From assembly GCA_003168335.1 (NCBI GenBank), contig PMSM01000014.1, forward strand, positions 1 through 64,000: a stretch of 64,000 bases of DNA, given 5' to 3'. The notes below the pieces were generated by a model. It was not told where the DNA came from and did no database searches. It saw only the letters and a list, made by a program, of their open reading frames with translations. The position numbers and the translations under genes are program-made. This document shows positions 1 through 64,000 of the stretch, in pieces. The DNA comes from Blastocatellia bacterium (GTDB lineage Bacteria > Acidobacteriota > Blastocatellia > Pyrinomonadales > Pyrinomonadaceae). Numbering within the stretch: the stretch's first letter is position 1; every line of letters starts with the position of its first letter.

Positions 1-23
1 CCGCGTCAACTCAACCGTTCGGC
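1..23 (+). other. attC site, right half only (L' and R')
   Basis: The window opens inside an attC. An L' arm (CCGCGTCAAC, 1-10) and an R' (GTTCGGC, 17-23) are seen with the same 6-base spacing as in the complete sites at 2429-2531 and 3047-3148. Recombination would occur between G17 and T18, so the first full cassette starts at 18. Confidence 0.8.
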
Positions 24-47
24 GCTTCTCTGAGCGAAGTATTAAAG

Positions 48-386
48 ATGAAGTACACCTTACAAAAAGGAGTGGACCTCAAACAACTCAAACGAGTATT
101 ACCCAAACGGTTTCAAGGCCTCGTTGATCCTCGAGTGGCGAACAGGGGAAAGGGGACGGTAATCATTTTTGGGGGCGAAAACGTCATTCGTTCGCAACAG
201 GTTCAGCCTATTCTCAAAGAATTGCCTGACAACGAAGTTGTGCTAGCGTACGCCTACAATCTCACGGCAGAATCCAAGGACCTCCTCCGGGCCCGAGGAG
301 TCCAGATTTACACGGAGAACGATTGGCACTGGACGGACGGAAGCTATACGGACATTAGAAATCATCGAAGCGACCGGAAATTGTGA
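48..386 (+). CDS. Cassette 1: small protein of unknown function
   Basis: A 112-residue soluble protein with no signal peptide or membrane segment. Its start lies 30 bases after the cassette boundary and its stop lies three bases before the R'' of the next attC, the usual tight fit of a cassette gene. The middle (about residues 35-75) alternates short hydrophobic strands with GG and charged turns (VIIFGG, EVVLAYAYNL), which suggests a compact alpha/beta fold. The C-terminus is polar and Arg/His-rich. I do not recognise the family; orphan proteins are normal cargo in cassette arrays. Confidence 0.7.
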   Translation: MKYTLQKGVDLKQLKRVLPKRFQGLVDPRVANRGKGTVIIFGGENVIRSQQVQPILKELPDNEVVLAYAYNLTAESKDLLRARGVQIYTENDWHWTDGSYTDIRNHRSDRKL

Positions 387-388
387 AC

Positions 389-485
389 GCGCCGAACAAA
401 TCGTTGGACCGGAGCGGCGGTTGCGCGTTTTGCATCATCATTGGTCCGGCGAAACTTGAATGAAGTCGCGCCGCCCGGTCAACCG
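389..485 (+). other. attC of cassette 1, interrupted by an IS
   Basis: R'' is GCGCCGAAC (389-397), the exact reverse complement of the cassette's first bases (17-25). L'' (GTTGGACCGGAGCGGCGG, 403-420) pairs with L' (CGCCGCCCGGTCAACCG, 469-485) with unpaired G and A bases, as in functional attC hairpins. The expected R' should follow within six bases but appears only at 2008, after the insertion sequence. Confidence 0.85.
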
Positions 486-1931
486 CTATGTGAATGTCAA
501 TAGGTGCGAGCGAGATAGGTTGGTGTTTTGCTTTCTGTTTTGTTCATAGTAGTAAAGGCTGTGGGAAACTCGGAGCGTTTTTAGCGCAGAGTTTTCCATA
601 GCCCAGTTCGTCTGAGCTGCAATTTCCTCAACCAGCAAGAGAGACTGACTGCTATTCGTGGCCCGACTCAATGGTCGGCGCACTCTCGTGGATGCGGCCC
701 TCTTGAGGGCGATCCCGAAGGCCCGGGTCCTCTGTCTCAAAAACGAATCTTCCAGTCCGGTGTTATCGGGACTGTTCGTTCTGTTAGAGGTCGAGGCGTT
801 CGCCTCCAAGTAAAAGGGGCCGGCGGTCTCCTCTGTGGTTAAAGGAGCTGTAGAAACTTCTCGTAAAACAAATGGCCGTTGCTCTTTCAAGACGGCATAG
901 ATACGCGTCGTCAACTTACGAGTCACGGCCACTATGGCTTTGCGGGCCGCGACTTTCTTTGCATGACGCTGATAGACGCGGTCATAGAACTCGCGCAGTT
1001 CCGGGTCTTTTCTGATCGTGACCCAGGCGCTTTGAATCAACTTGTTGCGCAGCCGACTGTCACCGGCGCGCGTGATCTCACCGCGATTCTGTTTGTCGCC
1101 GGTCGAGTGTTCGCTCGAGACCAGCCCGAGAAAGCCGGCAATCTGTCGCACATTGGTGATCAGCGATGGACCACCCAGGCGAGCCACCAGGTGCGTGGCA
1201 ACGATCTCGCCGATGCCGGGCAGGCTCTTAAGCCAGGCAATGGACTGCCGCAGTTCCGCATCCTTTTTACAGTAATGACGAATCTGCTTTTGCGTGGCCG
1301 CGGCGGCGTTGAAGTTGAAATGCAGCGTCCCAATCAGCTGGTCCAACTTAAAGCGCACCGCTTCAGAACAAGGCAACGCCAGCAACTCATCCAGTACTCG
1401 TTGAGACCACTGCTTCTCTTTCCCCTCGTCTGAGGGGAACACTATTCCTTCATAGAGCAGCAGCGCCTTGATGCGACATTTGGTCGCCGTCAACTGCTTG
1501 ACCTGGCTGTCGCGCAGTTGCACCAGGTGACGTAGCTCGCGATACTTTGGCGCTGGCACATGAATGCTGCGTAGTTGACCACCGCGCAGATTCTCAGAGA
1601 GTTTCCTGGCATCGAGTCGATTAGTCTTCACTCGTGCTCCCGGAGCCGTCGGCACCATCGGCGGCGCCACTACTAAGCAAGGATGGCCCGCGGCCACCAA
1701 CTCATCATAGAGTCCGAAGCCCGTGGGCCCGGCTTCATAAACGAACGCCAGTCGCTGACCCGGAAATCGCTTCCGTACATAGTTCAGCAACTGCGCCGCA
1801 CTATAAGGTAGACGCAGCGATTGCATCAATTGCTGGTGATCGGTAAAAATCACTGCCATGCTCTTTTTGTCGACCTCGAGCCCGGCAAACACATCGTAGT
1901 TGCGTGGTATAAACTGAGTTTGAACTGTCAT
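486..1931 (-). CDS. IS110-family transposase (DEDD recombinase)
   Basis: The N-terminal RuvC-like DEDD domain begins with GLEVDKKSMAV (Asp), continues with YEAGPTGFGLYDEL (Glu) and has TNRLDARKLSENL (paired Asp). The C-terminal Transposase_20 region shows LPGIGE and then SSEHSTG with the presumed nucleophilic Ser, then GEITRAGDSRLRNKL. The ATG at 1931 is chosen because GAGGAG precedes it at normal spacing; an in-frame upstream start would run across the inverted repeat. Family proteins usually end near the position corresponding to about 855 here. This frame stays open for roughly 120 more residues and stops exactly at the element's edge, so the tail may be incidental translation of the non-coding end. 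Confidence 0.9.
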   Translation of the reverse strand: MTVQTQFIPRNYDVFAGLEVDKKSMAVIFTDHQQLMQSLRLPYSAAQLLNYVRKRFPGQRLAFVYEAGPTGFGLYDELVAAGHPCLVVAPPMVPTAPGARVKTNRLDARKLSENLRGGQLRSIHVPAPKYRELRHLVQLRDSQVKQLTATKCRIKALLLYEGIVFPSDEGKEKQWSQRVLDELLALPCSEAVRFKLDQLIGTLHFNFNAAAATQKQIRHYCKKDAELRQSIAWLKSLPGIGEIVATHLVARLGGPSLITNVRQIAGFLGLVSSEHSTGDKQNRGEITRAGDSRLRNKLIQSAWVTIRKDPELREFYDRVYQRHAKKVAARKAIVAVTRKLTTRIYAVLKEQRPFVLREVSTAPLTTEETAGPFYLEANASTSNRTNSPDNTGLEDSFLRQRTRAFGIALKRAASTRVRRPLSRATNSSQSLLLVEEIAAQTNWAMENSALKTLRVSHSLYYYEQNRKQNTNLSRSHLLTFT

Positions 1932-2007
1932 CGTCGCTTCTCCTCGAACAGGCTGCTCGCAGCTCATTCTAGACAACCGACCTGACATTCAACATACATG
2001 TCTCCAT
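486..2007 (-). mobile_element. IS110-family (IS1111-type) insertion sequence inside attC
   Basis: About 1.5 kb separates the L' arm (ending 485) from the R' (GTTATCC, 2008) of one attC. A nine-base inverted repeat, TGAATGTCA at 491-499 and TGACATTCA at 1983-1991, lies a few bases inside both ends. Subterminal rather than terminal inverted repeats are typical of the IS1111 branch of IS110, and a subgroup of IS1111 elements is known to target attC sites. No flanking target duplication is evident, as expected for the family. The exact end bases are uncertain by several nucleotides. Confidence 0.8.
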
Positions 2008-2014
2008 CGTTATC
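2008..2014 (+). other. R' core of the interrupted attC; start of cassette 2
   Basis: GTTATCC followed by GGC matches, as reverse complement, the R'' of cassette 2's own attC (GCCGGATAAC, 2429-2438). This identifies the boundary on the far side of the insertion sequence. Confidence 0.8.
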
Positions 2015-2024
2015 CGGCTGACCG

Positions 2025-2420
2025 ATGTTAACTAAACTAACAGTTGGGTTGCTGATGCTCGCTTGCACTGTGGTGGCGCAATCGCCGACCGCACGAACCC
2101 CGAGTTCCTGTCGCGCCCGTTCGGACTTGGTCGGCAAATGTTTTGTCGTGCATGGACGGCTATCGGTTTACAATGGCACACCGAGCATTCGGTTGTGGCC
2201 CGTTGGCAGTAAGCGGTTGCTCGGCGTCCTCGACCCAGAAGATATCTCGGTTGTGCCTAGCCGAAATACGATTCCCGCATCTATCGAAAGCAAACTCGAT
2301 TTCGACAAAGATGTGTTTGGAGACTTTCTGGTTTGTCCAATTGATCGATCGCGACCCGGCAGAATGCAAACGGTTTGTATCGCTTCTGGCAAAAACCTGT
2401 TCGTTCGTACGCATAAATAA
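2025..2420 (+). CDS. Cassette 2: secreted protein of unknown function
   Basis: A 131-residue protein whose first 19 residues form a signal peptide (hydrophobic LTVGLLMLACTVV, then an AQS cleavage region). The mature part is small and strand-rich with four Cys residues (C29, C38, C104, C117 approximately), which could form disulfides after export. The start is 17 bases into the cassette and the stop lies just before the attC R''. No family was recognised. Being directly downstream of the IS, it may have lost transcription from an upstream integron promoter. Confidence 0.75.
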   Translation: MLTKLTVGLLMLACTVVAQSPTARTPSSCRARSDLVGKCFVVHGRLSVYNGTPSIRLWPVGSKRLLGVLDPEDISVVPSRNTIPASIESKLDFDKDVFGDFLVCPIDRSRPGRMQTVCIASGKNLFVRTHK

Positions 2421-2428
2421 TGTCGTGC

Positions 2429-2531
2429 GCCGGATAACAAATCGTTGGACGCGAGCGGAATCAGCGGGCTTGTCATCGACAACTTGTCCGTCACGTGGTT
2501 GTCTCCCGCCGCGTCAACTCAGACGTTCGGC
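2429..2531 (+). other. attC site of cassette 2
   Basis: R'' GCCGGATAAC (2429-2438), L'' GTTGGACGCGAGCGG, and L' CCGCCGCGTCAAC followed by R' GTTCGGC (2525-2531). The arms pair with one unpaired G (GTTGGACGCG against CGCGTCAAC). The central part is nearly identical to the attC at 3047-3148, while the R'' differs because it tracks the cassette start. Confidence 0.9.
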
Positions 2532-2546
2532 GGCTCTTGAACATCT

Positions 2547-3029
2547 ATGTCAATAATTTCCGCACTCCTGATCGCATTTGCAATTTGCGTCATATCCGCG
2601 ATGTTGGAGGGATTGTTCGCGGGGAAGGGCGTGAAAGCCTTCATCGCAAATCTACGCACCCCATCTTATGCCCCGCCGTTTTGGGTGTGGATTATTATCG
2701 GTGTGTTCTACTACATCATCTCTTTCCTTATCAGCTATCAAGTTCTTAGACATAGCGGCGACAGCTTTTTGAAAGCCGTATCTTTGGCGCTCCTTTTGGC
2801 GATGATGGGTATAAATGCGGTTTGGAATTATGTGTTCTTCCGGGCTCACAATTTGTTTCTTAGTTTCTTTGCATTCATTCCATATCCACTGCTTGCCATT
2901 GGTTTATTTGCTTGCCTGCTCCAATTTGAGCCGCTTGCCGCGTGGATGTTTCTGCCTTATCTCGCATATTTGAATTATGCCGCTTTTATCTGTTACAAAT
3001 TTTGGAAGCTGAATGAGAACCCGGGTTGA
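2547..3029 (+). CDS. Cassette 3: TspO/MBR-family membrane protein
   Basis: A 160-residue protein with five predicted membrane helices (about residues 3-22, 44-66, 80-97, 104-124, 128-149). Family features are the loop after helix 1 with PSYAPPFWVW, the MGINAVWNYVFF stretch, and a last helix with LPYLAYLNYAAFICYKFWKLN. TspO proteins bind porphyrins and related ligands and act in stress responses in bacteria. The usual Trp content is partly replaced by Tyr and Phe, so it is a divergent member. It starts 21 bases into its cassette. A TspO-like cargo in an integron is unusual. Confidence 0.75.
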   Translation: MSIISALLIAFAICVISAMLEGLFAGKGVKAFIANLRTPSYAPPFWVWIIIGVFYYIISFLISYQVLRHSGDSFLKAVSLALLLAMMGINAVWNYVFFRAHNLFLSFFAFIPYPLLAIGLFACLLQFEPLAAWMFLPYLAYLNYAAFICYKFWKLNENPG

Positions 3030-3046
3030 AGTTTTATCCCCAGCCG

Positions 3047-3148
3047 CCGCCGAACAAATCGTTGGACGCGAGCGGAACCAGCGGGCTTGTCATCGACAAC
3101 TTGTCCGTCACGTGGTTGTCGCCCGCCGCGTCAACTCGGACGTTCGGC
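3047..3148 (+). other. attC site of cassette 3
   Basis: R'' CCGCCGAAC (3047-3055) is the reverse complement of the cassette 3 start (2525-2533). L'' and L' are the same as in the 2429-2531 site, and R' is GTTCGGC (3142-3148). Near-identity of the two sites over about 90 bases indicates cassettes drawn from the same resident pool. Confidence 0.9.
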
Positions 3149-3201
3149 GCTTGTTCGTAGTTTAGTAAGATAGTCACGCATATAATTCACTTGGAGGACT
3201 C

Positions 3202-3399
3202 ATGAATCGTTATCGTATTTTGGGTGCAATAGCTCTTATTTGGGGTGGCGCTTTGCTTCTCTCTCGCTTACTTGGATTCAGCCGAATTGAAGGCAGTGGC
3301 GCGTATGGCGCCGGACAATATCTGGGGCTAATATTTGGCGGACTATTATTTATTGCGGGTTTGTATGCAGTTATCAAAGGCGGGAGAAAGAAGTCTTGA
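3202..3399 (+). CDS. Cassette 4: small two-helix membrane protein
   Basis: A 65-residue protein with two hydrophobic helices (about residues 5-24 and 40-59) joined by a polar Gly-rich turn, and a basic tail KGGRKKS that should stay in the cytoplasm. A clear TTGGAGGA ribosome site lies just upstream of the ATG. No family assignment. It is short, but its place in the middle of a cassette with both boundaries intact supports it as the real cargo. Confidence 0.75.
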   Translation: MNRYRILGAIALIWGGALLLSRLLGFSRIEGSGAYGAGQYLGLIFGGLLFIAGLYAVIKGGRKKS

Positions 3400-3421
3400 C
3401 TGCGCTGTCTCCTTTCATGCC

Positions 3422-3530
3422 GCGCCCAACAAGTCATTGCAGGTGAGCCGCGATTGATCGTCTCTCAAGTTCAAAGATCAAATCCCGCCTAAAGGCTGCT
3501 CGCGCGGCCACCTGAATTCCATCGTTAGAT
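3422..3530 (+). other. attC site of cassette 4 (different arm type)
   Basis: R'' GCGCCCAAC (3422-3430) matches the cassette start (3142-3150) with one mismatch. L'' TTGCAGGTGAGCCGCG pairs with L' CGCGCGGCCACCTGAA with unpaired G and A bases, and R' is GTTAGAT (3524-3530). The arms differ from those at 2429 and 3047 but resemble the next site at 4282, so the array mixes at least two attC lineages. Confidence 0.85.
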
Positions 3531-3639
3531 AACATCAGGTTGAATAGTTGCCGCATCGAAACGCTTGACCCGATCTTAATATCGGCGTACAAGTGCCTTG
3601 CTTCAAACTCGCCGGCTTTCAGAATAGAAAGGAACGTTA

Positions 3640-4194
3640 ATGAGACATGTGTTAGTAGCGGCGACGCTTATGATCGCCCTCTCAAGTTTGGCTTTGGCGG
3701 ACGATTTTCGTCCAATCTTTCATCCTCCGACCATCAGCATTGTAGAGGCCTTAGAGCAAGACCCAGACAATTTCAGTACCCTCATAGGCCTACTTAGGAA
3801 GGCTGATCTCAAAGAGTTGCGTGACGCTACAGCGTCGTACACGATATTGGCTCCCACGAATGGTGCGTTTGCTAAACTCTCTCCTGAGTACGTCACCAAG
3901 TTGACGAATGACCCGGCGAAGCTGCGTCAATTCCTACTTACACATCTGCTGTCCGGCAAGGTCATGTTCAGGCAAATGTTTGCGCCGGACAAAGCCGGGG
4001 TTGCGAAGAAGAATGTAACTGAGTCACTCACAACTGCCGATGGCGGTCTGGCATATTTTGTATGTAATGAGCATCCTGTTGACCCCGCGAATGAACACCA
4101 TCCCCTTATTAACAAGAAGGCGCGTGTCCTCAAGGGCGACATAGAAGGGAAATATTCCGTCATCCACGTGATTGATACAGTGCTTGTACCCTGA
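3640..4194 (+). CDS. Cassette 5: secreted fasciclin (FAS1) domain protein
   Basis: A 184-residue protein with an N-terminal signal peptide (MRHVLVAATLMIALSSLALA, cleaved near ADD) and a single FAS1 domain. The H1 motif is YTILAPTNGAFAKL (about residues 68-81), the segment around residue 107 gives LRQFLLTHLLSGKV, and the H2-like end is YSVIHVIDTVLVP. FAS1 domains mediate adhesion outside the cell or in the periplasm. Full family length, so it looks intact. The gene sits about 115 bases into its cassette, further than its neighbours; no promoter was assigned there. Confidence 0.85.
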   Translation: MRHVLVAATLMIALSSLALADDFRPIFHPPTISIVEALEQDPDNFSTLIGLLRKADLKELRDATASYTILAPTNGAFAKLSPEYVTKLTNDPAKLRQFLLTHLLSGKVMFRQMFAPDKAGVAKKNVTESLTTADGGLAYFVCNEHPVDPANEHHPLINKKARVLKGDIEGKYSVIHVIDTVLVP

Positions 4195-4281
4195 AAGCTC
4201 AACCCTCAATCGGTGAGGGGGAGGGTTGTCAGAAATAGCGCACAAGGATCGGTCTCGGGTATTGAGTGGGCACCCCACGAT

Positions 4282-4392
4282 GTTATCTAACACGTCGTTG
4301 CAGGTGGGCGCGGGATAGCACCTTTCTCAACTAGCTCTGTTCGGCGTAGATTGCGTGTCACCACCCGCGCCACCTGCACTCAATCGTTCGGG
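4282..4392 (+). other. attC site of cassette 5
   Basis: R'' GTTATCTAAC (4282-4291) is a ten-base perfect reverse complement of the cassette 5 start GTTAGATAAC (3524-3533). L'' TGCAGGTGGGCGCGGG pairs with L' CCCGCGCCACCTGCA leaving one unpaired G. R' is GTTCGGG (4386-4392). Confidence 0.9.
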
Positions 4393-4438
4393 TCCGGCGG
4401 TGTTTGCTTCCAGTTCTCGCCGGGCGTTTGGGCCAACG

Positions 4439-5296
4439 ATGAAGAAACAATCGCTACTCTTCCGCCTGCTCCTCTTCTATGGCAGCCGGGTGCCGTACCA
4501 TCGCGGCAAGGGCTGGCTCATCGAGCGCTGGCTGCGTTTCTTCAATCTGCACGTGGACGAGGAATTCGATATTGTGCGTGAAGGGCTTCGCTGGCGCCTG
4601 AACCCTGCGGATTTTGTCCACGCAGATGTTTTCTGGCTCGGTCGCAAGGACTACTATGACGTCTACCATCTCCAACGGATGCTTAAACCAGGCGATGTGT
4701 GTTTTGATGTCGGCGCGAATTTCGGATACTACTCGGTGGTGCTGGCATCTCGGCTCAAGAAGAAATGCGTGATTCACGCCTTTGAACCAAACCCGCCCAC
4801 GTTGGCGCGGTTGCGGCACCACGTGGCGATTAACGGCCTCGATGATGTGGTGCATGTCCACGACATCGCTTTGTCGGATCAGGAGGGCACGGCGGCCCTG
4901 GCCACGAAGGAGGGCAACTCCGGCGGAACCCACATCGTGGCCTCAGACGCGACGTCCACGCTCGTGCGACTCAGCACGCTCGACGCCTTTTGCGACGAGC
5001 AGCGGCTCACGCGCCTCGATGCCGTCAAGATCGACGTCGAAGGATTTGAAGAGCGGGTCCTGCTCGGCGGCCAGCGGACCCTCAAGCGCTGGCGGCCCGT
5101 TCTGCTCCTCGAACTGGAGCCGGCGCGGCTTCGTGACAAGCAAACGTCGGTCGAACGCGTTGTAGTCCTGCTGCAAGAGCTGGGTTATGCGTTGTTCGTT
5201 AGCCGCCGGCGAACTCTGGAACCTTTGCGTCATCTGCCGGAAGGCGACGATGCGCAAATGAATGTGTTCTGCTTGCCCCAGCCGGGCGTTATTTGA
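4439..5296 (+). CDS. Cassette 6: FkbM-family SAM-dependent methyltransferase
   Basis: A class I methyltransferase of the FkbM type, which usually O-methylates sugars or polyketide-like products. Motif I is CFDVGANFGYYSVVL, the acidic ribose-binding strand is IHAFEPNP, and the C-terminal family block is LDAVKIDVEGFEERVLLGG. About 285 residues, near family length. The reading frame is open further upstream to 4355, but that stretch lies across the attC. The ATG at 4439 is inside the cassette (boundary 4386) and starts MKKQSLLFR, so it is preferred. Glycan modification is a plausible role, but no glycan genes adjoin it here. Confidence 0.85.
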   Translation: MKKQSLLFRLLLFYGSRVPYHRGKGWLIERWLRFFNLHVDEEFDIVREGLRWRLNPADFVHADVFWLGRKDYYDVYHLQRMLKPGDVCFDVGANFGYYSVVLASRLKKKCVIHAFEPNPPTLARLRHHVAINGLDDVVHVHDIALSDQEGTAALATKEGNSGGTHIVASDATSTLVRLSTLDAFCDEQRLTRLDAVKIDVEGFEERVLLGGQRTLKRWRPVLLLELEPARLRDKQTSVERVVVLLQELGYALFVSRRRTLEPLRHLPEGDDAQMNVFCLPQPGVI

Positions 5297-5366
5297 AATG
5301 GCGACAGTTTGGATCTTCGAGCCGAGCCGTCCGCTCAGCGGACCGGCCACGCGATTGACATCTCCT

Positions 5367-5419
5367 CGGACCGGAACGCCATCCCCGCGTGAGCCGGCTG
5401 CTCAGCTCGGTCGTTAGGA
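5367..5419 (+). other. Probable short attC of cassette 6
   Basis: CGGACCGGAAC (5367-5377) is the reverse complement of the cassette 6 start GTTCGGGTCCG (4386-4396) with one mismatch. A TGAGC/GCTCA hairpin follows, and R' is GTTAGGA (5413-5419). It is only about 53 bases long, and the L arms are weaker than in the upstream sites, so the left boundary is tentative. Confidence 0.5.
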
Positions 5420-5430
5420 GGCCGCTAATT

Positions 5431-6345
5431 TTGGACGTAGTAACCGGCGCTTTTGGATACATCGGAAAATACATCACGAAAGCTCTGCTCGAGCGCGGAA
5501 GAGACGTGCGCACCATCACAACTCACCCGACCAAGCCGAATTCTTTTGGAACCGCCGTCAAAGCGTTCTCTTACAATTTCAACAACCCGGATCAATTGAC
5601 TCGGACGCTGGACGGGGCAGAATCGCTATATAACACCTATTGGGTCCGATTCCCCTTCGATGGTCAGACCTACGAATCGGCTCTTGCCAACACACAGACA
5701 CTCTTTCAATGTGCGAAACGAGCGGGTGTAAAGAGAATCGTGCACATCGGCGTTACCCAAGCTTCCGTCAATTCTGATTTGCCCTATTACAGCGGCAAGG
5801 CACTCCAGGAATCAATCTTGAGCGAATCGGGGATTCCTTTTTCCATCGTTCGGCCCACGCTGGTGTTTGGACAAGAAGATATCCTGGTTAACAACATTGC
5901 GTGGTTAATTCGAACAAGTCCGATATTTCCAATCTTCGGATCCGGGCTTTACCGAGTGCAACCGGTGTTTGTGGAAGATTTGGCGGAGATCGCTGTCCAC
6001 CAATCGACGAGCTCGCCGGGAGCCATAGTAGACGCGATTGGGCCGGAAACATTTACGTTTCAAGAGTTAGTAACATTAATTGCCGACAAGATAGGCAAGA
6101 AACCAAGAATCGTGAAGGTTCCTCCGGCTGTCGGTATTCTTTGTGGTCAGATCCTCGGACTATTTCTCAGTGATATTCTTCTCACTCGAAATGAATTGAA
6201 GGGTCTGATGGACGAGTTATTAACCTCACGTGAACTCCCCAACGCGACCACAAAGTTTTCAGATTGGTTGGAGAAAAATAAATCCACGGTTGGGAGCCGT
6301 TACTCATCGGAGATTGCCCGGCATTTCCGTTGGTCGGCCTCCTAA
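5431..6345 (+). CDS. Cassette 7: NmrA/SDR-like NAD(P)-binding protein
   Basis: An atypical short-chain dehydrogenase. The N-terminal Rossmann motif is TGAFGYIGKYITKAL. The middle has IVHIGVTQAS and YYSGKALQESIL (YxxxK-like Tyr and Lys), then SIVRPTLVFG, as in NDUFA9/NmrA-type proteins that bind NAD(P) and often act as regulators or epimerase-like enzymes. About 304 residues. The frame runs upstream to a GTG at 5389, across the attC. A TTG at 5431 is preferred because AGGAGG (5416-5421) lies nine bases before it and it is inside the cassette. The stop codon overlaps the R'' of the next attC. Confidence 0.8.
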   Translation: MDVVTGAFGYIGKYITKALLERGRDVRTITTHPTKPNSFGTAVKAFSYNFNNPDQLTRTLDGAESLYNTYWVRFPFDGQTYESALANTQTLFQCAKRAGVKRIVHIGVTQASVNSDLPYYSGKALQESILSESGIPFSIVRPTLVFGQEDILVNNIAWLIRTSPIFPIFGSGLYRVQPVFVEDLAEIAVHQSTSSPGAIVDAIGPETFTFQELVTLIADKIGKKPRIVKVPPAVGILCGQILGLFLSDILLTRNELKGLMDELLTSRELPNATTKFSDWLEKNKSTVGSRYSSEIARHFRWSAS

Positions 6346-6395
6346 CTAATCGTCGGATCGTGAGTCACGCTTCGTAATCCGATACATTGTTGGGA
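6336..6395 (+). other. attC of cassette 7 (60-base type)
   Basis: R'' GGCCTCCTAAC (6336-6346) is an eleven-base perfect reverse complement of the cassette 7 start (5413-5423). L'' TCGGAT pairs with L' ATCCGA, and R' is GTTGGGA (6389-6395). It is a short site like the classical 59-base elements, and the stop codon of the cassette gene lies within R''. Confidence 0.8.
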
Positions 6396-6401
6396 AATCT
6401 T

Positions 6402-6482
6402 ATGGCAACAGAGACACCGAAATTCGATCCGCTGAGATATAAACAAGCAACGAAGCAACAATTGCGAACCTTTGACCACTGA
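6402..6482 (+). pseudogene. Cassette 8 remnant: N-terminus of a SAM methyltransferase
   Basis: A 26-codon frame starts 12 bases after the last R' and begins MATETPKFDPLRYKQATK. This resembles the extreme N-terminus of UbiE-like class I methyltransferases (a FDPxRYKxxT start, from family knowledge). It then breaks off at QLRTFDH and a stop. No matching R'' for GTTGGGA was found downstream. It looks like the 5' end of a cassette whose remainder was deleted when the array joined the chromosome at about 6465-6490. Confidence 0.5.
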
Positions 6483-6500
6483 TTACTGGACAACTGGCTT

Positions 6501-7331
6501 ATGATCGTTCACCTCGTCGACGGCACCTACGAGCTTTTTCGGCACTTCTACGGAATCCGGCGCTTCAAGAAAACCGATCCCCCGTTTGGCGCCGTGTCCG
6601 GCGTGCTTCATACAATTGCGAAGATGATCGAGGACGGAGCAACCCACATCGGAGTTGCGACTGATCACGTCATCGAGTCGTTCCGCAATGATCTATGGCC
6701 GGACTACAAGACCGGCGCAGGCATCGAGCCGGCCCTCTTCGCTCAGTTCCATCCGCTCGAAGAGACGTTGGCCGCGATGGGCATAGCCGTGTGGCCGATG
6801 ATCGAGTTTGAGGCTGACGATGCGCTCGCGTCCGCCGCCCACCTCGCGGCGAAAGACAAGCGGGTGGAGAAGGTTTGCATCTGGACGCCGGACAAGGACC
6901 TCGCCCAATGCGTCGTCGAAGACCGCGTCGTGCAAGTGGATCGCAGAAGCGGTGACATTCGTGATGAGCAAGCCATCCGCGCTAAGTTTGGTGTTATGCC
7001 CGAGTTCATCCCGGACTATCTGGCGCTGGTCGGTGACGCCGCTGATGGCTATCCGGGGATTGCGGGCCTAGGGGCCAAGACATCCGCTACGCTCATAAAC
7101 CGGCACGGCCACATCGAAGATTTTCCTGCCGGGACTCTGAAAGAGGGCAACCTCGAGCGCGCGCTACTCTTCAAGGAGCTCGCAATTCTGCGAACCGACG
7201 CGCCACTCTTCAAGAATGTTGACGAGTTGCGCTGGAACGGACCGACCCCGTCTTTCGCGTCAGTGACCAAGAGGATCGGTGATGCGCGCCTGGCGACGCG
7301 GGTGGAGAAATTAGACAAGCAGGAGCGGTAG
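6501..7331 (+). CDS. 5'-3' exonuclease (PolA N-domain / FEN-like)
   Basis: A 276-residue structure-specific 5' nuclease. The N-terminal metal-binding segment is HLVDGTYELFRHFYG. Acidic clusters follow at FEADDALASAA and TPDKDLAQ, and the helix-hairpin-helix region is LVGDAADGYPGIAGLGAKTSATL. These proteins remove flaps or RNA primers and are relatives of the DNA polymerase I N-terminal domain. It stands alone, without a polymerase domain. Its last codons and the TAG stop coincide with a sequence (7323-7338) identical to the core of the REP element at 30736, so the C-terminus may have been altered by a REP insertion. Confidence 0.85.
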   Translation: MIVHLVDGTYELFRHFYGIRRFKKTDPPFGAVSGVLHTIAKMIEDGATHIGVATDHVIESFRNDLWPDYKTGAGIEPALFAQFHPLEETLAAMGIAVWPMIEFEADDALASAAHLAAKDKRVEKVCIWTPDKDLAQCVVEDRVVQVDRRSGDIRDEQAIRAKFGVMPEFIPDYLALVGDAADGYPGIAGLGAKTSATLINRHGHIEDFPAGTLKEGNLERALLFKELAILRTDAPLFKNVDELRWNGPTPSFASVTKRIGDARLATRVEKLDKQER

Positions 7332-7540
7332 CGACCGGAGCATTTTCCATTGGTCATGTTTCATCTGCCATTTGCCGGATTTAGTTCGCGTTGCTTCGTG
7401 TCACTTCGTGGATCGTTCGCTTGGCCGAGTAATGAGGAACGATCCACGAAATCACACGAACGAACACGAAGAATGAAAAATGCTAAATGGAAAATGAATC
7501 TGATCCGCGTGTATCCGCGTTAATCTGCGGCTAATTCTTT
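7323..7540. repeat. Intergenic palindromic repeats after the exonuclease gene
   Basis: A REP core (GAGCGGTAGCGACCGG, 7323-7338) overlaps the gene's stop codon. Further on, arms at about 7394-7418 and 7437-7460 are near-perfect inverted repeats built around TTCGTGGATCGTTC and GAACGATCCACGAA and could form a long hairpin. A short GC-rich repeat (TCCGCGTGTATCCGCGTT) follows at about 7505. No gene is seen here. Confidence 0.6.
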
Positions 7541-7549
7541 GGCTTCCTT

Positions 7550-8314
7550 ATGACGGACGCAAGTCATTGCTCAGCGGAATTAATCGAAAGAGTGAACGTA
7601 TCAGCGAGTCTCGCGATATTCCGTTTTTCGGTCGCGTCACGACTCTCCTTCAGCGCAGGTCAGTTCGCAACTATTGGCATCGCCGCTGATGGAGATGTGA
7701 TCGAACGGCCTTACTCGATCGTCTCGTCGCCTCACGAGCCGTTCCTCGAGTTCTTTGTCGAATTAGTACCAGGCGGCATCCTTACTCCTAAGCTGTGGGA
7801 GCTGAAGTTGGGATCTGCCATTCTGGTTCGCCGGCGCATCGTGGGCCAACTCACTTTGGACTCGACCGTCCATCGTCACTTGATGATGGCCACCGTCACC
7901 GGCGTGGCGCCGTTTGTCAGCATTCTGAGAACTCAACAAATTGACCGGGCAGGCGGAGCAGCGTCCAACCATCAGCTTGTCGTCATTCACGGCGCGAGCC
8001 GCGCTGCCGACTTTGGTCCCTATCTCAGCGAACTCGAAGAGTTGTCACACGCAGGATGGCTCACTTACATACCGACAATCAGCCGGCCGTGGAAAGAACC
8101 GAACTGGAAGGGCGAGACAGGCCGGGTCGAGGATATCGTGCGCAAGCATGCCGACCAGCTTGGGCTGGATCACGGTAACTCAGTCGCGTATGCGTGTGGT
8201 CACCCGCAGATGGTTGCGAATGTCAAAGACATACTTAAACGCGCGTGCTTTCTCAAAGACCAGATCAAAGAGGAAGAGTACTTTACCCTGCATGATTCAC
8301 GGTCTCATAAGTGA
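7550..8314 (+). CDS. Ferredoxin-NADP+ reductase-like flavoprotein
   Basis: A 254-residue FAD/NAD(P)-binding oxidoreductase. The FAD domain carries FSAGQFATIGI and the flavin-binding RPYSIVSSP. The NADP domain has TGVAPFVSIL and the C-terminal YACGHPQMVANVKDIL. It moves electrons between NADPH and ferredoxin or flavodoxin in the cytosol. It lacks an iron-sulfur domain, so it is closest to the Fpr type. The next gene follows after 70 bases on the same strand; a shared transcript is possible. Confidence 0.8.
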   Translation: MTDASHCSAELIERVNVSASLAIFRFSVASRLSFSAGQFATIGIAADGDVIERPYSIVSSPHEPFLEFFVELVPGGILTPKLWELKLGSAILVRRRIVGQLTLDSTVHRHLMMATVTGVAPFVSILRTQQIDRAGGAASNHQLVVIHGASRAADFGPYLSELEELSHAGWLTYIPTISRPWKEPNWKGETGRVEDIVRKHADQLGLDHGNSVAYACGHPQMVANVKDILKRACFLKDQIKEEEYFTLHDSRSHK

Positions 8315-8384
8315 GCTTATGAAAAATGAAGTCTGTGCCGCGACGATAACTCGCAGGTTCCGGAAACTCTGACGCTGGTAGAGA

Positions 8385-8759
8385 ATGGGAAAGGAGACAA
8401 GTTTGATCACTTGTTACTTGCGCTACTTTATTGACCCCGACAAGGTGGCCGCGTTCGAGCATTACGCTCGGGTGTGGATGCGGCTGATAGAGAAATACGG
8501 CGGCACGCATCATGGGTACTTCCTGCCAGACGAGACCGCGCCCTCGGCAACGTTCAGCTTCCCTGGCGTCGGTGAAGCAGGACCCGCAAATATTGCAGTC
8601 GCGGTTTTCAGTTTCCCCAACGTCGAGGCATATGAAACCTACCGCCGTGAAGTTAAGAATGATCCCGAATGCCGCGCGGCGACGAAACACTACGAGGAAA
8701 CAAAGTGCTTCATCAAATACGAGCGGACATTCATGAGACCGGTGCTCTCTGACACCTGA
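8385..8759 (+). CDS. NIPSNAP-family protein
   Basis: A 124-residue ferredoxin-like alpha/beta protein. The N-terminal strand is ITCYLRYFIDPDKVAAFEHYARVW, and FSFPNVEAYETYRREVKNDPE matches the conserved helix of the family. NIPSNAP proteins are small cytosolic dimeric alpha-beta barrel proteins of poorly known, sometimes oxidoreductase-linked, function. It is on the same strand as the preceding reductase. Confidence 0.75.
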   Translation: MGKETSLITCYLRYFIDPDKVAAFEHYARVWMRLIEKYGGTHHGYFLPDETAPSATFSFPGVGEAGPANIAVAVFSFPNVEAYETYRREVKNDPECRAATKHYEETKCFIKYERTFMRPVLSDT

Positions 8760-9158
8760 CCAGTGACCTCTGGCCGCTTCATTGTTCTGAGCCTTGGATA
8801 AAGAGTTATGGGCTCACTCGATCTGCGAGAAAGCCAGACATCACAAGTCCGCGCTGCGGACGAATGATAATCGCCCACCGCTTCATCGGTGGGATTGCGT
8901 GAAAAACAAAGTCGCAGTCCGTGCAGCGGACGGCTGAAGCTACGGCTTAGCGATGATGATTCAGCCGCCCGCTTTACGGGCTCAGGAATGGGTTTGGTTC
9001 GTTCACCCAGCACTGAAGTGCTGGGCTGGTTTCAGGCGTCCGCTGCGCGGACTCAACTTCAAGACATCACAAGGCTCGCCAGGTCCGCAACTTCACGTCT
9101 CAAGAAGGATGCTGGTGTATTATGTCCAATCGAAAAACGGACAGACTGACAAGTCTCA
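8760..9158. repeat. Cluster of small palindromes between genes
   Basis: No credible gene is present. The stretch holds several short hairpins in series, including GTCCGTGCAGCGGAC, GCTACGGCTTAGC, GCCCGCTTTACGGGC, CAGCACTGAAGTGCTG and CGTCCGCTGCGCGGACTC. ACATCACAAG occurs near both ends (about 8838 and 9064). The loops often carry a triplet such as TGA or TTA. Similar hairpin clusters occur at 34829-35052. Confidence 0.5.
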
Positions 9159-10562
9159 ATGATCATCCAGCAGAACATCGCCCAATCATTCCAATCGCCG
9201 ATCGTGCGCGTATTGCTCGGCGCGATCGCGTTTGGGCTGCTCTATGTGCTCTGGAGGGAAGTGCGAAAGATCCCCGCCAAGCTGTTCACCCTGATGGCCA
9301 CGGCCTTCGTGGACATGGTGGGGCTGCTGATGATCATTCCGCTCCTGCCGTTTTATGTGAAGACACTCGGTGGGTCCGGGTTCGATTTCATGGGAATGCA
9401 CTTTGGCATCGGAATTATTTCAGCATTCATCGTCGCCGCTTTCACGTTTGCCCAATTTCTGAGCGCTCCGATGTGGGGCCGATTTTCCGATCGCGTGGGG
9501 CGGCGACCGACTTTGCTCATCGCCTTAGGAGCCGCAGCAATCGCGTATCTGATTTTCGGCTTCGCGCACTCGCTGCTCGTCTTGTTCCTCTCGCGCCTCG
9601 TGCAGGGAGCAGGCGGCGGCACTGTGGGAGTGATCCAGGCTTACGTAGCCGACTCGACCGATCCGAAGGATCGCGCGCGAGCGCTGGGATGGCTTTCGGC
9701 GACAACCAATCTCGGGGTAGCGCTGGGGCCGGTGCTCGGTTCCTTCGCGATCTCCCTGGGCAAGCGCGACCTGATGCCGGGAGCGGGGACCTTGCAGATG
9801 GGACACGCAGCGCCGGGAATTATGGCGGCGGCGCTCTGTATTTTAAATATGATCTTCGTCGCGCGCTATCTAAAGGAATCGCGTGATTTCAGCGAACAAC
9901 CGAAGGAGGGAGAGGTACGTCGCACTTCGGCGCAGGCGATCCGGCGCGTTATCTCGCATTCGAGCGAACCTGCCTCGCGCCTGATCTGGATCTATGCGAT
10001 CTCCATCGGCGCCTTCCAGGGAAGCTTTTCCGTGCTCGCACTCTTTTTGAACGCGCGCTTCCAGGTTACTGAACAGACGATCTTTTATTTCTTCATGTAC
10101 ATCGGCTCCATCTCTGTTTTCGCCCGCGTGCTGCTGCTGGGACGGGCAGTCGATTGGCTGGGCGAGGCGAATCTCTCGCGTCTGGGCATCGTGCTCCTGG
10201 CCGCCGGCGTTCTGGGGATGCCGTTGTCCCGAAGCCTCGGCATGCTGGCGGTCGCGGTAGCACTGATCCCTTTGGGCACGGCCTTTACCTTTCCCTGCGT
10301 GACGGCGCTGCTATCGCGGGTTATTTCTCCGCGAGAACGCGGCCTCTACATGGGACTGCAACAGACGTATGGCGGCGTGACGCGCATCATCGCGCCGCTC
10401 TTCTTCGGCTGGGCATTTGATTCAATCGGAGTCCGGGCGCCGTACTTTTTCTCGTCTGCATTCATCCTGGCGACGGTGTTTCTTGGATTCGGTCTGGACC
10501 AGTATGCGAGGCCGGGACGTTTGGTCGCGCCGGACGCAGCCGGCGACAAGAGCGAAGCTTAG
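9159..10562 (+). CDS. Major facilitator superfamily transporter (drug efflux-like)
   Basis: A 467-residue transporter with about 12 membrane helices plus an extra N-terminal hydrophobic segment (residues 17-33). MFS motif A between helices 2 and 3 is MWGRFSDRVGRRPTLL, and helix 5 carries the motif C-like region NLGVALGPVLGSF. The second half repeats the fold, with GRAVDWLG in the motif A position. The closest functional type is the TetA/DHA1 proton-antiport family in the inner membrane; the substrate is unknown. Confidence 0.85.
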   Translation: MIIQQNIAQSFQSPIVRVLLGAIAFGLLYVLWREVRKIPAKLFTLMATAFVDMVGLLMIIPLLPFYVKTLGGSGFDFMGMHFGIGIISAFIVAAFTFAQFLSAPMWGRFSDRVGRRPTLLIALGAAAIAYLIFGFAHSLLVLFLSRLVQGAGGGTVGVIQAYVADSTDPKDRARALGWLSATTNLGVALGPVLGSFAISLGKRDLMPGAGTLQMGHAAPGIMAAALCILNMIFVARYLKESRDFSEQPKEGEVRRTSAQAIRRVISHSSEPASRLIWIYAISIGAFQGSFSVLALFLNARFQVTEQTIFYFFMYIGSISVFARVLLLGRAVDWLGEANLSRLGIVLLAAGVLGMPLSRSLGMLAVAVALIPLGTAFTFPCVTALLSRVISPRERGLYMGLQQTYGGVTRIIAPLFFGWAFDSIGVRAPYFFSSAFILATVFLGFGLDQYARPGRLVAPDAAGDKSEA

Positions 10563-10753
10563 GGTGCCATTAAGCTAACACGGACCACAGAGCAGAGTTT
10601 GGATGAGTTCCATGCATTGAGGATTCATCCGGTTGCCATCAGTGACCTCAACTCAGTGGTTGAGGCTCTTTGATTTAGCCGGAACAAAATTATTCGCATG
10701 GTGTCCAAGAGTCAGACCCCAGGCCGTCGGCCATCGTTACGACTGAAAATCTA

Positions 10754-11896
10754 ATGAAACATCACAATATTTCTCTGGCCGGATTGTTCGCGCTTTCCGG
10801 TTGTCGGTTACTGAAAACGATCTTGGTCGCGGCTCTTTTTCCCGCAAGCCTCGTGCTCTTATCCGGGCTGGTTCCGTGTCAGGCTCAGACTGCTTCGAGT
10901 AATTCGCTTCCACCGCCTAAAAAAACGTCGCCCGGCATTTTTGGCATTGGGTTCAGCCGCGACGGTCGAACGTTGGTTACCGGCAACTTCAACGGCACCG
11001 TCAACCTATGGGACGTGGCGGGCGGGCGACTCTTGCGCACTCTGGATGGCCATACCGATGTCGTTTACAAGGGCGTCTTTAGCCCCGACGAAAAGGTCCT
11101 GGCTTCGTGCAGCCGCGATGGGAAGATCAAGCTTTGGGACACGGCAACGGGACGTGAACTGCGGACGCTGGCAGGACATACGCGGCCCGTTAAAGCGGTT
11201 GCCTTCAGTCCTAACGGTAAACTGTTGGCTTCGGTTAGCAATGACGGCACGCTTAGGTTGTGGGATCTCGGATCAGGTTTGGAACAGCGCTCGTTCGTTC
11301 ATACCAGGTCCGGAGCAGTTGATAACTCAGTGTATTCGGTGCTTTTCATTTCGCACGGAGAAATGATCGTGGCGGGCAACGGCGATGGGACGATCAGTTA
11401 TTGGGAAGTGGCCTCGGGCAAAGAGCTACGAATCCTCAAAGGGCATACCAATGGGGTGTTTTGTTTGGCGCTTAGCTCCGATGGCCGTAGGCTTGCTTCC
11501 GGCAGCGATGACCACACCGTAAAACTCTGGGACGTTGCCACCGGAAACGAGATACGCACTTTCGCTGACAAGAAGATGGAAGGAGTGTCCGAACACGTAA
11601 GAGCTATCAGTCTCAGCTCGGACGGAAAGTGGCTCGCATCGAGTGACGTCGGATTTACCGCGTCCGGCAATCAGTATCAATACATTTATAAGCGAATCAA
11701 GATATGGAACCTCAAAACAGGTGAACGGGTTTTCGCGCTGGACCAGCCTGGATTTGAAATCAACGGTGTTGCTTTTACTCCCGACAATCACTTGCTGGCG
11801 GGGGCCGGCGCAGACGGAATCATCAAGTTTTGGAACGTTAAGTCGGGCCAGGAAGAACGCAGCTTTCCACTACCTCCAGGAAAAAACCCGCAGTAA
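10754..11896 (+). CDS. Exported WD40-repeat protein
   Basis: A 380-residue protein with a long signal sequence (hydrophobic about 25-45, cleavage near QAQTAS) and seven WD40-type blades. Repeats end in typical strands such as GTVNLWDV, GKIKLWDT, GTLRLWDL, GTISYWEV, HTVKLWDV, KRIKIWNL and GIIKFWNV. Blade seven is completed by the C-terminal strand. Such propellers act as protein-interaction platforms; a periplasmic location follows from the signal. About 190 bases upstream hold no recognisable gene. Confidence 0.85.
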   Translation: MKHHNISLAGLFALSGCRLLKTILVAALFPASLVLLSGLVPCQAQTASSNSLPPPKKTSPGIFGIGFSRDGRTLVTGNFNGTVNLWDVAGGRLLRTLDGHTDVVYKGVFSPDEKVLASCSRDGKIKLWDTATGRELRTLAGHTRPVKAVAFSPNGKLLASVSNDGTLRLWDLGSGLEQRSFVHTRSGAVDNSVYSVLFISHGEMIVAGNGDGTISYWEVASGKELRILKGHTNGVFCLALSSDGRRLASGSDDHTVKLWDVATGNEIRTFADKKMEGVSEHVRAISLSSDGKWLASSDVGFTASGNQYQYIYKRIKIWNLKTGERVFALDQPGFEINGVAFTPDNHLLAGAGADGIIKFWNVKSGQEERSFPLPPGKNPQ

Positions 11897-12066
11897 ACAG
11901 TAAGTGGGCGACGATCGTTGTCTCGCTTAGGGCAGAGTTCACTTGCCGGGCTATTGTCGCGTGCCCGCTGATCGGACTCTGAATCTGAGGAGTTCTTACT
12001 TGCGCGATACCCGGCCGCGTGCTCTCATGCCGCTGCGAGTTTGAATCGCCGGGGAGGGGACTAATC

Positions 12067-12432
12067 ATGAACGTTGTTCTGTGGATCATTCAGGTGCTGC
12101 TCGCGCTGCTGTTTCTGTTTGCTGGTGGAATGAAGTTGATCCTACCGATCGAGGAGATGACAAAGCAGATGCCGATGCCGGGCCTGTTTCTTCGTTTCAT
12201 CGGCGTCTGTGAAGTGCTCGGCGCGCTCGGCCTGATTCTGCCAGGCCTCCTGCGAATTCGACCCGGTCTGACACCACTGGCCGCAGCCGGACTGGTGATC
12301 ATCATGATAGGCGCGACGGTGCTCACGCTCCCGAGTGGTAATGTCGGGTCGGCACTGATGTCGCTGGTGGCGGGAATCCTGGCAGCGTTCGTCGCGTATG
12401 GTCGCTGGCGGCTGGTGGCGGCTCGCAGGTAG
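12067..12432 (+). CDS. DoxX-family membrane protein
   Basis: A 121-residue protein with four membrane helices. The N-terminal helix contains LLALLFLFAGGMKL and the second helix region has RFIGVCEVLGALGLILPGL, both typical of the DoxX/DoxD-like family. The ATG at 12067 is preferred over an upstream start at 12019 because GGGGAGGGG lies just before it. Family members sit in the inner membrane and are loosely tied to redox stress. The aldo/keto reductase gene follows on the same strand. Confidence 0.8.
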   Translation: MNVVLWIIQVLLALLFLFAGGMKLILPIEEMTKQMPMPGLFLRFIGVCEVLGALGLILPGLLRIRPGLTPLAAAGLVIIMIGATVLTLPSGNVGSALMSLVAGILAAFVAYGRWRLVAARR

Positions 12433-12545
12433 TTCTTATCCGTCTGTCCGTCCAGCTGTTGTGTCTGCTTATCGATGTAGATCCTGGCCGGGCTCAATCA
12501 TTTCGGCAGTGGCCTCGCCACTCGGCGTTCACAAATCAGGAGTAG

Positions 12546-13526
12546 ATGATGGAGTACACCAGACTTGGCAGCACCGGGTTAAAAGTATCGCGGCTTTCTC
12601 TCGGCTGTATGACCTACGGCGTTCCCGATCGTGGTGCTCATCCCTGGAGTCTCGATGAGGAAAAGAGCCGCCCTTTGATCAAGCGGGCACTCGAACTCGG
12701 CATCAACTTCTTTGACACCGCCAACACCTACTCTGATGGCACCAGCGAGGAGATCGTGGGGCGCGCGCTGCGAGACTTCGCCCAACGCGAAGAAGTCGTG
12801 ATCGCCACGAAGGTCTTCTACCCGGTGCGCGAAGGTGCCAACGCGCGCGGCTTGTCACGCAAATCGATCATGACTGAAATCGACGCCAGCCTGCGGCGTC
12901 TGGGCACGGATTACGTCGATCTCTATCAGATTCATCGCTGGGACAAAGACACGCCAATTGAGGAGACGCTGGCCGCGCTGCACGATGTGATCAAGGCCGG
13001 GAAGGCCCGTTACATCGGCGCGTCTTCGATGTACGCCTGGCAGTTCGCCAAGTCGCTGTACGTGGCCGAAATGAATGGTTGGACACGATTCGCAACGATG
13101 CAGAACCACTACAACCTGCTCAACCGCGAAGAGGAGCGAGAGATGATGCCGCTCTGCGCGGCGGAAGGAGTCGGCGTGATCCCCTGGAGCCCATTGGCGC
13201 GTGGACGACTGACCCGCGATTGGAATGAGACGACCAATCGGATGGAAACCGACGAGTTCGGCAAGACGCTTTATGTTGCTACCGAAGATTCAGATCACAA
13301 GATAGTCGAGCGAGTGGGAGAGATTGCGGCGAATCGTGGCGTGACGCGAGCACAGGTCGCTTTAGCCTGGATGATCCAGCAGCCATTCATCACTGCGCCA
13401 ATCATCGGCGCGTCAAAGCTGCACCATCTCGACGATGCGGTCGCTGCTTTGTCTCTTAATCTCACCTCAGATGAGATCGCTGCGTTGGAAGAACCGTACA
13501 CACCGCGTTCACTGGCCGGGTTTTGA
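12546..13526 (+). CDS. Aldo/keto reductase
   Basis: A 326-residue NADPH-dependent TIM-barrel reductase. Seen are FFDTANTYSDGTSEEIVGRAL (catalytic Asp and Tyr region), IATKV (Lys), and DLYQIHRWD (catalytic His), with the cofactor-binding C-terminal block PIIGASKLHHLDDAV. It fits the voltage-channel-beta-like AKR group acting on aldehydes. Two adjacent ATGs are possible starts; GGAG occurs at suitable spacing upstream. Convergent with the next gene. Confidence 0.9.
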   Translation: MMEYTRLGSTGLKVSRLSLGCMTYGVPDRGAHPWSLDEEKSRPLIKRALELGINFFDTANTYSDGTSEEIVGRALRDFAQREEVVIATKVFYPVREGANARGLSRKSIMTEIDASLRRLGTDYVDLYQIHRWDKDTPIEETLAALHDVIKAGKARYIGASSMYAWQFAKSLYVAEMNGWTRFATMQNHYNLLNREEEREMMPLCAAEGVGVIPWSPLARGRLTRDWNETTNRMETDEFGKTLYVATEDSDHKIVERVGEIAANRGVTRAQVALAWMIQQPFITAPIIGASKLHHLDDAVAALSLNLTSDEIAALEEPYTPRSLAGF

Positions 13527-13542
13527 CGATCAACGCCGCGGC

Positions 13543-14514
13543 CTAACCCTTCGGTGCGCGATAACCCTTGCGGGTGCGGATTGTAACGCCGGGGCGTTGG
13601 GTCTTGATTTGGATCGCACGCCACTTACCATCTCGTGCGCGATTGATGGGACGATAGACGAGCGTGTATTGATGGCCCAACTCTTCGGCAATCGCTGCAA
13701 ACGAATCGCGCAATTCCTGGCCACCCGGTGACTCAACGTAACGGCCGCCGCTTTTGTCGGCGAGGTTCTTCAGAATTGAGGCTCCGGCGATGTCGCGGCC
13801 CGGCCCCGTGTCTGACATGTTGGCCGCATAGATGGTGGCGCCGGCCTGCAAAGCATGGTCGAGAGCTTTGTCGGAACTGGCGCGACTGTAGTTCTCGCCT
13901 CCGTCGGACAGCACGACGATCGCGCGGCGCTTTTCACTTCGCTTAGCCAAATCGTCGGCCGCTCGCAACACAGCGTCATTGAGTGCCGTCATCAACTTCG
14001 TGCGCAGACCGAAAGCCCGCGCCGGAAGATCGCGGCCGGGAGAGAAGTCCTGTATCTGCTCGACCTTACTATCGAAATTGTAAATAGCGGCGACGTCTTC
14101 CTCACGCAAACCGTCAAGAAAGCGAATCGCTGCCGATCGGCCGAGCGTGAGGCGCGTCTCCATGCTGCCCGAAGTGTCCAGCAAGATCGCCGCCGCGAAT
14201 GGCGTCTCTTCGGTGGTGAAGCCGACGAGTTTTTGCTCAGCGCCGTCCTCAAAAATCTGAAAGTCCGTGCGTTTCAGTCCGGGAACAAACTTGCCATTCT
14301 TGTCGAGCACCGTGGCATTCAATACCACCAACTCGGTATTCACGCGCACGACGTCATCGTCCTGATCTTGCGCGCCCGGCCGTTCCCGGGACGCGGGCTG
14401 TGCGAGGGCGGTCCGGGGTGTGATTTGCTCGGATGCGAACGCGATTAGGAGGGCCACTGAAAGCATCAAGAACGCAGCTGGCAAACTTGTCGAGTTCTTA
14501 TGGCCCCTCATCAT
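13543..14514 (-). CDS. VWFA-related Acidobacterial-type secreted protein
   Basis: A 323-residue exported protein. A signal sequence (hydrophobic about residues 14-26) is followed by a short beta domain (VRVNTELVVLNATVLDKNG, then DFQIFEDG) and a von Willebrand A domain with a complete MIDAS start DTSGSM and the later VVLSDGGENYS. This layout matches the VWFA-related family abundant in Acidobacteria. Its metal site suggests protein or surface binding in the periplasm. The next gene on the strand starts close by, so they may be co-transcribed. Confidence 0.85.
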   Translation of the reverse strand: MMRGHKNSTSLPAAFLMLSVALLIAFASEQITPRTALAQPASRERPGAQDQDDDVVRVNTELVVLNATVLDKNGKFVPGLKRTDFQIFEDGAEQKLVGFTTEETPFAAAILLDTSGSMETRLTLGRSAAIRFLDGLREEDVAAIYNFDSKVEQIQDFSPGRDLPARAFGLRTKLMTALNDAVLRAADDLAKRSEKRRAIVVLSDGGENYSRASSDKALDHALQAGATIYAANMSDTGPGRDIAGASILKNLADKSGGRYVESPGGQELRDSFAAIAEELGHQYTLVYRPINRARDGKWRAIQIKTQRPGVTIRTRKGYRAPKG

Positions 14515-14520
14515 CGTCTG

Positions 14521-15105
14521 TTAGCGAGTGTCTCTCACATGCTGAATTAATCCGAGGAGTTTGTTGGCCTGATCTATTACGGAGGCTGAGATTACATGGC
14601 GCGGCGTGTCTTCCACCAGTTTGCGCAGGTCACTAGCCAATTCGGCTACTCGCTTGACCGCAGCTTCCATCGCGGCGGGAATCTCTTTTACATCAGGCTG
14701 GCTGTCTGACCCGCCGGCGTCGTTCCGAATTCTCTTGGTGAGCTTTTCCAACCGTTCCAACTTCTTACCGTCATCGGCGCCAAAACCCTTCTTGGCTTCA
14801 TAAGTCTCGACGAGTTGTGTGGCGAGTTGTGCAACCTCACGAGAGCGGGCCACGTTTTCGTCATATTGTTTCTTCTCGGCTTTCAGGATCAGACGGGCAC
14901 GCATTTCACTTTCCGGCGAGCCAAAGTCTGGCGACGAAGAATCCGGTTTGCTTGGATTGGTTGGGATTGGCTCGGGAGTTGGAAGCGGGGCGCTCGGCCG
15001 AGAGGGACTTTGGGCCGCGGCAGATCCCAAAAAAAAGAAAAGGGTGGCCGCCAACATTAGCGCGCGAAGATAACTGGCACGGTGTGCTTGATTACGTGAA
15101 GCCAT
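14521..15105 (-). CDS. Secreted helical protein of unknown function
   Basis: About 194 residues. A signal peptide (LRALMLAATLFFFLGSAAAQS) leads into a Pro/Ser-rich linker and then a charged helical region (EMRARLILKAEKKQYDENV, then long amphipathic helices). The stop lies six bases before the start of the VWA gene, so the pair is likely one transcript. The ATG at 15105 is preferred to 15123 because it gives a more usual signal sequence. No family recognised. Confidence 0.7.
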   Translation of the reverse strand: MASRNQAHRASYLRALMLAATLFFFLGSAAAQSPSRPSAPLPTPEPIPTNPSKPDSSSPDFGSPESEMRARLILKAEKKQYDENVARSREVAQLATQLVETYEAKKGFGADDGKKLERLEKLTKRIRNDAGGSDSQPDVKEIPAAMEAAVKRVAELASDLRKLVEDTPRHVISASVIDQANKLLGLIQHVRDTR

Positions 15106-15253
15106 GGGAATTCTCAGGAGCAATCCTAGCCGAAAGCTAACCGGGTGCTCAAGCTAACCGAGTGTACAAGCTGGAGTACGATGCTCTGACGAGCAAAAGC
15201 CTGGCGATCGTTGGCCGCTGGAAAAAAAGTTATTGCCGGCCGCACACTCTCGG

Positions 15254-15868
15254 CTACGGAACGCGGCCTGGATTGTTGGGAGTGTTGATGAACTCTTCAC
15301 CTTTTGGCGCTGGACGACCGACTACGACCGTCTTGGAGGCAGGTGGGTCCAGAGGCGGTCGCGGAGTGCCCGGCAGGGCCTTGAAGGCAACGGCGGCACG
15401 ATTGTCGCCGGCAATCACACGCAGAAAGGTCACGCTAATGTAATCCTGGGCCGGCAGTTCAAGACTGTAGTGAGATCTTCCGTCGGGCGGTAGATCCGTT
15501 TTGTCCGGCGTTACAGCTCGGGTTTCAACTCCGCTGCCTACCCGCCGCCTAAGCTGTAATTCGACGCCCAGGTTGTGTAGCGATTCGCTGGAAATGTTAT
15601 GGATAGTTCCACCCAGCAGCGTCGTCTTCCCGTTTACCGTTGCGTCGTCAACGAAGACTTCGACCTTCGGAGCTTTCTTCTTATTGTCGGCCTCAACAGT
15701 CGCGGCGACCTGGCGTTCGTGTCGTTTTCGGAGGTAAATATATCCTCCCAGAACGGCGCCAGTCAGGAGCAGGGCACAGAGGAGTCCGACAAGGAGGCGA
15801 CGCGAGTGTCTCTTTTCTTCTTCCTCGATCGGAATCGGTTCGGTTTCCAGTTCATTCAGGATCTGCAT
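15254..15868 (-). CDS. Membrane-anchored protein with FxLYD-like domain
   Basis: A 204-residue protein with an acidic N-terminus, one membrane helix (about residues 26-47) with basic flanks, and an extracytoplasmic beta-sandwich-like part. The core LGGTIHNISSESLHNLGVELQLRR resembles FxLYD/DUF3426-type domains that contain comparative phrases about added strands. The C-terminal tail is Pro-rich. Function unknown; it is one of three adjacent minus-strand genes for envelope proteins. Confidence 0.65.
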   Translation of the reverse strand: MQILNELETEPIPIEEEEKRHSRRLLVGLLCALLLTGAVLGGYIYLRKRHERQVAATVEADNKKKAPKVEVFVDDATVNGKTTLLGGTIHNISSESLHNLGVELQLRRRVGSGVETRAVTPDKTDLPPDGRSHYSLELPAQDYISVTFLRVIAGDNRAAVAFKALPGTPRPPLDPPASKTVVVGRPAPKGEEFINTPNNPGRVP

Positions 15869-15913
15869 CGAGTTTAAGAAAAATGTCCGCCAGCTAACAG
15901 GGCTCGCTGGATC

Positions 15914-16555
15914 TTACGGTCGAGTTCCGGGAGCCGATCCGGTAAGACTTTCAATCAGCGCACTGAGAAACTCCTGCTCGGCAAACTGAGTGCTCGGCAG
16001 TGTGGTCCACTCAGCGCCGCTCGGGCCATCCGTGCGGCCTTCGACCTTCGCGTTGACGGACACGTTGGCACTCGTGCCGTCAATCGGCTGCACCTCGACC
16101 GTGATTGTGTACCGGCCGCGGGTCCAACTGCGCGACTGCGAGTTCTCGATAATCGCGTAACGATACAACTCTGACTGGGTAACCACGGCACCCTTTATGA
16201 AGGTGTAGGGCTGACTCACAATGATGCCATCATCAGGCTTCGAGGTAGCGTCATCAATAATTAGCTTGCGGTCGCGCATTACCTCGGCGACCGCGTTGAT
16301 AATCGCATCGCGGCGCGCGGTCAGGCGGTATGGATTGGCCAGGACGGTTTTGGCAGCCGTCTTTTCCCCGCCAAAATTGATCCCAGATCCGTTCGTGCCG
16401 GTGTCTTGCTTGGCGCCGTTGTTCGCCGGCGCGCGGTTACTGCTGCCATCGCTGATCCGTTGACTTTGGGAATCGACGCCTTTCCCCTGTCCGAACGCAG
16501 AAGTCGCAGCGATCGTCATAACGAGCAGAGCAAATAAGCATGTAGGATATTTCAC
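15914..16555 (-). CDS. Secreted protein of unknown function
   Basis: A 213-residue protein with a signal peptide (cleavage near AFGQG), an Asn/Ser/Gly-rich disordered stretch to about residue 65, and then a folded alpha/beta domain from NPYRLTARRDAIINAVAEVM to the C-terminus. The domain pattern (helix, then paired strands around YAIIENSQSRSWTRGRYTITVEVQ) recalls small outer-membrane-associated domains that appear with LPS or lipoprotein assembly, but no family can be assigned with confidence. About 300 bases to the next gene upstream hold no gene. Confidence 0.65.
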   Translation of the reverse strand: MKYPTCLFALLVMTIAATSAFGQGKGVDSQSQRISDGSSNRAPANNGAKQDTGTNGSGINFGGEKTAAKTVLANPYRLTARRDAIINAVAEVMRDRKLIIDDATSKPDDGIIVSQPYTFIKGAVVTQSELYRYAIIENSQSRSWTRGRYTITVEVQPIDGTSANVSVNAKVEGRTDGPSGAEWTTLPSTQFAEQEFLSALIESLTGSAPGTRP

Positions 16556-16864
16556 GAGATCACCTCAAACGCGAAAGACTCGGACGGAGGGGAAACATCC
16601 TGAGAATAGAGCACCTGATCTGCAAATACAAGCACCGAGTTGCGAATACTGTGCGGCCTGCCATGAGCTCCTCGCTGCAGCGAGGTGACTCGGTGAAACA
16701 ATCAACTCGTCAACTGTTCAAACAGTTTCCCCTCAAGCTGTTAAAACGGCTCACGCAAAACTAAACTGCCATCGAAGTCCGCCTCGCTCGAGCCAAGAGA
16801 AAATGAAAGTGGAAGCCAAACGACGAGCGATTGGCTTTTGCCGGCAGCCACCTCTGTTGATGGC

Positions 16865-17932
16865 CTAGCGCTGGGCGTCGCGAGTCCGCTCCCACTCTCG
16901 CAGGGCCCGCACGCCTTTCTCAAAATCGGCTTCCTTACTGTAGAAGTTATGAGCACCATCACTACGCGAAGGATCGCGAACATAGTACAGGTAGTCTGTC
17001 TGCGCTGGATTCAACGCTGCGTCGATCGAGCTTTCGCCTGGCGAGCCCACCGGTCCCGGCGGCAAACCCGAAAATAAACGGGTGTTGTAAGGCGAGCGCC
17101 GGTCGACATCGCTCTTATAGACCTTGCCATTGTCTTTCCATTTGCCCGCCAGCTTTGAGGCGTACACGATAGTCGAATCGATGCCCAGCGCGATGTGTTT
17201 GTTGAGTCGGTTGTAAATGACAGAGGCAACCAGCGGACGATCTTCCTTGAGCTTGGCTTCGGTTTCGATCAGCGAGGCAATGATCACGATCTGCCGGGGC
17301 GTCATGCCTAAAGCGCGGGCCCGCTCAGCTCGCTCCGGCGTCCATTCCTGGTGAAAACGCTTGACCATCCCGGCTATCATGGCGGCAGGTTTCGTGTCTT
17401 CGGGGAAACTGTACGTCGCCGGAAAAAGATAGCCCTCCAGATCAGTGGCCGTTGGATCGAGATCGTGAAGCGCGCTCGTGTCATTCATCAGCGCCAGCGC
17501 TTCGTCGCCATCGCGCAGCTGCAATTCAGGAACATGAGCAAGTGACTCAGCGATGTCCCATCGCGTCCACCCCTCGATCACGGCAAAGCGACTGAGCCGT
17601 TGTTCGCCTTCTTCGAGCTTTTTCAAAACTCCGAGGGCCGAAATCGGAGAAGGGAAGCGATAGTCGCCGGCTTTGATGAGCTTTGCGCTCCCGGTGAGTT
17701 TTATGTAGAAGAGGAGCGGCCAGGTACGACGGATCACGCCTTCGGCCAGCAGTTTGTTGGCGATTCCATCCGGCGTTGAACGGCGAGGTATTTCGATATA
17801 GTCGTTGGCTTTTCCATGGGTCACCGGCACATGCAACTCGCGGTACAGCCAAAGAGAGAAACCCGCGGGCACGGCGAATAAAAGGACCGCAATCGCGATC
17901 AAGATCCGCCAGGTTCTTGTTTTAATAACCAC
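16865..17932 (-). CDS. mltG: Endolytic murein transglycosylase MltG
   Basis: A 355-residue membrane-anchored lytic transglycosylase (YceG-like), which cuts nascent peptidoglycan strands in the periplasm. One N-terminal membrane helix (about 9-28) is followed by a LysM-like region and the catalytic domain with ASLIETEAKLKEDRPLVASV (catalytic Glu in IETE) and GIDSTIVYA. It starts 14 bases after ruvX; the two genes often adjoin in bacteria and are likely one transcript. Length is normal. Confidence 0.92.
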   Translation of the reverse strand: MVIKTRTWRILIAIAVLLFAVPAGFSLWLYRELHVPVTHGKANDYIEIPRRSTPDGIANKLLAEGVIRRTWPLLFYIKLTGSAKLIKAGDYRFPSPISALGVLKKLEEGEQRLSRFAVIEGWTRWDIAESLAHVPELQLRDGDEALALMNDTSALHDLDPTATDLEGYLFPATYSFPEDTKPAAMIAGMVKRFHQEWTPERAERARALGMTPRQIVIIASLIETEAKLKEDRPLVASVIYNRLNKHIALGIDSTIVYASKLAGKWKDNGKVYKSDVDRRSPYNTRLFSGLPPGPVGSPGESSIDAALNPAQTDYLYYVRDPSRSDGAHNFYSKEADFEKGVRALREWERTRDAQR

Positions 17933-17946
17933 CCCGATTCGATCTT

Positions 17947-18438
17947 TCAGGTCTGATTCAGTAAGTTGATGTCCCGGTTGTTCGCAATGAAGTCGCCCAA
18001 AATCAAGGTCGCCGCTTCGCTGTCGACTTCCCGTTCAATCTCGCGGGCGCTTCGCCCAGACGCTTTCAACAGCGCCGTCGCTGCAAAAGTGGTCAGGCGC
18101 TCGTCCTGTAAATAGACGGGCACAGCGAGAGAGAGCTGAAACTTCCCGGCAATGGCACGCACATCCTTTGCCGCCGATCCTTCGGTTCCTTCTAAACTTA
18201 GCGGCAAACCAATCACGAGGCCCCGTGCATCGTATGTCTCGACGACGGCGGCAACGCGGCGCAGCAAATCTTTCCAGCTCCGACGCTCAATCGCGTGGAG
18301 AGGGTTCACGGTTATTCTTAATTCATCAGAAACAGCGACGCCCACGCGCTTCGCCCCGAGATCGAGGGCCAGCAAACGGCCAGCGGAGCCGGGCGCAGGT
18401 GTCGCATTTTCGGGTTCTTTCAATTTTGATGAATCCAA
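17947..18438 (-). CDS. ruvX: Putative pre-16S rRNA nuclease / Holliday junction resolvase-like RuvX
   Basis: A 163-residue YqgF-family RNase H-like nuclease. Conserved elements are LALDLGAKRVGVAVSDE (first catalytic Asp), VIGLPLSLEGTEGSAA, and DERLTTFAATALL. The family processes the 5' end of 16S rRNA in the cytosol. Residues 1-20 form a short polar extension. A 17-base palindrome arm begins ten bases upstream of the start. Confidence 0.92.
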   Translation of the reverse strand: MDSSKLKEPENATPAPGSAGRLLALDLGAKRVGVAVSDELRITVNPLHAIERRSWKDLLRRVAAVVETYDARGLVIGLPLSLEGTEGSAAKDVRAIAGKFQLSLAVPVYLQDERLTTFAATALLKASGRSAREIEREVDSEAATLILGDFIANNRDINLLNQT

Positions 18439-18447
18439 CTTTGAAAA

Positions 18448-18527
18448 CAGGTGTTTAGAGTACCGACTTCAGTCGGATTTTTGAAGCCGTGAAAGAACCC
18501 AACCAAAGTTGGTACTCTAAACACCTG
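18448..18527. repeat. Inverted-repeat element with 17-base perfect arms
   Basis: CAGGTGTTTAGAGTACC (18448-18464) is repeated inverted at 18511-18527. Inside the arms are two smaller palindromic pieces, GACTTCAGTC and CCAAAGTTGG. It lies between the divergent ruvX and S41 genes. The layout matches the element at 20029-20104. Confidence 0.75.
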
Positions 18528-18655
18528 TGAGATTAAGACGCTACACCGACGCATCGCTTGCGCACGTTTTACAGCCACGGTATGATACAGGCGTTTGGTC
18601 AATCGTTTAAGTCTTCCCCGCGGCCCGGCTTGGTAGTTGTTTCGAGGTTCAACTG

Positions 18656-19945
18656 ATGTCATTCAAAAGCAAATTCACATTGATTGCCCTGTCGGCAACG
18701 CTCGCAGTTTACACGATCGCCGGCGCCTGGCTGGCCACTCGAGCGCAGCAACCGGCGAACGACCCGGGCGCGCAGCAAAAGATTTTTGAGAGCGTGCTCC
18801 AGCACATCCAGAACGACTATGTTGATGAGCCGAACATGGAAAAGGTTCGCGCCGGCGCCTTACGCGGCCTGGCCTACGGTCTCGATCCGTACTCGACGTA
18901 TCTAACTTCAGAGCAGGTGAAGGACTACCGCGCCGGCAGCAAGAGCAATCAGGTAGGCCTGGGCGCAGAGTTGTCACAGGTCGCTTCATTTCTTTACGTA
19001 GTGGCGCCAGTGAAGGGCTCGCCGGCTGATCAAGCTGGCGTTCGCGCGGGCGACATCATTGAGTATATCGACGGCAAGGCCACCCGCGACATTTCGTTAT
19101 ACGACGCGCGACAATTACTCAACGGGGCGCCCGGATCTGAAGTGAAGCTGCGAATTCTGCGGGCTAATTCCCAACCTTTGACGCTGAGCGTGAAGCGCGG
19201 TTCATTCCGGGCCCCGGCGGCGGAAGCACGGATGGAGGCGGGCAGAATTGGTGTGCTGCGAATTAACAGCCTGGACAGCGGCGAAGCGGCCGATGCGCGC
19301 GCGCACCTGCAGGATCTCGTGAAGCAGGGGGCGCAAAGAATTATTCTCGATCTTCGTAGCGTCGCCGGTGGCGAGATTCAGGAAGGGGTTACGGTCGCAA
19401 ACCTTTTCATTCGCGACGGACAAATCGCCAAAACAATTGGCCGCGAACAGAAAGTCCTGAAAGGCTTTGAAGCCGATCCCAAGCTCGTCCTGTTCAATGG
19501 ACCGGTCGTCGTCCTGATCGACTCGGGCACGGCCGGCGCCGCGGAGGTAATTGCTTCAGCATTCCTGGAAGACAAACGCGGGGACGTGGTCGGCGAGAAG
19601 AGTTTTGGCGCCGGCGCTGAACAGGAACTGTTTACCCTGCGTGATGGTGACGGATTGTTGCTCACGACTGTGAAATGGGCTTCGGGTAGCGGCAAACCGT
19701 TTCTCGGCGAGGATCGGAATCATTCAGGCATAGCGCCTTCGGTGGAAGTAAAGCGGGCGGAGAATCAGGATGCCGCTGATGTTGAGGACGTGACGGGCAA
19801 CGACGAAGAGAAGCCGAATCAGCCAAAGCCCAAATCGCCGTCTGAACCTGTCGCGCCCAAGTCGCAGCCGGAAGATACGCAGATGAAGAAGGCACTCGAG
19901 CTGCTGCGCGACAAGCCGGCTGCTCCGGCGCAACGCGCTGCGTAA
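18656..19945 (+). CDS. S41-family (CtpA-like) protein, probably catalytically inactive
   Basis: A 429-residue exported protein of the carboxyl-terminal processing protease family. It has a signal anchor (about residues 7-27), a PDZ domain (GLGAELSQVASFLYVVAPVKGSPADQAGV), the S41 core with IILDLRSVAGGEIQEGV, and a Pro/Lys-rich C-terminal tail. In active members the nucleophile lies in GTASASE and the Lys 25 residues later in FGKG. Here the first reads GTAGAAE (Ser to Gly) and the second FGAG (Lys to Ala), at the correct spacing. The fold looks intact, so it may bind substrates without cutting, or an alternative residue may serve. Confidence 0.85.
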   Translation: MSFKSKFTLIALSATLAVYTIAGAWLATRAQQPANDPGAQQKIFESVLQHIQNDYVDEPNMEKVRAGALRGLAYGLDPYSTYLTSEQVKDYRAGSKSNQVGLGAELSQVASFLYVVAPVKGSPADQAGVRAGDIIEYIDGKATRDISLYDARQLLNGAPGSEVKLRILRANSQPLTLSVKRGSFRAPAAEARMEAGRIGVLRINSLDSGEAADARAHLQDLVKQGAQRIILDLRSVAGGEIQEGVTVANLFIRDGQIAKTIGREQKVLKGFEADPKLVLFNGPVVVLIDSGTAGAAEVIASAFLEDKRGDVVGEKSFGAGAEQELFTLRDGDGLLLTTVKWASGSGKPFLGEDRNHSGIAPSVEVKRAENQDAADVEDVTGNDEEKPNQPKPKSPSEPVAPKSQPEDTQMKKALELLRDKPAAPAQRAA

Positions 19946-19968
19946 AAGAGCTGCCAGTTATTTGGAAG

Positions 19969-20012
19969 AAGGCCGGAGCGACGCACCTCGTCTGTCCGGC
20001 CTTTTGGTTTTC
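19969..20012 (+). terminator. Rho-independent terminator of the S41 gene
   Basis: AAGGCCGGA (19969-19977) pairs with TCCGGCCTT (19995-20003), followed by TTGGTTTT. It lies 24 bases after the stop codon. Confidence 0.8.
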
Positions 20013-20028
20013 GTCAGTCAACGGCGCA

Positions 20029-20104
20029 ATGTCCGACAGACTTCAGTTTGTCGCTTCAACTCAGAAACTGCCGGAGCATCGACAAACTTAAGTTCGTCGG
20101 ACAT
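20029..20104. repeat. Inverted-repeat element with 25-base arms
   Basis: Arms 20029-20053 and 20080-20104 are inverted copies with three mismatches; both begin ATGTCCGAC outward. Each arm contains a small inner palindrome of the kind ACTTCAGT or ACTTAAGT, which is shared in style with the element at 18448-18527. It ends about 18 bases before the start of the channel gene. Confidence 0.75.
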
Positions 20105-20122
20105 CAAAGCGGTACAAAATCG

Positions 20123-21313
20123 ATGTTCATTGTGATAGGACTCATTGGTCTGGCGCTAATAATTGTCGTCCTGTGGGACGTCTTTGAGACTATTGTCCTG
20201 CCGCGCCGGGTGACCCGGCGGTTTCGTCTGACGCGGTTTTTCTATCGCTCGGTCTGGGCTCCTTGGTCGATGATTGCTCGCCTGGTTCACCGGAGCAAGA
20301 AACGCGAAACCTTGCTCAGTATCTTTGGCCCGCTCTCGCTCTTGATCCTGTTGAGCCTTTGGGCGGTGACTTTGGTGTTTGGTTTCGCTTTGCTTCATTG
20401 GGCCTTCGGATCTCACATATACACGTCGAATGGCCCAGCCGGATTCTTTACGGATCTCTACTATAGCGGCACGACAATCTTTACTCTGGGCCTTGGCGAT
20501 ATCACCCCCCTCGATTCGACCGCGCGAACGATGACCGTAATCGAGGCCGGCCTGGGCCTCGGCCTGCTCGCGCTGGTGATTGGTTATTTTCCAGTTCTGT
20601 ATCAAGCCTTCTCGCGTCGCGAAGTGAACATATCAATGCTGGACGCGCGTGCCGGTACGCCGCCCACCGCGGCCGAGTTGCTGCGGCGACATCAGGAAGG
20701 CCAGAGTTTGGACAGTCTCGATCAGTTCCTGCGGGACTGGGAGGTGTGGGCGGCTGACCTGATGGAAAGCCACCTCTCTTACCCTGTGCTGTGCTTCTTT
20801 CGATCACAGCATGATAATCAGTCCTGGCTGGCGGCGCTCAATACCGTGCTCGACACTTGCAGCCTGGTGATGGTGGGCATCGATGGAACACCAAAGTGGC
20901 AGGCGCAACTGACTTTCAAGATGGCCCGTCATGCGGTCGTGGACATATCACAAATCTTCAACACCTCTCCGGTGCAGCACGACGGCGCGCGTCTGTCGCC
21001 AGAAGACCTCGCCACTCTACGCCTGGCCCTGTCCGAGACTGGCGTCGCGCTGCGGAACGAGGACGGAGACGACAACACGCTCGAGGAATTGCGCGCGATG
21101 TACGAGCCGTACACGAATGTCCTTTCACGCTATCTAATGATGCCTTTGCCGGGATGGCTGCCCAAAGCGCGGGCCTCCGACAACTGGCAAACCAGCGCGT
21201 GGGAGAACGCTCGCGTCGCCCCCGATCAACCTTTCCGCAAGTGCATGCTCGACGCGTCCGCTAAGAAAGCGCACGCCCGGGGTGCGGCCGCGCTTAGCGA
21301 ACGACCTAAATAG
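20123..21313 (+). CDS. Two-helix potassium-channel-like membrane protein
   Basis: About 396 residues from the ATG at 20123; an upstream in-frame start lies inside the repeat and is rejected. Membrane helices are near residues 2-20, 68-92 and 140-162. The pore region reads FTDLYYSGTTIFTLGLGDITP, an Ion_trans_2 filter with TLGLGD where K+ channels usually have TVGYGD. The long C-terminal half is soluble and helical, with no RCK-type Rossmann motif seen. Ion selectivity cannot be told from sequence alone. Confidence 0.75.
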   Translation: MFIVIGLIGLALIIVVLWDVFETIVLPRRVTRRFRLTRFFYRSVWAPWSMIARLVHRSKKRETLLSIFGPLSLLILLSLWAVTLVFGFALLHWAFGSHIYTSNGPAGFFTDLYYSGTTIFTLGLGDITPLDSTARTMTVIEAGLGLGLLALVIGYFPVLYQAFSRREVNISMLDARAGTPPTAAELLRRHQEGQSLDSLDQFLRDWEVWAADLMESHLSYPVLCFFRSQHDNQSWLAALNTVLDTCSLVMVGIDGTPKWQAQLTFKMARHAVVDISQIFNTSPVQHDGARLSPEDLATLRLALSETGVALRNEDGDDNTLEELRAMYEPYTNVLSRYLMMPLPGWLPKARASDNWQTSAWENARVAPDQPFRKCMLDASAKKAHARGAAALSERPK

Positions 21314-21584
21314 AACTCACCAGCGTTGATCATTTGGAGTGCTCGATGAACCCATATGGGACATCTCTGCATTTTCATCACGACATCGTCGTGGTTCCTT
21401 GATTGCCGGGTTCTTGTGATTTAGTTGCGGTCGCCATCCGTGAGTAGAAATACCCCTTTCTATCTGCGTGCAAGGAGCAAACATCGCCGCGAAAATCATT
21501 TATCAGGCATGCATCTTGCCGCAGCTAACCGTGCGAGTTTTTGATCCCGGCATCGCAGCCAGAAATCGAAAAGGAGAATCGAAG

Positions 21585-22136
21585 ATGCTTATTACGAAAA
21601 AGATGTTACTTATTTTGACCCTGGGGGGTGCTCTGGTTGGTGCGGGCATCGGCTCACTGATAACTCATTCGGCCGCGATCAGCCAAGCGGCAAACACGAG
21701 CTATGACACGGCTCAGACTGCTAATCCGACTGAGAAAACGCGCGATCAGATCGCGACTGAGAAGAGTTTGCAGTTCAGCACTACTCAAGAACAGACCGCT
21801 TATCGACAGGGCTTTGACGAAGGCTACTCGTCCTGCACAACCGCGGCTGCTAACACACAAACGAGAACAGGCGCTTATCCAGCGACTTATCGCGCGCCGG
21901 TGCGCCGGTCTTCCAACAGCAGCAGAGCGTATTATGACTACGGCAATCAGCCGCGAGGCCGTACGTTCTGGCAGAAGCACCGCGACAAGTTGACCCTCGC
22001 CATTGGTACTGGCGCTGGTGCTGGAGTCGGCGGCTTGATTGGCGGTGGGAAGGGCGCGGGCATCGGTTCGCTGGTCGGACTTGGCAGCTCTGCGCTGTAC
22101 ACGTACAAGTTGCGTAACCGGGCCCGTAGTTACTAG
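21585..22136 (+). CDS. Glycine-zipper secreted/membrane protein
   Basis: 183 residues from the ATG preceded by AAAGGAGAA. It has a hydrophobic N-terminus (LLILTLGGALVGAGIGSLI) that is itself zipper-like, a polar middle including AYRQGFDEGYSSC, and a C-terminal glycine zipper (IGTGAGAGVGGLIGGGKGAGIGSL). Such segments pack membrane helices and are often found in outer-membrane or envelope proteins. The gene ends 15 bases before the protease-like gene; likely an operon. Confidence 0.7.
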   Translation: MLITKKMLLILTLGGALVGAGIGSLITHSAAISQAANTSYDTAQTANPTEKTRDQIATEKSLQFSTTQEQTAYRQGFDEGYSSCTTAAANTQTRTGAYPATYRAPVRRSSNSSRAYYDYGNQPRGRTFWQKHRDKLTLAIGTGAGAGVGGLIGGGKGAGIGSLVGLGSSALYTYKLRNRARSY

Positions 22137-22151
22137 TCGAGGAGTTGTCAC

Positions 22152-23105
22152 GTGAACAGCAAGGCTAAACTTCTGTTTGCTCTACTCTTGATTCTGGCGA
22201 CAGTCGGAAGGGCAGCTTCATCTGGAGCTGCCCTTTCAGTTGCCCAGAATACCCGCCAACGAGTGAACGGGCGCGCCGCAGTGGCTGAGCCGAGAATTCC
22301 GCGGCCAGCTTCGTTCCGTGAAGTTTCCGGACGAGGACTGATCGTAAGGACGTGGATCAACTCTGCCGGACCGTTCAACTTCGCCATCGATACCGGCGCC
22401 GGCGCGACGCTCTTGTCGCCAAGGGTCGCTGATGAAGCCCGAGTCACGATCAGGAGCGGTCGATCAACCTCGATCGCCGGTCTCAGCGGCGCGTCGATTT
22501 CAGCGCGCAATGCTTCCATTCAAACTGTGGCGATTGGCGATAGCGAGAATTACTTGCCCGCCAAAGGCGAGGCGATGGTCACCAGCGGACTACCAGCCGA
22601 TCTTGATGGGGTGCTCGATCCGACCGAGGTGTTCTCTCCACTTGGTTATGTTATCGACTTGCCGCAACGGGAACTGTCCGCATTCGATCCTCAAACTACT
22701 CCAATCCGGAAAAAGGATCAGCCTGCGGAAGGCGCGGTCGTGGCGTGGCTTCGCGAAGGGCACGGGCGCAGACCATTCGTGATGCTCGACAATGGTGATC
22801 GGGCCTTGCTTGACACCGGATCAAGTCTGGGTCTGGCAATCCGTGATTCGGGTTCGTCCGATCGGAAGGCACCCGCCTATGATGTTCGCGATATTGGGGG
22901 CGGACAAATCTCAGCCCGGCGGGTGACCGCCATCACGATCACGATCGGATCGCTCACGCTGCGACGGATTCCAACTGATCTGGTTTCAGGAACAGAGGCC
23001 GACGCACCGATGCTGCTGGGGCTAAGCGCGCTCAGACCATTCAGGTTGAGTTTCGATCCAGTGCATCGTTTGATTGAGATCGCGCCCAGCGGGACCAGGA
23101 AGTGA
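22152..23105 (+). CDS. Retropepsin-like aspartyl protease, exported
   Basis: A 317-residue protein with a signal peptide and two aspartyl-protease half domains. The first active-site triad lies in FNFAIDTGAGATLLSP and the second in RALLDTGSSLGLAI. A two-lobed single chain is thus suggested, in contrast to single-lobe retroviral-type dimers. The start is GTG at 22152 with GAGGAG upstream; the previous gene's stop is 13 bases away. Confidence 0.8.
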   Translation: MNSKAKLLFALLLILATVGRAASSGAALSVAQNTRQRVNGRAAVAEPRIPRPASFREVSGRGLIVRTWINSAGPFNFAIDTGAGATLLSPRVADEARVTIRSGRSTSIAGLSGASISARNASIQTVAIGDSENYLPAKGEAMVTSGLPADLDGVLDPTEVFSPLGYVIDLPQRELSAFDPQTTPIRKKDQPAEGAVVAWLREGHGRRPFVMLDNGDRALLDTGSSLGLAIRDSGSSDRKAPAYDVRDIGGGQISARRVTAITITIGSLTLRRIPTDLVSGTEADAPMLLGLSALRPFRLSFDPVHRLIEIAPSGTRK

Positions 23106-23212
23106 TCAGCCGGACAGTTTGCCACATTAGAGCGTCACTTTTCCCCGCCGTCCGCTTCGTCTTCGCTTATTCCATCGGGCTTTCTGTTCGGTATGCCCCT
23201 TGCACCAGAGAG

Positions 23213-23332
23213 TTTCCCCAAAGACAATTTGGGGAAGTGGGAAAAGCCCCTGGGGGTGATCTTAGACTCGCCGACTTTGTCCCGCTTAATTAGATTAATA
23301 GCCGCTGGCGATCAAATGTCGGCGGCTTTCTT
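23213..23332 (+). terminator. Hairpins downstream of the aspartyl protease gene
   Basis: TTCCCCAAA (23213-23221) and TTTGGGGAA (23227-23235) form a perfect stem without a U-tract. A second stem from AGCCGC at 23300 to GGCGGCT at about 23327 is followed by TTCTTAATT and could terminate transcription. Between the convergent genes it may serve both strands. Confidence 0.5.
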
Positions 23333-23351
23333 AATTGGAAGAGCGCGGATG

Positions 23352-23891
23352 CTATTCAGGTACGCGGCTACGGACCGCTGAAACCTGAAGAGAGGTACAG
23401 AACGTGATCTGCTCTCGCAGCACAAAGCGTCGCGTGGTGCCGGGAGGGGTGATTCGTACTTTGCGAACCACCGGACACGGCTTTCCCATATAGCCCGCGC
23501 CGCCTGAGTTGTAATAGACACGAAACCCAACCTCTTTGCTCGGCTCAATCGTCACTAATTGCGGCGGTTGCTTTGCCTCATCGCCGAGAAGTTGCCGGGA
23601 ATTGGCCGCGCGGCCGTGGGGCCGAACTTTTCCTGACTTATCCAACAACTCAAAGCGCGGATACCCTATGAGCGCGCACGGCGCGGTTGAGGTGTTCTTG
23701 AATGCATAGTCAATAAGATTGTGTCCGCCCATTGCGGCATCGTCGGTCACATGACGGACTGATAGACTCAGGTTGCGGCAAGGCAGGGCGATCTGGGTCG
23801 GACCTTTGTAAATCGTCGTCCGGGGATCCGGTTGCCCTAATGCTGTGGCTGATGCAGCCATGAGTAGCAGTAAGAGAAAAGTTCCTCGCAT
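23352..23891 (-). CDS. Secreted DUF4232-like protein
   Basis: 179 residues with a signal peptide (LLLLLMAASATALGQ) and a beta-sandwich-like domain. DUF4232-type features are CRNLSLSVRHVTDDAAMGGHNLIDYAFKN near the start of the domain, then ALIGYPRFELLDKSGK, and a Cys near the C-terminus (FCTSLQVS). The role of the family is unknown; members are exported and often bear disulfides. Confidence 0.7.
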   Translation of the reverse strand: MRGTFLLLLLMAASATALGQPDPRTTIYKGPTQIALPCRNLSLSVRHVTDDAAMGGHNLIDYAFKNTSTAPCALIGYPRFELLDKSGKVRPHGRAANSRQLLGDEAKQPPQLVTIEPSKEVGFRVYYNSGGAGYMGKPCPVVRKVRITPPGTTRRFVLREQITFCTSLQVSAVRSRVPE

Positions 23892-24045
23892 TCGCTCAGT
23901 CTCCTTAAAAGTCTTTGGTTGGCATGTCGCTTTTCCTCTGATTACAAATCTGTCGAAACGATCTTACGCGGAGGCTTTTATGCTAATTCGTGGCGCAAGT
24001 CAATCGAGAGCCAATCACCAGGCACAGACAGACAAAGCCAAATCA

Positions 24046-24252
24046 CTAACCGTGTGGCCTCGGCGGTTGATTCCGAGTCGCGGGTTCGTCAGGAGCGGCC
24101 TCCATCCATTCGGCAATATCAGTTAGCTCTCGGTCTTCCACTTTTCTTCCCAGGCCCTGCGACATTACTTGTTTCAAGTAACGCTTTCTCAGCCACGTGG
24201 CGATCCCGCCGATAACCAACATGATAAAGACACTGAGAAAGTATGTGCCCAT
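24046..24252 (-). CDS. Small membrane protein
   Basis: 68 residues: one N-terminal membrane helix (about 3-20), a basic stretch RKRYLKQ, then a polar acidic tail ending in a Pro/Arg segment. No family recognised. It is on the same strand as, and 45 bases downstream of, the cyclase-family gene, and could be co-expressed with it. Confidence 0.5.
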   Translation of the reverse strand: MGTYFLSVFIMLVIGGIATWLRKRYLKQVMSQGLGRKVEDRELTDIAEWMEAAPDEPATRNQPPRPHG

Positions 24253-24297
24253 TGTCTAATCTCCTCTTTATCCCCGAGACGGGCCGAGATCTATGGG

Positions 24298-24969
24298 TTA
24301 GCGCTCGACAACGGCGAACGCTCTTACTGGAAACGTGCCAAAGCCCTTCACCTTCACCGGCACTGCAAAGAACTTGAAGCCGACCAGGGGCAATTGATGA
24401 AGATTACACATATGTTCGACGATGGGAATGCCTGAGCCGAGGAGAATTGTGTGAGCGGGTCTGCTCAGATCAGCAGTGTCATCGATGTTGTATGAATCGA
24501 TACCCACCAGCACGGCGCCTTGATCAGCCAACAATTTTGCCGCGTCCTTCGTCAGAAACGGGTGCCCCTCGAAATATCTGTCCGTCTTCCAGTGCGCGTC
24601 CCACCCCGTTTGAATGAGCACGGCTTTACCTTTCACGTCGACGCCGTCAAACGCAGTTTCCGTGATCGCGCGGGCCTGTGCGCCGCCGGCGCTGATGACT
24701 ATGCCTTGCAGATCGGCGAGGGAGTTCAGCGACAGCTGCGACAAGTCTTTCCCGTCTTCATAGCGATGAAATGGACTATCGAGGTACGTGCCGGTGTTAG
24801 CTACCATCTCGATCTTACCGATCTGGAATTCCGTACCCGGAGCGTAATGCTGCCTGGATTGTTCGCGACTGAGAAAGTCGCAGATCACCGGCGCCGGCAG
24901 ACCTCTGTAAGTGATCAAGCCGTGCTCAATCGTGTGGCTGAGGTCGATGAGTTGTTTGTTCCCGGTCAT
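24298..24969 (-). CDS. Cyclase-family (kynurenine formamidase-like) metal hydrolase
   Basis: A 223-residue protein of the PF04199 fold. The start IDLSHTIEHGLITYRGLPAP and the later GIDSYNIDDT and HTILLGSGIPIVEHMCNL are typical. The canonical HxGTHxDxPxH metal motif appears here as NTGTYLDSPFHR, so two His ligands are Asn and Tyr while the Asp and last His remain. Other members with this variant exist, so the substrate may not be N-formylkynurenine. Cytosolic. Confidence 0.8.
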   Translation of the reverse strand: MTGNKQLIDLSHTIEHGLITYRGLPAPVICDFLSREQSRQHYAPGTEFQIGKIEMVANTGTYLDSPFHRYEDGKDLSQLSLNSLADLQGIVISAGGAQARAITETAFDGVDVKGKAVLIQTGWDAHWKTDRYFEGHPFLTKDAAKLLADQGAVLVGIDSYNIDDTADLSRPAHTILLGSGIPIVEHMCNLHQLPLVGFKFFAVPVKVKGFGTFPVRAFAVVER

Positions 24970-25030
24970 CGCGAGCGAGCCTCCGATACGACCAAAGTGT
25001 GAAATGTAACAGTGAGGGGCGAGCGTTCCC

Positions 25031-25429
25031 TTACTGACGATCGAACATAATGATCTGGTCGAAGGGCGCGCCGCTGGCGTCCGTGGCTGAGACTGTGGCT
25101 GTCAATTCCTTGCCATCGGCGGACACCTCATAGGTTCCCTGACCGATCACCGCGCCATCCTTCCTGGCGATGGAACTAAGAGTTTGTAAGTTTGTCCATT
25201 CGCTGATCGCAACAATGCCGGGTGCCTGTTCCACGGCGCGTTCCTTACCGTCTGGATAAATCATCTGCGTGCCTGACTCGGCTTCACCTTTAGCATTCAC
25301 TCCAGAGTGAGTCAAAGATATGCCGTCGCCGGATATCTCGAAAGTAAGCGTCGCGCTCTGAAAGAGATGATTTGGATGGCGTCGTGATTTGGACACGTTA
25401 GCGTTCCAGGTACCTGCAAAGGGATTCAT
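25031..25429 (-). CDS. Lipocalin-like or calycin-type small protein
   Basis: About 132 residues from the ATG giving MNPFAGTWNAN. The pattern of a short FAGTW start followed by eight or nine alternating strands (TLTFEISGDGISLTHSG, YEVSADGKELTATVSATD) recalls lipocalin-like single-domain barrels. No signal peptide. The assignment rests on the strand pattern only. Confidence 0.55.
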   Translation of the reverse strand: MNPFAGTWNANVSKSRRHPNHLFQSATLTFEISGDGISLTHSGVNAKGEAESGTQMIYPDGKERAVEQAPGIVAISEWTNLQTLSSIARKDGAVIGQGTYEVSADGKELTATVSATDASGAPFDQIIMFDRQ

Positions 25430-25532
25430 GCGAACCTCCATCAGTTCTTCACTGTCCTAAGATTAGAGGCAACCACCCGCGTTGTCTGCTGGGTGCTCGC
25501 GCCTTCGATTCACGATTACAATTCGCGACTCG

Positions 25533-25994
25533 CTAGAACAACGGCTTCGAGACATGCTCATGAATGATCAGCCATTGCCCGCTTCTCTTTTCCCACACGA
25601 TGGTGTGACGCGCATCGAACTCTAACGCCGTGCCGTCCTTCTGTTTGGCTGACAGGTGAAAGGTCAGAGTCGTCAATGCCATATTGCCTCTGCGCGTGAC
25701 TCTCACATCGTTGTTGGGCGTGAGCTTCAGACTTGAGAAGCCGGGCGCGACATTCTTCTTGAAGTTGTCGCGATACTCCGGCCACCCGCCGCTGTACTTC
25801 AGTGGAGCGATGTCAAAGAAGATCAGGTCGGCGTCCTGCGCATACAGAAACGAAGCGTTGTCGGGATTCAGCGTGTTCCATGCCGCGTAATAGCGCTTGA
25901 TCAGATCATTGAAATCATCTCCACTCTTCTTCTGCGCCAGCGCCGGCAGACAGACGATGCCAATGACCAAAAACACCACTAGTAAGCGTTTCAT
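25533..25994 (-). CDS. Exported SnoaL/NTF2-like protein
   Basis: 153 residues with a signal peptide (LLVVFLVIGIVCLPALAQ). The NTF2-like cone fold is indicated by DDFNDLIKRYYAAWNTLNPD, then FYAQDADLIFFD-like strands (written ASFLYAQDADLIFF), and the C-terminal HTIVWEKRSGQWLIIHEHVS. Family members are small ligand-binding or enzyme domains. Function unknown. Confidence 0.75.
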   Translation of the reverse strand: MKRLLVVFLVIGIVCLPALAQKKSGDDFNDLIKRYYAAWNTLNPDNASFLYAQDADLIFFDIAPLKYSGGWPEYRDNFKKNVAPGFSSLKLTPNNDVRVTRRGNMALTTLTFHLSAKQKDGTALEFDARHTIVWEKRSGQWLIIHEHVSKPLF

Positions 25995-26067
25995 TTTGAC
26001 GGTAACTCCCGGATCCTAGATGAGCGAACGGAATGCTTCTATGCCAAGTGATAGGGTAAGTCAAGAG

Positions 26068-26340
26068 GCGGGGCAGTAGACCGACCGTGAGGGAGGGCGT
26101 TACAGAACCGCGAGCGGTAGCAAGCGGGATAAGAACGCAACCTGCGCCATCACCTGGATTGAGCCTCCAAGGATTCTCTCGGAAGTTGAGTCCTTATCCC
26201 GCTCGCTACCGCTCGCGGTTCTGTACCGAATGGACCGGGTCTTCACGCTGACGGCGTGAGATGTAATAGCCGGGAGGCAACCCCCCTGGGAGCCGCGACC
26301 ACACAAATTTATTTGAGCGCTGAAGGGGCGACATGATGGT
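26068..26340. repeat. Composite palindromic repeat containing a REP doublet
   Basis: A 32-base block (26068-26099, with GACCGTGAGGGAGG) recurs at 29671-29702. It is followed by two 32-base inverted arms, 26102-26133 and 26193-26224 (one mismatch, core ACCGCGAGCGGTAGC), forming a REP doublet. Then 26241-26338 carries CACGCTGACGGCGTGAGATG and TTTGAGCGCTGAAGG, recurring at 27169-27262. The doublet thus appears to sit inside an older repeat. Confidence 0.75.
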
Positions 26341-26577
26341 CAGGGTAATTACGTAGAGAAATGTATTCCGCGACCGGAGCCATCTCGGCGTTTGTATGCT
26401 AGCGCATAGACAATCTCTCTTGCGAGAGGCTATAAATCATCGGCAAAGTGCATTGGAAATTATCTGTTCGAGATCGGGGATCGGGTGCAGTTGTGATATC
26501 TAATCGATAGTTGACTGTATCCTTCTTGAACAGAGAGGGAATGCGAAGCATGAATCTCGTACAAAAGGTGAAAGAAG

Positions 26578-27117
26578 ATGAAAAAACAAACCAATCACAG
26601 CTGTCAGTTTCTCCTGGCAACAATCATTACGTTCGGCGTGTGGACTCCGGCTTTCGCGCAGCTGCAAAACAATCATTTTGCGCTTAACAACATTTTCCCG
26701 GTAACTGCGAACGAAAATGTTTGTTTGAAAAACGCGCCAGAGATTTCCAGTTTTACTTACACCAAACCAAATAGCTTGTTTGCAGCTAATTATAACGATT
26801 CTCCGAAGCCGGATTTTTCGGCGATGGAGCAATGGTACGAGATTGTCAAATACCAATATGACACTTCGGCAGGCTTTAACTTTCCATTGTTCGTTGTCGT
26901 AATCAAGAAGAAAGTGGAAAATGCACCGATACATTTTCATATAGGGTGGTTTGATGCGGACGGGGTCCGCGTCGGCATCGACGCCAATTTGATACCCGTG
27001 GCGGGCAATCTAAACACTGTGCCGGTTGGCGAACCCTTTCGGCTTCGTGCTTATGCGCCGGCTGAGAAGGACATGGCAAAAGTAAAATCCATCGTGGTTA
27101 AAAGGATTTTAGACTGA
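26578..27117 (+). CDS. Secreted protein of unknown function
   Basis: A 179-residue protein with a signal peptide (hydrophobic about 11-25, cleavage near AFAQL). The mature part looks like a beta-rich domain (EQWYEIVKYQYDTSAGFNFPLFVVVIKKKVE, FHIGWFDADGVRVG, FRLRAYAPAEKD). Base composition is AT-richer than neighbouring genes, which may point to recent arrival. AAAGGTGAAAGAAG precedes the ATG. No family recognised. About 240 bases upstream hold no gene. Confidence 0.65.
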   Translation: MKKQTNHSCQFLLATIITFGVWTPAFAQLQNNHFALNNIFPVTANENVCLKNAPEISSFTYTKPNSLFAANYNDSPKPDFSAMEQWYEIVKYQYDTSAGFNFPLFVVVIKKKVENAPIHFHIGWFDADGVRVGIDANLIPVAGNLNTVPVGEPFRLRAYAPAEKDMAKVKSIVVKRILD

Positions 27118-27168
27118 GCAACCCGTAGTAGCGCACTTTGATGAAGCGTGGTGGCAGCTACTGCACCA

Positions 27169-27262
27169 CTTCACGCTGAAGGCGTGAGATGTAATAGCCA
27201 GGGGCAACGCCCCTGGATCGATAGTCATACAAATTGATTTGAGCGCTGAAGGCACGACATAA
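27169..27262. repeat. Second copy of the palindromic repeat
   Basis: It matches 26241-26338 in order: CTTCACGCTGAAGGCGTGAG, then a GCCAGGGGCAACGCCCCTGG hairpin, then AAATTGATTTGAGCGCTGAA. Shorter pieces are at 29732-29765 and 30462-30475. Confidence 0.7.
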
Positions 27263-27271
27263 CGGAGAATT

Positions 27272-27544
27272 GATCAATCTCATTCCAATTTGCTCCTGAT
27301 GCGATCGAGTTAGGGGCAAAAGAAACTTGATTAGTCGGTAATCAAATCGAGCCAGTTACAAAAGCAACTCCAACAGCTGCTGAACAAGTCGAGTTAGCGG
27401 CAGAACCAAATTCTCTAACCACTACCCAAATTGATTTAGCGACCAGAGCAACGTGATTAGCTGCTGTAGCAATGGCGTTAGCGACAAAAGCAATCCATTT
27501 TGTCCCTAATCAAATTACTTCTGGAGCAAAACTGCCGATCTTAG
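27272..27544. repeat. Degenerate tandem array, 13 units of 21 bases
   Basis: Aligning the sequence in blocks of exactly 21 gives 13 units without gaps from 27272 to 27544. Most units end TTAG (seven of them) or CAG/TTTG. Positions 8-12 are usually AGCAA, ATCAA or similar, and CTGC or CGGC is common at the start. Units differ at many positions, so the array is old or is held only at these positions. Read in one plus-strand frame it gives heptads such as LAAEPNS and LATKAIH, but two TGA stops interrupt it. No flanking gene includes it. Confidence 0.75.
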
Positions 27545-27654
27545 AGTAAATCCAGTGGCTTTCGGGGCTTCGGGCATCGTGATAGCCACTGTAACTAACA
27601 GAATATACAGCGATTAAGCTGCGCTTGTAAAAATACTTGTTAAATAGCTTTTTT

Positions 27655-27718
27655 AGGAGTAGCCTCTCTGCGTTTCGCAGGCTGTATCCACTCCCTTTCC
27701 TCTGAAAGGACTACTCCT
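27655..27718 (+). promoter_or_regulatory. Structured leader directly before the FN3 gene start
   Basis: AGGAGTAG (27655-27662) is the inverted complement of CTACTCCT (27711-27718), which touches the ATG at 27719. An inner stem, CTGCGTTTCGCAG (27668-27680), lies between. The pairing would hold the region between the ribosome site (AAAGGA, 27705-27710) and the start codon in a stem, so it could control translation. Confidence 0.5.
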
Positions 27719-28345
27719 ATGCCTAAGACCAAACTCAATTTTCGCAACCTTGCCGTTTCCGGCAAGATTGCCAAAGCGAAGCAAATCGTTACGGCCTTGA
27801 CCGGAAATCCCAATTTTCCCAGTCCTAACCCACCGCTGGCGGATATAACCGCAATAATCACGAAGACTGAGACCAAATCGGCTGAGCGAGACGCCGCCCA
27901 ACAGCTCGCGAAGACGAAAACCACCGAGCTCAACGCCTGTGAAGAGGAACTGGACGGCGTGATGAGTCAGATTGCTGGTCACGTTGATAGCGTCGCCGGC
28001 AATGATGAAGCGAAGATCCTAAGCGCCGGCTTTGACACGCGCGCGGCTGCGACGGCAACGAGCCAGCCTCCGCCGCCACCTTCGTCGCTGGATACGACGA
28101 TCGGTGATCACGACGGCGAGCTTGATGCTTCCTGGGACACAGTCGCGGGAGCAAAGAGTTACGTGATCGAGACCAGCGAAGATCCGCCGACACCTACGGG
28201 CTGGAAGCACGGCGGCGTTTCCACCAAATCAAAGTTCACGATCGGAGGATTGCAGAGCGGCAAGCGCTACTGGATCCGCGTCGCAGCAATCAACACCGCT
28301 GGGCAAAGCGGCTGGAGCGATCCAGCCACGAAGATCGCACCGTAA
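27719..28345 (+). CDS. Fibronectin type III domain protein
   Basis: A 208-residue protein without a signal peptide. The N-terminal half is helical (about residues 5-100, with KIAKAKQIVTALTGN and an Ala/Thr/Lys-rich coiled region). After a PPPPPSS linker comes one FN3 domain: LDASWDTVAGAKSYVIETSED, FTIGGLQSGKRYWIRVAAIN, and GQSGWSDPATKIA. FN3 modules bind proteins or carbohydrates. It lies directly after the 21-base array and a structured leader, which makes its control unusual. Confidence 0.75.
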   Translation: MPKTKLNFRNLAVSGKIAKAKQIVTALTGNPNFPSPNPPLADITAIITKTETKSAERDAAQQLAKTKTTELNACEEELDGVMSQIAGHVDSVAGNDEAKILSAGFDTRAAATATSQPPPPPSSLDTTIGDHDGELDASWDTVAGAKSYVIETSEDPPTPTGWKHGGVSTKSKFTIGGLQSGKRYWIRVAAINTAGQSGWSDPATKIAP

Positions 28346-28449
28346 AGGGCTTGGATCGAAAGGCGGCACGTTAATGCGTACCGCCTTCCACAATCATCGA
28401 CGGATCACTCGACGAAGGACTCTCGTTTAGTAGTCGAAAGGAGAAAGGT

Positions 28450-28977
28450 ATGAGACAGATCACGCTTGGGTTCGCAGCAGTATTGTTTCTGTTCGGTGCC
28501 ACCCTAATTGCGCAGACTACACAGTTGCAATTGCGAACTGAGACTAAAGGTACGTTTGACCGGCGAACTGGCCAGATCAAGATAAGCAGCGGCGGGATGG
28601 GGCGAGGGCATTTTGCTAGTTTCGAAAACCTCGTTGGTGGTTTTGAATCGGATGCATATGACAAAGAAGGATTGGCCCGACTTAAGACAATTCTCAGTAA
28701 CACATATCAAGGCGGAGAGGATATTAGCGCTGCAAAACCCAGCACCCTGGATGGCATGGTGGAGATTGAAGAAGAAGTGCCAATTATCAAATTCGCTTTG
28801 TCAACCATTGATTCCGATCGCTATGCATCCTTTGAAGAGGCTCTCGCTAGCAGCAAACAGGAGAGTGGCTGCCAAAGATTCTCAAGCAGCTGCGTTAGAT
28901 GTCCCAACGGGAAGAAATATTGCTTTGTTAAGAATCTCTTGAAACCAGGAAACAGCGCACGTGCTAGAGAACAATAA
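28450..28977 (+). CDS. Secreted protein of unknown function
   Basis: 175 residues: a signal peptide (LGFAAVLFLFGATLIAQT), then a polar region with a TFDRRTGQIKIS motif, and a C-terminal Cys-rich end (GCQRFSSSCVRCPNGKKYC). A ribosome site GAAAGGAGAAAGG precedes the ATG. The stop overlaps the GTG start region of the next gene. No family recognised. Confidence 0.65.
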   Translation: MRQITLGFAAVLFLFGATLIAQTTQLQLRTETKGTFDRRTGQIKISSGGMGRGHFASFENLVGGFESDAYDKEGLARLKTILSNTYQGGEDISAAKPSTLDGMVEIEEEVPIIKFALSTIDSDRYASFEEALASSKQESGCQRFSSSCVRCPNGKKYCFVKNLLKPGNSARAREQ

Positions 28978-29617
28978 CATGGTCGAATTGCCGGACGATA
29001 TTCCTCCGTCGTGGATAACGCAACTCAAGAAAGAGCTGAAGCCGTACGCCATTACGACTTTGATCGTTGCCCTCCTCGGAAGCTCAGTAATCGCGGCGGT
29101 TTTCACAGAGATTGGCAATGTGTATCTGGAATCGACCAAAGCAAAGTACGCAGCGGATGTAGAGAGATACAAGGCATGTCTTGACATCAATAAGGAGAAT
29201 CTCAGGGCGAAACGGGCGCTCTATTCAACGTTGGCTGAAAAATATCGCCAGTTGCAGGTCGATTTCGATGATTGCATTAGCACGTGTCAAGCCGCGATCG
29301 CTCACCCGAAGGATCACACGATGCTGAAATATGCGTACGATTCGCTTGATGGCGTAACCAAACGGTTAGTAGAAACTCAGGCTAGCGCCCGGGATGTGCA
29401 AATCGATCAAGAGCTCCGTGGAAAACTAACCACGCTCAATGATTTATTAGGCCCAAAGCTTTCTGACGTTTCAGACGATGCTAAGAAGACTCCACGCGTG
29501 GAAAAGCTTCCGGATTTCGTTAGGACGTGCCAGGACACGATACGACCGCAGGTTGATGACACGAATAATCAAATTCAGCTTGCGATTAAATCTTTGAAAA
29601 TCGAGCCATGTAACTAG
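28961..29617 (+). CDS. Membrane-anchored coiled-coil protein
   Basis: 218 residues from a GTG overlapping the previous gene (an ATG at 28979 is also possible). One membrane helix (about residues 29-47) is followed by a long, charged, heptad-rich region (YAADVERYKACLDINKENLRAKRALY) and four Cys residues. Coupled to the preceding secreted protein by a 17-base overlap, it may form an envelope complex with it. No family recognised. Confidence 0.65.
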   Translation: MLENNNMVELPDDIPPSWITQLKKELKPYAITTLIVALLGSSVIAAVFTEIGNVYLESTKAKYAADVERYKACLDINKENLRAKRALYSTLAEKYRQLQVDFDDCISTCQAAIAHPKDHTMLKYAYDSLDGVTKRLVETQASARDVQIDQELRGKLTTLNDLLGPKLSDVSDDAKKTPRVEKLPDFVRTCQDTIRPQVDDTNNQIQLAIKSLKIEPCN

Positions 29618-29670
29618 GTTGCATGTTGCCGAGACTGCCCCCTACCAGTACCCACGTTCTGCCGCGACGA

Positions 29671-29765
29671 GCGGGGCAGTAGCCCGACCGTGAGGGAGGA
29701 CGTGTTAATACCACTTGCATTAACGCATGGGTCTTCGCGCTGAAGGCGTGAAATGTAATTGCCGG
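29671..29765. repeat. Third partial copy of the composite palindromic repeat
   Basis: 29671-29702 matches 26068-26099, and 29732-29765 (CTTCGCGCTGAAGGCGTG) matches the head of 26241 and 27169. Between the two, no REP doublet is present, which suggests the doublet at 26102-26224 was inserted later. Confidence 0.65.
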
Positions 29766-29796
29766 TGTGACCCTCAACAACCCGTGGAGTTCAAAA

Positions 29797-30405
29797 ATGA
29801 AAGAGTCGCTAGCAGAAGACGAGCGTAACGCTCTCCTTCAATTGTGCCTGGCTGAGTACCAGGCATTGACGACCCGCTGCTCTTACTGGATCGTTCTACA
29901 AATTGGACTCCTTCCCGTGGTACCAGTCTATTTGGTATTGGCTGTTACGGTGTGGCAGTCTGGCGTCATAATCAGGGAGGTAGTTCTATGGACTACACTT
30001 GCCGGATTGCAGTTAATCGCACTGCTCTGGGCGCAAACGATGATTGAGCAGTTTGCGATCGTCAAGTACATCGAATGCTATCTGAGAAGGATACTTGAAA
30101 CCGTTGTCGATGGTGATCTGTTCTGGGGATACGAGCCTTATCTGGTGATGCATAGGCCCGTGAAATCTATCTACGGAGGGCTGTCTGTTCCATTCTTGAT
30201 TGTCGTTGTTCTGGCAGTGACCTTGATCTGTCGACTCAAAGAGTTTTCTCGATGGGACTTCTGTGGCGTGGTTGTAAACCTTATGCTATTAGTGATTGTG
30301 TGTTGGTCAACGTACACTGCAGGAAAACTACAGCGAGAATGGTCGAAGAGCGACAAAATGCTCGCCCAGAAACTTGACGAGATGGCCCCTAGGACCAATT
30401 CATAG
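29797..30405 (+). CDS. Multi-pass membrane protein of unknown function
   Basis: About 202 residues from the ATG at 29797. Four membrane helices can be drawn (about residues 31-52, 62-84, 130-150, 160-178 by the ORF numbering), with a charged N-terminus and a basic/acidic C-terminal tail. It has a YLVLAVTVWQSGVIIREV segment of the kind seen in small phage or defence-linked membrane proteins, but no family is recognised. A palindrome followed by TTTT lies after the stop. Confidence 0.6.
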   Translation: MKESLAEDERNALLQLCLAEYQALTTRCSYWIVLQIGLLPVVPVYLVLAVTVWQSGVIIREVVLWTTLAGLQLIALLWAQTMIEQFAIVKYIECYLRRILETVVDGDLFWGYEPYLVMHRPVKSIYGGLSVPFLIVVVLAVTLICRLKEFSRWDFCGVVVNLMLLVIVCWSTYTAGKLQREWSKSDKMLAQKLDEMAPRTNS

Positions 30406-30441
30406 ATTCTGCAATTTGTAACTGCTGGGGGTATTTTCATT

Positions 30442-30458
30442 CGCCCGCGCGGGCTTTT
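30442..30458 (+). terminator. Short GC palindrome with T-tract
   Basis: GCCCGCGCGGGC (30442-30453) followed by TTTTCT, 37 bases after the stop of the membrane protein gene. The loop is minimal, so efficiency is uncertain. Confidence 0.55.
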
Positions 30459-30477
30459 CTGCTTCACGCTGAAGGCA

Positions 30478-30714
30478 ATGGCTACTAATCCAAAAACTTT
30501 CGAAGGTATCTACAAGGAAGGCAAGGTTGAGTTGTTCGAGACTCCGGATGATGTTGACGAAGCGCGCGTCATCGTCACGTTCATTCCCGAAGGCTCAGTT
30601 AATATCGCTGAGCGTGGAATAGACGAATCTCAGGCAGCCAATCTGCGCGCGCGCCTGCAGACTTTCGCGGAAGATTGGGAGCGGCCCGAAATGGGAGCCT
30701 ACGATGCCCTGTAA
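30478..30714 (+). CDS. Antitoxin of a MazF/PemK-type system (orphan)
   Basis: 78 residues with the pattern FEGIYKEGKVELFETPDDVDEARVIVTFIPEG, then DESQAANLRARLQTFAEDWERPEMGAYDAL. This matches the AF2212/DUF104-like antitoxins that precede a PemK/MazF toxin. The family normally overlaps its toxin, and an ATG at 30704 overlaps the stop here, but that toxin frame is cut by a REP element within about 35 bases. The antitoxin therefore seems to be without a partner. Confidence 0.75.
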   Translation: MATNPKTFEGIYKEGKVELFETPDDVDEARVIVTFIPEGSVNIAERGIDESQAANLRARLQTFAEDWERPEMGAYDAL

Positions 30715-30740
30715 ACGCGGCGATTCCTGCGCGATGAGGT
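30704..30740 (+). pseudogene. Truncated MazF/PemK-type toxin start
   Basis: The frame starting at 30704 overlaps the antitoxin stop and reads MPCKRGDS, the usual N-terminus of PemK/MazF toxins (KRGDVVLV in intact relatives, from family knowledge), and is then replaced by the REP arm beginning at 30736. The rest of the toxin is absent from the window. Confidence 0.6.
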
Positions 30741-31386
30741 CAGTACCGCGAGCGGTAGCGACCGGGTTGCAATAATAGTTACTTGATCGTCTACATAAGA
30801 ACGCGATATAAGACGCGTCCTCTCATGTGGAACGACGCTGATATTCCGCTGGCCGATCTGATCACGTTTCGATGCCACGGCACGTGGTTGCATGGAGATG
30901 AGCGCGGCTCGATCGATCGTTTCCACAATCGATTCAAGTCTCCTTACATTGATTCAAACAGGAGATGGCATCGGCACAATAGGCAGGTTCTTGAGGGCGA
31001 GCCGGTCACGTTGGACGCGTCGCAGCGCAAATCAATTGATGCGGCACTCCGAGAAACCTGCACCATTCGCAAATGGCATTTGCACGCAGGTAACGTCAGG
31101 ACCAACCATGTCCATGCGGTCGTCTCAATCGGACTAATCAAGCCTGAACGCGCTCTCATTGCGTTAAAGGCAAACGCCACCAGGCAAATGCGGCAGGATG
31201 GTTGTTGGCGACACGATTACAGCCCATGGGCAGAGAAAGGTAGCAAGCGATCCCTTTGGTAAATTGCGCAGCGTGGCGCGCGCAATTGACTACGTGCTTT
31301 ATGAGCAGGGCGATGAACTGCCGGACTTTGACGATAACTGAAGCTCCACTTGTTACCCGGTCGCTACCGCTCCCGGTACTGACCTC
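30736..31386 (+). mobile_element. REP-flanked RAYT transposon-like element
   Basis: Two 32-base inverted REPs, 30736-30767 and 31355-31386 (one mismatch, core GTACCGCGAGCGGTAGCGAC), bracket a tyrosine transposase frame. This is the layout of REP-associated tyrosine transposases. The same REP core occurs as a doublet at 26102-26224 and within 7323-7338, and its head GAGGTCAGTACC is shared by the arm at 38327-38360. Confidence 0.8.
30825..31342 (+). pseudogene. REP-associated tyrosine transposase (RAYT), frameshifted
   Basis: The HUH-like motif appears as RTNHVHAVVS, and the family start reads MWNDADIPLADLITFRCHGTWLHGDERGS. The main frame meets TAA at 31260-31262 after SKRSLW. A frame shifted by one base then gives KLRSVARAIDYVLYEQGDELPDFDDN and a stop at 31342, the normal C-terminus of this family. 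One base has therefore been gained or lost near 31258. The catalytic Tyr is probably in DYVLYEQ or upstream; the enzyme is likely inactive unless frameshifting occurs. Confidence 0.75.
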
Positions 31387-31391
31387 ATCTT

Positions 31392-31523
31392 CACAACGGA
31401 ATATTCCCATGCTTCTTCGGCGGGTTCGTGTCGCGTTTATTCTCAAGCAACGCGAGGGCGCGGATTAGTTTAGGTCTTGTCTGGGCCGGCTCGATCACCT
31501 CGTCAATGAAACCGCGCTCGGTG
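31392..31523 (-). pseudogene. Duplicated 3' end of the acyl-CoA carboxylase beta gene
   Basis: On the minus strand the last 42 codons (from [13 protein letters not shown] to KKHGNIPL) give the same protein as the end of the intact gene at 32184, but about 15 codons differ and all differences are synonymous; the stop is TGA in place of TAG. The two copies bracket the HigBA pair. Upstream of this stretch the similarity stops abruptly at about 31523. Confidence 0.85.
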
Positions 31524-31549
31524 TCTTAGGGATCACGGACACTTATTCA

Positions 31550-31843
31550 TTAGGCTGCCGTAAGTCGCACTTTCGTCACATCACGGAGATTGACGCGCTG
31601 CTTCGCCCGCCACAAGTCGTGGTTATACTGCATTGCAAGCCAGCTCTCAGGAGAACGGCCGAGAGCTTTGGAAAGTCGCAGCGCCATCTCTGGGCTGACG
31701 CTGCTCGCACCGGTCAGTATTCGATGCAGAGTCGACCCGGCGACGGCGAGCTTTGCGGCTAACTCGCGCGCGCTTAGGTTGTTCGGTTTCAGGTAAACCT
31801 CGGTAATAAACTCACCGGGATGTGGCGGATTGTGCATAGACAT
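31550..31843 (-). CDS. higA: HigA-type antitoxin (XRE HTH)
   Basis: 97 residues with the HigA signature NPPHPGEFITEVYLKPNNLSARELA, a Cro/CI helix-turn-helix (AGSTLHRILTGASSVSPEMALRLSKALG) and SPESWLAMQYNHDLW. It overlaps the toxin stop in a TAATG junction (31841-31845), the usual higBA order with the toxin first. It should bind both the toxin and the shared promoter. Confidence 0.92.
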   Translation of the reverse strand: MSMHNPPHPGEFITEVYLKPNNLSARELAAKLAVAGSTLHRILTGASSVSPEMALRLSKALGRSPESWLAMQYNHDLWRAKQRVNLRDVTKVRLTAA

Positions 31844-32121
31844 TAGTGGTAGTCCTCGTAATCCAGGTTGTACGCCTCTGCTGATTCGAACTCAAACGTC
31901 ATCCGCCAGTTTCCATTTACCCATACGGACCAGCGACCACGATCATCACCTTTTAGGCGGTGAAGGCGAAACCCCGGAACGTTCATGTCTTCTATCGAAT
32001 GAGCGGTATCAAGAGCTGCCAATATCATGCGAAGCCGTCTTGAGTGGTGCGGTTGAATGCCGGCCGCGCCGCCCGATTCAAAGAACTTCCTCAGTCCCTT
32101 GTGCCGGAATGATCGAATCAC
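31843..32121 (-). CDS. higB: HigB-type toxin (RelE superfamily)
   Basis: About 92 residues from a GTG giving MIRSFRHKGLRKFFESG, the usual HigB start, against a longer frame from 32163. Other family blocks are KLRR-like HHSRRLRMILAALDTA, PGFRLHRLKGDDRGRWSVWVNGNWRMTFEF, and YNLDYEDYH. HigB cuts mRNA at the ribosome. A complete toxin-antitoxin pair with coupled stop and start. It sits between two copies of the carboxylase gene end, so it may have been carried in. Confidence 0.9.
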   Translation of the reverse strand: MIRSFRHKGLRKFFESGGAAGIQPHHSRRLRMILAALDTAHSIEDMNVPGFRLHRLKGDDRGRWSVWVNGNWRMTFEFESAEAYNLDYEDYH

Positions 32122-32183
32122 ACATGGATGATAGCGCGTTGCGCAGTACGCAACAAGCGACATTCGAGCGGGACATGGATCGG

Positions 32184-33758
32184 CTACAACGGAATATTCC
32201 CATGCTTCTTGGGTGGGTTGGTGTCGCGCTTATTCTCGAGCAGCGCAAGAGCGCGGATGAGTTTGGGTCTTGTCTGGGCGGGCTCGATCACTTCGTCGAT
32301 GAAGCCGCGTTCGGCGGCAACGTAAGGGCTGGCGAACTTATCTTCCAGTTCAGTCACGCGCGCGCGGCGAGCGGAGGCTTTATCTGAAGCTTCGGCAAGT
32401 TCGCGGCGATAGAGAATATCAACTGCGCCCTCGGGACCCATCACGGCAATCTCCGCCGACGGCCAGGCGAAATTGATGTCAGTGCGAATGTGTTTTGAGC
32501 CCATCACGCAGTACGCGCCGCCGTAGGCCTTGCGCGTAATCACGGTAACCTTCGGAACTGTCGCCTCGGCATAGGCATAGAGAAGCTTTGCGCCGTGCTT
32601 GATGATGCCGCCGTGCTCTTGCGAGATGCCGGGCAGAAATCCGGGCACGTCCTCGAAAGTCACGATTGGAATGTTGAAGCAATCACAGAAGCGCACGAAG
32701 CGCGCGCCTTTCAAAGAGCTGTCGATGTCCAGCACACCGGCGAGATAAGCGGGTTGGTTGGCGACGATACCGACAGGCTTACCATCAAGACGCGCAAAGC
32801 CAACGACGATGTTCATCGCGTATTCGCGATGCACTTCAAAGAAGTAACCGTCATCGACAATCAAATCTATCACTTCACGAATGTCGTAAGGCTGGTTCGA
32901 AGCCTCCGGAACAATCGAATTCAGTTTCGGCTCAATTCTGTCGGGTGAATCTGCCGGCACAACCCGCGGAGCATCGTCCGTGTTGTTCGACGGAACGAAC
33001 GACAGCAGCTCGCGTACCATGCGCAGCGCGTGCTCGTCTGAATCGGCTGAGAAATGCGCGACGCCCGATTTGCGATTGTGCGTCGCCGCACCGCCAAGTT
33101 CTTCTTTGGTCACGTCTTCGTGCGTGACGGTCTTGATCACTTCGGGGCCGGTGATGAACATGTAGGACGTGTCCTTGACCATGATATTGAAGTCAGTGAT
33201 CGCCGGACTGTAGACTGCGCCGCCGGCGCACGGCCCCATGATGCAACTGATTTGCGGCACGACGCCGCTGGCCAAAGTGTTGCGCAAGAAGATGTCGGCA
33301 TAGCCGCCAAGACTGACAACGCCTTCCTGTATGCGCGCGCCGCCGGAATCATTCAGTCCGATGATGGGCGCGCCGACCTTCATCGCCAGGTCCATGACTT
33401 TGCAAATCTTTTCAGCATGCGTTTCGGAAAGGGAACCGCCAAAGACAGTGAAGTCCTGGGCGAAGACAAATACTTTGCGGCCATCAATCAACCCATGACC
33501 GGTAACGACTCCATCGCCGGGATAGATTTCTTTCTCCATCCCAAAGTCCTGCGAACGATGCTCGACTAACTTATCGAATTCCTGGAACGAGCCCTCGTCA
33601 AGAAGAAACTGGACGCGTTCGCGCGCGGTCATCTTGCCGGCGGCGTGCTGCTTTGTGACGCGCGCTGCGCCGCCGCCTTCTTCGGCGCGTTGCTCGCGTT
33701 CGCGCAGTTGATCAAGTTTGGAACGAGATTTCGCGGGTTGCTGTTTTTGTGATGCCAT
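32184..33758 (-). CDS. Acyl-CoA carboxylase, carboxyltransferase beta subunit (PccB-like)
   Basis: A 524-residue biotin-dependent carboxyltransferase using propionyl- or acetyl-CoA. Crotonase-like motifs are GGARIQEGV, then [16 protein letters not shown] (oxyanion/CoA site) and the C-terminal half with [20 protein letters not shown] and [15 protein letters not shown]. Length and ends match the family. The biotin-carboxylase subunit gene is not in the window. Its 3' end occurs a second time at 31392-31523. Confidence 0.9.
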
Positions 33759-33787
33759 CAGGTTCGTATCTATGAAACGTCAGTTTG

Positions 33788-33874
33788 AAACGCAAAGGAC
33801 GCAGAGGGCTTCGCAAAGGAACGCAAAGGAATTTCTCGGCGACCTTTGCGGGATCCTTTGCGTCCTTTGCGTTT
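33788..33874. repeat. Inverted repeat with 16-base perfect arms
   Basis: AAACGCAAAGGACGCA (33788-33803) recurs inverted at 33859-33874, and AACGCAAAGG is also repeated directly near 33821. It lies between the carboxylase and permease genes and could act as a strong hairpin. Confidence 0.7.
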
Positions 33875-33897
33875 AGATTGCTCTGGGTATCTTCTCA

Positions 33898-34767
33898 CTA
33901 GCTCACCATGCGCCGCCGCAAACTCCTCATTGCCCATTCGCAGGCGATGATCGCAGATATTACCAGATAAGTAGCCTCATAGACGTGCCGCGAGAGAAAG
34001 CGGCCAGTCAAAAACGCTCGCGTCAAATCGATAGACTCGGTCAGGGGAATCACATAGGCGATAATGCGCAGCCAAGCGGGCAGGACGTCGACGGGAAACC
34101 ACGCGCCGCAAATCAGCATGACCGTGAAGAACGCAGCCATGTAGACGTTGAAGGCGTCGATGTCGTGAACGTGCGCCGTAACTCCCAGCGAGAAGCCCGC
34201 GATAAACACGCTGCCGATAAGCAAAGGCACCGGCGCCAGCACGGCCCACGTTGAGGTCGCGGCGCCAAACACCACCAGCACGATCATGATAATCAACGTG
34301 TCGAATGCGGCGTGTGTAATCGCCCAGAGAACTTCGGCAAAAGCGAGCGATTCAGCATCGACCGGAGTCGCCAGGATGGCGTCGTAGGTTGACTGAAAGA
34401 CCATGCGAAAGTACGCGGCATAGGTAGTCTCAAACATGGCGCGCATCAGGACCGTCAGACCCAGTATGCCGGCGCCGACGAAAGACAGATAAGAAATGCC
34501 CGAGACCTTGCCGGCTACCAGTGCGCCCAAACCCCAACCAAAAGCCAGCACGGAAAAGACCGGCTCGATTGCCGGCGCGATGAGGTTCATCTTCCAGAGA
34601 CGCAGGTGCACTTCGACGTCGCGCCGCCAGACGGCGTACGCGTCGCCGAGATTGACGCGCGAAACGGCGAGCCCGTCTTTCCGCCACGAAAGCTGCGGCG
34701 AGATTGTGCCTCCAGATTTGGCCACGTCATTGAGGCTAACGCGGGGATGGCGATTCGTCAAAAGCAC
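33898..34767 (-). CDS. ABC-2 type transporter permease (NodJ-like)
   Basis: A 289-residue permease with six membrane helices. YLSFVGAGILGLTVLMRAMFETTYAAYFRM and the GAWFPVDVLPAWLRIIAYVIPLTESIDLTRA block are typical of the NodJ/ABC-2 group. The partner ATPase at 38420-39397 has the matching NodI-like type but lies 3.6 kb away with sigma-factor and other genes between. The first 34 residues are polar and poorly conserved, so the true start may be a later GTG. Substrate unknown. Confidence 0.8.
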   Translation of the reverse strand: MLLTNRHPRVSLNDVAKSGGTISPQLSWRKDGLAVSRVNLGDAYAVWRRDVEVHLRLWKMNLIAPAIEPVFSVLAFGWGLGALVAGKVSGISYLSFVGAGILGLTVLMRAMFETTYAAYFRMVFQSTYDAILATPVDAESLAFAEVLWAITHAAFDTLIIMIVLVVFGAATSTWAVLAPVPLLIGSVFIAGFSLGVTAHVHDIDAFNVYMAAFFTVMLICGAWFPVDVLPAWLRIIAYVIPLTESIDLTRAFLTGRFLSRHVYEATYLVISAIIACEWAMRSLRRRMVS

Positions 34768-34828
34768 ATGTGCCGTGGGTGGAGACAGCGCGGCCAGGGC
34801 CGCAATGAAAAAGGAAAGAGATCAACGA

Positions 34829-35052
34829 GCCCGCGATAGCGGGCGGCATGTTAGTAGCCCCGGGCCTAAGCCCGGGGTCTGCAGGCCACTCCCGGCATCA
34901 AGCCCGCAGAGCGGGCGACAGAATTGGCTTGAGAGATTCGACGCAACATGAAATCTCTTTCGCCCCTTTACGGGGCTCGGACTCTTTTCGCCGCTCGTTC
35001 CCCGGGCTTACGCCCCGGGGCTACTGATATGCCGCCTGCTTTGCAGGCTGGT
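34829..35052. repeat. Nested inverted-repeat element
   Basis: GCCCGCGATAGCGGGC (34829-34844) and the following GGCATG, then AGTAGCCCCGGG, are mirrored on the right by CCCCGGGGCTACTGATATGC (35014-35033) and GCCTGCTTTGCAGGC (35034-35048). Inside are several GC-rich hairpins. The 34.8-35.2 kb stretch therefore holds a repeat element and no convincing gene; a 66-codon plus-strand frame there is repeat sequence. Confidence 0.6.
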
Positions 35053-35155
35053 AGAGCGCCCCCTTTAAAGTTAGAAAGGTTTGTAAGAAAAAGACGACTT
35101 AGGAACTTGCTACACGGAGCACAACTGCGGGGCGCAGAGAAAAAGTGATAATGCG

Positions 35156-35196
35156 AAAGGGCCGCTCGAAACTGAATTCGAGCAGCCCTTCTTTGG
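35156..35196 (-). terminator. Terminator downstream of the 35217 gene
   Basis: AAGGGCCGCTCGAA and TTCGAGCAGCCCTT form a 14-pair stem with one wobble, followed on the minus strand by T-rich sequence, 21 bases after the stop. Confidence 0.7.
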
Positions 35197-35216
35197 CTCT
35201 GCGCGAGGGCGCTAGG

Positions 35217-36167
35217 TTACTGCTGATCGGGTTTGGCCGGCATCGGCATGAGGGTGCGCATAGGTTGCTGTTCATGGACAGTGTAATCCGCCGGAACTTC
35301 GAACAGCGAGTGATCCGGTTCCACGCGGTTGATGTTCGTCAGGCGGTAAACAGTTTCGCCTGAGCGCGGATCGGAGTGACGAGTCATGACCATCGTCTGC
35401 AGGTCGGCTGAAAACCAGCGCTCGTCAATTATTTCGATGGCGCGTTCATTGCCGATCTGCCCGGCAGGGATTGTGATGGTAGTTCTGGTGCCCGTCGCAT
35501 TGACGCCCTCGATGGACTGCGTGCCCAGGTCTTCTTTGCGCCAGGCCTTCTTCTCTTTTCCCTCGCTCGTCCTTGCCTCGACTGTGGCTCGAGTGAGTTG
35601 CACCTCACCGCCTGGAGTCGTGTTGAAAGTGAAGTTCTCACCTTCTCCGCCCGACGAACTCACCTTATATCCGGCGCCTGATGTCGCTTGAATGTGCAGG
35701 CCCTGAATCTTTCGCGCCATATGACTGTGTGGTTCAAGCACGTAGGCAACGCCGGCTACAGGGTCGTTAATTGAAATGCTCTGCACCGGCTCGGCGGCGG
35801 CAGAGAAGTTTCCGATCGTTCTCAGCGTTTGTTCCCGGCGCGTGCGGCCTTCGCCATCTCGATAGACTGCGGCCGTGTTGGTATTGACGATGCGATTTCC
35901 GTCGCTCAGGATCTGTGTCATCTCAGTGACGGCTTGCGCAGAGTACGGCGCACCCTTTACCAACTTGTCGAAGCTAAACTCAGAGTTGACGAAAGTGAAA
36001 AAGTTTTCCCGACCGGGCTCGACTTGGCCCGGTCCCTGGAACGAGAAACCGGTGGTCACCTGTCTGTCGAACGTTGTCTGCTTTTCCTGGCCAAACGCGG
36101 AGATCCCGGTTGCCAGCACAATGGCCGCCAGGCCAAAGAGAAATACTGAGGTCTTCTTCATAATCAT
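35217..36167 (-). CDS. Secreted protein of unknown function, third gene of a sigma/anti-sigma operon
   Basis: A 316-residue exported protein (signal peptide about residues 3-24, cleavage near AFGQE). Repeated short strands and a segment RDGEGRTRREQTLRTIG followed by SISINDPVAGVAYVLEPHSHMARKI suggest a beta-rich domain. The C-terminus includes SDPRSGETVYRLTNI and ends near PVH-like YTVHEQQPMRTL. It follows the anti-sigma factor by 67 bases and may be part of its regulon. No known family was recognised. Confidence 0.7.
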   Translation of the reverse strand: MIMKKTSVFLFGLAAIVLATGISAFGQEKQTTFDRQVTTGFSFQGPGQVEPGRENFFTFVNSEFSFDKLVKGAPYSAQAVTEMTQILSDGNRIVNTNTAAVYRDGEGRTRREQTLRTIGNFSAAAEPVQSISINDPVAGVAYVLEPHSHMARKIQGLHIQATSGAGYKVSSSGGEGENFTFNTTPGGEVQLTRATVEARTSEGKEKKAWRKEDLGTQSIEGVNATGTRTTITIPAGQIGNERAIEIIDERWFSADLQTMVMTRHSDPRSGETVYRLTNINRVEPDHSLFEVPADYTVHEQQPMRTLMPMPAKPDQQ

Positions 36168-36234
36168 TTGCCTTTCGGTTTAGCGGGCGCGACGGCCCGG
36201 TTGTTTATGTCGATCGATTAGTTGAAACCACTGC

Positions 36235-37023
36235 TCATCGTACAAAGCGAATTGCGTGAGCCAAACCATCCACGCCCAAGAGGACGTCAGCTTTTACTCG
36301 CTCGTTGGCGCGATCCATATTTACCGGCAGACCGAACGACGCCATGGCTGAACGCGGTAGTTCGACCCGCACCATGCGACCGCCATCTGCAAGATTTGCC
36401 ACGCCGCCATAGGTCACGGGCATAAAATCCGTGGCAATTTCGCTGTTGTCGCCAGGCCCCTTAGGGTTAGCTTGGTTAGTTGTTGGCGTTGCACCGCGGC
36501 GATCATGCCGGACAGCTAGAGCTCGCTGCCGAGGAACTGAAGGTTGAGACTGATCATATCTGCTAGTAGCTGGGACTAGCGGCGACGCCTCGGGAGTTGT
36601 TGGCGGCCTAGCCTGTGCGACTGAAACGGCATTCGTCTTCCCCACGGCCGGCGCTGTCTGACGCGAGCGAAATACTACGAACGTGAACACGACCAGTAGA
36701 AGGGCAGCGATTCCCGCCACCCAATATTTTGGCCAATATTGCTGCCGCGACATCACCGCCGGCGGCAACGCAACCAGAGGACGTTCCCCAAATGCCGCGA
36801 GCAATTGCGTTTCAACCCGCGCAGGTGCGCCGACTGATTCAAAGCTGCCCGCAAAGCTTCTGAGCCGGAGAGTGATCTCAGACTCATCTTCCAATCTCAG
36901 GGCGCAATGCTCGCATTCGCGACTGTGAGCGAGCGCTTCGCCGCGCACACCAGCATCGAGTATTTGTTCGCGAGCGATGTCATTTACAATGTCTTCAAAT
37001 CTTTGGCAATTCATGCGAAGCAC
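36235..37023 (-). CDS. Anti-sigma factor with zinc-binding motif
   Basis: 262 residues. Its N-terminal cytoplasmic domain has HSRECEHC (HxxxCxxC), the ZAS-type zinc site that holds ECF sigma factors. A single membrane helix (about residues 102-120, WVAGIAALLLVVFTFVVF) is followed by a disordered periplasmic linker and a conserved C-terminal domain (FMPVTYGGVANLADGGRMVRVELPRSAMASFGLP). It overlaps the end of the sigma gene by 13 bases, so the two are translated together. Confidence 0.85.
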   Translation of the reverse strand: MLRMNCQRFEDIVNDIAREQILDAGVRGEALAHSRECEHCALRLEDESEITLRLRSFAGSFESVGAPARVETQLLAAFGERPLVALPPAVMSRQQYWPKYWVAGIAALLLVVFTFVVFRSRQTAPAVGKTNAVSVAQARPPTTPEASPLVPATSRYDQSQPSVPRQRALAVRHDRRGATPTTNQANPKGPGDNSEIATDFMPVTYGGVANLADGGRMVRVELPRSAMASFGLPVNMDRANERVKADVLLGVDGLAHAIRFVR

Positions 37024-37628
37024 CTCGCTGTCTTAAGTCTTTCGGCCGACTCAGCCTCGTCCCGGGCCGGTCGCAGCTTTTCGATTAACATCGTGCGGGC
37101 ACGGTGCAATCTGGATCGAACCGTGCCAACCGCGCAGCCCAGCACGCCGGCAGCCTCGGCATAGCTCATATCCTGCAGTTCGCAAAGAACGAGCACTTCG
37201 CGATAGTGGGCCGGCAAACTCAAAACCGCCTTCTGCAGCGATCTAATCTCTTCATTGCGCGCCATCGTGTCCAACTGACTGCTGGCTGAGGGGGCCGCGG
37301 TCGCTGCCGAAACCTCTTCGTTGTCGGATTCACCCAGCATGACAAAAGATCGTTCCTGCTTGAGCCGCCGCAGCACGTAGTTTCTCGCGATTCCCAGCAG
37401 AAACGCGTTCACCGACCCGCGCGTTTCGTCGTAACTGTTTCCTTCACGCATCAGCACCATAAAAACTTCCTGCGTCACGTCCTCGGCCAAATCAGGCGCG
37501 CCAGTCATGTGTAAGGCAAAACGGTAAACTTCGCTCTGACGGCGGCTATACAATTCAGCGAAGGCTTCCTTGTCTCCGCTGAGCATAGTCCTTACGAGTT
37601 CGCTGTCAGTGCGCTGCATCGCCATCAT
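37011..37628 (-). CDS. ECF-type RNA polymerase sigma factor
   Basis: About 205 residues from the ATG at 37628; longer frames overlap the DUF402 gene and lack support. Region 2 is EVYRFALHMTGAPDLAEDVTQEVFMVLM and region 4 is LPAHYREVLVLCELQDMSYAEAAGVLGCAVGTVRSRLHRARTML. It would direct transcription of envelope-stress or related genes when released by the next-gene anti-sigma factor. Confidence 0.88.
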   Translation of the reverse strand: MMAMQRTDSELVRTMLSGDKEAFAELYSRRQSEVYRFALHMTGAPDLAEDVTQEVFMVLMREGNSYDETRGSVNAFLLGIARNYVLRRLKQERSFVMLGESDNEEVSAATAAPSASSQLDTMARNEEIRSLQKAVLSLPAHYREVLVLCELQDMSYAEAAGVLGCAVGTVRSRLHRARTMLIEKLRPARDEAESAERLKTARCFA

Positions 37629-37725
37629 TAGAACCGGAATCGGTGCGGTCACAGTTAATTCACCTGAGGGAAGGGAAAAGTTCCAGAAACTTCTGTGATT
37701 GGATGGAAATCGGCGAGCAATCGGG

Positions 37726-38226
37726 TCACCGGTTCGAGACAAAAGGGTCGACGAAAGGAATTTGCCGAGCTTTGATCATGGCAATCAATTCGCCGACCGC
37801 TTCATGGGACCGCGTTTTGACGTGCTCTGGATAGCCATACCGCGCGGAATTCGCGGCAAACTCTTCCAAATCCAGAATCTGATATGAAAAGTCCGGCCGC
37901 ACCAGAATATCGATATCCAAATCGATGTAAGTAAGACTGCTACTGCCGATGGTCGGCGGCATGTTGACGTTGCAGTAGAACAGTTTTGTAGTGCCGTCCG
38001 CCTCCAGGAATCGGAAGACGTTGTACCAGCGATCGAGCCAATAGTATTCAAGGGTCCGAGTTCCACGCGGAATTTCTCCGAGCAGATGATGTTGCACGTC
38101 GTGGTCGAATTCGGCATCGAGGACGATCAGCCGGTCCTCCTGTCGGGCCATCGTCGCGTCCCAGCGACGATACTCGGTGCCGTCGTACTTGAGGACGCGA
38201 ACGGTAATCTGAGATTGCCTGGTCAT
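37726..38226 (-). CDS. DUF402-family protein
   Basis: 166 residues. The middle has WYNVFRFLEADGTTKLFYCNVNMPPTI and then YIDLDIDILVRPDFSYQILDLEEFAANS, the DUF402 core shared with nucleoside phosphatase-like barrel proteins. Cytosolic; metal-dependent hydrolysis is likely from family knowledge. It lies upstream of and convergent in order with the sigma gene (same strand), with about 100 bases between starts. Confidence 0.8.
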   Translation of the reverse strand: MTRQSQITVRVLKYDGTEYRRWDATMARQEDRLIVLDAEFDHDVQHHLLGEIPRGTRTLEYYWLDRWYNVFRFLEADGTTKLFYCNVNMPPTIGSSSLTYIDLDIDILVRPDFSYQILDLEEFAANSARYGYPEHVKTRSHEAVGELIAMIKARQIPFVDPFVSNR

Positions 38227-38266
38227 GCACGGGGCTTCCGAGCTCTATTCATTCATGCCACGGTAT

Positions 38267-38360
38267 GAAGTCAGTACCACCCGCGTGAGCGGGTGGGTCA
38301 GTCACTCAATGGGCAGGTTGAAACATGGGCCCACCTGCTCACGCAGGTGGTACTGACCTC
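38267..38360. repeat. REP doublet of a second type
   Basis: Arms 38267-38299 and 38327-38360 are inverted, each with TCAGTACCACC and a hairpin built on CCCGCGTGAGCGGG or its variant. The head GTCAGTACC is shared with the REPs at 30736 and 31355, so the two belong to one superfamily of repeats. Confidence 0.8.
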
Positions 38361-38419
38361 AATAATGTGACAAAGGCCCCTCATGAAGCGATGACGCCGA
38401 GACTCTGCATGAAATAAAC

Positions 38420-39397
38420 CTACTGACTCGGCGAGCCGGCCCTGGTCTCGTCGTTGTCGCTGACGAGCTGCAGGAAAACGTCTTCGAGGTTAGAGAGGCG
38501 GATCATCCGGCGCCGGCCCTCGTACTCTTTCATGATCGGCGTGAGCGTTTCCGCGTCAGCGGCGAAATAGAAATGCGCGTTGCTCCGAGTCACGGCGCTG
38601 ACGCCATTTCGCGCCGCACGCAGGGGCAGATCGCCGACGTCGCGCACCTCCAGCGCAAATCGCGATACCTGCGCCGAAACCAACTCGCGTGGGGTCCCCG
38701 TTGCCAGGATCTTTCCGTGATCTATTACGACCAGACGCTCACAAAGCTTTTCGGCCTCTTCCATGTAATGCGTGGAGAGCAGAATTGTAACGCCGCTCAC
38801 GCGCCGCAGCTCTTCCAGTTTCTGCCAGATTTCCTGACGAACTTGAGGATCCAGACCAGTAGTAGGCTCGTCCAACACTAACAGCCGCGGCTCGTGCAGA
38901 AGCGACCTCGCGATCATCAGCCGCCGTTTCATGCCGCCTGACAGGTGATCGATTTTGGCGTCCGCCCGCTCGCTCAAGCCAATGAAGTCGAGCAACTCCG
39001 CGGCACGTTGCGCGGCCCTTGTCTTTGGAATGCGATAGTAGCTAGCGTAAACGATCAGGTTCCGCAGGACATTCAAATCAGGATCGAGGTTGTTCTCCTG
39101 GGGGACAACTCCGATCAGAGATCGAATTTCTCGAGCCTGCGTCCGCACGTCGCGGCCTTCGACAAAAAGTTCGCCGGAGGTGAGCGGCGTGCGACAGGCA
39201 ATCATTCGCATCGTCGTAGACTTGCCCGCACCGTTTGGTCCGAGCAGGCCAAAGGTTTCGCCGCGACTTACGGAAAAATCAATCGCATCAACCGCGGGCT
39301 GCCGGCCGTAAACTTTTGTCAGGGCTCTCGCCTGGACTACGACAGGGGGTTTGGAGTTGAGTACAGGATGTAGAGATTCAAGCGCAGTGTTCGTCAT
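38420..39397 (-). CDS. ABC transporter ATP-binding protein (NodI-like)
   Basis: About 325 residues from the ATG at 39397. Walker A is GLLGPNGAGKSTT, the ABC signature is HLSGGMKRRL, Walker B is LLVLDEPTTGLD, and the H-loop is LLSTHYMEEAE. The C-terminal extension (about 100 residues, to DVFLQLVSDND) is common in NodI/CcmA-type exporters. It probably pairs with the ABC-2 permease at 33898, although 3.6 kb of other genes lie between. Transaldolase is next upstream on the same strand. Confidence 0.88.
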   Translation of the reverse strand: MTNTALESLHPVLNSKPPVVVQARALTKVYGRQPAVDAIDFSVSRGETFGLLGPNGAGKSTTMRMIACRTPLTSGELFVEGRDVRTQAREIRSLIGVVPQENNLDPDLNVLRNLIVYASYYRIPKTRAAQRAAELLDFIGLSERADAKIDHLSGGMKRRLMIARSLLHEPRLLVLDEPTTGLDPQVRQEIWQKLEELRRVSGVTILLSTHYMEEAEKLCERLVVIDHGKILATGTPRELVSAQVSRFALEVRDVGDLPLRAARNGVSAVTRSNAHFYFAADAETLTPIMKEYEGRRRMIRLSNLEDVFLQLVSDNDETRAGSPSQ

Positions 39398-39421
39398 TAA
39401 CCCTACACCTATCGCTACCAT

Positions 39422-40075
39422 CTAGGCTTTGGCTGCCCGCTTGTTCCAGTCCGCGAGAAACTGGTCCTGGCCCTTGTCGGTGAGCGGATGCTTCAGTAGT
39501 TGCTCGAGCACTTTGTAAGGCATGGTCGCGATGTCCGAACCCAGGCGGGCCGCTTCGATGACGTGAATCGGACTGCGCAGGCTCGCCGCCAGCACTTCTG
39601 TCTTCCAGCCATAGTTGTCGTAGATCTCAATAATCTCTTCGAGCAAACGCAGACCGTTGTCTCCGATGTCGTCGAGCCGACCAAGGAAGGGACTGATGAA
39701 CGATGCGCCGGCTTTGGCGGCACAGATTGCCTGAGCTGCCGAGAAGCACAGGGTGACATTCACCTTGATTCCTTCGTCGTTGAGAATTCGTGTCGCTTCA
39801 AGGCCGTCGACGGTGAGCGGGCATTTGATGACCACGTTCGGCGCGATCTTCACGTATTCGCGTCCCTCTCGCAGCATATCGTCTTTCACGGGGCTGGTTA
39901 CTTCGGCCGAAACCGGGCCCGAAACAATCTTGCAGATTTCGGCAATGTGCTGTTTGAAGTCGACGTTGCCTTCCCTTGAAATAAGAGTCGGGTTGGTGGT
40001 CACGCCATCGGCGAGTCCCAGAACTGCGGCCTTGCGAATCTCGTCGAGGTTCGCCGTATCGAGAAAGAACTTCAT
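39422..40075 (-). CDS. Transaldolase / fructose-6-phosphate aldolase-like
   Basis: A 217-residue single-domain TIM barrel of the small transaldolase (TalC/MipB) group, in the non-oxidative pentose phosphate pathway. Seen are [33 protein letters not shown] (catalytic Lys) and [32 protein letters not shown]. Length and motif order are normal. Its stop is 24 bases before the start chosen for the ABC ATPase. Confidence 0.9.
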
Positions 40076-40244
40076 AGATGCCTCCTGAATTTCTGCTGGG
40101 CATTAAATATAAGCGAAACGTCGCGGGAATGACAGGGGCAAGAGAGCAGACCGGGATCGCAGGACGACTTCACGGTTTGAAGCGAGGTTATGGCGAAGGG
40201 CGAACTATCCAGAGGGCTCGAGGTTGACGGAAGAATACTTCGCG

Positions 40245-40284
40245 AAGAAAAAGGGCGTACCTGCCCAGCCGGCACATACGCCCA
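40245..40284 (-). terminator. Terminator after the 40307 gene
   Basis: GGGCGTA (40253-40259) and TACGCCC (40277-40283) pair with a GC-rich inner loop; on the minus strand the stem is followed by TTTTTCTTCG. Confidence 0.7.
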
Positions 40285-40306
40285 GTTCACATCCGCCAGC
40301 GCGGAA

Positions 40307-40951
40307 TTATTGACATTGCCAGGCGGTGGCGCCAAATGAGTGATTGCAGAATGGCCCGTTCAGGATTTTGACCCGAGCACTGTTGATTGTCAGGACCATG
40401 TATTGACTCAGGCTCGCCGTGGAATCATCGGCCGAACCTTGATGGTTAATCCAACGGCGCAGACTTCTGTCGTAGACGGCCATCCAAACCGTCCCGGCCG
40501 CCATCGCCATGTTGTCGTTCAACTGCGCCGCATAGTTAGCTGTTGCACTGCGCGAGAACGAATAAAAGCCGACTCCGTTGTCAGAAATATTGCTGACCCA
40601 GGCGCGTCCCGGATTGGTAGCCGAGTACAGCGCCGAGTCGTAAACGAACAAGCCTCGGCCACCGTAAATGAGGGCCATCGTGTTGCTGGTTTTGCAGTAC
40701 GCCGGCTGGATGCTTATGTTCGGAGTCGTCGGAATGACAAGCCATGCATTGTTCTTTGTGTCATGCACGTAACCCGCGCCCCACTGGTTCATGTAGAGTT
40801 CGATCGCTGTGTTGGTCACCCTGCGATATGAGTAACGTGAGAGGTCCGTTGGCTGAGAACTCTGCGGTGTGCCGGCCCGCGTGACTATGAATGACAAGCA
40901 AAGCAGAGATGCCATGGCCAGGCAAGAGAAGATAGTGTGTGCCTTTTTCAT
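40307..40951 (-). CDS. Secreted protein of unknown function
   Basis: 214 residues with a signal peptide (LAMASLLCLSFIVTRAG). The mature part is rich in Ser, Thr, Asn and Tyr and looks like a beta-propeller or beta-sandwich (YVHDTKNNAWLVIPTT, LFVYDSALYSATNPGRAWVS, WMAVYDRSLRRWI). The last Cys pair may form a disulfide. No family recognised. Confidence 0.7.
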   Translation of the reverse strand: MKKAHTIFSCLAMASLLCLSFIVTRAGTPQSSQPTDLSRYSYRRVTNTAIELYMNQWGAGYVHDTKNNAWLVIPTTPNISIQPAYCKTSNTMALIYGGRGLFVYDSALYSATNPGRAWVSNISDNGVGFYSFSRSATANYAAQLNDNMAMAAGTVWMAVYDRSLRRWINHQGSADDSTASLSQYMVLTINSARVKILNGPFCNHSFGATAWQCQ

Positions 40952-41406
40952 TTCAATCCTCCTCGTGTTTATGAATGCCGCTTACGCTGATTGTCGTAGC
41001 GCATGGCTCCGCGTAATCAATACAAGCCTTGCGCATACCGATGATTGGCGCTCCCTTTATTGGCAACGAGTGTACCGAAGTTTTTCGGGGGAGATGGTTC
41101 GCAAATATTGGGATTTGGTAACTATCGCCGCGGAAAATCACGCATGAACAGTGGAAGAGTTCGCTACCAAATCCTCACGTGGACTAAGAAATATGGCCCA
41201 CACAAATGACCGGACCATACTTGGGGTAACTCAGGAGACGGAGTTGCCCGATACCGTCTATTTCGCAACCATATCGGCTAACCCACCGGCCTGAGTGCGT
41301 CTCACCGCGCGGGCTAATCACAACCCGATGCATTGGAATGCTAATTGCGATGTAGCGCAGGGAACTTACTTTCCCCTCAGCTCCTCTCCCCAACGAGGAG
41401 GCAGTC
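40952..41406. other. Divergent intergenic region without recognised features
   Basis: 455 bases between divergent genes. Short frames exist but none has coding character or a ribosome site. Promoters for both neighbours should be here, but no clear consensus could be assigned. A ribosome site (GAGGAGG) lies before the 41407 gene. Confidence 0.4.
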
Positions 41407-42609
41407 ATGAAAACAAATTACATCAGTCGGTTCGGTATGTCGCTCGTAATCGGCGCGGTTGCTTTATTAGCCATGAGCGGAGCAGCGAACGCGCAAGGCC
41501 GCGGGGATCGGCAGCCACGGCAAAAAGACAAGGACACCCAACCGCAGGCCCAGTCCCAACAGCCGCAGCGTCAATCGCGGCAGAGTAATAATCAGCAACA
41601 GCAGCAACAGCAGGGCCAGCAGCAACGACAAGTTCAGAATCAGCAACGGCAAGCTCAGGACCAGCAAAGACAGACACAACAGGGACAGCAGCGCGATGAG
41701 CAGCGCCGCATTGCCGACCAACAGCAACGACAAGTCCAGGATCAGCAAAGGCAAACGCAACAGCGTCAGCAGCAACAACAGCAGCAGCAACAGAGCCAGG
41801 ACCAGCGTCGCGTCTCCGATCAGCAACAGCGCCAGGCCAATACCCAGCCTCGTTACGCTGACCAGCAAGGGCAACTCGAACAGCAACGGCAAGCTCAGCA
41901 AGCCCAGCGCGCGACGCAACAGCGTCAGTCGCAGCAGCGTGTAAATGACCAGCAGCAGCGACAGGTACGCAACACGCAGAACCGCAACGGGCAGAATCAA
42001 GCTCAACAGGGAGCATGGTCCAACCAGCAGCGCGACCAGTGGCGTCGTCAAGAGCAGCAGTCCTGGCGTCAACGCGAGTCGCAGTTTCGCTCCAGCCAGT
42101 CTCAACGCAATCAAGCATGGTGGCAACAGCGCCAGGTATTCCTGCAACAACAAAGGCGCAGCAATCAGTGGCGTTTCGAACAAAGCTATTGGCAGCGCCT
42201 GCGCCAGGACCAGTTGAGGTTGCAGAACTTTTCTTATTACGATTACGGCACGCCAATCTATGGTTACAATCGCGGGGGACAGTTCTATCAGCTAAACCAG
42301 TATGGCGCTGATTTACTGAGACGCGCAGTCGATTCAGGTTACGAGGAAGGTTTTCGCGCGGGCCAGGCGGATCGTCAGGACAGTTGGCAATTCGATCCAG
42401 AGAACTGCGACGCGTTTCAGGATGCCAGTTATGGTTACGACGGATACTATGTCGACGTTGCCGAGTATCAGAACTACTTTCGCGAAGGTTTTCGCCGGGG
42501 CTATGAAGACGGCTACTACGGCCGCAACCAGTACGGAACCTACTCGAACGGTAGGTACAGTATCCTTGGCGACGTCTTGAACCTGATCCTGGATCTCAGG
42601 CGGTTCTAG
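41407..42609 (+). CDS. Secreted glutamine-rich disordered protein with folded C-terminus
   Basis: A 400-residue protein. Residues 1-29 are a signal peptide (LVIGAVALLAMSGAANAQG). About residues 30-250 are dominated by Gln, Arg, Asn and Ser with runs of Q and repeats such as DQQRQ; such regions form disordered or aggregating segments. Residues about 275-400 are different and Tyr/Gly-rich, with two related blocks, SGYEEGFRAGQADRQ and EGFRRGYEDGYYG. Several frames on the other strand are open only because of the biased codons. A prion-like or envelope structural role is possible but unproven. A terminator follows. Confidence 0.75.
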   Translation: MKTNYISRFGMSLVIGAVALLAMSGAANAQGRGDRQPRQKDKDTQPQAQSQQPQRQSRQSNNQQQQQQQGQQQRQVQNQQRQAQDQQRQTQQGQQRDEQRRIADQQQRQVQDQQRQTQQRQQQQQQQQQSQDQRRVSDQQQRQANTQPRYADQQGQLEQQRQAQQAQRATQQRQSQQRVNDQQQRQVRNTQNRNGQNQAQQGAWSNQQRDQWRRQEQQSWRQRESQFRSSQSQRNQAWWQQRQVFLQQQRRSNQWRFEQSYWQRLRQDQLRLQNFSYYDYGTPIYGYNRGGQFYQLNQYGADLLRRAVDSGYEEGFRAGQADRQDSWQFDPENCDAFQDASYGYDGYYVDVAEYQNYFREGFRRGYEDGYYGRNQYGTYSNGRYSILGDVLNLILDLRRF

Positions 42610-42640
42610 AAATAAGGGGAGTAGCCCGACGCTAACATTG

Positions 42641-42676
42641 AGGCTCGGTTTCGCTAACTGCGGAGCCGAGCCTTTT
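42641..42676 (+). terminator. Terminator of the Gln-rich protein gene
   Basis: AGGCTCGG (42641-42648) pairs with CCGAGCC (42666-42672), followed by TTTTC; about 32 bases after the stop. Confidence 0.75.
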
Positions 42677-42799
42677 CAATTGACACAGCCATCGCAATCT
42701 ATGCAACAGACGCAACTGAGAAAATCACCAGGAGGTATAGGGTTCGGGATCGCGTTAGTTAATTAGTCCGGCTTGAATTCTGGTTACGAGGAACCAGCC

Positions 42800-43930
42800 C
42801 TAAGGCACGGTATCAGAGGCAACTTCCGATGGATCGCTCAGGTTGCCGGCGTTATCAATGGCGATCACGTAGTAGTAGTACGTCTTGCCCGACTCGACGT
42901 TGTCATCGGCGAAGGTAGTCCTGGTATACAGAGTGGGAGTCAGCTTCGTCCATTTGTCTTTTGGCAGATTTGGATCAGTCGAACGATAGAGATAGTAACC
43001 CGCCAAGTCCGGTTCGGAATTCGCCACCCAGAAGATCGAGAGTCTTCCTGGTCCGGGGCCGATGGAAAGCTTTTCAGGCGGAGCCGGCGGGTAAGTATCA
43101 ACCGGCGCGAACAGGATGTTGTTGGAGTTGAGACTTTCAACCGGCTTGCCTTCAGTGCCCAGCGATACTGACCTAACCGCATAGTTGTACTTCTCGCCGA
43201 ACTTGAAGGTTTTGTCCTGATACTGAGTAGCTGTGATGGGCTCCTGGTTCAGCGGATTCTGCCCCGATGCCGGTTGTCCGATCCTGGTCCGATAGATGTT
43301 GTAACCGAGCAGGTTGACGGGCGTGGAGAGGTCGGTGTTTGTCTTTGGCGGCTCCCAGGTAATGGTGTTCGCCGTTTCCGAGTACTCCTTGCCGGTCTTG
43401 ATAATCGTCGGCGGCGCCGCGACTTTGGGTGCGGGCTCCATAAGGAAGAAGTTTGAGAAGGCCGCCCGCTGACCGGCGGAGTTAACGTACCGGACCGCAT
43501 AGCGTAGCCGGGCGGGTTCGCCCCCCAACTCGAGGGTGTCAGTATAGGTGAGATTCTCGCCGGCCTTCTTTATCTCGTCATAGGTAACTGAACCAATCAG
43601 ATTTGCCCGAGCAGCGAACTCTTCCTCAGTCATGGACAACGGTGCGTGGGGCTTTTCGGCGACGCGATAGACATCAACCCGGCGGATGCTTTGGACGCTG
43701 CCTTCGCCGGCATTGCGCGGCGGCGCCGGCCAGCTCAGGATCACCTGATTCCCGCGCTGTGCGCCGGACAAGTTTTCAGTTCGCTGTGGAATTCTCTCGA
43801 CCGGGGGCAGAGGAGGTCTTCGTTTCCCGCACGTTGGCGCCATGGACAGCGCCGAGACCGCAAGGACCAACAGCAAATGGCGGGCGGTTGATTTACGCTT
43901 TGATCGGGCAGTTGGTTGCGGTGCGGGCAC
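42800..43930 (-). CDS. Exported protein with fibronectin type III repeats
   Basis: A 376-residue protein. The N-terminal export signal (LLLVLAVSALSMAPTCG) ends near a Cys and may be a lipoprotein signal, although its last residues are not a canonical lipobox. At least three FN3-like units follow; clear ends are YAVRYVNSAGQRAAFS, YNYAVRSVSLGTEGKPVES, and TYYYYVIAIDNAGNLSDPSEV. It lies 29 bases downstream of hslU and may share its transcript. Binding of envelope partners is plausible. Confidence 0.75.
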   Translation of the reverse strand: MPAPQPTARSKRKSTARHLLLVLAVSALSMAPTCGKRRPPLPPVERIPQRTENLSGAQRGNQVILSWPAPPRNAGEGSVQSIRRVDVYRVAEKPHAPLSMTEEEFAARANLIGSVTYDEIKKAGENLTYTDTLELGGEPARLRYAVRYVNSAGQRAAFSNFFLMEPAPKVAAPPTIIKTGKEYSETANTITWEPPKTNTDLSTPVNLLGYNIYRTRIGQPASGQNPLNQEPITATQYQDKTFKFGEKYNYAVRSVSLGTEGKPVESLNSNNILFAPVDTYPPAPPEKLSIGPGPGRLSIFWVANSEPDLAGYYLYRSTDPNLPKDKWTKLTPTLYTRTTFADDNVESGKTYYYYVIAIDNAGNLSDPSEVASDTVP

Positions 43931-43959
43931 TGGAGTTTGGAGAATAGACTATGAAGTGA

Positions 43960-45396
43960 CTAAAGAATATAACGGCTTAGATCCTGATCTTTCACCGTAT
44001 CGGCGAGCATCAGTTCGACATATGCGGCATCGATCGTTTTGTTTTTTGGTTCCAGATCCGGCCCTTCGAAACTGATTTCGTCCAGCAGCCGTTCCATGAT
44101 TGTGTGCAGGCGCCGGGCGCCGATATCTTCCGTGTTTTGATTAACCCGCGCGGCAAAGTTGGCGACGGCGTCGATAGCATCTTTCGTGAACTCAAGCTTG
44201 ACGCCTTCAGTTTCCATCAACGCCAGATATTGCTTTACCAGCGAATTTTTCGGCTCTACCAGGATTCGTTTAAAATCTTCGATCGTCAGCGATTCAAGTT
44301 CAACCCGAATCGGAAAGCGACCCTGCAGTTCCGGGATTAGATCCGACGGTTTGGAAACATGAAACGCTCCCGCAGCCACGAACAGGATGTGATCGGTGCG
44401 CACCATTCCATAACGCGTGTTTACCGTCGTGCCTTCGACAATCGGCAGAATGTCGCGTTGCACGCCTTCGCGCGAAACGTCCGGGCCATGGCCTGACTCG
44501 CGGCCGGCGATCTTGTCGATCTCATCCAGGAAGATAATGCCCGATGATTCGACCCGCTCCAATGCCGCGCGCGCCACTGCGTCCATGTCGATCAGCCGCT
44601 CTTCCTCTTCCTGCATGAGATATTCCATCGCTTCGTCGACGCGCATCTTGCGGCGTTTGCTGCGCCCCTGAAACATGTTGCCGAGCATGTCCTTCATGTT
44701 GATGCCCATCTCTTCGACGCCCATGGGCCCGGCAAATTCGATCGTGGGAAAGTTCTTCTCGCGCACTTCCATCTCGACCAGGCGGTTGTCGAGCTTGCCC
44801 GATCGAAGTTGCGTGCGCAGCTTTTCGCGCGTGCGCGCAAAGTTTTCGTCCTTGGGTTCGGAATCCGGAACCAGGACGGGAGCGGTTGTTTCGCCCGAAT
44901 CGAAATCAAAGAGGGGACTAGTCGACGAAGACTTGGGTGGCGGCAGCAGAATATCGAGGATACGCTCTTCAACGTTCAGTTCAGCCTTGTCCGTGATCTC
45001 TTCGATCTTCTCCTGCCGCGTCATCTCAACCGCGATTTCGGTGAGGTCGCGAATCATGCTTTCAACGTCACGGCCCACGTATCCAACTTCAGTGAACTTT
45101 GACGCTTCGACTTTCAGGAAAGGCGAGTTCGACATCCGCGCCAGGCGTCGCGCGATCTCCGTTTTGCCGACGCCGGTCGAGCCAATCATGATTATGTTCT
45201 TTGGAATCACGTCAGCGGCGAGATCGGCCGGGAGCTTTTTGCGGCGCACGCGGTTTCGCAGCGCAATCGCCACGGCGCGCTTCGCGGCATTCTGTCCGAC
45301 GACGTGCTTATCGAGGGCGGCCACGATTTGCCGTGGCGTCATCTCATCCAGATGCGCCTCTTGCTCTTCCGTTTCACCTGCCAGGTAGATAACCAT
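43960..45396 (-). CDS. hslU: ATP-dependent protease ATPase subunit HslU
   Basis: A 478-residue AAA+ unfoldase that feeds HslV. Walker A is [14 protein letters not shown], the pore loop is GYVGRD, Walker B is [12 protein letters not shown], and the C-terminus has [27 protein letters not shown] and ends in SRYIL. The inserted I domain (about residues 110-235) carries a lower-complexity stretch. An ATG at MTPRQIV (45342) may be the true start; the frame opens at 45396. It follows hslV by about 86 bases. Confidence 0.93.
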
Positions 45397-45482
45397 TGTC
45401 TAAGTCAAAACCAGTAAACGATAAGATGCTTTGGAAAGTGTCGACGGCCAACTCTTCAGAACAACCTTGAATTGCGGACGGT

Positions 45483-46031
45483 TCACAGTTCTTCAATCAC
45501 AATATTAGAGTTACTGTAGATGCAGATGTCGCCGGCGATCCGCATTGCCTCAAGGGCGATCTCGCGCGCAGACAATTGCGTGTTGGCCACCAAAGCTCGC
45601 GCGGCCGCCAGCGCATAAGAACCACCCGAACCGATAGCCAGCACACCGTCGTCCGGCGAGATCACATCGCCGTTGCCGGAGAGCAGGAACGAACTCTTTT
45701 CATCGGCCACTACCAGCAACGCCTCCAAATGCCGGAGAACCTTATCGGTCCGCCATTCCTTGCTCAGCTCGATCGCCCCGCGCTCCAGGTTGCCGTGGTA
45801 TTGTTCAAGCTTTCCCTCAAAGCGCGTCAGCAGCGAAAACGCGTCGCCCGTAGCGCCGGCGAATCCGGCGAGAATCTTGTCGTTATAAAGCCGGCGCACC
45901 TTTCTGGCGCTGGCCTTCATGACGGTTTCGCCCACCGTAACCTGGCCGTCGCCGGCCATCGCTACCCGTCCGTCACGCCGCACCAGCAACACGGTCGTGC
46001 TACGCACCTGCAAAGAGTTTTTTCTGCTCAT
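45483..46031 (-). CDS. hslV: ATP-dependent protease proteolytic subunit HslV
   Basis: A threonine protease of the proteasome-related HslVU complex. Motifs are [24 protein letters not shown] (active Thr near the N-terminus), [18 protein letters not shown], and [24 protein letters not shown]. About 182 residues from the ATG at 46031, leaving a short leader of ten or so residues before the Thr. Upstream frame to 46073 lacks support. Confidence 0.92.
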
Positions 46032-46200
46032 CGATGAAAGAGCACTATAGGAACTCGCGCGAAGATTAGTCAAGCGATGCGCCTGAGAGTGTGCGATACT
46101 CGCAAACGTTTGTAAGCGTGTCGTGATTGGGAAGCTGCGATGCGTTTGCGCTATTATGAATCGAGTTTTGAGTCGCGGTTCTGAGGGCTACGGGGATCGA

Positions 46201-46974
46201 ATGAAATCACAGATACGACCGCGCATTGGGATCACGATGCGCCTGGAACTGGAAACGAATCGATTCTATCTCGCGAGATATTACAGCGAGGCTGTCGAAG
46301 CCGCGGGGGGTCTGCCGGTCCACATTCCCTTGATCCCGCGCCCGGATTTCATCCGAGGCGTCATGGTCGATCTCGATGGCCTGCTGCTTCCCGGGAGCAA
46401 TTCCGATATTGATCCATTGCGCTACGGACGAGAGCCGCACCCGCAACTCGGCCCGGTGCACCCTGAAAAGGACGAAACGGATCTGCTGGCGCTGGCTGAG
46501 ATCGAAGACCGCGCGATGCCTGTCTTGGCCATCTGCTTTGGCGCCCAGTCTTTGAATGTGTCACGCGGTGGTACCTTAATTCAGGACATCGTCAGTCAGC
46601 ATCCCAACGCCATCAAGCACGAGCAGGGCGCGCCGCGCGATCGTCACTCGCACCGTGTGCGGCTGCTGGAGGACAGCATCCTGGGACAATTGGCCGGCAC
46701 CGAAAGCGCCCCGGTCAACAGCCATCACCATCAGGCGATTGAAATGCTTGGTAGAGACTTGGTGGCGACGGCATGGGCGCCGGATGGTATCGTCGAGGCG
46801 CTCGAGGATCCGCGGAGCGATCGATTTGTGATGGGCGTGCAATGGCACCCGGAACTCGGTTGGGAGCAGGACGCGTTGTCGCGATCTCTTTTCAATCGAT
46901 TCGTTGTTGAGGCGCGCGCGTACGCAAGCAGCAAGACCCGTCAGGGCGATGCTGCCACAGCTGCAAGCTTGTAG
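46201..46974 (+). CDS. Class I glutamine amidotransferase-like peptidase C26
   Basis: A gamma-glutamyl hydrolase-like protein of about 257 residues from the ATG giving [14 protein letters not shown]. The nucleophile motif is [17 protein letters not shown] (Cys), and the distal His/Glu is [10 protein letters not shown]. Related PuuD enzymes cleave gamma-glutamyl-GABA. It is first of three close plus-strand genes with an SDR and a NamZ-like protein, a grouping that may deal with cell-wall or gamma-glutamyl peptide turnover. Confidence 0.85.
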
Positions 46975-47009
46975 AAGAAAGGGCAATAAGCCGCCTGGAA
47001 GAAACTACC

Positions 47010-47795
47010 TTGGACTCTTCGCCATTCCTGATTGCTTCATTGAACCTGAAAGACCGCGTCGCGCTGGTCACCGGGGGGTCACGCGGTATTGGGCGCGCTG
47101 CGGTGGATTGCTTTGCGAAGCTCGGCGCCAATGTTGTCATCAATTATGTTAGAGATGAGGGCGCGGCTTCGGATACAGTCAAGACTGCCGAGTGTTCTGG
47201 TGTGAAGGCACTCGCCGTTCAGGCTGATGTGTCGCGCGTCGATCAGGCTCAGCGCCTGATCCAAGAAGCTGTCAATCGTTTTGAACGCATCGATTTCCTT
47301 GTCTGCAATGCCGGCATTTGGGAAGGTGGAGCGGTTGATGAGCTAAGCGAGGCCGCCTGGGACCGAACGATGGATTTAAACCTCAAGGGGACGTGGGCCG
47401 CTTGTCGCGCCGCCGTCCCGCACATGAAGGCCGGAGGATTCGGGCGCATCGTTATCGTCAGTTCAACCGCCGGACAGAGGGGGGAAGCTAACGTTTCGAA
47501 CTACGCGGCTTCAAAAGGTGGGCAGATTTCTTTTACCAAGTCGCTGGCAGCGGAACTCGCGCCGTTTGGCATCAATGTCAACGCAGTTGCGCCGGGATGG
47601 GTCGAGACCGACATGTGCGCGGACGTGTTTGAGGACCCGAGCTTTCGGAAGTCGATTGAAGACTCGATTCCCGTCGGCCGCGTGGCCACGCCGGCGGACA
47701 TCGGATGGCCAATTGTTTTTCTGTGCAGCGAATGGGCCCGGCACATTAACGGCGAGATCCTTAACGTCAACGGCGGGTCGGTCTTATGCGGTTAA
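47010..47795 (+). CDS. Short-chain dehydrogenase/reductase (FabG-like)
   Basis: A 261-residue classical SDR. Cofactor motif VTGGSRGIGRAAVD, then NAGIWEGG, the catalytic VSSTAGQRGE...YAASKGG with Tyr and Lys, and NAVAPGWVETDM. It could act in fatty acid or other reductive steps. A TTG start is likely since no ATG lies at the proper N-terminus. The next gene begins 16 bases after its stop. Confidence 0.85.
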   Translation: MDSSPFLIASLNLKDRVALVTGGSRGIGRAAVDCFAKLGANVVINYVRDEGAASDTVKTAECSGVKALAVQADVSRVDQAQRLIQEAVNRFERIDFLVCNAGIWEGGAVDELSEAAWDRTMDLNLKGTWAACRAAVPHMKAGGFGRIVIVSSTAGQRGEANVSNYAASKGGQISFTKSLAAELAPFGINVNAVAPGWVETDMCADVFEDPSFRKSIEDSIPVGRVATPADIGWPIVFLCSEWARHINGEILNVNGGSVLCG

Positions 47796-47811
47796 CTTTG
47801 ATGGGATTGAA

Positions 47812-48996
47812 ATGACGAAGGGTACGCAACCGATCACACTGGGTGTCGAAAGACTGCTCAGTGAAAAGATTGACTTGCTGCGCGGCGCGCGGATTGGCCT
47901 GGTATGTAATCAGGCTTCAGTTGATCACGCCTTTCACCATGTCGCCGACGTCTTTCACCAGCACCCCGACGTCAACCTTACCGCGCTGTTCGGACCGCAG
48001 CACGGCATTCGTGGGGATGTTCAGGACAATATGATTGAGACAGGTCATGCGATCGATCGAAAGACCGGCCTTCCCATCTATTCGCTCTACAGCGAGACCC
48101 GCGAGCCAACAGCCGAAATGTTGCGCGACGTGGATATCATCGTTTTTGATTTGCAGGATGTGGGCACTCGCATTTACACGTTCGTTTACACGTTGGCCAA
48201 TTGCATGCGCGCGGCAAAGAAGTTAGGCAAGAAGGTGATCGCGTGTGACCGGCCGAACCCTATCGGCGGGAGCAAAGTCGCCGGCGTGGTTTTGGATCCG
48301 GCCTGCGCTTCATTCGTGGGCCAGTTTCCGATCTCCACGCGCCACGGCATGACCGTCTGCGAACTCGGGCGCATGTTCAATGAACACTTCGGCATCGGTT
48401 GTGATCTGGAATGCGTAACGATGTCGGGATGGGCACGCCAGCTTTGGTACGACGAAACAAACGGGCCGTGGGTCCTGCCTTCGCCGAACATACCGACGAT
48501 CGATACGACCGTTGTATTCCCCGCAACCGTCCATCTCGAGGGTACGCAGATGTCCGAAGGTCGGGGAACTACGAAGCCATTTGAGTTTGCAGGGGCGCCT
48601 TACATAAATGCCGAGGAATTCGCCGGGACTCTGGCCGAGTTCAAATTCCCCGGTGTTTACTTCCGCGCCTGTGGGTTCATGCCCACATTTCAGAAGCACG
48701 CCGGACAAGCCTGTGGCGGCATCCAAATTCACGTGACTGACCGCGAAACATTTGAGCCAACGATCGCCGGAATCGCGATCGTCAAAACTGCATTCGATAT
48801 GTATGGCGCTCACTTTCGCTGGAAGGATCCGCCGTACGAATATGAATATGATCGCAATCCTTTCGATCTCATTTCGGGCACATCAAAAGTTCGCGAGGCA
48901 ATCGAGCGAGGAGATTCGTTGGACTCTATTCAGGCGTCCTGGGAGACGCCGTTGGCAGAATTCAAGCGGCTGCGCGAACAGTTTCTCCTTTATTAA
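47812..48996 (+). CDS. Exo-beta-N-acetylmuramidase NamZ-like (DUF1343)
   Basis: A 394-residue protein from ATG at 47812; the longer open frame overlapping the SDR gene is shadow. DUF1343 blocks are GLVCNQASVDHAFHHVADVF, ALFGPQHGIRG, IVFDLQDVGTRIYTFVYTLANCM and CDRPNPIGGSKVAG. Characterised NamZ enzymes release MurNAc from the non-reducing end of peptidoglycan fragments. No signal peptide was seen, so it may be cytosolic, in wall recycling. Confidence 0.85.
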   Translation: MTKGTQPITLGVERLLSEKIDLLRGARIGLVCNQASVDHAFHHVADVFHQHPDVNLTALFGPQHGIRGDVQDNMIETGHAIDRKTGLPIYSLYSETREPTAEMLRDVDIIVFDLQDVGTRIYTFVYTLANCMRAAKKLGKKVIACDRPNPIGGSKVAGVVLDPACASFVGQFPISTRHGMTVCELGRMFNEHFGIGCDLECVTMSGWARQLWYDETNGPWVLPSPNIPTIDTTVVFPATVHLEGTQMSEGRGTTKPFEFAGAPYINAEEFAGTLAEFKFPGVYFRACGFMPTFQKHAGQACGGIQIHVTDRETFEPTIAGIAIVKTAFDMYGAHFRWKDPPYEYEYDRNPFDLISGTSKVREAIERGDSLDSIQASWETPLAEFKRLREQFLLY

Positions 48997-49135
48997 TAGG
49001 GTAAGCAGTGGTAGAGCCGACAGCTAAAGCATTCATTCACATTGAAGAAGGCGGAATTTCGCCAGCTAATTGAACACCTTAAGATTGGTCCGGTCGCCGA
49101 GAGTACCTGAGGCGATTGATGAAGGGAGACTCTTC

Positions 49136-49561
49136 TTGGTCGCAAAGCAGATACGGCAAACTTCGAAAGTCGAAACCCCACCAAGAGCGTGGTTGTTTGG
49201 TCTGGCAGCATGGGCTGTCCCCGGGCTGGGGCACTTGCTGCAAAGAAGGTGGGCCCGGGCTCTCCTACTGGGCGGTGCGGTATGGGGAATGTTCTTGACC
49301 GGCCTGTGGCTGGGTGGGCATCTGTTCAGGGTTACCAGCAGCGATCAGGGCCTCTCAGCATTCCTCCAGTTATTACCTATGACCGCAAACGCAGGCGCGG
49401 GATTGCTCTACATCTTTTGTTGGTTAACGAACAGCGGTTTTGCCGACCACGCCCAGATGGTCACTTATGAATACGGCAACATGTTCCTGCTCGTAGCTGG
49501 CCTCCTTAACTACCTGGCCATGCTCGACGCCTTCGACATCGCCGCGGGGAGGAAGCAATGA
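49136..49561 (+). CDS. Multi-pass membrane protein (DUF6677-like)
   Basis: About 141 residues. The start is taken as TTG at 49136 with GAAGGGAGA before it. An N-terminal PPRAWLFGLAAWAVPGLGHLLQRRWARALLL block, common to DUF6677 and related proteins, precedes helices at about 50-68, 85-105 and 115-130. No known role. It overlaps the next small gene by four bases (ATGA). Confidence 0.7.
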   Translation: MVAKQIRQTSKVETPPRAWLFGLAAWAVPGLGHLLQRRWARALLLGGAVWGMFLTGLWLGGHLFRVTSSDQGLSAFLQLLPMTANAGAGLLYIFCWLTNSGFADHAQMVTYEYGNMFLLVAGLLNYLAMLDAFDIAAGRKQ

Positions 49562-49731
49562 GGCACCTGTTCTGGATGGTGGTATTCGCCGGGCTAACTG
49601 CGGTTGTCTTCGGAGCGGTGGCAAAAGGCACGGAACGCCAGCGGCTAATGTATGGCTTGAAGGTCCTTGGCGAGTTTATCTTCGTCGCGCTGGCTCTGGG
49701 CTGGATCCTCTACTTCTTACCCCTGCGTTAA
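49558..49731 (+). CDS. Small two-helix membrane protein
   Basis: 57 residues beginning MRHLFWMVVFAGLTAVV and ending LGWILYFLPLR. Two hydrophobic helices (about 3-19 and 37-54) surround a basic polar turn. Its start overlaps the previous stop in an ATGA junction and GGAGG lies just upstream, so translation is coupled. It is too short to be found by a 60-codon cut-off but looks real. Confidence 0.65.
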   Translation: MRHLFWMVVFAGLTAVVFGAVAKGTERQRLMYGLKVLGEFIFVALALGWILYFLPLR

Positions 49732-49759
49732 AGTGCTCTCTTAACGATCGGACCTATGC

Positions 49760-50506
49760 ATGGGGCTGGTTAACACAGATGCGATCGTGCTCCGCACGTA
49801 CAATCTGGCTGAAGCAGACCGCATAGCGGTTTGCCTCACGCGGAGTGCCGGCCTCGTGCGGGCTGTGGCCCGAGGCGCCAGACGGATGAAGAGTCGATTC
49901 GGCGCCGCCCTCGAACCGTTCACGCTGATCAGGATGGCCTTCTACGAAAAAGAGAATCGCGAACTTGTCTCAATTTCAAATGCTGAGATATTGAAGTCGC
50001 ACTTCGATCTTGCAGCACAACTTGAAGCGTCAGAGGTTTTGGCTTACATGGGCGAACTGGTGAGTGAGTTTGCTCCCCCTCACGAAGCTAACGAGAAACT
50101 GTTTCGAATGGTGGTCGCCTGTGTGGAAGCGCTGGAGACCTCGCCTGGGTCGACCCGCTTGGTATCCCGCTACTTTGAGGTTTGGTTGCTGCGGTTGGCC
50201 GGGCTATTTCCCGACGTGCGATCCTGTGCTGAGTGCGGGCGGCAGCTTGGTGAAAGCGACCCCGCCTGTCTGGATGTTGAGGTAAGCCCTCACTGTCAGA
50301 AGTGCAGCCGGGGTCCGGCTACGAGGTTGTTGCCCGAGACTCAGCGGACAGTCATGGCGACTCAGCGTCTTCCACCAGTCGATTTTGCAGTTACTTTCAA
50401 GGAGCTTTCGGAGCAATCGGAAGCTCAGCTGGCCGAGTTAACGCATAGGTTGATAGTCCGTGCCCTCGAGCGACGGCCGCGCACGTTGGTCGCTTCACCG
50501 CGGTAA
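49760..50506 (+). CDS. recO: DNA repair protein RecO
   Basis: 248 residues. N-terminal OB fold with NTDAIVLRTYNLAEADRIAV and GLVRAVARGARRMKSRFG; a helical middle; then a zinc-binding pair, CAECGRQ and CQKCSRG. RecO loads RecA with RecF/RecR at single-strand gaps. Standard length. The upstream frame is small and the following gene is on the same strand. Confidence 0.92.
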   Translation: MGLVNTDAIVLRTYNLAEADRIAVCLTRSAGLVRAVARGARRMKSRFGAALEPFTLIRMAFYEKENRELVSISNAEILKSHFDLAAQLEASEVLAYMGELVSEFAPPHEANEKLFRMVVACVEALETSPGSTRLVSRYFEVWLLRLAGLFPDVRSCAECGRQLGESDPACLDVEVSPHCQKCSRGPATRLLPETQRTVMATQRLPPVDFAVTFKELSEQSEAQLAELTHRLIVRALERRPRTLVASPR

Positions 50507-50552
50507 CTGCTCCGCCGCTGGAAACGTTAATGTAAGTCGAGAAGTCGGCATT

Positions 50553-52853
50553 ATGGCGAACCGGAGACTAATAGAGCGGTATGTCCTGCGCACGATATTT
50601 CCTTACAGTCTCGCTTCGCTTGTCCTCCTGACCGCAATCCTTTTTGCTCAGCAGACCGGTCGGTACTTCGAAACGATCTTTCATGGCGTGGTGCCTTCCA
50701 GCCTGGTCTACGGGCTGGCCCTTGCCCTTCTGCCCACGGTCCTTGTATTCACCATCCCGATGGCGGTGCTGTCCGGTACCATCATTGGACTAGGCCGGAT
50801 GGGCAGCGATAGCGAACTGGTGGCGATGCGCGCCGCCGGAATCAGCACCTGGCGGATGCTGTGGCCGGCCTTGGCTCTGGGCCTGATTGCGACCGGTGCG
50901 AGCGCTGAGCTCAACCTGAAAGAGACCCCGCGCGCGCAACAGCAATTGAAGTCGGTAGCCATCCGCAGCGCGCTGTACAAGTTGGATTCACCGGTTGAAC
51001 CGCGCACCTTTGCCACCGACATTCCCGGCTATGTCATTTACGTTCGGGATGGCGACAAGTCCCAGGGCCAATGGGGACGCGTCTTCATTCAAAAGCAGCA
51101 GGCTAATCACACCACGGTGCTGGTAACCGCGCGTGCCGGGCGGATCGACTCCTCCCCGGAAAAATCCGAACTGGTCTTACAGGATGCGATGCAGACGACG
51201 CTGCCGGCGCCGGAGTCCCGCGATCAATCGTTTATGGTCGAGCGACTAGACCTCCTTCGCATCGTCTTTCCGACCGGACGCGGTGATTTACTGAAGCGAA
51301 TTCAAAAGGAGGAGTCGAGCCCTGAGGCGATGGGATGGAGCGATTTGCGCCAGGTCATGGGCCAGGGCTCGGACGCGGAAAAGCGCGAAGCCGGCATAAT
51401 ATTTCATAAGCGTCTGGCCTTTTCACTCACCCCACTGGTCTTTTCGCTGTTTGGAGCCGCCCTGGCATTGCGCATGCGGCGGGGCAGCCGGGGTTTTGGC
51501 ATGCTGGTGTCCCTGCTGGTGTTGTTGATCTATTACCTGGTAACGCTGCTTGGCGATCAAATGGCCAGAGCTGGTTCTTTGCCGCCGATTGTGGGCGCCT
51601 GGGTCGCCACAGCACTAGCGTTGGCGCTGGGAATCGCTTTGCTCGCATTCAGGCGCCGGCAACTTGGGTTTCTGTTTCGCCGTGCCACCAACGACAAGGC
51701 CTCGATTCCAAAACACGATCAGGAGGTGGCGGGATTCGCGGCATACAAGGGGCGGCGCTGGCTGGCTAGCTTTCCGACCTTGCTGGACGTGAGCATCGTC
51801 CGGACGATGACCTTCAGCTTTTTCTTCGGCTTCGTGTCGCTGGTTTTGATCTTCAATGTTTTTACCACCTTTGAGTTGTGGCGCTTCATTGCGGCAAACC
51901 ACACCAGCGTGAAACTCGTCGCGCAGTATCTTTTTTATTTGCTGCCGTTGGTAAGTATCGAGCTGTTTCCCGGCAGCGTGCTGGTGGCCGCGCTAATGAC
52001 GTATGCGCTGATTGCCCGGAGAAGGGAAGCCGTAGCCTGGTGGGCCAGTGGGCAGAGTGTGTATAGATTGATGCTGCCCGGACTTGGTTTCGCCGTGTTG
52101 ATAGCAACCGGTTCATGGTTCATCCAGGAACGCGTGATGCCGCAGGCCAACGTACGGCAAGACAGCCTGCGCGCCAGAATCCGTGGGAACATTGCCCAGC
52201 TCGCGCCGGGTTCCGAACAACGTTGGCTGGTGAGTGCCGACGGCGCGCGGATTTATTCTTATGAGTTTGACGAACAGCGGGAGGTACTGCTTAAGCCGGC
52301 CATCTATGAGTTTGATGACCAACAGCTCGAACTAAAGCGCGTGACGAAAGGCGAGGAAGGGAAGTGGCTTTCAACTAAGCAGTTTGAGATTAGTAAAGCG
52401 CTATGGATTGATGTTAATGATGCCCGGGTGACGCGGCAGTCCGCGGAGCAACTGAAAATCAGCGGCGTCGATCCGCCTGCCGTGTTTAGACCAACAGCGG
52501 ATCGTCCCTCGCAATTGAACGCCGATCGACTTCGTATTTACATCAAGAATTTAAAAGATCGTGGCGCCGACACGGCCGCGCTGGCTGTAGCTCTACAGCG
52601 GAAATACGCTGCGCCGTTTGGCGTGATTGTCATGGCTCTGATTGGAATGCCGCTGGCGATCTCTTTCGGACGCAAGAGCACAGTGGTCGCGCTATGTTCC
52701 GCGGTGGCGGTGAGTCTGGCTTTCTGGCTGGTGGTAGGCGGCTTTCAGCAACTTGGTGAACATGCGTTACTCCCGCCAGGACCAGCGGTATGGACACCGA
52801 TTGTCATCTTTGCGTGTGGTGGCTTGTACTTTATCTCTCGAGTGCGAACGTAA
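50553..52853 (+). CDS. Fused LptF-LptG lipopolysaccharide export permease
   Basis: A single 766-residue protein with two LptF/LptG units, the inner-membrane partners of the LptB ATPase that extract lipopolysaccharide toward the outer membrane. Unit one (about 1-385) has ERYVLRTIFPYSLASLVLL and the MAVLSGTIIGLGRMGSDSELVAMRAAG signature, a periplasmic jellyroll, then three helices. Unit two (about 395-766) begins LLDVSIVRTMTFSFFF and has REAVAWWASGQSVYRLMLPG with the final three helices near 680-760. Start taken at ATG 50553. Confidence 0.85.
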   Translation: MANRRLIERYVLRTIFPYSLASLVLLTAILFAQQTGRYFETIFHGVVPSSLVYGLALALLPTVLVFTIPMAVLSGTIIGLGRMGSDSELVAMRAAGISTWRMLWPALALGLIATGASAELNLKETPRAQQQLKSVAIRSALYKLDSPVEPRTFATDIPGYVIYVRDGDKSQGQWGRVFIQKQQANHTTVLVTARAGRIDSSPEKSELVLQDAMQTTLPAPESRDQSFMVERLDLLRIVFPTGRGDLLKRIQKEESSPEAMGWSDLRQVMGQGSDAEKREAGIIFHKRLAFSLTPLVFSLFGAALALRMRRGSRGFGMLVSLLVLLIYYLVTLLGDQMARAGSLPPIVGAWVATALALALGIALLAFRRRQLGFLFRRATNDKASIPKHDQEVAGFAAYKGRRWLASFPTLLDVSIVRTMTFSFFFGFVSLVLIFNVFTTFELWRFIAANHTSVKLVAQYLFYLLPLVSIELFPGSVLVAALMTYALIARRREAVAWWASGQSVYRLMLPGLGFAVLIATGSWFIQERVMPQANVRQDSLRARIRGNIAQLAPGSEQRWLVSADGARIYSYEFDEQREVLLKPAIYEFDDQQLELKRVTKGEEGKWLSTKQFEISKALWIDVNDARVTRQSAEQLKISGVDPPAVFRPTADRPSQLNADRLRIYIKNLKDRGADTAALAVALQRKYAAPFGVIVMALIGMPLAISFGRKSTVVALCSAVAVSLAFWLVVGGFQQLGEHALLPPGPAVWTPIVIFACGGLYFISRVRT

Positions 52854-53073
52854 GTCGCGTCCTCCGAGCATTCAGCTGGAACACCGACAACATGAGAACC
52901 AGGCTGGGGGTTGATTCTCAAGACTCCTTGCGTCGCGACATTGTGAAACTGGCGCTGCCGGCAACAGCACAAAACAAGTTAGCACATTGAAAGATCTCAT
53001 AAGTTGATTGATGAAAAACTTGGTGCCGAACGATTGGGTTGATCGGGCGCGCGACGGTAGCAACAACACTGAC
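52854..53073. other. Intergenic stretch without recognised features
   Basis: 220 bases between convergent genes. No credible frame and no clear terminator is seen. Confidence 0.4.
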
Positions 53074-54279
53074 TCATCCATGCAATATTTCGCGGTAATA
53101 GGTCAATAATGACTCAACCGTTTTCTCTGGTAAAAATTCCAATACCCTTTCCCGTGCTGCCGCTCCTATCTCCTCCAGCCTGGGATCTATCCATGCAGAG
53201 ATGATCTTGTCAGCCAGTGCCTCTGGGTTGTTCGGAGAGACGAGAAACCCCGTCGCTTCCTCGCTGATCAATTCGTCAAAACTCGTGCCCACCGTCCCAA
53301 GCACTACTTTACCGAGACCCATCGCCTCCAGGCAGGCATTTGGAAAGTTATCTATCAAAGAAGGTAAAACGACTAAATGCGCCCCGGCGATCACCGGATA
53401 GAGCTGATGATGCGGCAGGTTGTCCAGCACGACGAGTCGCTCCGCGAACCTGCCGCAGTGCGCGCGCGCATAATCTGCCATTGACGGGGCGAGACTGGAT
53501 CCCGTGTCCCGACCGACGAGAGCCACGTATGCGTCCGGGTACTGCTCCAGGACACGTGGCAAAGCCTGAGCGAGCGTGTGAAAGCCCTTGTGCAATTGGA
53601 AGCGGCCAAAGAACAGCAGATATTTCTTACCCTGCAAAAACCGATCGTAGACAGAAGTTTCCCAGTCCTGAGTTTCCACATAGAAAGGCGTCCGAATCAC
53701 TCTGACGTGAGGCAGCCGGGCTTCCTTCGCTAACATTTGTTGGAGGGCATGACTGGGAGCATAAATATGCCGGCTCAGTCGGAATTGCAGCCGTTCCAGG
53801 CGCTCAACCATTCTGGAATCGCGGTTCCGTTTGAATCCGGCGGCGTCGTACCAGGCTGGTTGATAAGTAGAAGCCCGAATAACATGCGGGACACGCAGGA
53901 ACAATATCGAGCACAAGCCGCAGTAAGAGTAATTGGGATACTGTATTAGATCGAAAGGGCTTTGCCGGTTAAGTTGTTTGAGCTTTCGATAAACCTGAGT
54001 GCTCAGGTTCAGCCACTGCACCGTGTTGGGCAGACTGTACCGCGTCAGGCGACTCAACAGTGGCCAATTACTTTTGAGCATGACCCGGTGGACCGCGACA
54101 CCTTCGTGCTCAAATTCCGCTTCATCTATGCGCGACAGCGTTACAACGTGAGTGTCATGGCCCATGCCGGCGAGCGCTTTTGCAACCCGATGGAGATAGT
54201 TAGCCAATCCACCATAAAAGTACTTCTCGGTAACATACTCCGGTGTAGCAAAGGCAATTCTCAACTCCTCAGGTGGCAT
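53074..54279 (-). CDS. Glycosyltransferase family 4
   Basis: A 401-residue GT-B glycosyltransferase. The N-domain has FYGGLANYLHRVAKALAGMGHDTHVVT; the C-domain carries LLFFGRFQLHKGFHTL, VALVGRD, and PNACLEAMGLGKVVLGT...FDELISEEATGFLV with the two family Glu residues. It most likely builds a cell-surface glycan. It stands alone on its strand; no sugar biosynthesis genes adjoin. Confidence 0.85.
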   Translation of the reverse strand: MPPEELRIAFATPEYVTEKYFYGGLANYLHRVAKALAGMGHDTHVVTLSRIDEAEFEHEGVAVHRVMLKSNWPLLSRLTRYSLPNTVQWLNLSTQVYRKLKQLNRQSPFDLIQYPNYSYCGLCSILFLRVPHVIRASTYQPAWYDAAGFKRNRDSRMVERLERLQFRLSRHIYAPSHALQQMLAKEARLPHVRVIRTPFYVETQDWETSVYDRFLQGKKYLLFFGRFQLHKGFHTLAQALPRVLEQYPDAYVALVGRDTGSSLAPSMADYARAHCGRFAERLVVLDNLPHHQLYPVIAGAHLVVLPSLIDNFPNACLEAMGLGKVVLGTVGTSFDELISEEATGFLVSPNNPEALADKIISAWIDPRLEEIGAAARERVLEFLPEKTVESLLTYYREILHG

Positions 54280-54485
54280 CGCTGGTAGCGCATAATATAT
54301 TAGACCAACCGACGTGGCCTAAGAACGCTATGGGACATCTTATACTCTTCCAATGAATCAGGCCAAAAGTTTTGCCGGCGTAAGGCTTGCAACTGCGAAG
54401 CCAGCGCGCGTCGCGCCGATCTTCGAACGCTCCTAATTCGCGTTGCGGCTTTAATGCGGACAGGGATGTTCGCGCTCCAAGCCCA

Positions 54486-54532
54486 GAAGAAAAAGCCGCG
54501 GAGAAGGGAAACTCCGCGGCTTCTGATTTTTT
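54486..54532. terminator. Bidirectional rho-independent terminator
   Basis: AAGCCGCGGAG (54493-54503) and CTCCGCGGCTT (54512-54522) form an 11-pair stem with A- and T-tracts on both sides (AGAAAAA before, GATTTTTT after). On the minus strand it would end the metK-ahcY transcript. Confidence 0.88.
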
Positions 54533-54589
54533 CGATCTATGACGGCCAGATGGTGCCCTTGCTTACGCGCGGGCTTCTGACACTAGTGC

Positions 54590-57078
<2,489 letters not shown>

Positions 57079-57145
57079 TTCAAACTCCTCCGATAAAAGC
57101 TTCAGTGTTTCCAGTCTACACTAATGTAAATTCAAAAGACCGCGT

Positions 57146-57175
57146 ACGATAGCAGCCACTTTAAAGGGGTGTCAA
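57146..57175 (-). promoter_or_regulatory. Probable sigma-70 promoter of metK-ahcY
   Basis: On the minus strand TTGACA is followed after 18 bases by TATCGT. It lies about 70 bases upstream of the metK start. A small inverted repeat, AGGGG/CCCCT at 57164-57184, overlaps the -35 region. Confidence 0.55.
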
Positions 57176-57184
57176 GCAGCCCCT

Positions 57185-57524
57185 GGCCACGGAGCCGTGC
57201 TTACTTGAGACAAACGACAGGCGCCAACCCGCCCACCCTTTCTAACAGGCTTTGCAGGAGAATTCCCGAAATGCACAATAATGCGAGTGGGCTGCACAAG
57301 ATTTTGGAGAACTGAGCAATATGATTTCGATTGGGAAGGTTTGAAAGTCAGCTAGATCGGGTCTGCGCAAGGCTCAAGCCGCCTATGTTGTAGCTTCATT
57401 TTGGTACGATTGAGAGAAAGCAACCCAAGGAGTCATAGGACGGCAGCGATAGCAAAGAGCTTCCTGGATAGCCGATTTACAAAGCAAGCAAGGGTCGATA
57501 TCAAGGATCGTTCGAATACCGTGT
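57185..57524. other. Intergenic stretch between metK and the cyclase operon
   Basis: 340 bases between metK (upstream end) and the 3' end of the cyclase operon. No gene, terminator or repeat could be assigned. Base composition drops, in line with the AT-richer region that follows. Confidence 0.4.
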
Positions 57525-59174
57525 CTAGATTTCGGCTGCCCTTAGGTATTCCATTAGTGTTTCCATGTTGAAGGCAGTGTTGGTTGGATATGCTTTTCCC
57601 ATATACGCATCAAGCCAGAAGCCATGACCTCCGTAGTTTTCCAACGCAAAGTTCATACAGTTGTTGACTGGCTCGGTCATAAAAATGGGCAGCTTGGTAC
57701 CAACCAAGCGTGATGCTTTCAGCAATGCGTAAGGCATGATTCCCGAAATTGGATTTGTGATTCGGTAGGTCAAGTCGCTCCATTTGCGCTGCTCTGGAGT
57801 ACGGTAAGGAATAAACTCCATGTCATCTTTTGGATCGCGCAAGTTTACGACCCATTTCTGTTCGATGAATCGTTGCGCACCAACGACATATTCGCGTCCA
57901 TCTTCACACAATCCCATCGATGCAGCTGTGGCGAAAATAAGCATACCCCGGGCCGTGGCAAAGATCTCGCGATCGCGCGTCACGCCGGAAGACTTGTCCT
58001 CTGAACCTTTAGAAATACTTTCCTCGCTCGATAGAGTGGAAAAATGCTTCTGCCAGCCGATCGTCTGGGAATCCTTGAGAGCTGTGCGCCGAAGCGCGCC
58101 GAGTATCTTGTTCATTCCCCGCGCGATATCTTTCTTGAGATTGGGATCCGCTATCTGCCAATAGGCTTCGAGGGCCTTCACAGCCAACTCAGAGTTGATT
58201 GTTAGCACCTGAAACCCATCCAAGCTTTGATCGTCATACTTATGAAAAGACCAAAAGCCTTCATACCTGCTTCCGTGCGTCAACAACTGCTCAGACAGTA
58301 AATAACGAACTAGTCCGTGTGCGGAATCGCGAGCTTGTTGGCGTCTTCGGTGGTCGAAGTACTCTTGCTCTTCCTTTAGTAGATGAACGAGCAGATGAAT
58401 GACTCTAGCCTGCGTGTCGTTAATCGGATGGGCAGTATTCGGGTATGAATCATCCCCTGGCAAGTAGTAGTACGCGCTACCGTCGGCTTTGAATTCTATG
58501 TTTCGATAAATTCGATCGAAAACCCATCGGATCAATAATTGCTGTTCTGCAGTTGGAACAATTCCCATAAAATTCAACGGTTCGATGGCCAACCGCACGA
58601 TGTCGATCGTCGCGCTTGACCCTGGCAAATCTACCAGAGGCGTAGTGCGTCCGTCCGGAGCTACATTCCAAAGAAATGGCACGCCCTGAATGTCGTTTCC
58701 ATCTTGAACTAATGACAGCCAAGAACGAATGCAATGAAAACCGAAATCGCTGACATCCTGGAGAATCGTTCTTAAATAGGTGCGTGTCCAGACAATTCTC
58801 TGTGTAGGACCTCCTTGTAGAATACTCTGCAATTCGGCCAATGAGAACGTGCAATCTTCTTTGGTTATCGATGTCGGTAACGTCGGCTCATGCAAAACAA
58901 AGGAGTCGTCTAGGCGATAATCGCCAGTTTCGACGTCGCGTCTAAGCAATTGTAATTTTGTTATTTGCTGAACAATCTCATCTTCGGGCAAGAACGGCGT
59001 TGTCTCCTGAGCTAACATAAACAGCTCATCCTTCTGCCACGATTCATCCTTACTGGCCAAGAGATCCACAATCCACGCTAGATTACGAATCTTCTCATTC
59101 AAGGAATTGCCGGATATTAACTGAGCGAACAAGAGAAGTTTTCGATGTTTTTTGAAAACGTTGTCTAGATCCAT
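57525..59174 (-). CDS. Large helical protein of unknown function, last gene of the cyclase operon
   Basis: A 549-residue soluble protein with no signal peptide. Helical segments alternate with Gly/Tyr-rich turns (SAYYYLPGDDSYPN, GFWSFHKYDDQSLDGFQ, GGHGFWLDAYMGKAYPTN). This pattern can be found in alpha/alpha-toroid folds, but the similarity is visual only. N-terminal 80 residues are charged and helical. The start (59174) is 48 bases after the ATPase stop. A large, poorly conserved protein placed last in such an operon would often be the effector or substrate-binding part; that is inference. Confidence 0.6.
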   Translation of the reverse strand: MDLDNVFKKHRKLLLFAQLISGNSLNEKIRNLAWIVDLLASKDESWQKDELFMLAQETTPFLPEDEIVQQITKLQLLRRDVETGDYRLDDSFVLHEPTLPTSITKEDCTFSLAELQSILQGGPTQRIVWTRTYLRTILQDVSDFGFHCIRSWLSLVQDGNDIQGVPFLWNVAPDGRTTPLVDLPGSSATIDIVRLAIEPLNFMGIVPTAEQQLLIRWVFDRIYRNIEFKADGSAYYYLPGDDSYPNTAHPINDTQARVIHLLVHLLKEEQEYFDHRRRQQARDSAHGLVRYLLSEQLLTHGSRYEGFWSFHKYDDQSLDGFQVLTINSELAVKALEAYWQIADPNLKKDIARGMNKILGALRRTALKDSQTIGWQKHFSTLSSEESISKGSEDKSSGVTRDREIFATARGMLIFATAASMGLCEDGREYVVGAQRFIEQKWVVNLRDPKDDMEFIPYRTPEQRKWSDLTYRITNPISGIMPYALLKASRLVGTKLPIFMTEPVNNCMNFALENYGGHGFWLDAYMGKAYPTNTAFNMETLMEYLRAAEI

Positions 59175-59222
59175 GATATAGGACGCTCACCATAGCATTG
59201 TTGCCCGCAGTTCGCGCTATTG

Positions 59223-60308
59223 CTAAGCACTAGCCGTTGCAAGGCTCTCGCTTTCTGCGTAAGCGTGCAATAGTAGCTTCGGTCTTGGCAAATAAGGACC
59301 CGGATAACGATCGAAGATTCCATCTCGATTGCCGGGAAGTCCGAGCGCGTGCAGGACCCCTCCTCTGCAGAGCGGTTCTAAGACCAATTTCGATAGAGAG
59401 TCACTGTCTTCGACTCCGCTGATCGCAACGGTTCTAAAAACCTCTTCTGCGCTAAATGGTTTCATGCCACGACCGCGGGGATGAAGCTGCGTTATGAATG
59501 GGACCAGCCAGGACTTGAGAAACGGTCTTTGCTGGTCCGTCGGACCGTCAAGAGGATGCGATCTGCAGTACAATTTCGCTTGGTCCTTGGTTAATAAGAA
59601 TTCCTCCTCAGTGGGCTCGATTTGGTATGAAAGGCCCTCCGCAAGCGTTAGAATCTCTCGAAAAGTTGCTACTGAAACGGCGGAATCCGGTACAAGGCAC
59701 TCCAGCAGTTCGTCATCAAATATATAATTTGCGTCGTCCGGGACTTCTTCTTTGGTCTTTCCAAATAGATAACGCAATCGCGAGTTCAGAGCTTCCAAAA
59801 AGAATTGGCGATCAACCGGTTCCATAGTGATCTCTCGGCGCGGGATTGGATCAAACAATTCGCGAAGAGCTTCATTGCGAATTGTGAAATCACCGGAAAC
59901 CACAATCGGACATCTATGTGTTACTCCGAAGTCGCGTAGTAGCTCTAGCCCCTGAATAATTTTCTTCCATGAGGTCCGAATATCGGCATCGTCGACAAAT
60001 AACATGCCAAAAATTCGCAAATCCTGCTCGAGACGTTCTGCCGTTACGTCCTTTACCCGCACCATAGCCGTCGTCTCAGTCTTAAAGCGAAATGTGCTAA
60101 TTGCCATTTCCATTAGCGTTGATTTTCCTGCTCCCTGAAAATCAGAGATATAGGCGACTTCCGACCGTTTCCCTTGAATATGTTCCTCTAGTTGATGTCT
60201 TGATTTCTCGCGGTTAGCAGTTGGAAAATTATATGTCTCCTTACTGGAGGCAAACAGAGCTTGGCACTTTTCCAAGACCATCTTATTTGTGAGGATGAAT
60301 GTGGACAT
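59223..60308 (-). CDS. P-loop ATPase with intact Walker motifs
   Basis: 361 residues. Walker A is SDFQGAGKSTL (about residues 55-65) and a Walker B-like LFVDDAD follows at about 103-109, then a SGDFTIRNEALRELFD block that may hold a sensor or arginine finger. The C-terminal third has helix-rich, winged-helix-like character. This looks like an AAA+/STAND-type NTPase. The start overlaps the previous gene by one base (TAATG at 60306-60310), so the two proteins are produced in fixed ratio. Confidence 0.7.
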   Translation of the reverse strand: MSTFILTNKMVLEKCQALFASSKETYNFPTANREKSRHQLEEHIQGKRSEVAYISDFQGAGKSTLMEMAISTFRFKTETTAMVRVKDVTAERLEQDLRIFGMLFVDDADIRTSWKKIIQGLELLRDFGVTHRCPIVVSGDFTIRNEALRELFDPIPRREITMEPVDRQFFLEALNSRLRYLFGKTKEEVPDDANYIFDDELLECLVPDSAVSVATFREILTLAEGLSYQIEPTEEEFLLTKDQAKLYCRSHPLDGPTDQQRPFLKSWLVPFITQLHPRGRGMKPFSAEEVFRTVAISGVEDSDSLSKLVLEPLCRGGVLHALGLPGNRDGIFDRYPGPYLPRPKLLLHAYAESESLATASA

Positions 60309-61381
60309 TACTGTTTCCCCCCTGCCTGTGCGGGATCTTGGAACATCCCAAAACTTACTTTGTTACGCGGGCAATCAAGGTGATTCAGCAACGACAGTTT
60401 TAGATCCCTCATCATTTCGCTTAGAGATTTTGATGAACTCCAAACATCGTCTAGATAAGACGCGGAGAGAATGGTGATCAACGACTGGGTTTGTATGGGA
60501 TATGTTACGTATCTAACTCCGTAATGCTTGGTGAGGATCGCAAAGCCTTCCGCCATGTTATAAGGTGGAACCTCAACTGTTTGGTAGTCTCGATGATAAG
60601 TTGCTTCCAATGTTCCGAGCGTACCTGACGTGCCGAAATAAACTTCGGTAAGCGCTGCTTTGGGGAATTGAGCCCTTATGCGAACCTGCTCATCGAACGC
60701 CTTGACTTCGCCCATCAGGGATAAGAGAGCCTGGGTGTTCGCTGTGCGGGGAACATCAAATAGCAAGACAGTTTCGACGCCAAGTTCGATTAGCAGTACA
60801 TGGAAAAGGTCGCCGAGTGAAGAAATGCTGGGAGCGTATCTAAACGAGGCAAGTAACTTGTTCTCTTCATCACTGCCTGGTTTTGCATGCAGGAGTCTAG
60901 CCCTGGTAGAGTTGAAATAATCGATGAAGTTTGAAAAACGTGCCTGATCAAACAAAATCTGAAAGGAGGTCCTCCTGGTTCCATGCAGATGGGTGAACGA
61001 ATCGCTTGTCATGAGTTGTCGGAATATGTCCCGGTGAATATGTTCCCAAAGTACATCACCGATTTCCTCGTCTTCGCCCAGATATTTCGCAACATCAATC
61101 GGCACATGTAACCTACGCGTCGGCTGGCTATTAAGACGACGGAGTACCGCCTGAAACATCGTTGTGGCACCATGACCCGGCGTAAATACAATCTTCGTCT
61201 TTGCGGCTCCGGAGATAGCCGCTAAAATGTCATTCATTCCAATTTCATTCTCCGGCCGTTGATAAAACTTTCGCTCGAAATCATCACCAGTGAGCGGTGG
61301 AAGCTCGGGAAAATGCGGTTCCAGGTTGACTATATAGAGCCAATGTTCCCAGTTTGAGTTTGCCAGATTCTCATCAATCAT
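60308..61381 (-). CDS. P-loop-like protein without the Walker A lysine
   Basis: 357 residues. A phosphate-loop-shaped segment FTPGHGATTM (about residues 66-75) stands where an NTPase P-loop would be. The Lys of GKT is Ala and two Thr follow. A hydrophobic strand ending in Asp, VLLFDVPRT (about 205-213), is in the Walker B position. It is otherwise of similar size and layout to the next gene's ATPase, so the pair may be a degenerate and an active subunit. Start 48 bases after the cyclase stop. Confidence 0.6.
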   Translation of the reverse strand: MIDENLANSNWEHWLYIVNLEPHFPELPPLTGDDFERKFYQRPENEIGMNDILAAISGAAKTKIVFTPGHGATTMFQAVLRRLNSQPTRRLHVPIDVAKYLGEDEEIGDVLWEHIHRDIFRQLMTSDSFTHLHGTRRTSFQILFDQARFSNFIDYFNSTRARLLHAKPGSDEENKLLASFRYAPSISSLGDLFHVLLIELGVETVLLFDVPRTANTQALLSLMGEVKAFDEQVRIRAQFPKAALTEVYFGTSGTLGTLEATYHRDYQTVEVPPYNMAEGFAILTKHYGVRYVTYPIQTQSLITILSASYLDDVWSSSKSLSEMMRDLKLSLLNHLDCPRNKVSFGMFQDPAQAGGKQ

Positions 61382-61429
61382 GAGCGCACCTCTCTCAGCA
61401 AATTGTGATTGGATCGATTTTACTCGTGC

Positions 61430-62527
61430 TCATTTGGCACGCCCAAGACGAATGCTGCCTTTTGGTATATCCGGAACGTCGTTTGCGCATAGTTGCGTGT
61501 GATTCAACTCATATACTCGCCAGGCGTTTCCGTGCTTGTCCTGTTTGCGGCCACGGTTCGTGAGACAGCCTAACATCACTCGAAGATCGAAGATATCGCT
61601 CTGAGAAGCTTGGATTTCCTTACGTAGGTCTGATGAAATGAAGATTACGTCATCCTGATCCTTCCCTACGGCAGCGAGAACGCGATTGCCCCCGTTGATT
61701 CCATCGCCCACGTAGTTCCACCTTTCGCGGCCCGGGTCCCAGAAGGAATAAACTGGGCCGACGTGCGCACCCATGCGGAAGTGAAATTCGACAGGAAGTA
61801 AATTGTTGGCTACCAGAACTTCAATCAATAGCGCAAGATATCCCGCGAAGAAAGTCGCCTTAACGGGCTCATCGAACACGAAGATGTAACCATCGCCGAT
61901 ACAGAGCATTGCCTTGAACTTCTGATATACAGACATTGCTTTTCCCGTCCAAATCGTCTGGTCGCTCACCATCGCGCTTAGGGAATTAATGATAAGCGCC
62001 TGCTCTCCCGCTTTGTGCTTAGAAAAATCTGAGACGTCTAGATAGACAAAGGCGAGATTAATCGGTAGAGATGAAACGTGACGAATGGCGGAATCCTCGT
62101 TCTCGAGGTCCAGGTTAATATTTGTCCATTCAGATTCCGGTATAGCGAAATTCGTCTTGTGGGCAACGATGCCCGTTGCAGAATCCGCAGCGTCATCCGC
62201 CTCAGAACGCGAATACGCCACGGAGAGATAATAGAGGTGGACGCCAGCGTGGAGAGATTCATTCCAATACGGAATCTCTTTCTTGTTTGCGAAAAGCAAT
62301 AGCCCACGTCTTCGGCAATGGGTTGCCAATGCATGACCGTTTAGAAAGAGCTTAGTCTCATCGGGCAGCGGTTCTTGTAGATTGACTGGAGGCGTAAGGT
62401 TCTCCCTGATCCATCTGAGCATTTCCTGGTATTCCCATAGAGTTGGATTGGGTTCAAATATCGTGCCTTTATCGATGTTCTCGATGGCGATCAGTTTCCC
62501 TTGCTCTTCGGTGTAAAGCACGTACAT
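61430..62527 (-). CDS. Class III nucleotidyl-cyclase-like protein with altered selectivity residues
   Basis: 365 residues from the ATG at 62527 (RBS GGAAGAGG; an upstream frame to 62611 lacks one). Residues 1-150 are of unknown type. The cyclase homology domain has VYLDVSDFSKH (metal Asp, residue 164), IGDGYIFVF (second metal Asp, 212), and FRMGAHVGPV leading to YVGDGINGGNR (transition-state Asn 278 and Arg 282). The residue three before GD, usually Lys for purine recognition, is Leu; the matching position near the VG loop is Asn instead of Asp or Thr. The metal and catalytic positions are thus kept and purine selection is changed. Confidence 0.75.
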   Translation of the reverse strand: MYVLYTEEQGKLIAIENIDKGTIFEPNPTLWEYQEMLRWIRENLTPPVNLQEPLPDETKLFLNGHALATHCRRRGLLLFANKKEIPYWNESLHAGVHLYYLSVAYSRSEADDAADSATGIVAHKTNFAIPESEWTNINLDLENEDSAIRHVSSLPINLAFVYLDVSDFSKHKAGEQALIINSLSAMVSDQTIWTGKAMSVYQKFKAMLCIGDGYIFVFDEPVKATFFAGYLALLIEVLVANNLLPVEFHFRMGAHVGPVYSFWDPGRERWNYVGDGINGGNRVLAAVGKDQDDVIFISSDLRKEIQASQSDIFDLRVMLGCLTNRGRKQDKHGNAWRVYELNHTQLCANDVPDIPKGSIRLGRAK

Positions 62528-62906
62528 GGGTTGCCTCTTCCGCTGACTAAACGAGCTTTGGAACGTGCGGCTACGGTATTCTCGAAAGGGACCCTCCGCT
62601 ATCGAAGGCATCCGTAAAACTTATTCTAATCGGCAGGGCAGGTCCTGAGATTTCGGGAAAAATAGGTTATTCCCATACCTTTGGTCAAGGCCAGAACTAC
62701 CTTTGACCCGCAAGGATGGGCCGGCCGGAACCCGAACTATAAGATATTGGTTAACCTGCAGTGTGACCATTTATGCATGCCTGCTTGCATGCTTGACTCT
62801 ACACTGATTTTGAAGACTTACCTAAATTGATTCTGCGTCTATATTGAAAGCTGTTAACATCTGACGTTATGCGGTTACTGGATTGACCGAGATCGGAGGC
62901 AAAAGG
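62528..62906. promoter_or_regulatory. Divergent control region between the cyclase operon and the nuclease gene
   Basis: About 380 AT-rich bases between divergent starts. At 62774-62791 two GCATGC palindromes are separated by six bases (GCATGCCTGCTTGCATGC), a form often seen in operators. Promoters for both directions must lie here; no single consensus was clear enough to place. Confidence 0.45.
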
Positions 62907-63320
62907 GTGCCGCGAGACGGGCAAAAAACTAGTTTAGCTGGAGAATTCTTTGTTGCAGGGGAACTTCTAAAGCGCGGCCTACAGACGTCGCTAACGCTTG
63001 GAAATGCGAAGGCAATTGACCTATTTGCGATCAATGATGACGGCAAACAGTTTACAATCCAAGTCAAGGCGCTGCGCGATCGAAACAATTATTTCCCCAT
63101 CGATCCGAAACGTATAATCAGCGCGTGTGTTTATGTTTTTGTGATTCTCAATAAGCCCAATATCTCACCTGAGTTTTTTATCGTCCCTGGTGACGATCTT
63201 TATTCTCAACCCGACAAATTCGGTAAGTGGTTTCTCAACTACGAAAAGTTTCCTGGAATTCATCCGAAAGACCTTGCAGACTATCGGGACAACTGGCAAC
63301 TTTTTAATCCAGAGGATTAA
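62907..63320 (+). CDS. PD-(D/E)XK-like nuclease-fold protein
   Basis: About 137 residues from the GTG at 62907, preferred over a TTG at 62883 because GGAGG (62895-62899) sits seven bases before it. The fold is suggested by GEFFVAGELLKRG (helix with Glu), then AIDLFAINDDGKQFTIQVKAL, where an Asp and, ten residues on, QVK form the D-x(n)-(E/Q)xK site. It is divergent from the cyclase operon and near a transposon-like end. The target (DNA or other) is unknown. Confidence 0.65.
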   Translation: MPRDGQKTSLAGEFFVAGELLKRGLQTSLTLGNAKAIDLFAINDDGKQFTIQVKALRDRNNYFPIDPKRIISACVYVFVILNKPNISPEFFIVPGDDLYSQPDKFGKWFLNYEKFPGIHPKDLADYRDNWQLFNPED

Positions 63321-63462
63321 CTTTTGACGCTACCGCTAGTGGCGCTCCACGATCTCCCAACGATGGTTCGCCTTTACATACAAGAGTACTGCTGTGATAG
63401 TCACGTTCTTCAAACCATTGGCTTGCATCACTTCGATCTAACCGGCATTCTGCGCTGACGAA

Positions 63463-63538
63463 TGTCACTTGAACCATTAAATTGCCGGTTTGGCGACTTA
63501 TTGGTTCCAATAGCCTCCGGCAACTTATTGGTTCCAAT
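63463..63538. mobile_element. Transposon-like end with repeated binding-site motif
   Basis: A TGTCACTTGAACCA tip at 63463 is followed by repeat A (63469-63488, on the plus strand) and inverted repeats B (63492-63511) and C (63517-63538), which share ACTTATTGGTTCCAAT at a 27-base period. A and C agree at about 18 of 21 positions as inverted copies. A TGT tip plus ordered repeats is the usual form of Tn7-like ends bound by TnsB. The element should run to the right, where a TniQ-like gene ends. Confidence 0.5.
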
Positions 63539-63629
63539 CCAGGGTGGATCTTACGCCGCCTACGGTTAGCAATCGTTTACCGCCCTTTTAATAAGGCAAA
63601 TCTGCGCCTAATGTCGCGCAAAGCCGTGC

Positions 63630-64000
63630 TCACCTCCAGGCAATCCTAGGCCCACTCGACGCACTCCTAATACGTGTGTGGGAGGGATAAAGCCCTCTTG
63701 CGGCCAAGTCTAATGCAAGTTGTCTTACTCTTGTCCTGGCAAGCGCCTTCCTTTGTTTGACAGTGTTATGGTTGAAGTTAGAGTAACGTTTGACAATGGC
63801 GCCAGATTCTTTTGGGAATCGGTGATGTAGATATTCACAGCACTTTCCGAGGCGGCTTGCGGTTGCGCGCAAACTGATCGGTGGCTCCTCACACAGAACT
63901 GATTGCAGAGCGTAACGAATATTTTCGGGTCGTGCCTTACGGTAGTTTACGTGTCGGGTCACGATCGCTTTAGCCAATTCCGGATAAGCCCCCGTTATAC
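63630..64000 (-). CDS. C-terminal part of a TniQ/TnsD-like transposition protein (partial)
   Basis: The frame is open to the window's right edge, so the gene begins outside. The visible part reads AYPELAKAIVTRHVNYRKARPE...ISLRATASRLGKCCEYLHHRFPKESGAIVKRYSNF, two copies of the helix-turn-helix type repeat (RLG...L..HFPEL..AI..RY) found at the C-termini of TniQ/TnsD proteins, which choose the target of Tn7-like transposons. The C-terminus ends YPSHTRIRSASSGPRIAWR. The transposase genes should lie to the right. Confidence 0.6.
   Translation of the reverse strand, partial: ITGAYPELAKAIVTRHVNYRKARPENIRYALQSVLCEEPPISLRATASRLGKCCEYLHHRFPKESGAIVKRYSNFNHNTVKQRKALARTRVRQLALDLAARGLYPSHTRIRSASSGPRIAWR

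What the first reader, a model, noticed from the sequence alone, without database searches (positions are those of the whole stretch)
1..6482. Integron cassette array in a probable Acidobacteriota genome
At least seven cassette junctions share attC structure, and for most of them the R'' heptamer is the reverse complement of the same cassette's first bases over nine to eleven positions (for example 6336-6346 with 5413-5423). The array mixes long and short attC types, so cassettes came from several sources. The cargo is not antibiotic resistance.
Basis: partly seen in the sequence, partly recalled or inferred. Interest (0 to 1): 0.75.

Follow-up and report, generated by a model that had tools for sequence, protein, structure and literature searches.

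The report
Chromosomal integron with broken integrase gene
The start of this window is a real integron cassette array, a gene-collecting platform, in an Acidobacteriota bacterium; its integrase gene lies on the adjoining contig and is split by a tiny nuclease-coding insert, so the array is probably frozen, which is a new example of a known kind of system.

Summary
A covariance model trained only on attC sites from other contigs of this genome returns five full-length attC sites in the window (391, 2432, 3049, 3424, 4285) as its five best hits, E 4e-28 to 4e-13. The window also opens inside a sixth attC. Two short junctions (near 5369 and 6336) are not supported by the model. The integrase gene is on contig C6, which also begins inside an attC. 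A same-genus genome without an integrase match carries the two flanks side by side, so C6 and C1 are most likely neighbours. The integrase is interrupted at VRDG|KGE by a 322-bp GIY-YIG insert with palindromic ends; two relatives show the empty site. One array attC is interrupted by an IS1111-type insertion sequence (485-2001), whose remnants sit at the same point of at least seven other attC-type sites. About 37 attC sites are scattered over the genome; 41 of 99 family members have a strong integrase match. Acidobacterial attC sites, attC-targeting IS1111 elements and inactivated integrons are already described. New member of a known kind; the GIY-YIG insert is the least familiar part.

The parts
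1..23 (+). 3' end (L', spacer, R') of an attC cut by the contig start; its 5' part is probably on contig C6 (L009 1-55, other strand)
   Evidence: Model R1 partial hits on window 1-23 and L009 1-55; synteny with G118
48..386 (+). Cassette 1 ORF, 112 aa, no family match
   Evidence: cassette starts at 17-18 (GTTCGGCGC), 9-nt match to its R''
391..484 (+). attC of cassette 1, interrupted by the IS; R' side resumes at 2002-2016
   Evidence: R2 hit 391-491 E 4e-28; sequence
485..2001 (-). IS1111-type insertion sequence: GCTATG-TGAATGTCA ... TGACATTCA-ACATACATGT; transposase frame 486-1931 (-); the 3' part (about 490-790) is the presumed noncoding guide-RNA region although the frame stays open through it
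   Evidence: NF033542 IS110 family RNA-guided transposase E 5e-61; boundaries from comparison with uninterrupted attC sites
2025..2420 (+). Cassette 2 ORF, 131 aa, no family match
2432..2531 (+). attC of cassette 2
   Evidence: R2 E 9e-15
2547..3029 (+). Cassette 3 ORF, TspO/MBR family
   Evidence: PF03073 E 3e-19
3049..3148 (+). attC of cassette 3
   Evidence: R2 E 1.5e-18
3202..3399 (+). Cassette 4 ORF, 65-aa hydrophobic (probable membrane) protein
3424..3530 (+). attC of cassette 4
   Evidence: R2 E 4e-13
3640..4194 (+). Cassette 5 ORF, fasciclin-domain protein
   Evidence: PF02469 E 1e-22
4285..4392 (+). attC of cassette 5
   Evidence: R2 E 1.4e-13
4439..5296 (+). Cassette 6 ORF, FkbM-family methyltransferase
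   Evidence: TIGR01444 E 2e-32
5369..5419 (+). Doubtful short junction after cassette 6
   Evidence: No model support, fold z +0.8
5431..6345 (+). Cassette 7 ORF, NmrA / NAD(P)-binding epimerase-like
   Evidence: PF13460 E 3e-13, PF05368 E 8e-11
6336..6394 (+). Plausible short terminal attC; R'' equals the complement of cassette 7's first 12 nt
   Evidence: model E 3.2, so unconfirmed

Best explanation
Window 1 to about 6395 is the cassette array of a sedentary chromosomal integron in a Blastocatellia (Acidobacteriota) genome. The integrase gene sits on the adjoining contig C6, next to a D-Ala-D-Ala ligase gene, and is transcribed away from the array. By the established integron mechanism (inferred here, not shown), the integrase recombines folded bottom-strand attC sites to insert or remove promoterless cassettes. 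In the sequenced genome two insertions have damaged the system: a 322-bp GIY-YIG insert splits the integrase reading frame, and an IS1111-type element sits in the L'-R' spacer of the first complete attC. No other intact integron integrase was found, so the array and the scattered intI-less attC clusters are most likely immobile unless an integrase is supplied in trans.
For: Held-out attC model hits; stem covariation above all shuffles; R''/first-base matches; integrase family hits on C6 at E 6e-70 and 2e-56 covering residues 1-156 and 151-314; C6 begins with a 55-nt attC piece facing the right way; G118 carries homologues of the C1 and C6 flanks side by side; empty integrase site VRDGKGE in G116 and G115; IS boundaries defined by about 30 uninterrupted attC sites.
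Against: The sequence between C6 and C1 is missing, and further cassettes may lie there. No attI was identified. Single-site folding z-scores are weak. The last two junctions are not supported by the model. Inactivity of the integrase is inferred from the broken frame.
Confidence: 0.9

Rival explanations
1. The integron is still active: the interruption in the integrase is an assembly error, a population variant or a removable insert, and the array still exchanges cassettes.
For: The genome is an assembly of unknown origin; only one copy of the integrase is seen; the window attC sites keep strong stems.
Against: The insert is a coherent element with matched ends, and solitary copies of its palindrome lie elsewhere in the genome; the frame is broken by stop codons; no intron was recognised.
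Confidence: 0.12
2. The array on C1 and the integrase on C6 belong to two different integrons or clusters that merely both end in attC repeats.
For: attC sites are dispersed over at least seven contigs, and assemblies break at such repeats.
Against: Both contigs end in the same attC subtype, in compatible orientation, and G118 has the two flanks adjacent.
Confidence: 0.08
3. The repeats are not attC sites but another dispersed, IS-associated repeat family.
For: The same repeat type is scattered over the genome, and IS ends accompany many copies.
Against: Two unpaired extrahelical bases, AAC...GTT arms and covariation; R'' matches its own cassette start rather than the neighbour's; an integron integrase lies alongside.
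Confidence: 0.02

Closest known systems
Sedentary chromosomal integrons, including inactivated ones with CALINs in Xanthomonas (PMC12444791)
   Same: attC array of non-resistance cassettes, a broken intI, and additional intI-less attC clusters elsewhere in the chromosome.
   Different: Different phylum; intI is broken by a GIY-YIG insert, where the paper reports frameshifts, stop codons and deletions; located next to a D-Ala-D-Ala ligase gene instead of ilvD.
Acidobacteria chromosomal attC sites (PMC8352920)
   Same: Chromosomal attC sites of the same phylum, already numerous enough for a taxon-specific covariance model.
   Different: That model was not available here, so whether it scores these sites is untested.
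IS1111-attC group, e.g. ISKpn4 and ISPst6 (Tetu and Holmes 2008; Post and Hall 2009; PMC11187229)
   Same: IS110/IS1111-type transposase, subterminal inverted repeats, repeated insertion at one fixed point of attC.
   Different: Acidobacteriota host; the perfect inverted repeat is only 9 bp; guide segments not identified; identity to named IS elements was not measured.
Free-standing GIY-YIG homing endonucleases and REP/RAYT palindromic elements
   Same: A small GIY-YIG ORF; palindromic ends that also exist as solitary copies.
   Different: No intron; the nuclease is GIY-YIG, not the HUH-type transposase of RAYTs; the insert is only 322 bp and lies inside a conserved gene.

Membership tests
Integron | Array of attC sites (R''-L''...L'-R', extrahelical bases) alternating with ORFs in one orientation | tested here: met
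Integron | Integron-integrase gene (tyrosine recombinase, IntI family) | tested here: met
   TIGR02249 at E 6e-70 and 2e-56 on the adjoining contig; split, and neither half passes the curated cut-off alone
Integron | Intact integrase reading frame | tested here: not met
   322-bp insert with stop codons; the platform is therefore classed as an inactivated integron
Integron | attI site and cassette promoter next to intI | not tested
   Only inspected by eye upstream of intI on C6; no attI assigned
Integron | Integrase-mediated cassette recombination | not testable with these tools
   needs an excision assay
IS1111 family (attC-targeting group) | IS110/IS1111-type DEDD transposase | tested here: met
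   NF033542 E 5e-61, PF01548, PF02371
IS1111 family (attC-targeting group) | Subterminal inverted repeats, usually 11-13 bp | tested here: inconclusive
   9 bp perfect (TGAATGTCA / TGACATTCA)
IS1111 family (attC-targeting group) | Insertion at one fixed position of attC | tested here: met
   Same attC point on C1, C7, C12 and five places on C13, and in another genus
IS1111 family (attC-targeting group) | Downstream noncoding region giving a seekRNA with target-matching segments | tested here: inconclusive
   Region conserved in the C7 copy, but guide matches not above shuffles (p 0.20 and 0.25)
Group I or II intron (for the integrase insert) | Intron RNA core | tested here: not met
   No Rfam match up to E 0.1 on C6 1-2000

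The most novel reading that the evidence does not exclude
The 322-bp insert in the integrase is one member of an undescribed family of minimal mobile elements: a single GIY-YIG nuclease ORF of about 90 codons between short inverted repeats, often beginning CCC(C/T)GT, which inserts into conserved genes and leaves solitary palindromes. Homologues in other Acidobacteriota interrupt a four-helix-bundle-type gene at the same codon in two genomes, and one lies inside a 23S rRNA gene.
Probability: 0.3. Interest if true: 0.6.

Novelty: new member of a known kind. Interest (0 to 1): 0.33.

Why it matters
It adds a well-anchored case of an integron in Blastocatellia whose array, intI-less clusters, attC-targeting IS and integrase loss can all be read in one genome. 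Close relatives include the same locus without an integron (G118) and an intact integrase (G116), which makes gain and loss of a sedentary integron traceable. The GIY-YIG insert, with an empty site in relatives, is a handle on small nuclease-only elements.

Tried and rejected
Rfam gave only Acido-Lenti-1 RNA in the window, so attC models were built here. A regex attC finder was too permissive and was replaced by covariance models. The guide search in the IS noncoding region was not significant. Group I/II intron for the integrase insert: rejected. Plasmid and viral relatives of the GIY-YIG protein: none found. Its paired palindrome (exact, gap 5-35) occurs in no other of 395 Acidobacteriota genomes sampled. 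Defence-gene cargo: only one weak PADLOC hit, E 5e-4, to a methyltransferase region of the FkbM protein. A scan of viral contigs for a 15-nt attC core gave 48 matches that were not followed up.

Full report
CHECK OF THE OBSERVATION. The window is the first 64 kb of contig C1 of a 14-contig, 5.16-Mb genome. I collected attC-like sites by eye and BLAST and built a structural model from 13 of them. The stem forms standard pairs in 89.6% of cells (77.2% when shuffled), with covariation 0.322 against 0.124 (0 of 500 shuffles reach it); sliding the partner by one to three columns drops pairing to 35-45%. Because four window sites were in that training set, I built a second model (R2) from nine sites on other contigs only. 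Its five best hits in the window are exactly 391-491, 3049-3148, 2432-2531, 4285-4392 and 3424-3530 (E 4e-28 to 4e-13); the next is E 0.011. The window opens inside another attC (1-23). The R''/first-base rule holds for five of six cassettes tested (runs 9, 10, 10, 13, 12; mismatched cassette pairs mostly 3). This is expected, because the first bases of a cassette come from its own attC R' (established integron biology, from my own knowledge). The junctions after cassettes 6 and 7 are not supported by either model, although cassette 7 has a 12-nt match.

FREE ENERGY IS A WEAK TEST HERE. Single-strand DNA folds of the bottom strands of the four intact long sites give z-scores from +0.2 to -2.3. 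The family-level covariation is much stronger evidence than any single hairpin.

THE INTEGRASE. A genome-wide search for the integron-integrase family finds one such gene, in two halves, at C6 448-915 and 1220-1711; the other hits are much weaker. C6 also starts inside an attC, in the orientation expected if C6 reversed is followed by C1. In G118, a same-genus genome without an integrase match at E 1e-40, sequence homologous to window 19.9-13.5 kb runs into sequence homologous to C6 2.0-6.4 kb on one contig, with only about 1.7 kb between. This supports the junction and shows that the integron lies in the interval next to the D-Ala-D-Ala ligase gene (the ligase was named from its sequence by eye). 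G116 and G117 have attC sites about 25 and 190 nt from the same ligase gene. G116 is the Blastocatellia MAG UBA11740: the named-genome search and the handle search returned a contig of the same 8,981-bp length with the same match. In the family, 41 of 99 genomes have a strong integrase match, so the platform is common there.

THE INTERRUPTION. The integrase frame reads to VRDG, then a 322-bp insert (L009 912-1233), then KGEQDRVTMLP. G116 and G115 read VRDGKGE without a break. The insert has a 90-aa GIY-YIG ORF (PF01541 E 3e-16) and TTCACCCCGTGAGATA / TATCTCACGGGG ends, with an extra 40-nt hairpin at one end. The same palindrome occurs alone on C9, beside a selenocysteine tRNA gene, and on C14, in what looks like an attC arm. 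No intron was recognised. That the integrase is inactive is inferred from the broken frame.

THE IS. Window 485-2001 is an IS110/IS1111-type element. Uninterrupted attC sites mostly read CAACTCNNNCGTT; at the IS the flanks are CAACC / GCTATGTGAATGTCA and TGACATTCAACATACATGT / CTCCATCGTT, so the shared core is CT (CC on one side in this copy). The same IS end lies 4-5 nt before a GTT or GCT core on C7, C12 and at five places on C13, with a diverged copy on C5, and in another genus with an 89% identical transposase. Insertion at one end of attC by IS1111 elements guided by a seekRNA is known (PMC11187229). I could not identify the guide segments here (p 0.20 and 0.25).

CARGO. Two unknown proteins, a TspO-like protein, a small membrane protein, a fasciclin-domain protein, an FkbM methyltransferase and an NmrA-like protein; none is a resistance gene and none is a convincing defence gene.

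COMPARISON AND VERDICT. Chromosomal attC sites from Acidobacteria were numerous enough to build a phylum model in 2021 (PMC8352920), and inactivated integrases with dispersed CALINs are described in Xanthomonas (PMC12444791). The finding is a genuine, ordinary member of a known kind. The least familiar piece is the GIY-YIG insert. Among 23 loci of homologous ORFs (this one included), 6 have flanking inverted repeats scoring 11 or more, against 1% of mismatched flanks. Two of the loci (L169, L171) split a four-helix-bundle-type gene at the same codon (the gene was recognised by eye, not by a family search), and one (L182) lies in a 23S rRNA gene. Searches of open-access papers did not reveal a description of such elements, which is not proof of novelty.

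Noticed in passing
L009 (C6) 912-1233; C9 22171-22234 (L037, L237); C14 908310-908349 (L038): GIY-YIG insert with palindromic ends in the integrase gene, plus solitary copies of its palindrome beside a tRNA-Sec gene and in an attC-like arm.
   Followed up: partly
L182 (G236:C1): A short GIY-YIG ORF flanked by a near-perfect 22-nt inverted repeat inside a 23S rRNA gene.
   Followed up: partly
L169 (G151) and L171 (G425): GIY-YIG ORFs interrupt a four-helix-bundle-type gene at the same codon (IPSN/VPAN) in two genomes.
   Followed up: partly
C13 107-131 kb, C7 507.9 kb, C12 8.2 kb, C5 15.2 kb of the window's genome: Remnant ends of the window's IS in attC-type spacers, and a deletion derivative on C7 that keeps only the two IS ends.
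   Followed up: yes
C6 25102-25207 (L122): An attC with spacer CAACTGCTATGTTAGG instead of CAACTCNNNCGTT; GCTATG equals the outer 6 nt of the IS, possibly a scar.
   Followed up: no
window 9006-9053: Acido-Lenti-1 RNA, above Rfam's gathering score.
   Followed up: no
window 26706-26784: AT-rich inverted repeat that gives a marginal attC model hit (E 0.008-0.011).
   Followed up: no

Follow-up and report, generated by a model that had tools for sequence, protein, structure and literature searches.

The window, a 64,000-nt stretch of DNA, carries a degenerate array of 21-bp period just upstream of a gene for a fibronectin type III (FN3) protein (Table 1). As the preliminary description had proposed, the array at 27272-27544 is built of 13 gapless 21-base blocks. 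Its autocorrelation at lags of 21, 42, 63 and 84 was 0.43, 0.52, 0.40 and 0.57 against a background of ~0.26, corresponding to z = 6.3, 9.0, 4.7 and 10.0 relative to 5000 dinucleotide-preserving shuffles, none of which (0/5000) matched any of these values; the peaks predicted at 21 and 42 are thus present. Lag 84 was the strongest, and the array is hierarchical, with an 84-bp unit of four 21-mers occurring about three times over and the best matches falling between blocks 1/5/9, 3/7/11 and 2/10. The blocks at both ends are weak, leaving a clear core at ~27293-27523 (11 units). Tandem Repeats Finder missed the array even at a score of 30, because it is too degenerate. In an unbiased scan of periods from 10 to 60 bp, it was one of just two strong arrays in the window; the other strong 21-bp-periodic stretch (41539-41800) is CAG/CAA-rich and apparently coding, with Gln repeats. 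The window array is itself non-coding, as originally suggested, with stop codons in all six frames.

Table 1. Features at the array locus (window coordinates)
Feature	Position	Strand	Evidence
Acido-Lenti-1-like RNA/repeat	27172..27216	-	RF01687, 32.7 bits, below gathering 37
Degenerate 21-bp-period array	27272..27544	.	Autocorrelation and shuffles, unit alignments, dyad symmetry z = 4.7
Leader between array and FN3 gene, 174 nt	27545..27718	+	Same-genome copies elsewhere similar from ~-116 to -190
Promoter-like TTTACA-18-TATATT, would read from leader into array	27602..27631	-	Motif count
Hairpin AGGAGTAG...CTACTCCT ending at FN3 start codon	27654..27718	+	RNA fold
FN3 gene, 208 aa	27719..28345	+	Pfam fn3, AlphaFold, paralogues C4/C2/C3

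Upstream of the array, a 179-aa gene (26578-27117), for which we found neither a Pfam match nor a relative in the genus, precedes the Acido-Lenti-1-like element. Two 83% similar repeat copies contain this element (26241-26334 and 27170-27261, the latter immediately before the array). Upstream of the FN3 array at L155 there is a third (36.8 bits), and none was present in the other 16 loci scanned. The likeness to Acido-Lenti-1 RNA concerns these sub-threshold copies, that in the window being ~60 bp upstream of the array, but the element measures 46 nt, lies outside the array and is not the array itself. At 26105-26220, ACAGAACCGCGAGCGGTAGCAAGCGGGATAAG and its inverted copy form a REP-like inverted pair, and a RAYT-like Y1 transposase gene lies at 30783-31262 (Pfam Y1_Tnp 21.9 bits, just under the cut-off). 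This gene, 3 kb from the array, belongs with the separate REP-like pair at ~26.1-26.2 kb, from which it is ~4.5 kb distant. Rfam matches to MIR533, MIR3444, SmY and VR-RNA fell below gathering thresholds and were dismissed as implausible.

The C-terminus of the FN3 protein is a fibronectin type III domain (Pfam fn3, residues 120-204, 28.3 bits against a cut-off of 25), and its top Foldseek matches were the FN3 domains of titin and fibronectin. The AlphaFold model pairs this domain with a helical N-terminal half (mean pLDDT 85.6, pTM 0.50). Modelled alone, the helical N-terminal domain of ~100 aa reached a pLDDT of 88.8, had no match among PDB folds with E <= 0.001 and gave nothing convincing in sequence or fold searches of Pfam and PDB. 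Judged by eye, no signal peptide is apparent and the protein looks cytosolic. Purifying selection acts on the gene (dN/dS 0.12-0.6), and its relatives are patchily distributed in Acidobacteriota and Verrucomicrobiota, reaching nine per genome, with paralogues at C4, C2 and C3 in the window's genome. Copies cluster mostly by genome, and one clade unites Pyrinomonadaceae with a Spartobacteria genome. Viral contigs, phages and plasmids yielded no FN3-family relatives: phage matches to the protein were due to the FN3 domain alone, and 72,556 plasmids gave no match in a search with two FN3 relatives as queries.

The preliminary description had expected the array to recur in related genomes, which held for its period at the same gene and failed for its sequence. 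BLAST of the window-array DNA against 97 relatives returned short chance matches only, including 7-bp GTCATTT and CCCTGAA repeats; at L017:1221-1510 of a related genome, 7-base GTCATTT/GTCACTT tandem repeats and their inverse lie between ribosomal protein genes. FN3 paralogues within the genus also have 21-bp arrays upstream, with unrelated sequences. Among named genomes, a scan recovered 13 FN3 loci from Acidobacteriota and from Verrucomicrobiota (Spartobacteria, Chthoniobacterales). Those closest to the window gene are from Pyrinomonadaceae (Blastocatellia, Acidobacteriota), so that sequence relationship puts the window's genome near this family, and nearly all evaluable loci had a 21/42-bp array upstream. 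We then scored the 1.5 kb upstream of the 36 FN3 copies with enough upstream DNA (periods 10-60 bp, score at least 0.15). The best period was 21 or 42 in 28 copies, and 41 and 44 in two others. Downstream, it was 21 or 42 in 2 of 35 (Fisher p = 2e-10, for copies that are related and not independent), and 1.5-kb windows drawn at random did so in 1/260 cases for the window's genome (G000) and in 12/260 for an array-rich relative (G039). Further FN3 loci with enough upstream DNA agreed in six of eight cases, the others being one of period 20 and one partial match. The position of the array just before an FN3 gene, already pointed out at the outset, is therefore meaningful. Against a cassette reading, eight of the 36 copies lack a clear 21/42 array, mostly divergent Verrucomicrobiota and one in the window's genome. 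An exception to the 21-bp rule is found at L248 (G028), where the FN3 relative is divergent and the array before it (-190 to -80 relative to the gene) consists of palindromic AAATTCCGCGGGAATTTG units with a period of 20.

Comparison of copies within one genome delimited the conserved part. Leader and gene have 72-90% DNA identity between same-genome copies, whose arrays are unrelated and have the period alone in common, and similarity begins at the array edge. In a Spartobacteria genome with nine matches (G370), copies align from ~-116/-190 to +701, so that leader, gene and a tail of ~85 nt are common to them and the arrays are not; two of these copies also have 123 bp in common upstream of the array. 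Two copies in G039 are 90% identical over leader and gene with unrelated arrays, and FN3 pieces in this genome end at contig ends, a pattern that near-identical copies would produce by interrupting the assembly. The window leader ends in a hairpin over its last 65 nt (-24.5 kcal/mol, z = -1.9) that is weak taken alone, and promoter-like TTGnnn/TAnnnT motifs were seen by eye between array and gene at several loci. These comparisons show a repeated gene cassette with the array as its non-coding 5' module; the cassette runs from a locus-specific array of dyad-symmetric 21-bp units through the leader and the FN3 gene to the tail. Between copies of one genome, gene and leader are kept, and the array sequence is replaced with only its 21-bp register retained. 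The cassette showed neither a transposase-like motif nor terminal repeats, a point against the best reading given below.

Arrays also occur away from the gene. The heptad reading of the window array, searched as a protein solely as a probe for the period, retrieved same-period arrays of other sequences in G028, G029 and many loci of G039. The bias of this probe was removed by a 10-60 bp period scan of ~400 kb each of G039 and G000 (~0.46 Mb of the latter being sampled). Period 21 or 42 was found in seven of nine strong arrays in G039, and the sole strong array in the sampled chunks of G000 has a period of 42, as does the window array. The scanned 21/42-bp arrays are intergenic, many of them between convergent genes. 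Some stand without an FN3 gene, such as the solo array of alternating 21-mers with 42-bp period at L127:1081-1460 (G000 contig 1, ~301.1-301.5 kb). Solo-array pairs in G039 have common units and unrelated flanks (for example L077/L078, 82%), showing that arrays spread without the gene, and no FN3 remnants were found beside the solo arrays of that genome.

The period is held strictly. The best-matching lag was an exact multiple of 21 in 391 of 398 cases, even at ~45% unit identity, in a test eased by delimiting array cores with exact lags of 21. Young arrays (>85% alike) and old arrays have the period in common and unrelated sequences, implying that the period is imposed rather than inherited. 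These observations bear on a neutral satellite, in which slippage-prone DNA would expand and decay without function in a gene-poor gap of the cassette. Complete sequence turnover, solo arrays and foldbacks resembling recent mutational events are what such a satellite would leave, but the period stays at 21/42 in sequence-unrelated arrays where 10-60 bp was allowed, the register survives at ~45% identity, and the arrays are bound to one gene family in two phyla. We consider a neutral origin quite unlikely.

Besides their rhythm, the units have two-fold symmetry. Dyad symmetry of the unit exceeded z = 2 relative to column-permuted controls in 24 of 37 arrays, the window array included. Perfect foldbacks of 29-32 bp, with loops of 3-7 nt, are present in several arrays (L243 has one of 31 bp around a 3-nt loop, L080 one of 32 bp around a 4-nt loop); none appeared in shuffles, and the foldbacks are carried by young arrays. 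Template switching at quasipalindromes is described in E. coli (PMC7202029), and the array foldbacks would be products of this type. An array would then grow by tandem duplication (21 to 42 to 84) together with foldback template switching, a step that would explain both the inverted units and the perfect foldbacks.

Since neighbouring inverted units can make long hairpins with 3-nt loops, the array might instead be transcribed as a string of hairpins, a diversifying non-coding RNA bound by the FN3 protein as an RNA-protein pair. Two copies in genome G335 have an extra 190-bp element upstream of the array, including a promoter-like TTGACA site and a conserved leader of ~40 nt immediately before the array; a third copy retains this leader in part. 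Transcription through the array is therefore possible in this genome. At L169 and L173, the conserved TTGACA and the 40-nt motif GATGCGAGC...GAGCTCCAAAAACAACCAGCTG lie before the array at ~-880 to -640, a possible start of an array transcript, and the motif is also present in L171. The window has a minus-strand promoter-like site directed into the array, but at chance level (1 found against 1.0 expected), and no conserved element was found upstream of the array in the G039 copies. Overall counts of G-T and A-C pairs are level (503 vs 500), MFE does not consistently favour either strand, and the window array folds with z of ~-1.8 on both strands. The missing G-T excess and strand preference favour DNA over a one-strand RNA and led us to disfavour one-strand RNA hairpins. 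An RNA role is on the whole unlikely, if less so for G335.

Two further readings came from the preliminary description, which had suggested phased A-tracts that bend the DNA or a decayed heptad-repeat gene. Bending is unsupported because the A+T rhythm of the window array is strongest at 7 bp and not at 10.5 bp (A+T/G+C signal 13.0 vs 4.2), and it was rejected across 43 arrays, in which the 10.5-bp harmonic was not raised (mean 5.31, against 9.71 at 7 bp). A fast-evolving heptad-repeat (coiled-coil) peptide, decayed in the window copy, would account for a period of seven codons. The frame at 27295 reads PDAIELG/AKET*LV/GNQIEPV with just two TGA codons, at least one frame is open in 38 of 43 arrays, and the R/Y signal at 3 bp is raised. 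Over 42 arrays there is also an excess of open frames, which falls to a weak one once the number of stops is fixed (90 vs 73.7 expected; p = 0.007 for frames, 0.04 for arrays). Unit variation, however, shows no codon-position bias in any array tested (lowest p = 0.08), open frames are equal on both strands (37 vs 33), stops interrupt all six frames in the window array and several others, and consensus units differ wholly between copies. Dyad symmetry pairs frames, and the leftover excess may arise from its mirroring of stops into paired frames. Checked on both strands, a decayed heptad gene was rejected as the main reading, and array-encoded peptides appear very improbable.

We also compared the arrays with known repeat systems. 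Plasmid iterons and partition sites consist of helically phased direct repeats of 17-22 bp that adjoin the gene for the protein binding them. Our arrays resemble them as 21-bp direct repeats next to a gene; unlike them, they are chromosomal, number several per genome and have an unconserved unit sequence that differs per locus. CRISPR offers a regular non-coding array next to a conserved gene with sequence turnover, whereas here there is no constant repeat with unique spacers, the whole 21-mer shows graded divergence along the array, and no cas gene is among the flanking reading frames listed. Intergenic VNTRs and minisatellites share tandem duplication and turnover, but the present period is fixed across unrelated sequences and phyla and tied to one gene family. 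REP/REPIN sequences with RAYT are short, dyad-symmetric extragenic repeats, some in tandem clusters, that are linked to a gene and scattered around the genome (PMC3733652). The arrays match them in symmetry, gene link and dispersal, but are strictly 21-bp head-to-tail with a different sequence at each locus of one genome, and their partner encodes an FN3 protein, not a Y1 transposase. Counting a REP tag when present in half of the units of an array, GTAG or CTAC occurred in 0/43 arrays, CGTC in 4/43 and GACG in 2/43. The array thus fails the defining features of REP/REPIN, CRISPR, iterons, A-tract bends and heptad genes.

The best reading, which we hold at about an even chance, is a repeated, probably mobile FN3 cassette with a hypervariable, cis-acting 21-bp DNA array. 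The array would act as DNA, its two-fold-symmetric sites repeating at every second helical turn like the rungs of a ladder. A dimeric protein, either the FN3 protein or a partner, would assemble there to control the cassette or to mobilise it, and solo arrays would be its remnants or non-autonomous offspring. Such a scaffold for a dimeric protein is perhaps what the array provides, but units vary widely inside one array, more than a single specific binder would lead one to expect, and this counts against it. Slightly better than even, in our judgement, is the broader proposal of a new kind of two-part bacterial element that has been copied both inside phyla and from one to another. It would join a conserved FN3-adaptor gene to a hypervariable array, free in sequence but held to a period of 21 bp and to two-fold symmetry, and an active mechanism of duplication and foldback copying would rewrite the array at each locus.

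In the open-access literature we found no description of a 21-bp array paired with an FN3 gene. Any novelty would lie in the pairing and in a fixed period that does not depend on sequence; tandem repeats in themselves are common, and priority cannot be claimed. Ordinary homology searches miss such arrays, as BLAST and Tandem Repeats Finder fail on the relatives of the window array, and 21-bp periodicity upstream of FN3-family genes provides a search rule for more cases. An FN3 family with a helical N-terminal domain is tied to a DNA feature set by rhythm and symmetry rather than sequence. In both phyla the gene is conserved and its neighbouring array is quickly rewritten, which points to an as yet undescribed system for mobility, regulation or the making of diversity.
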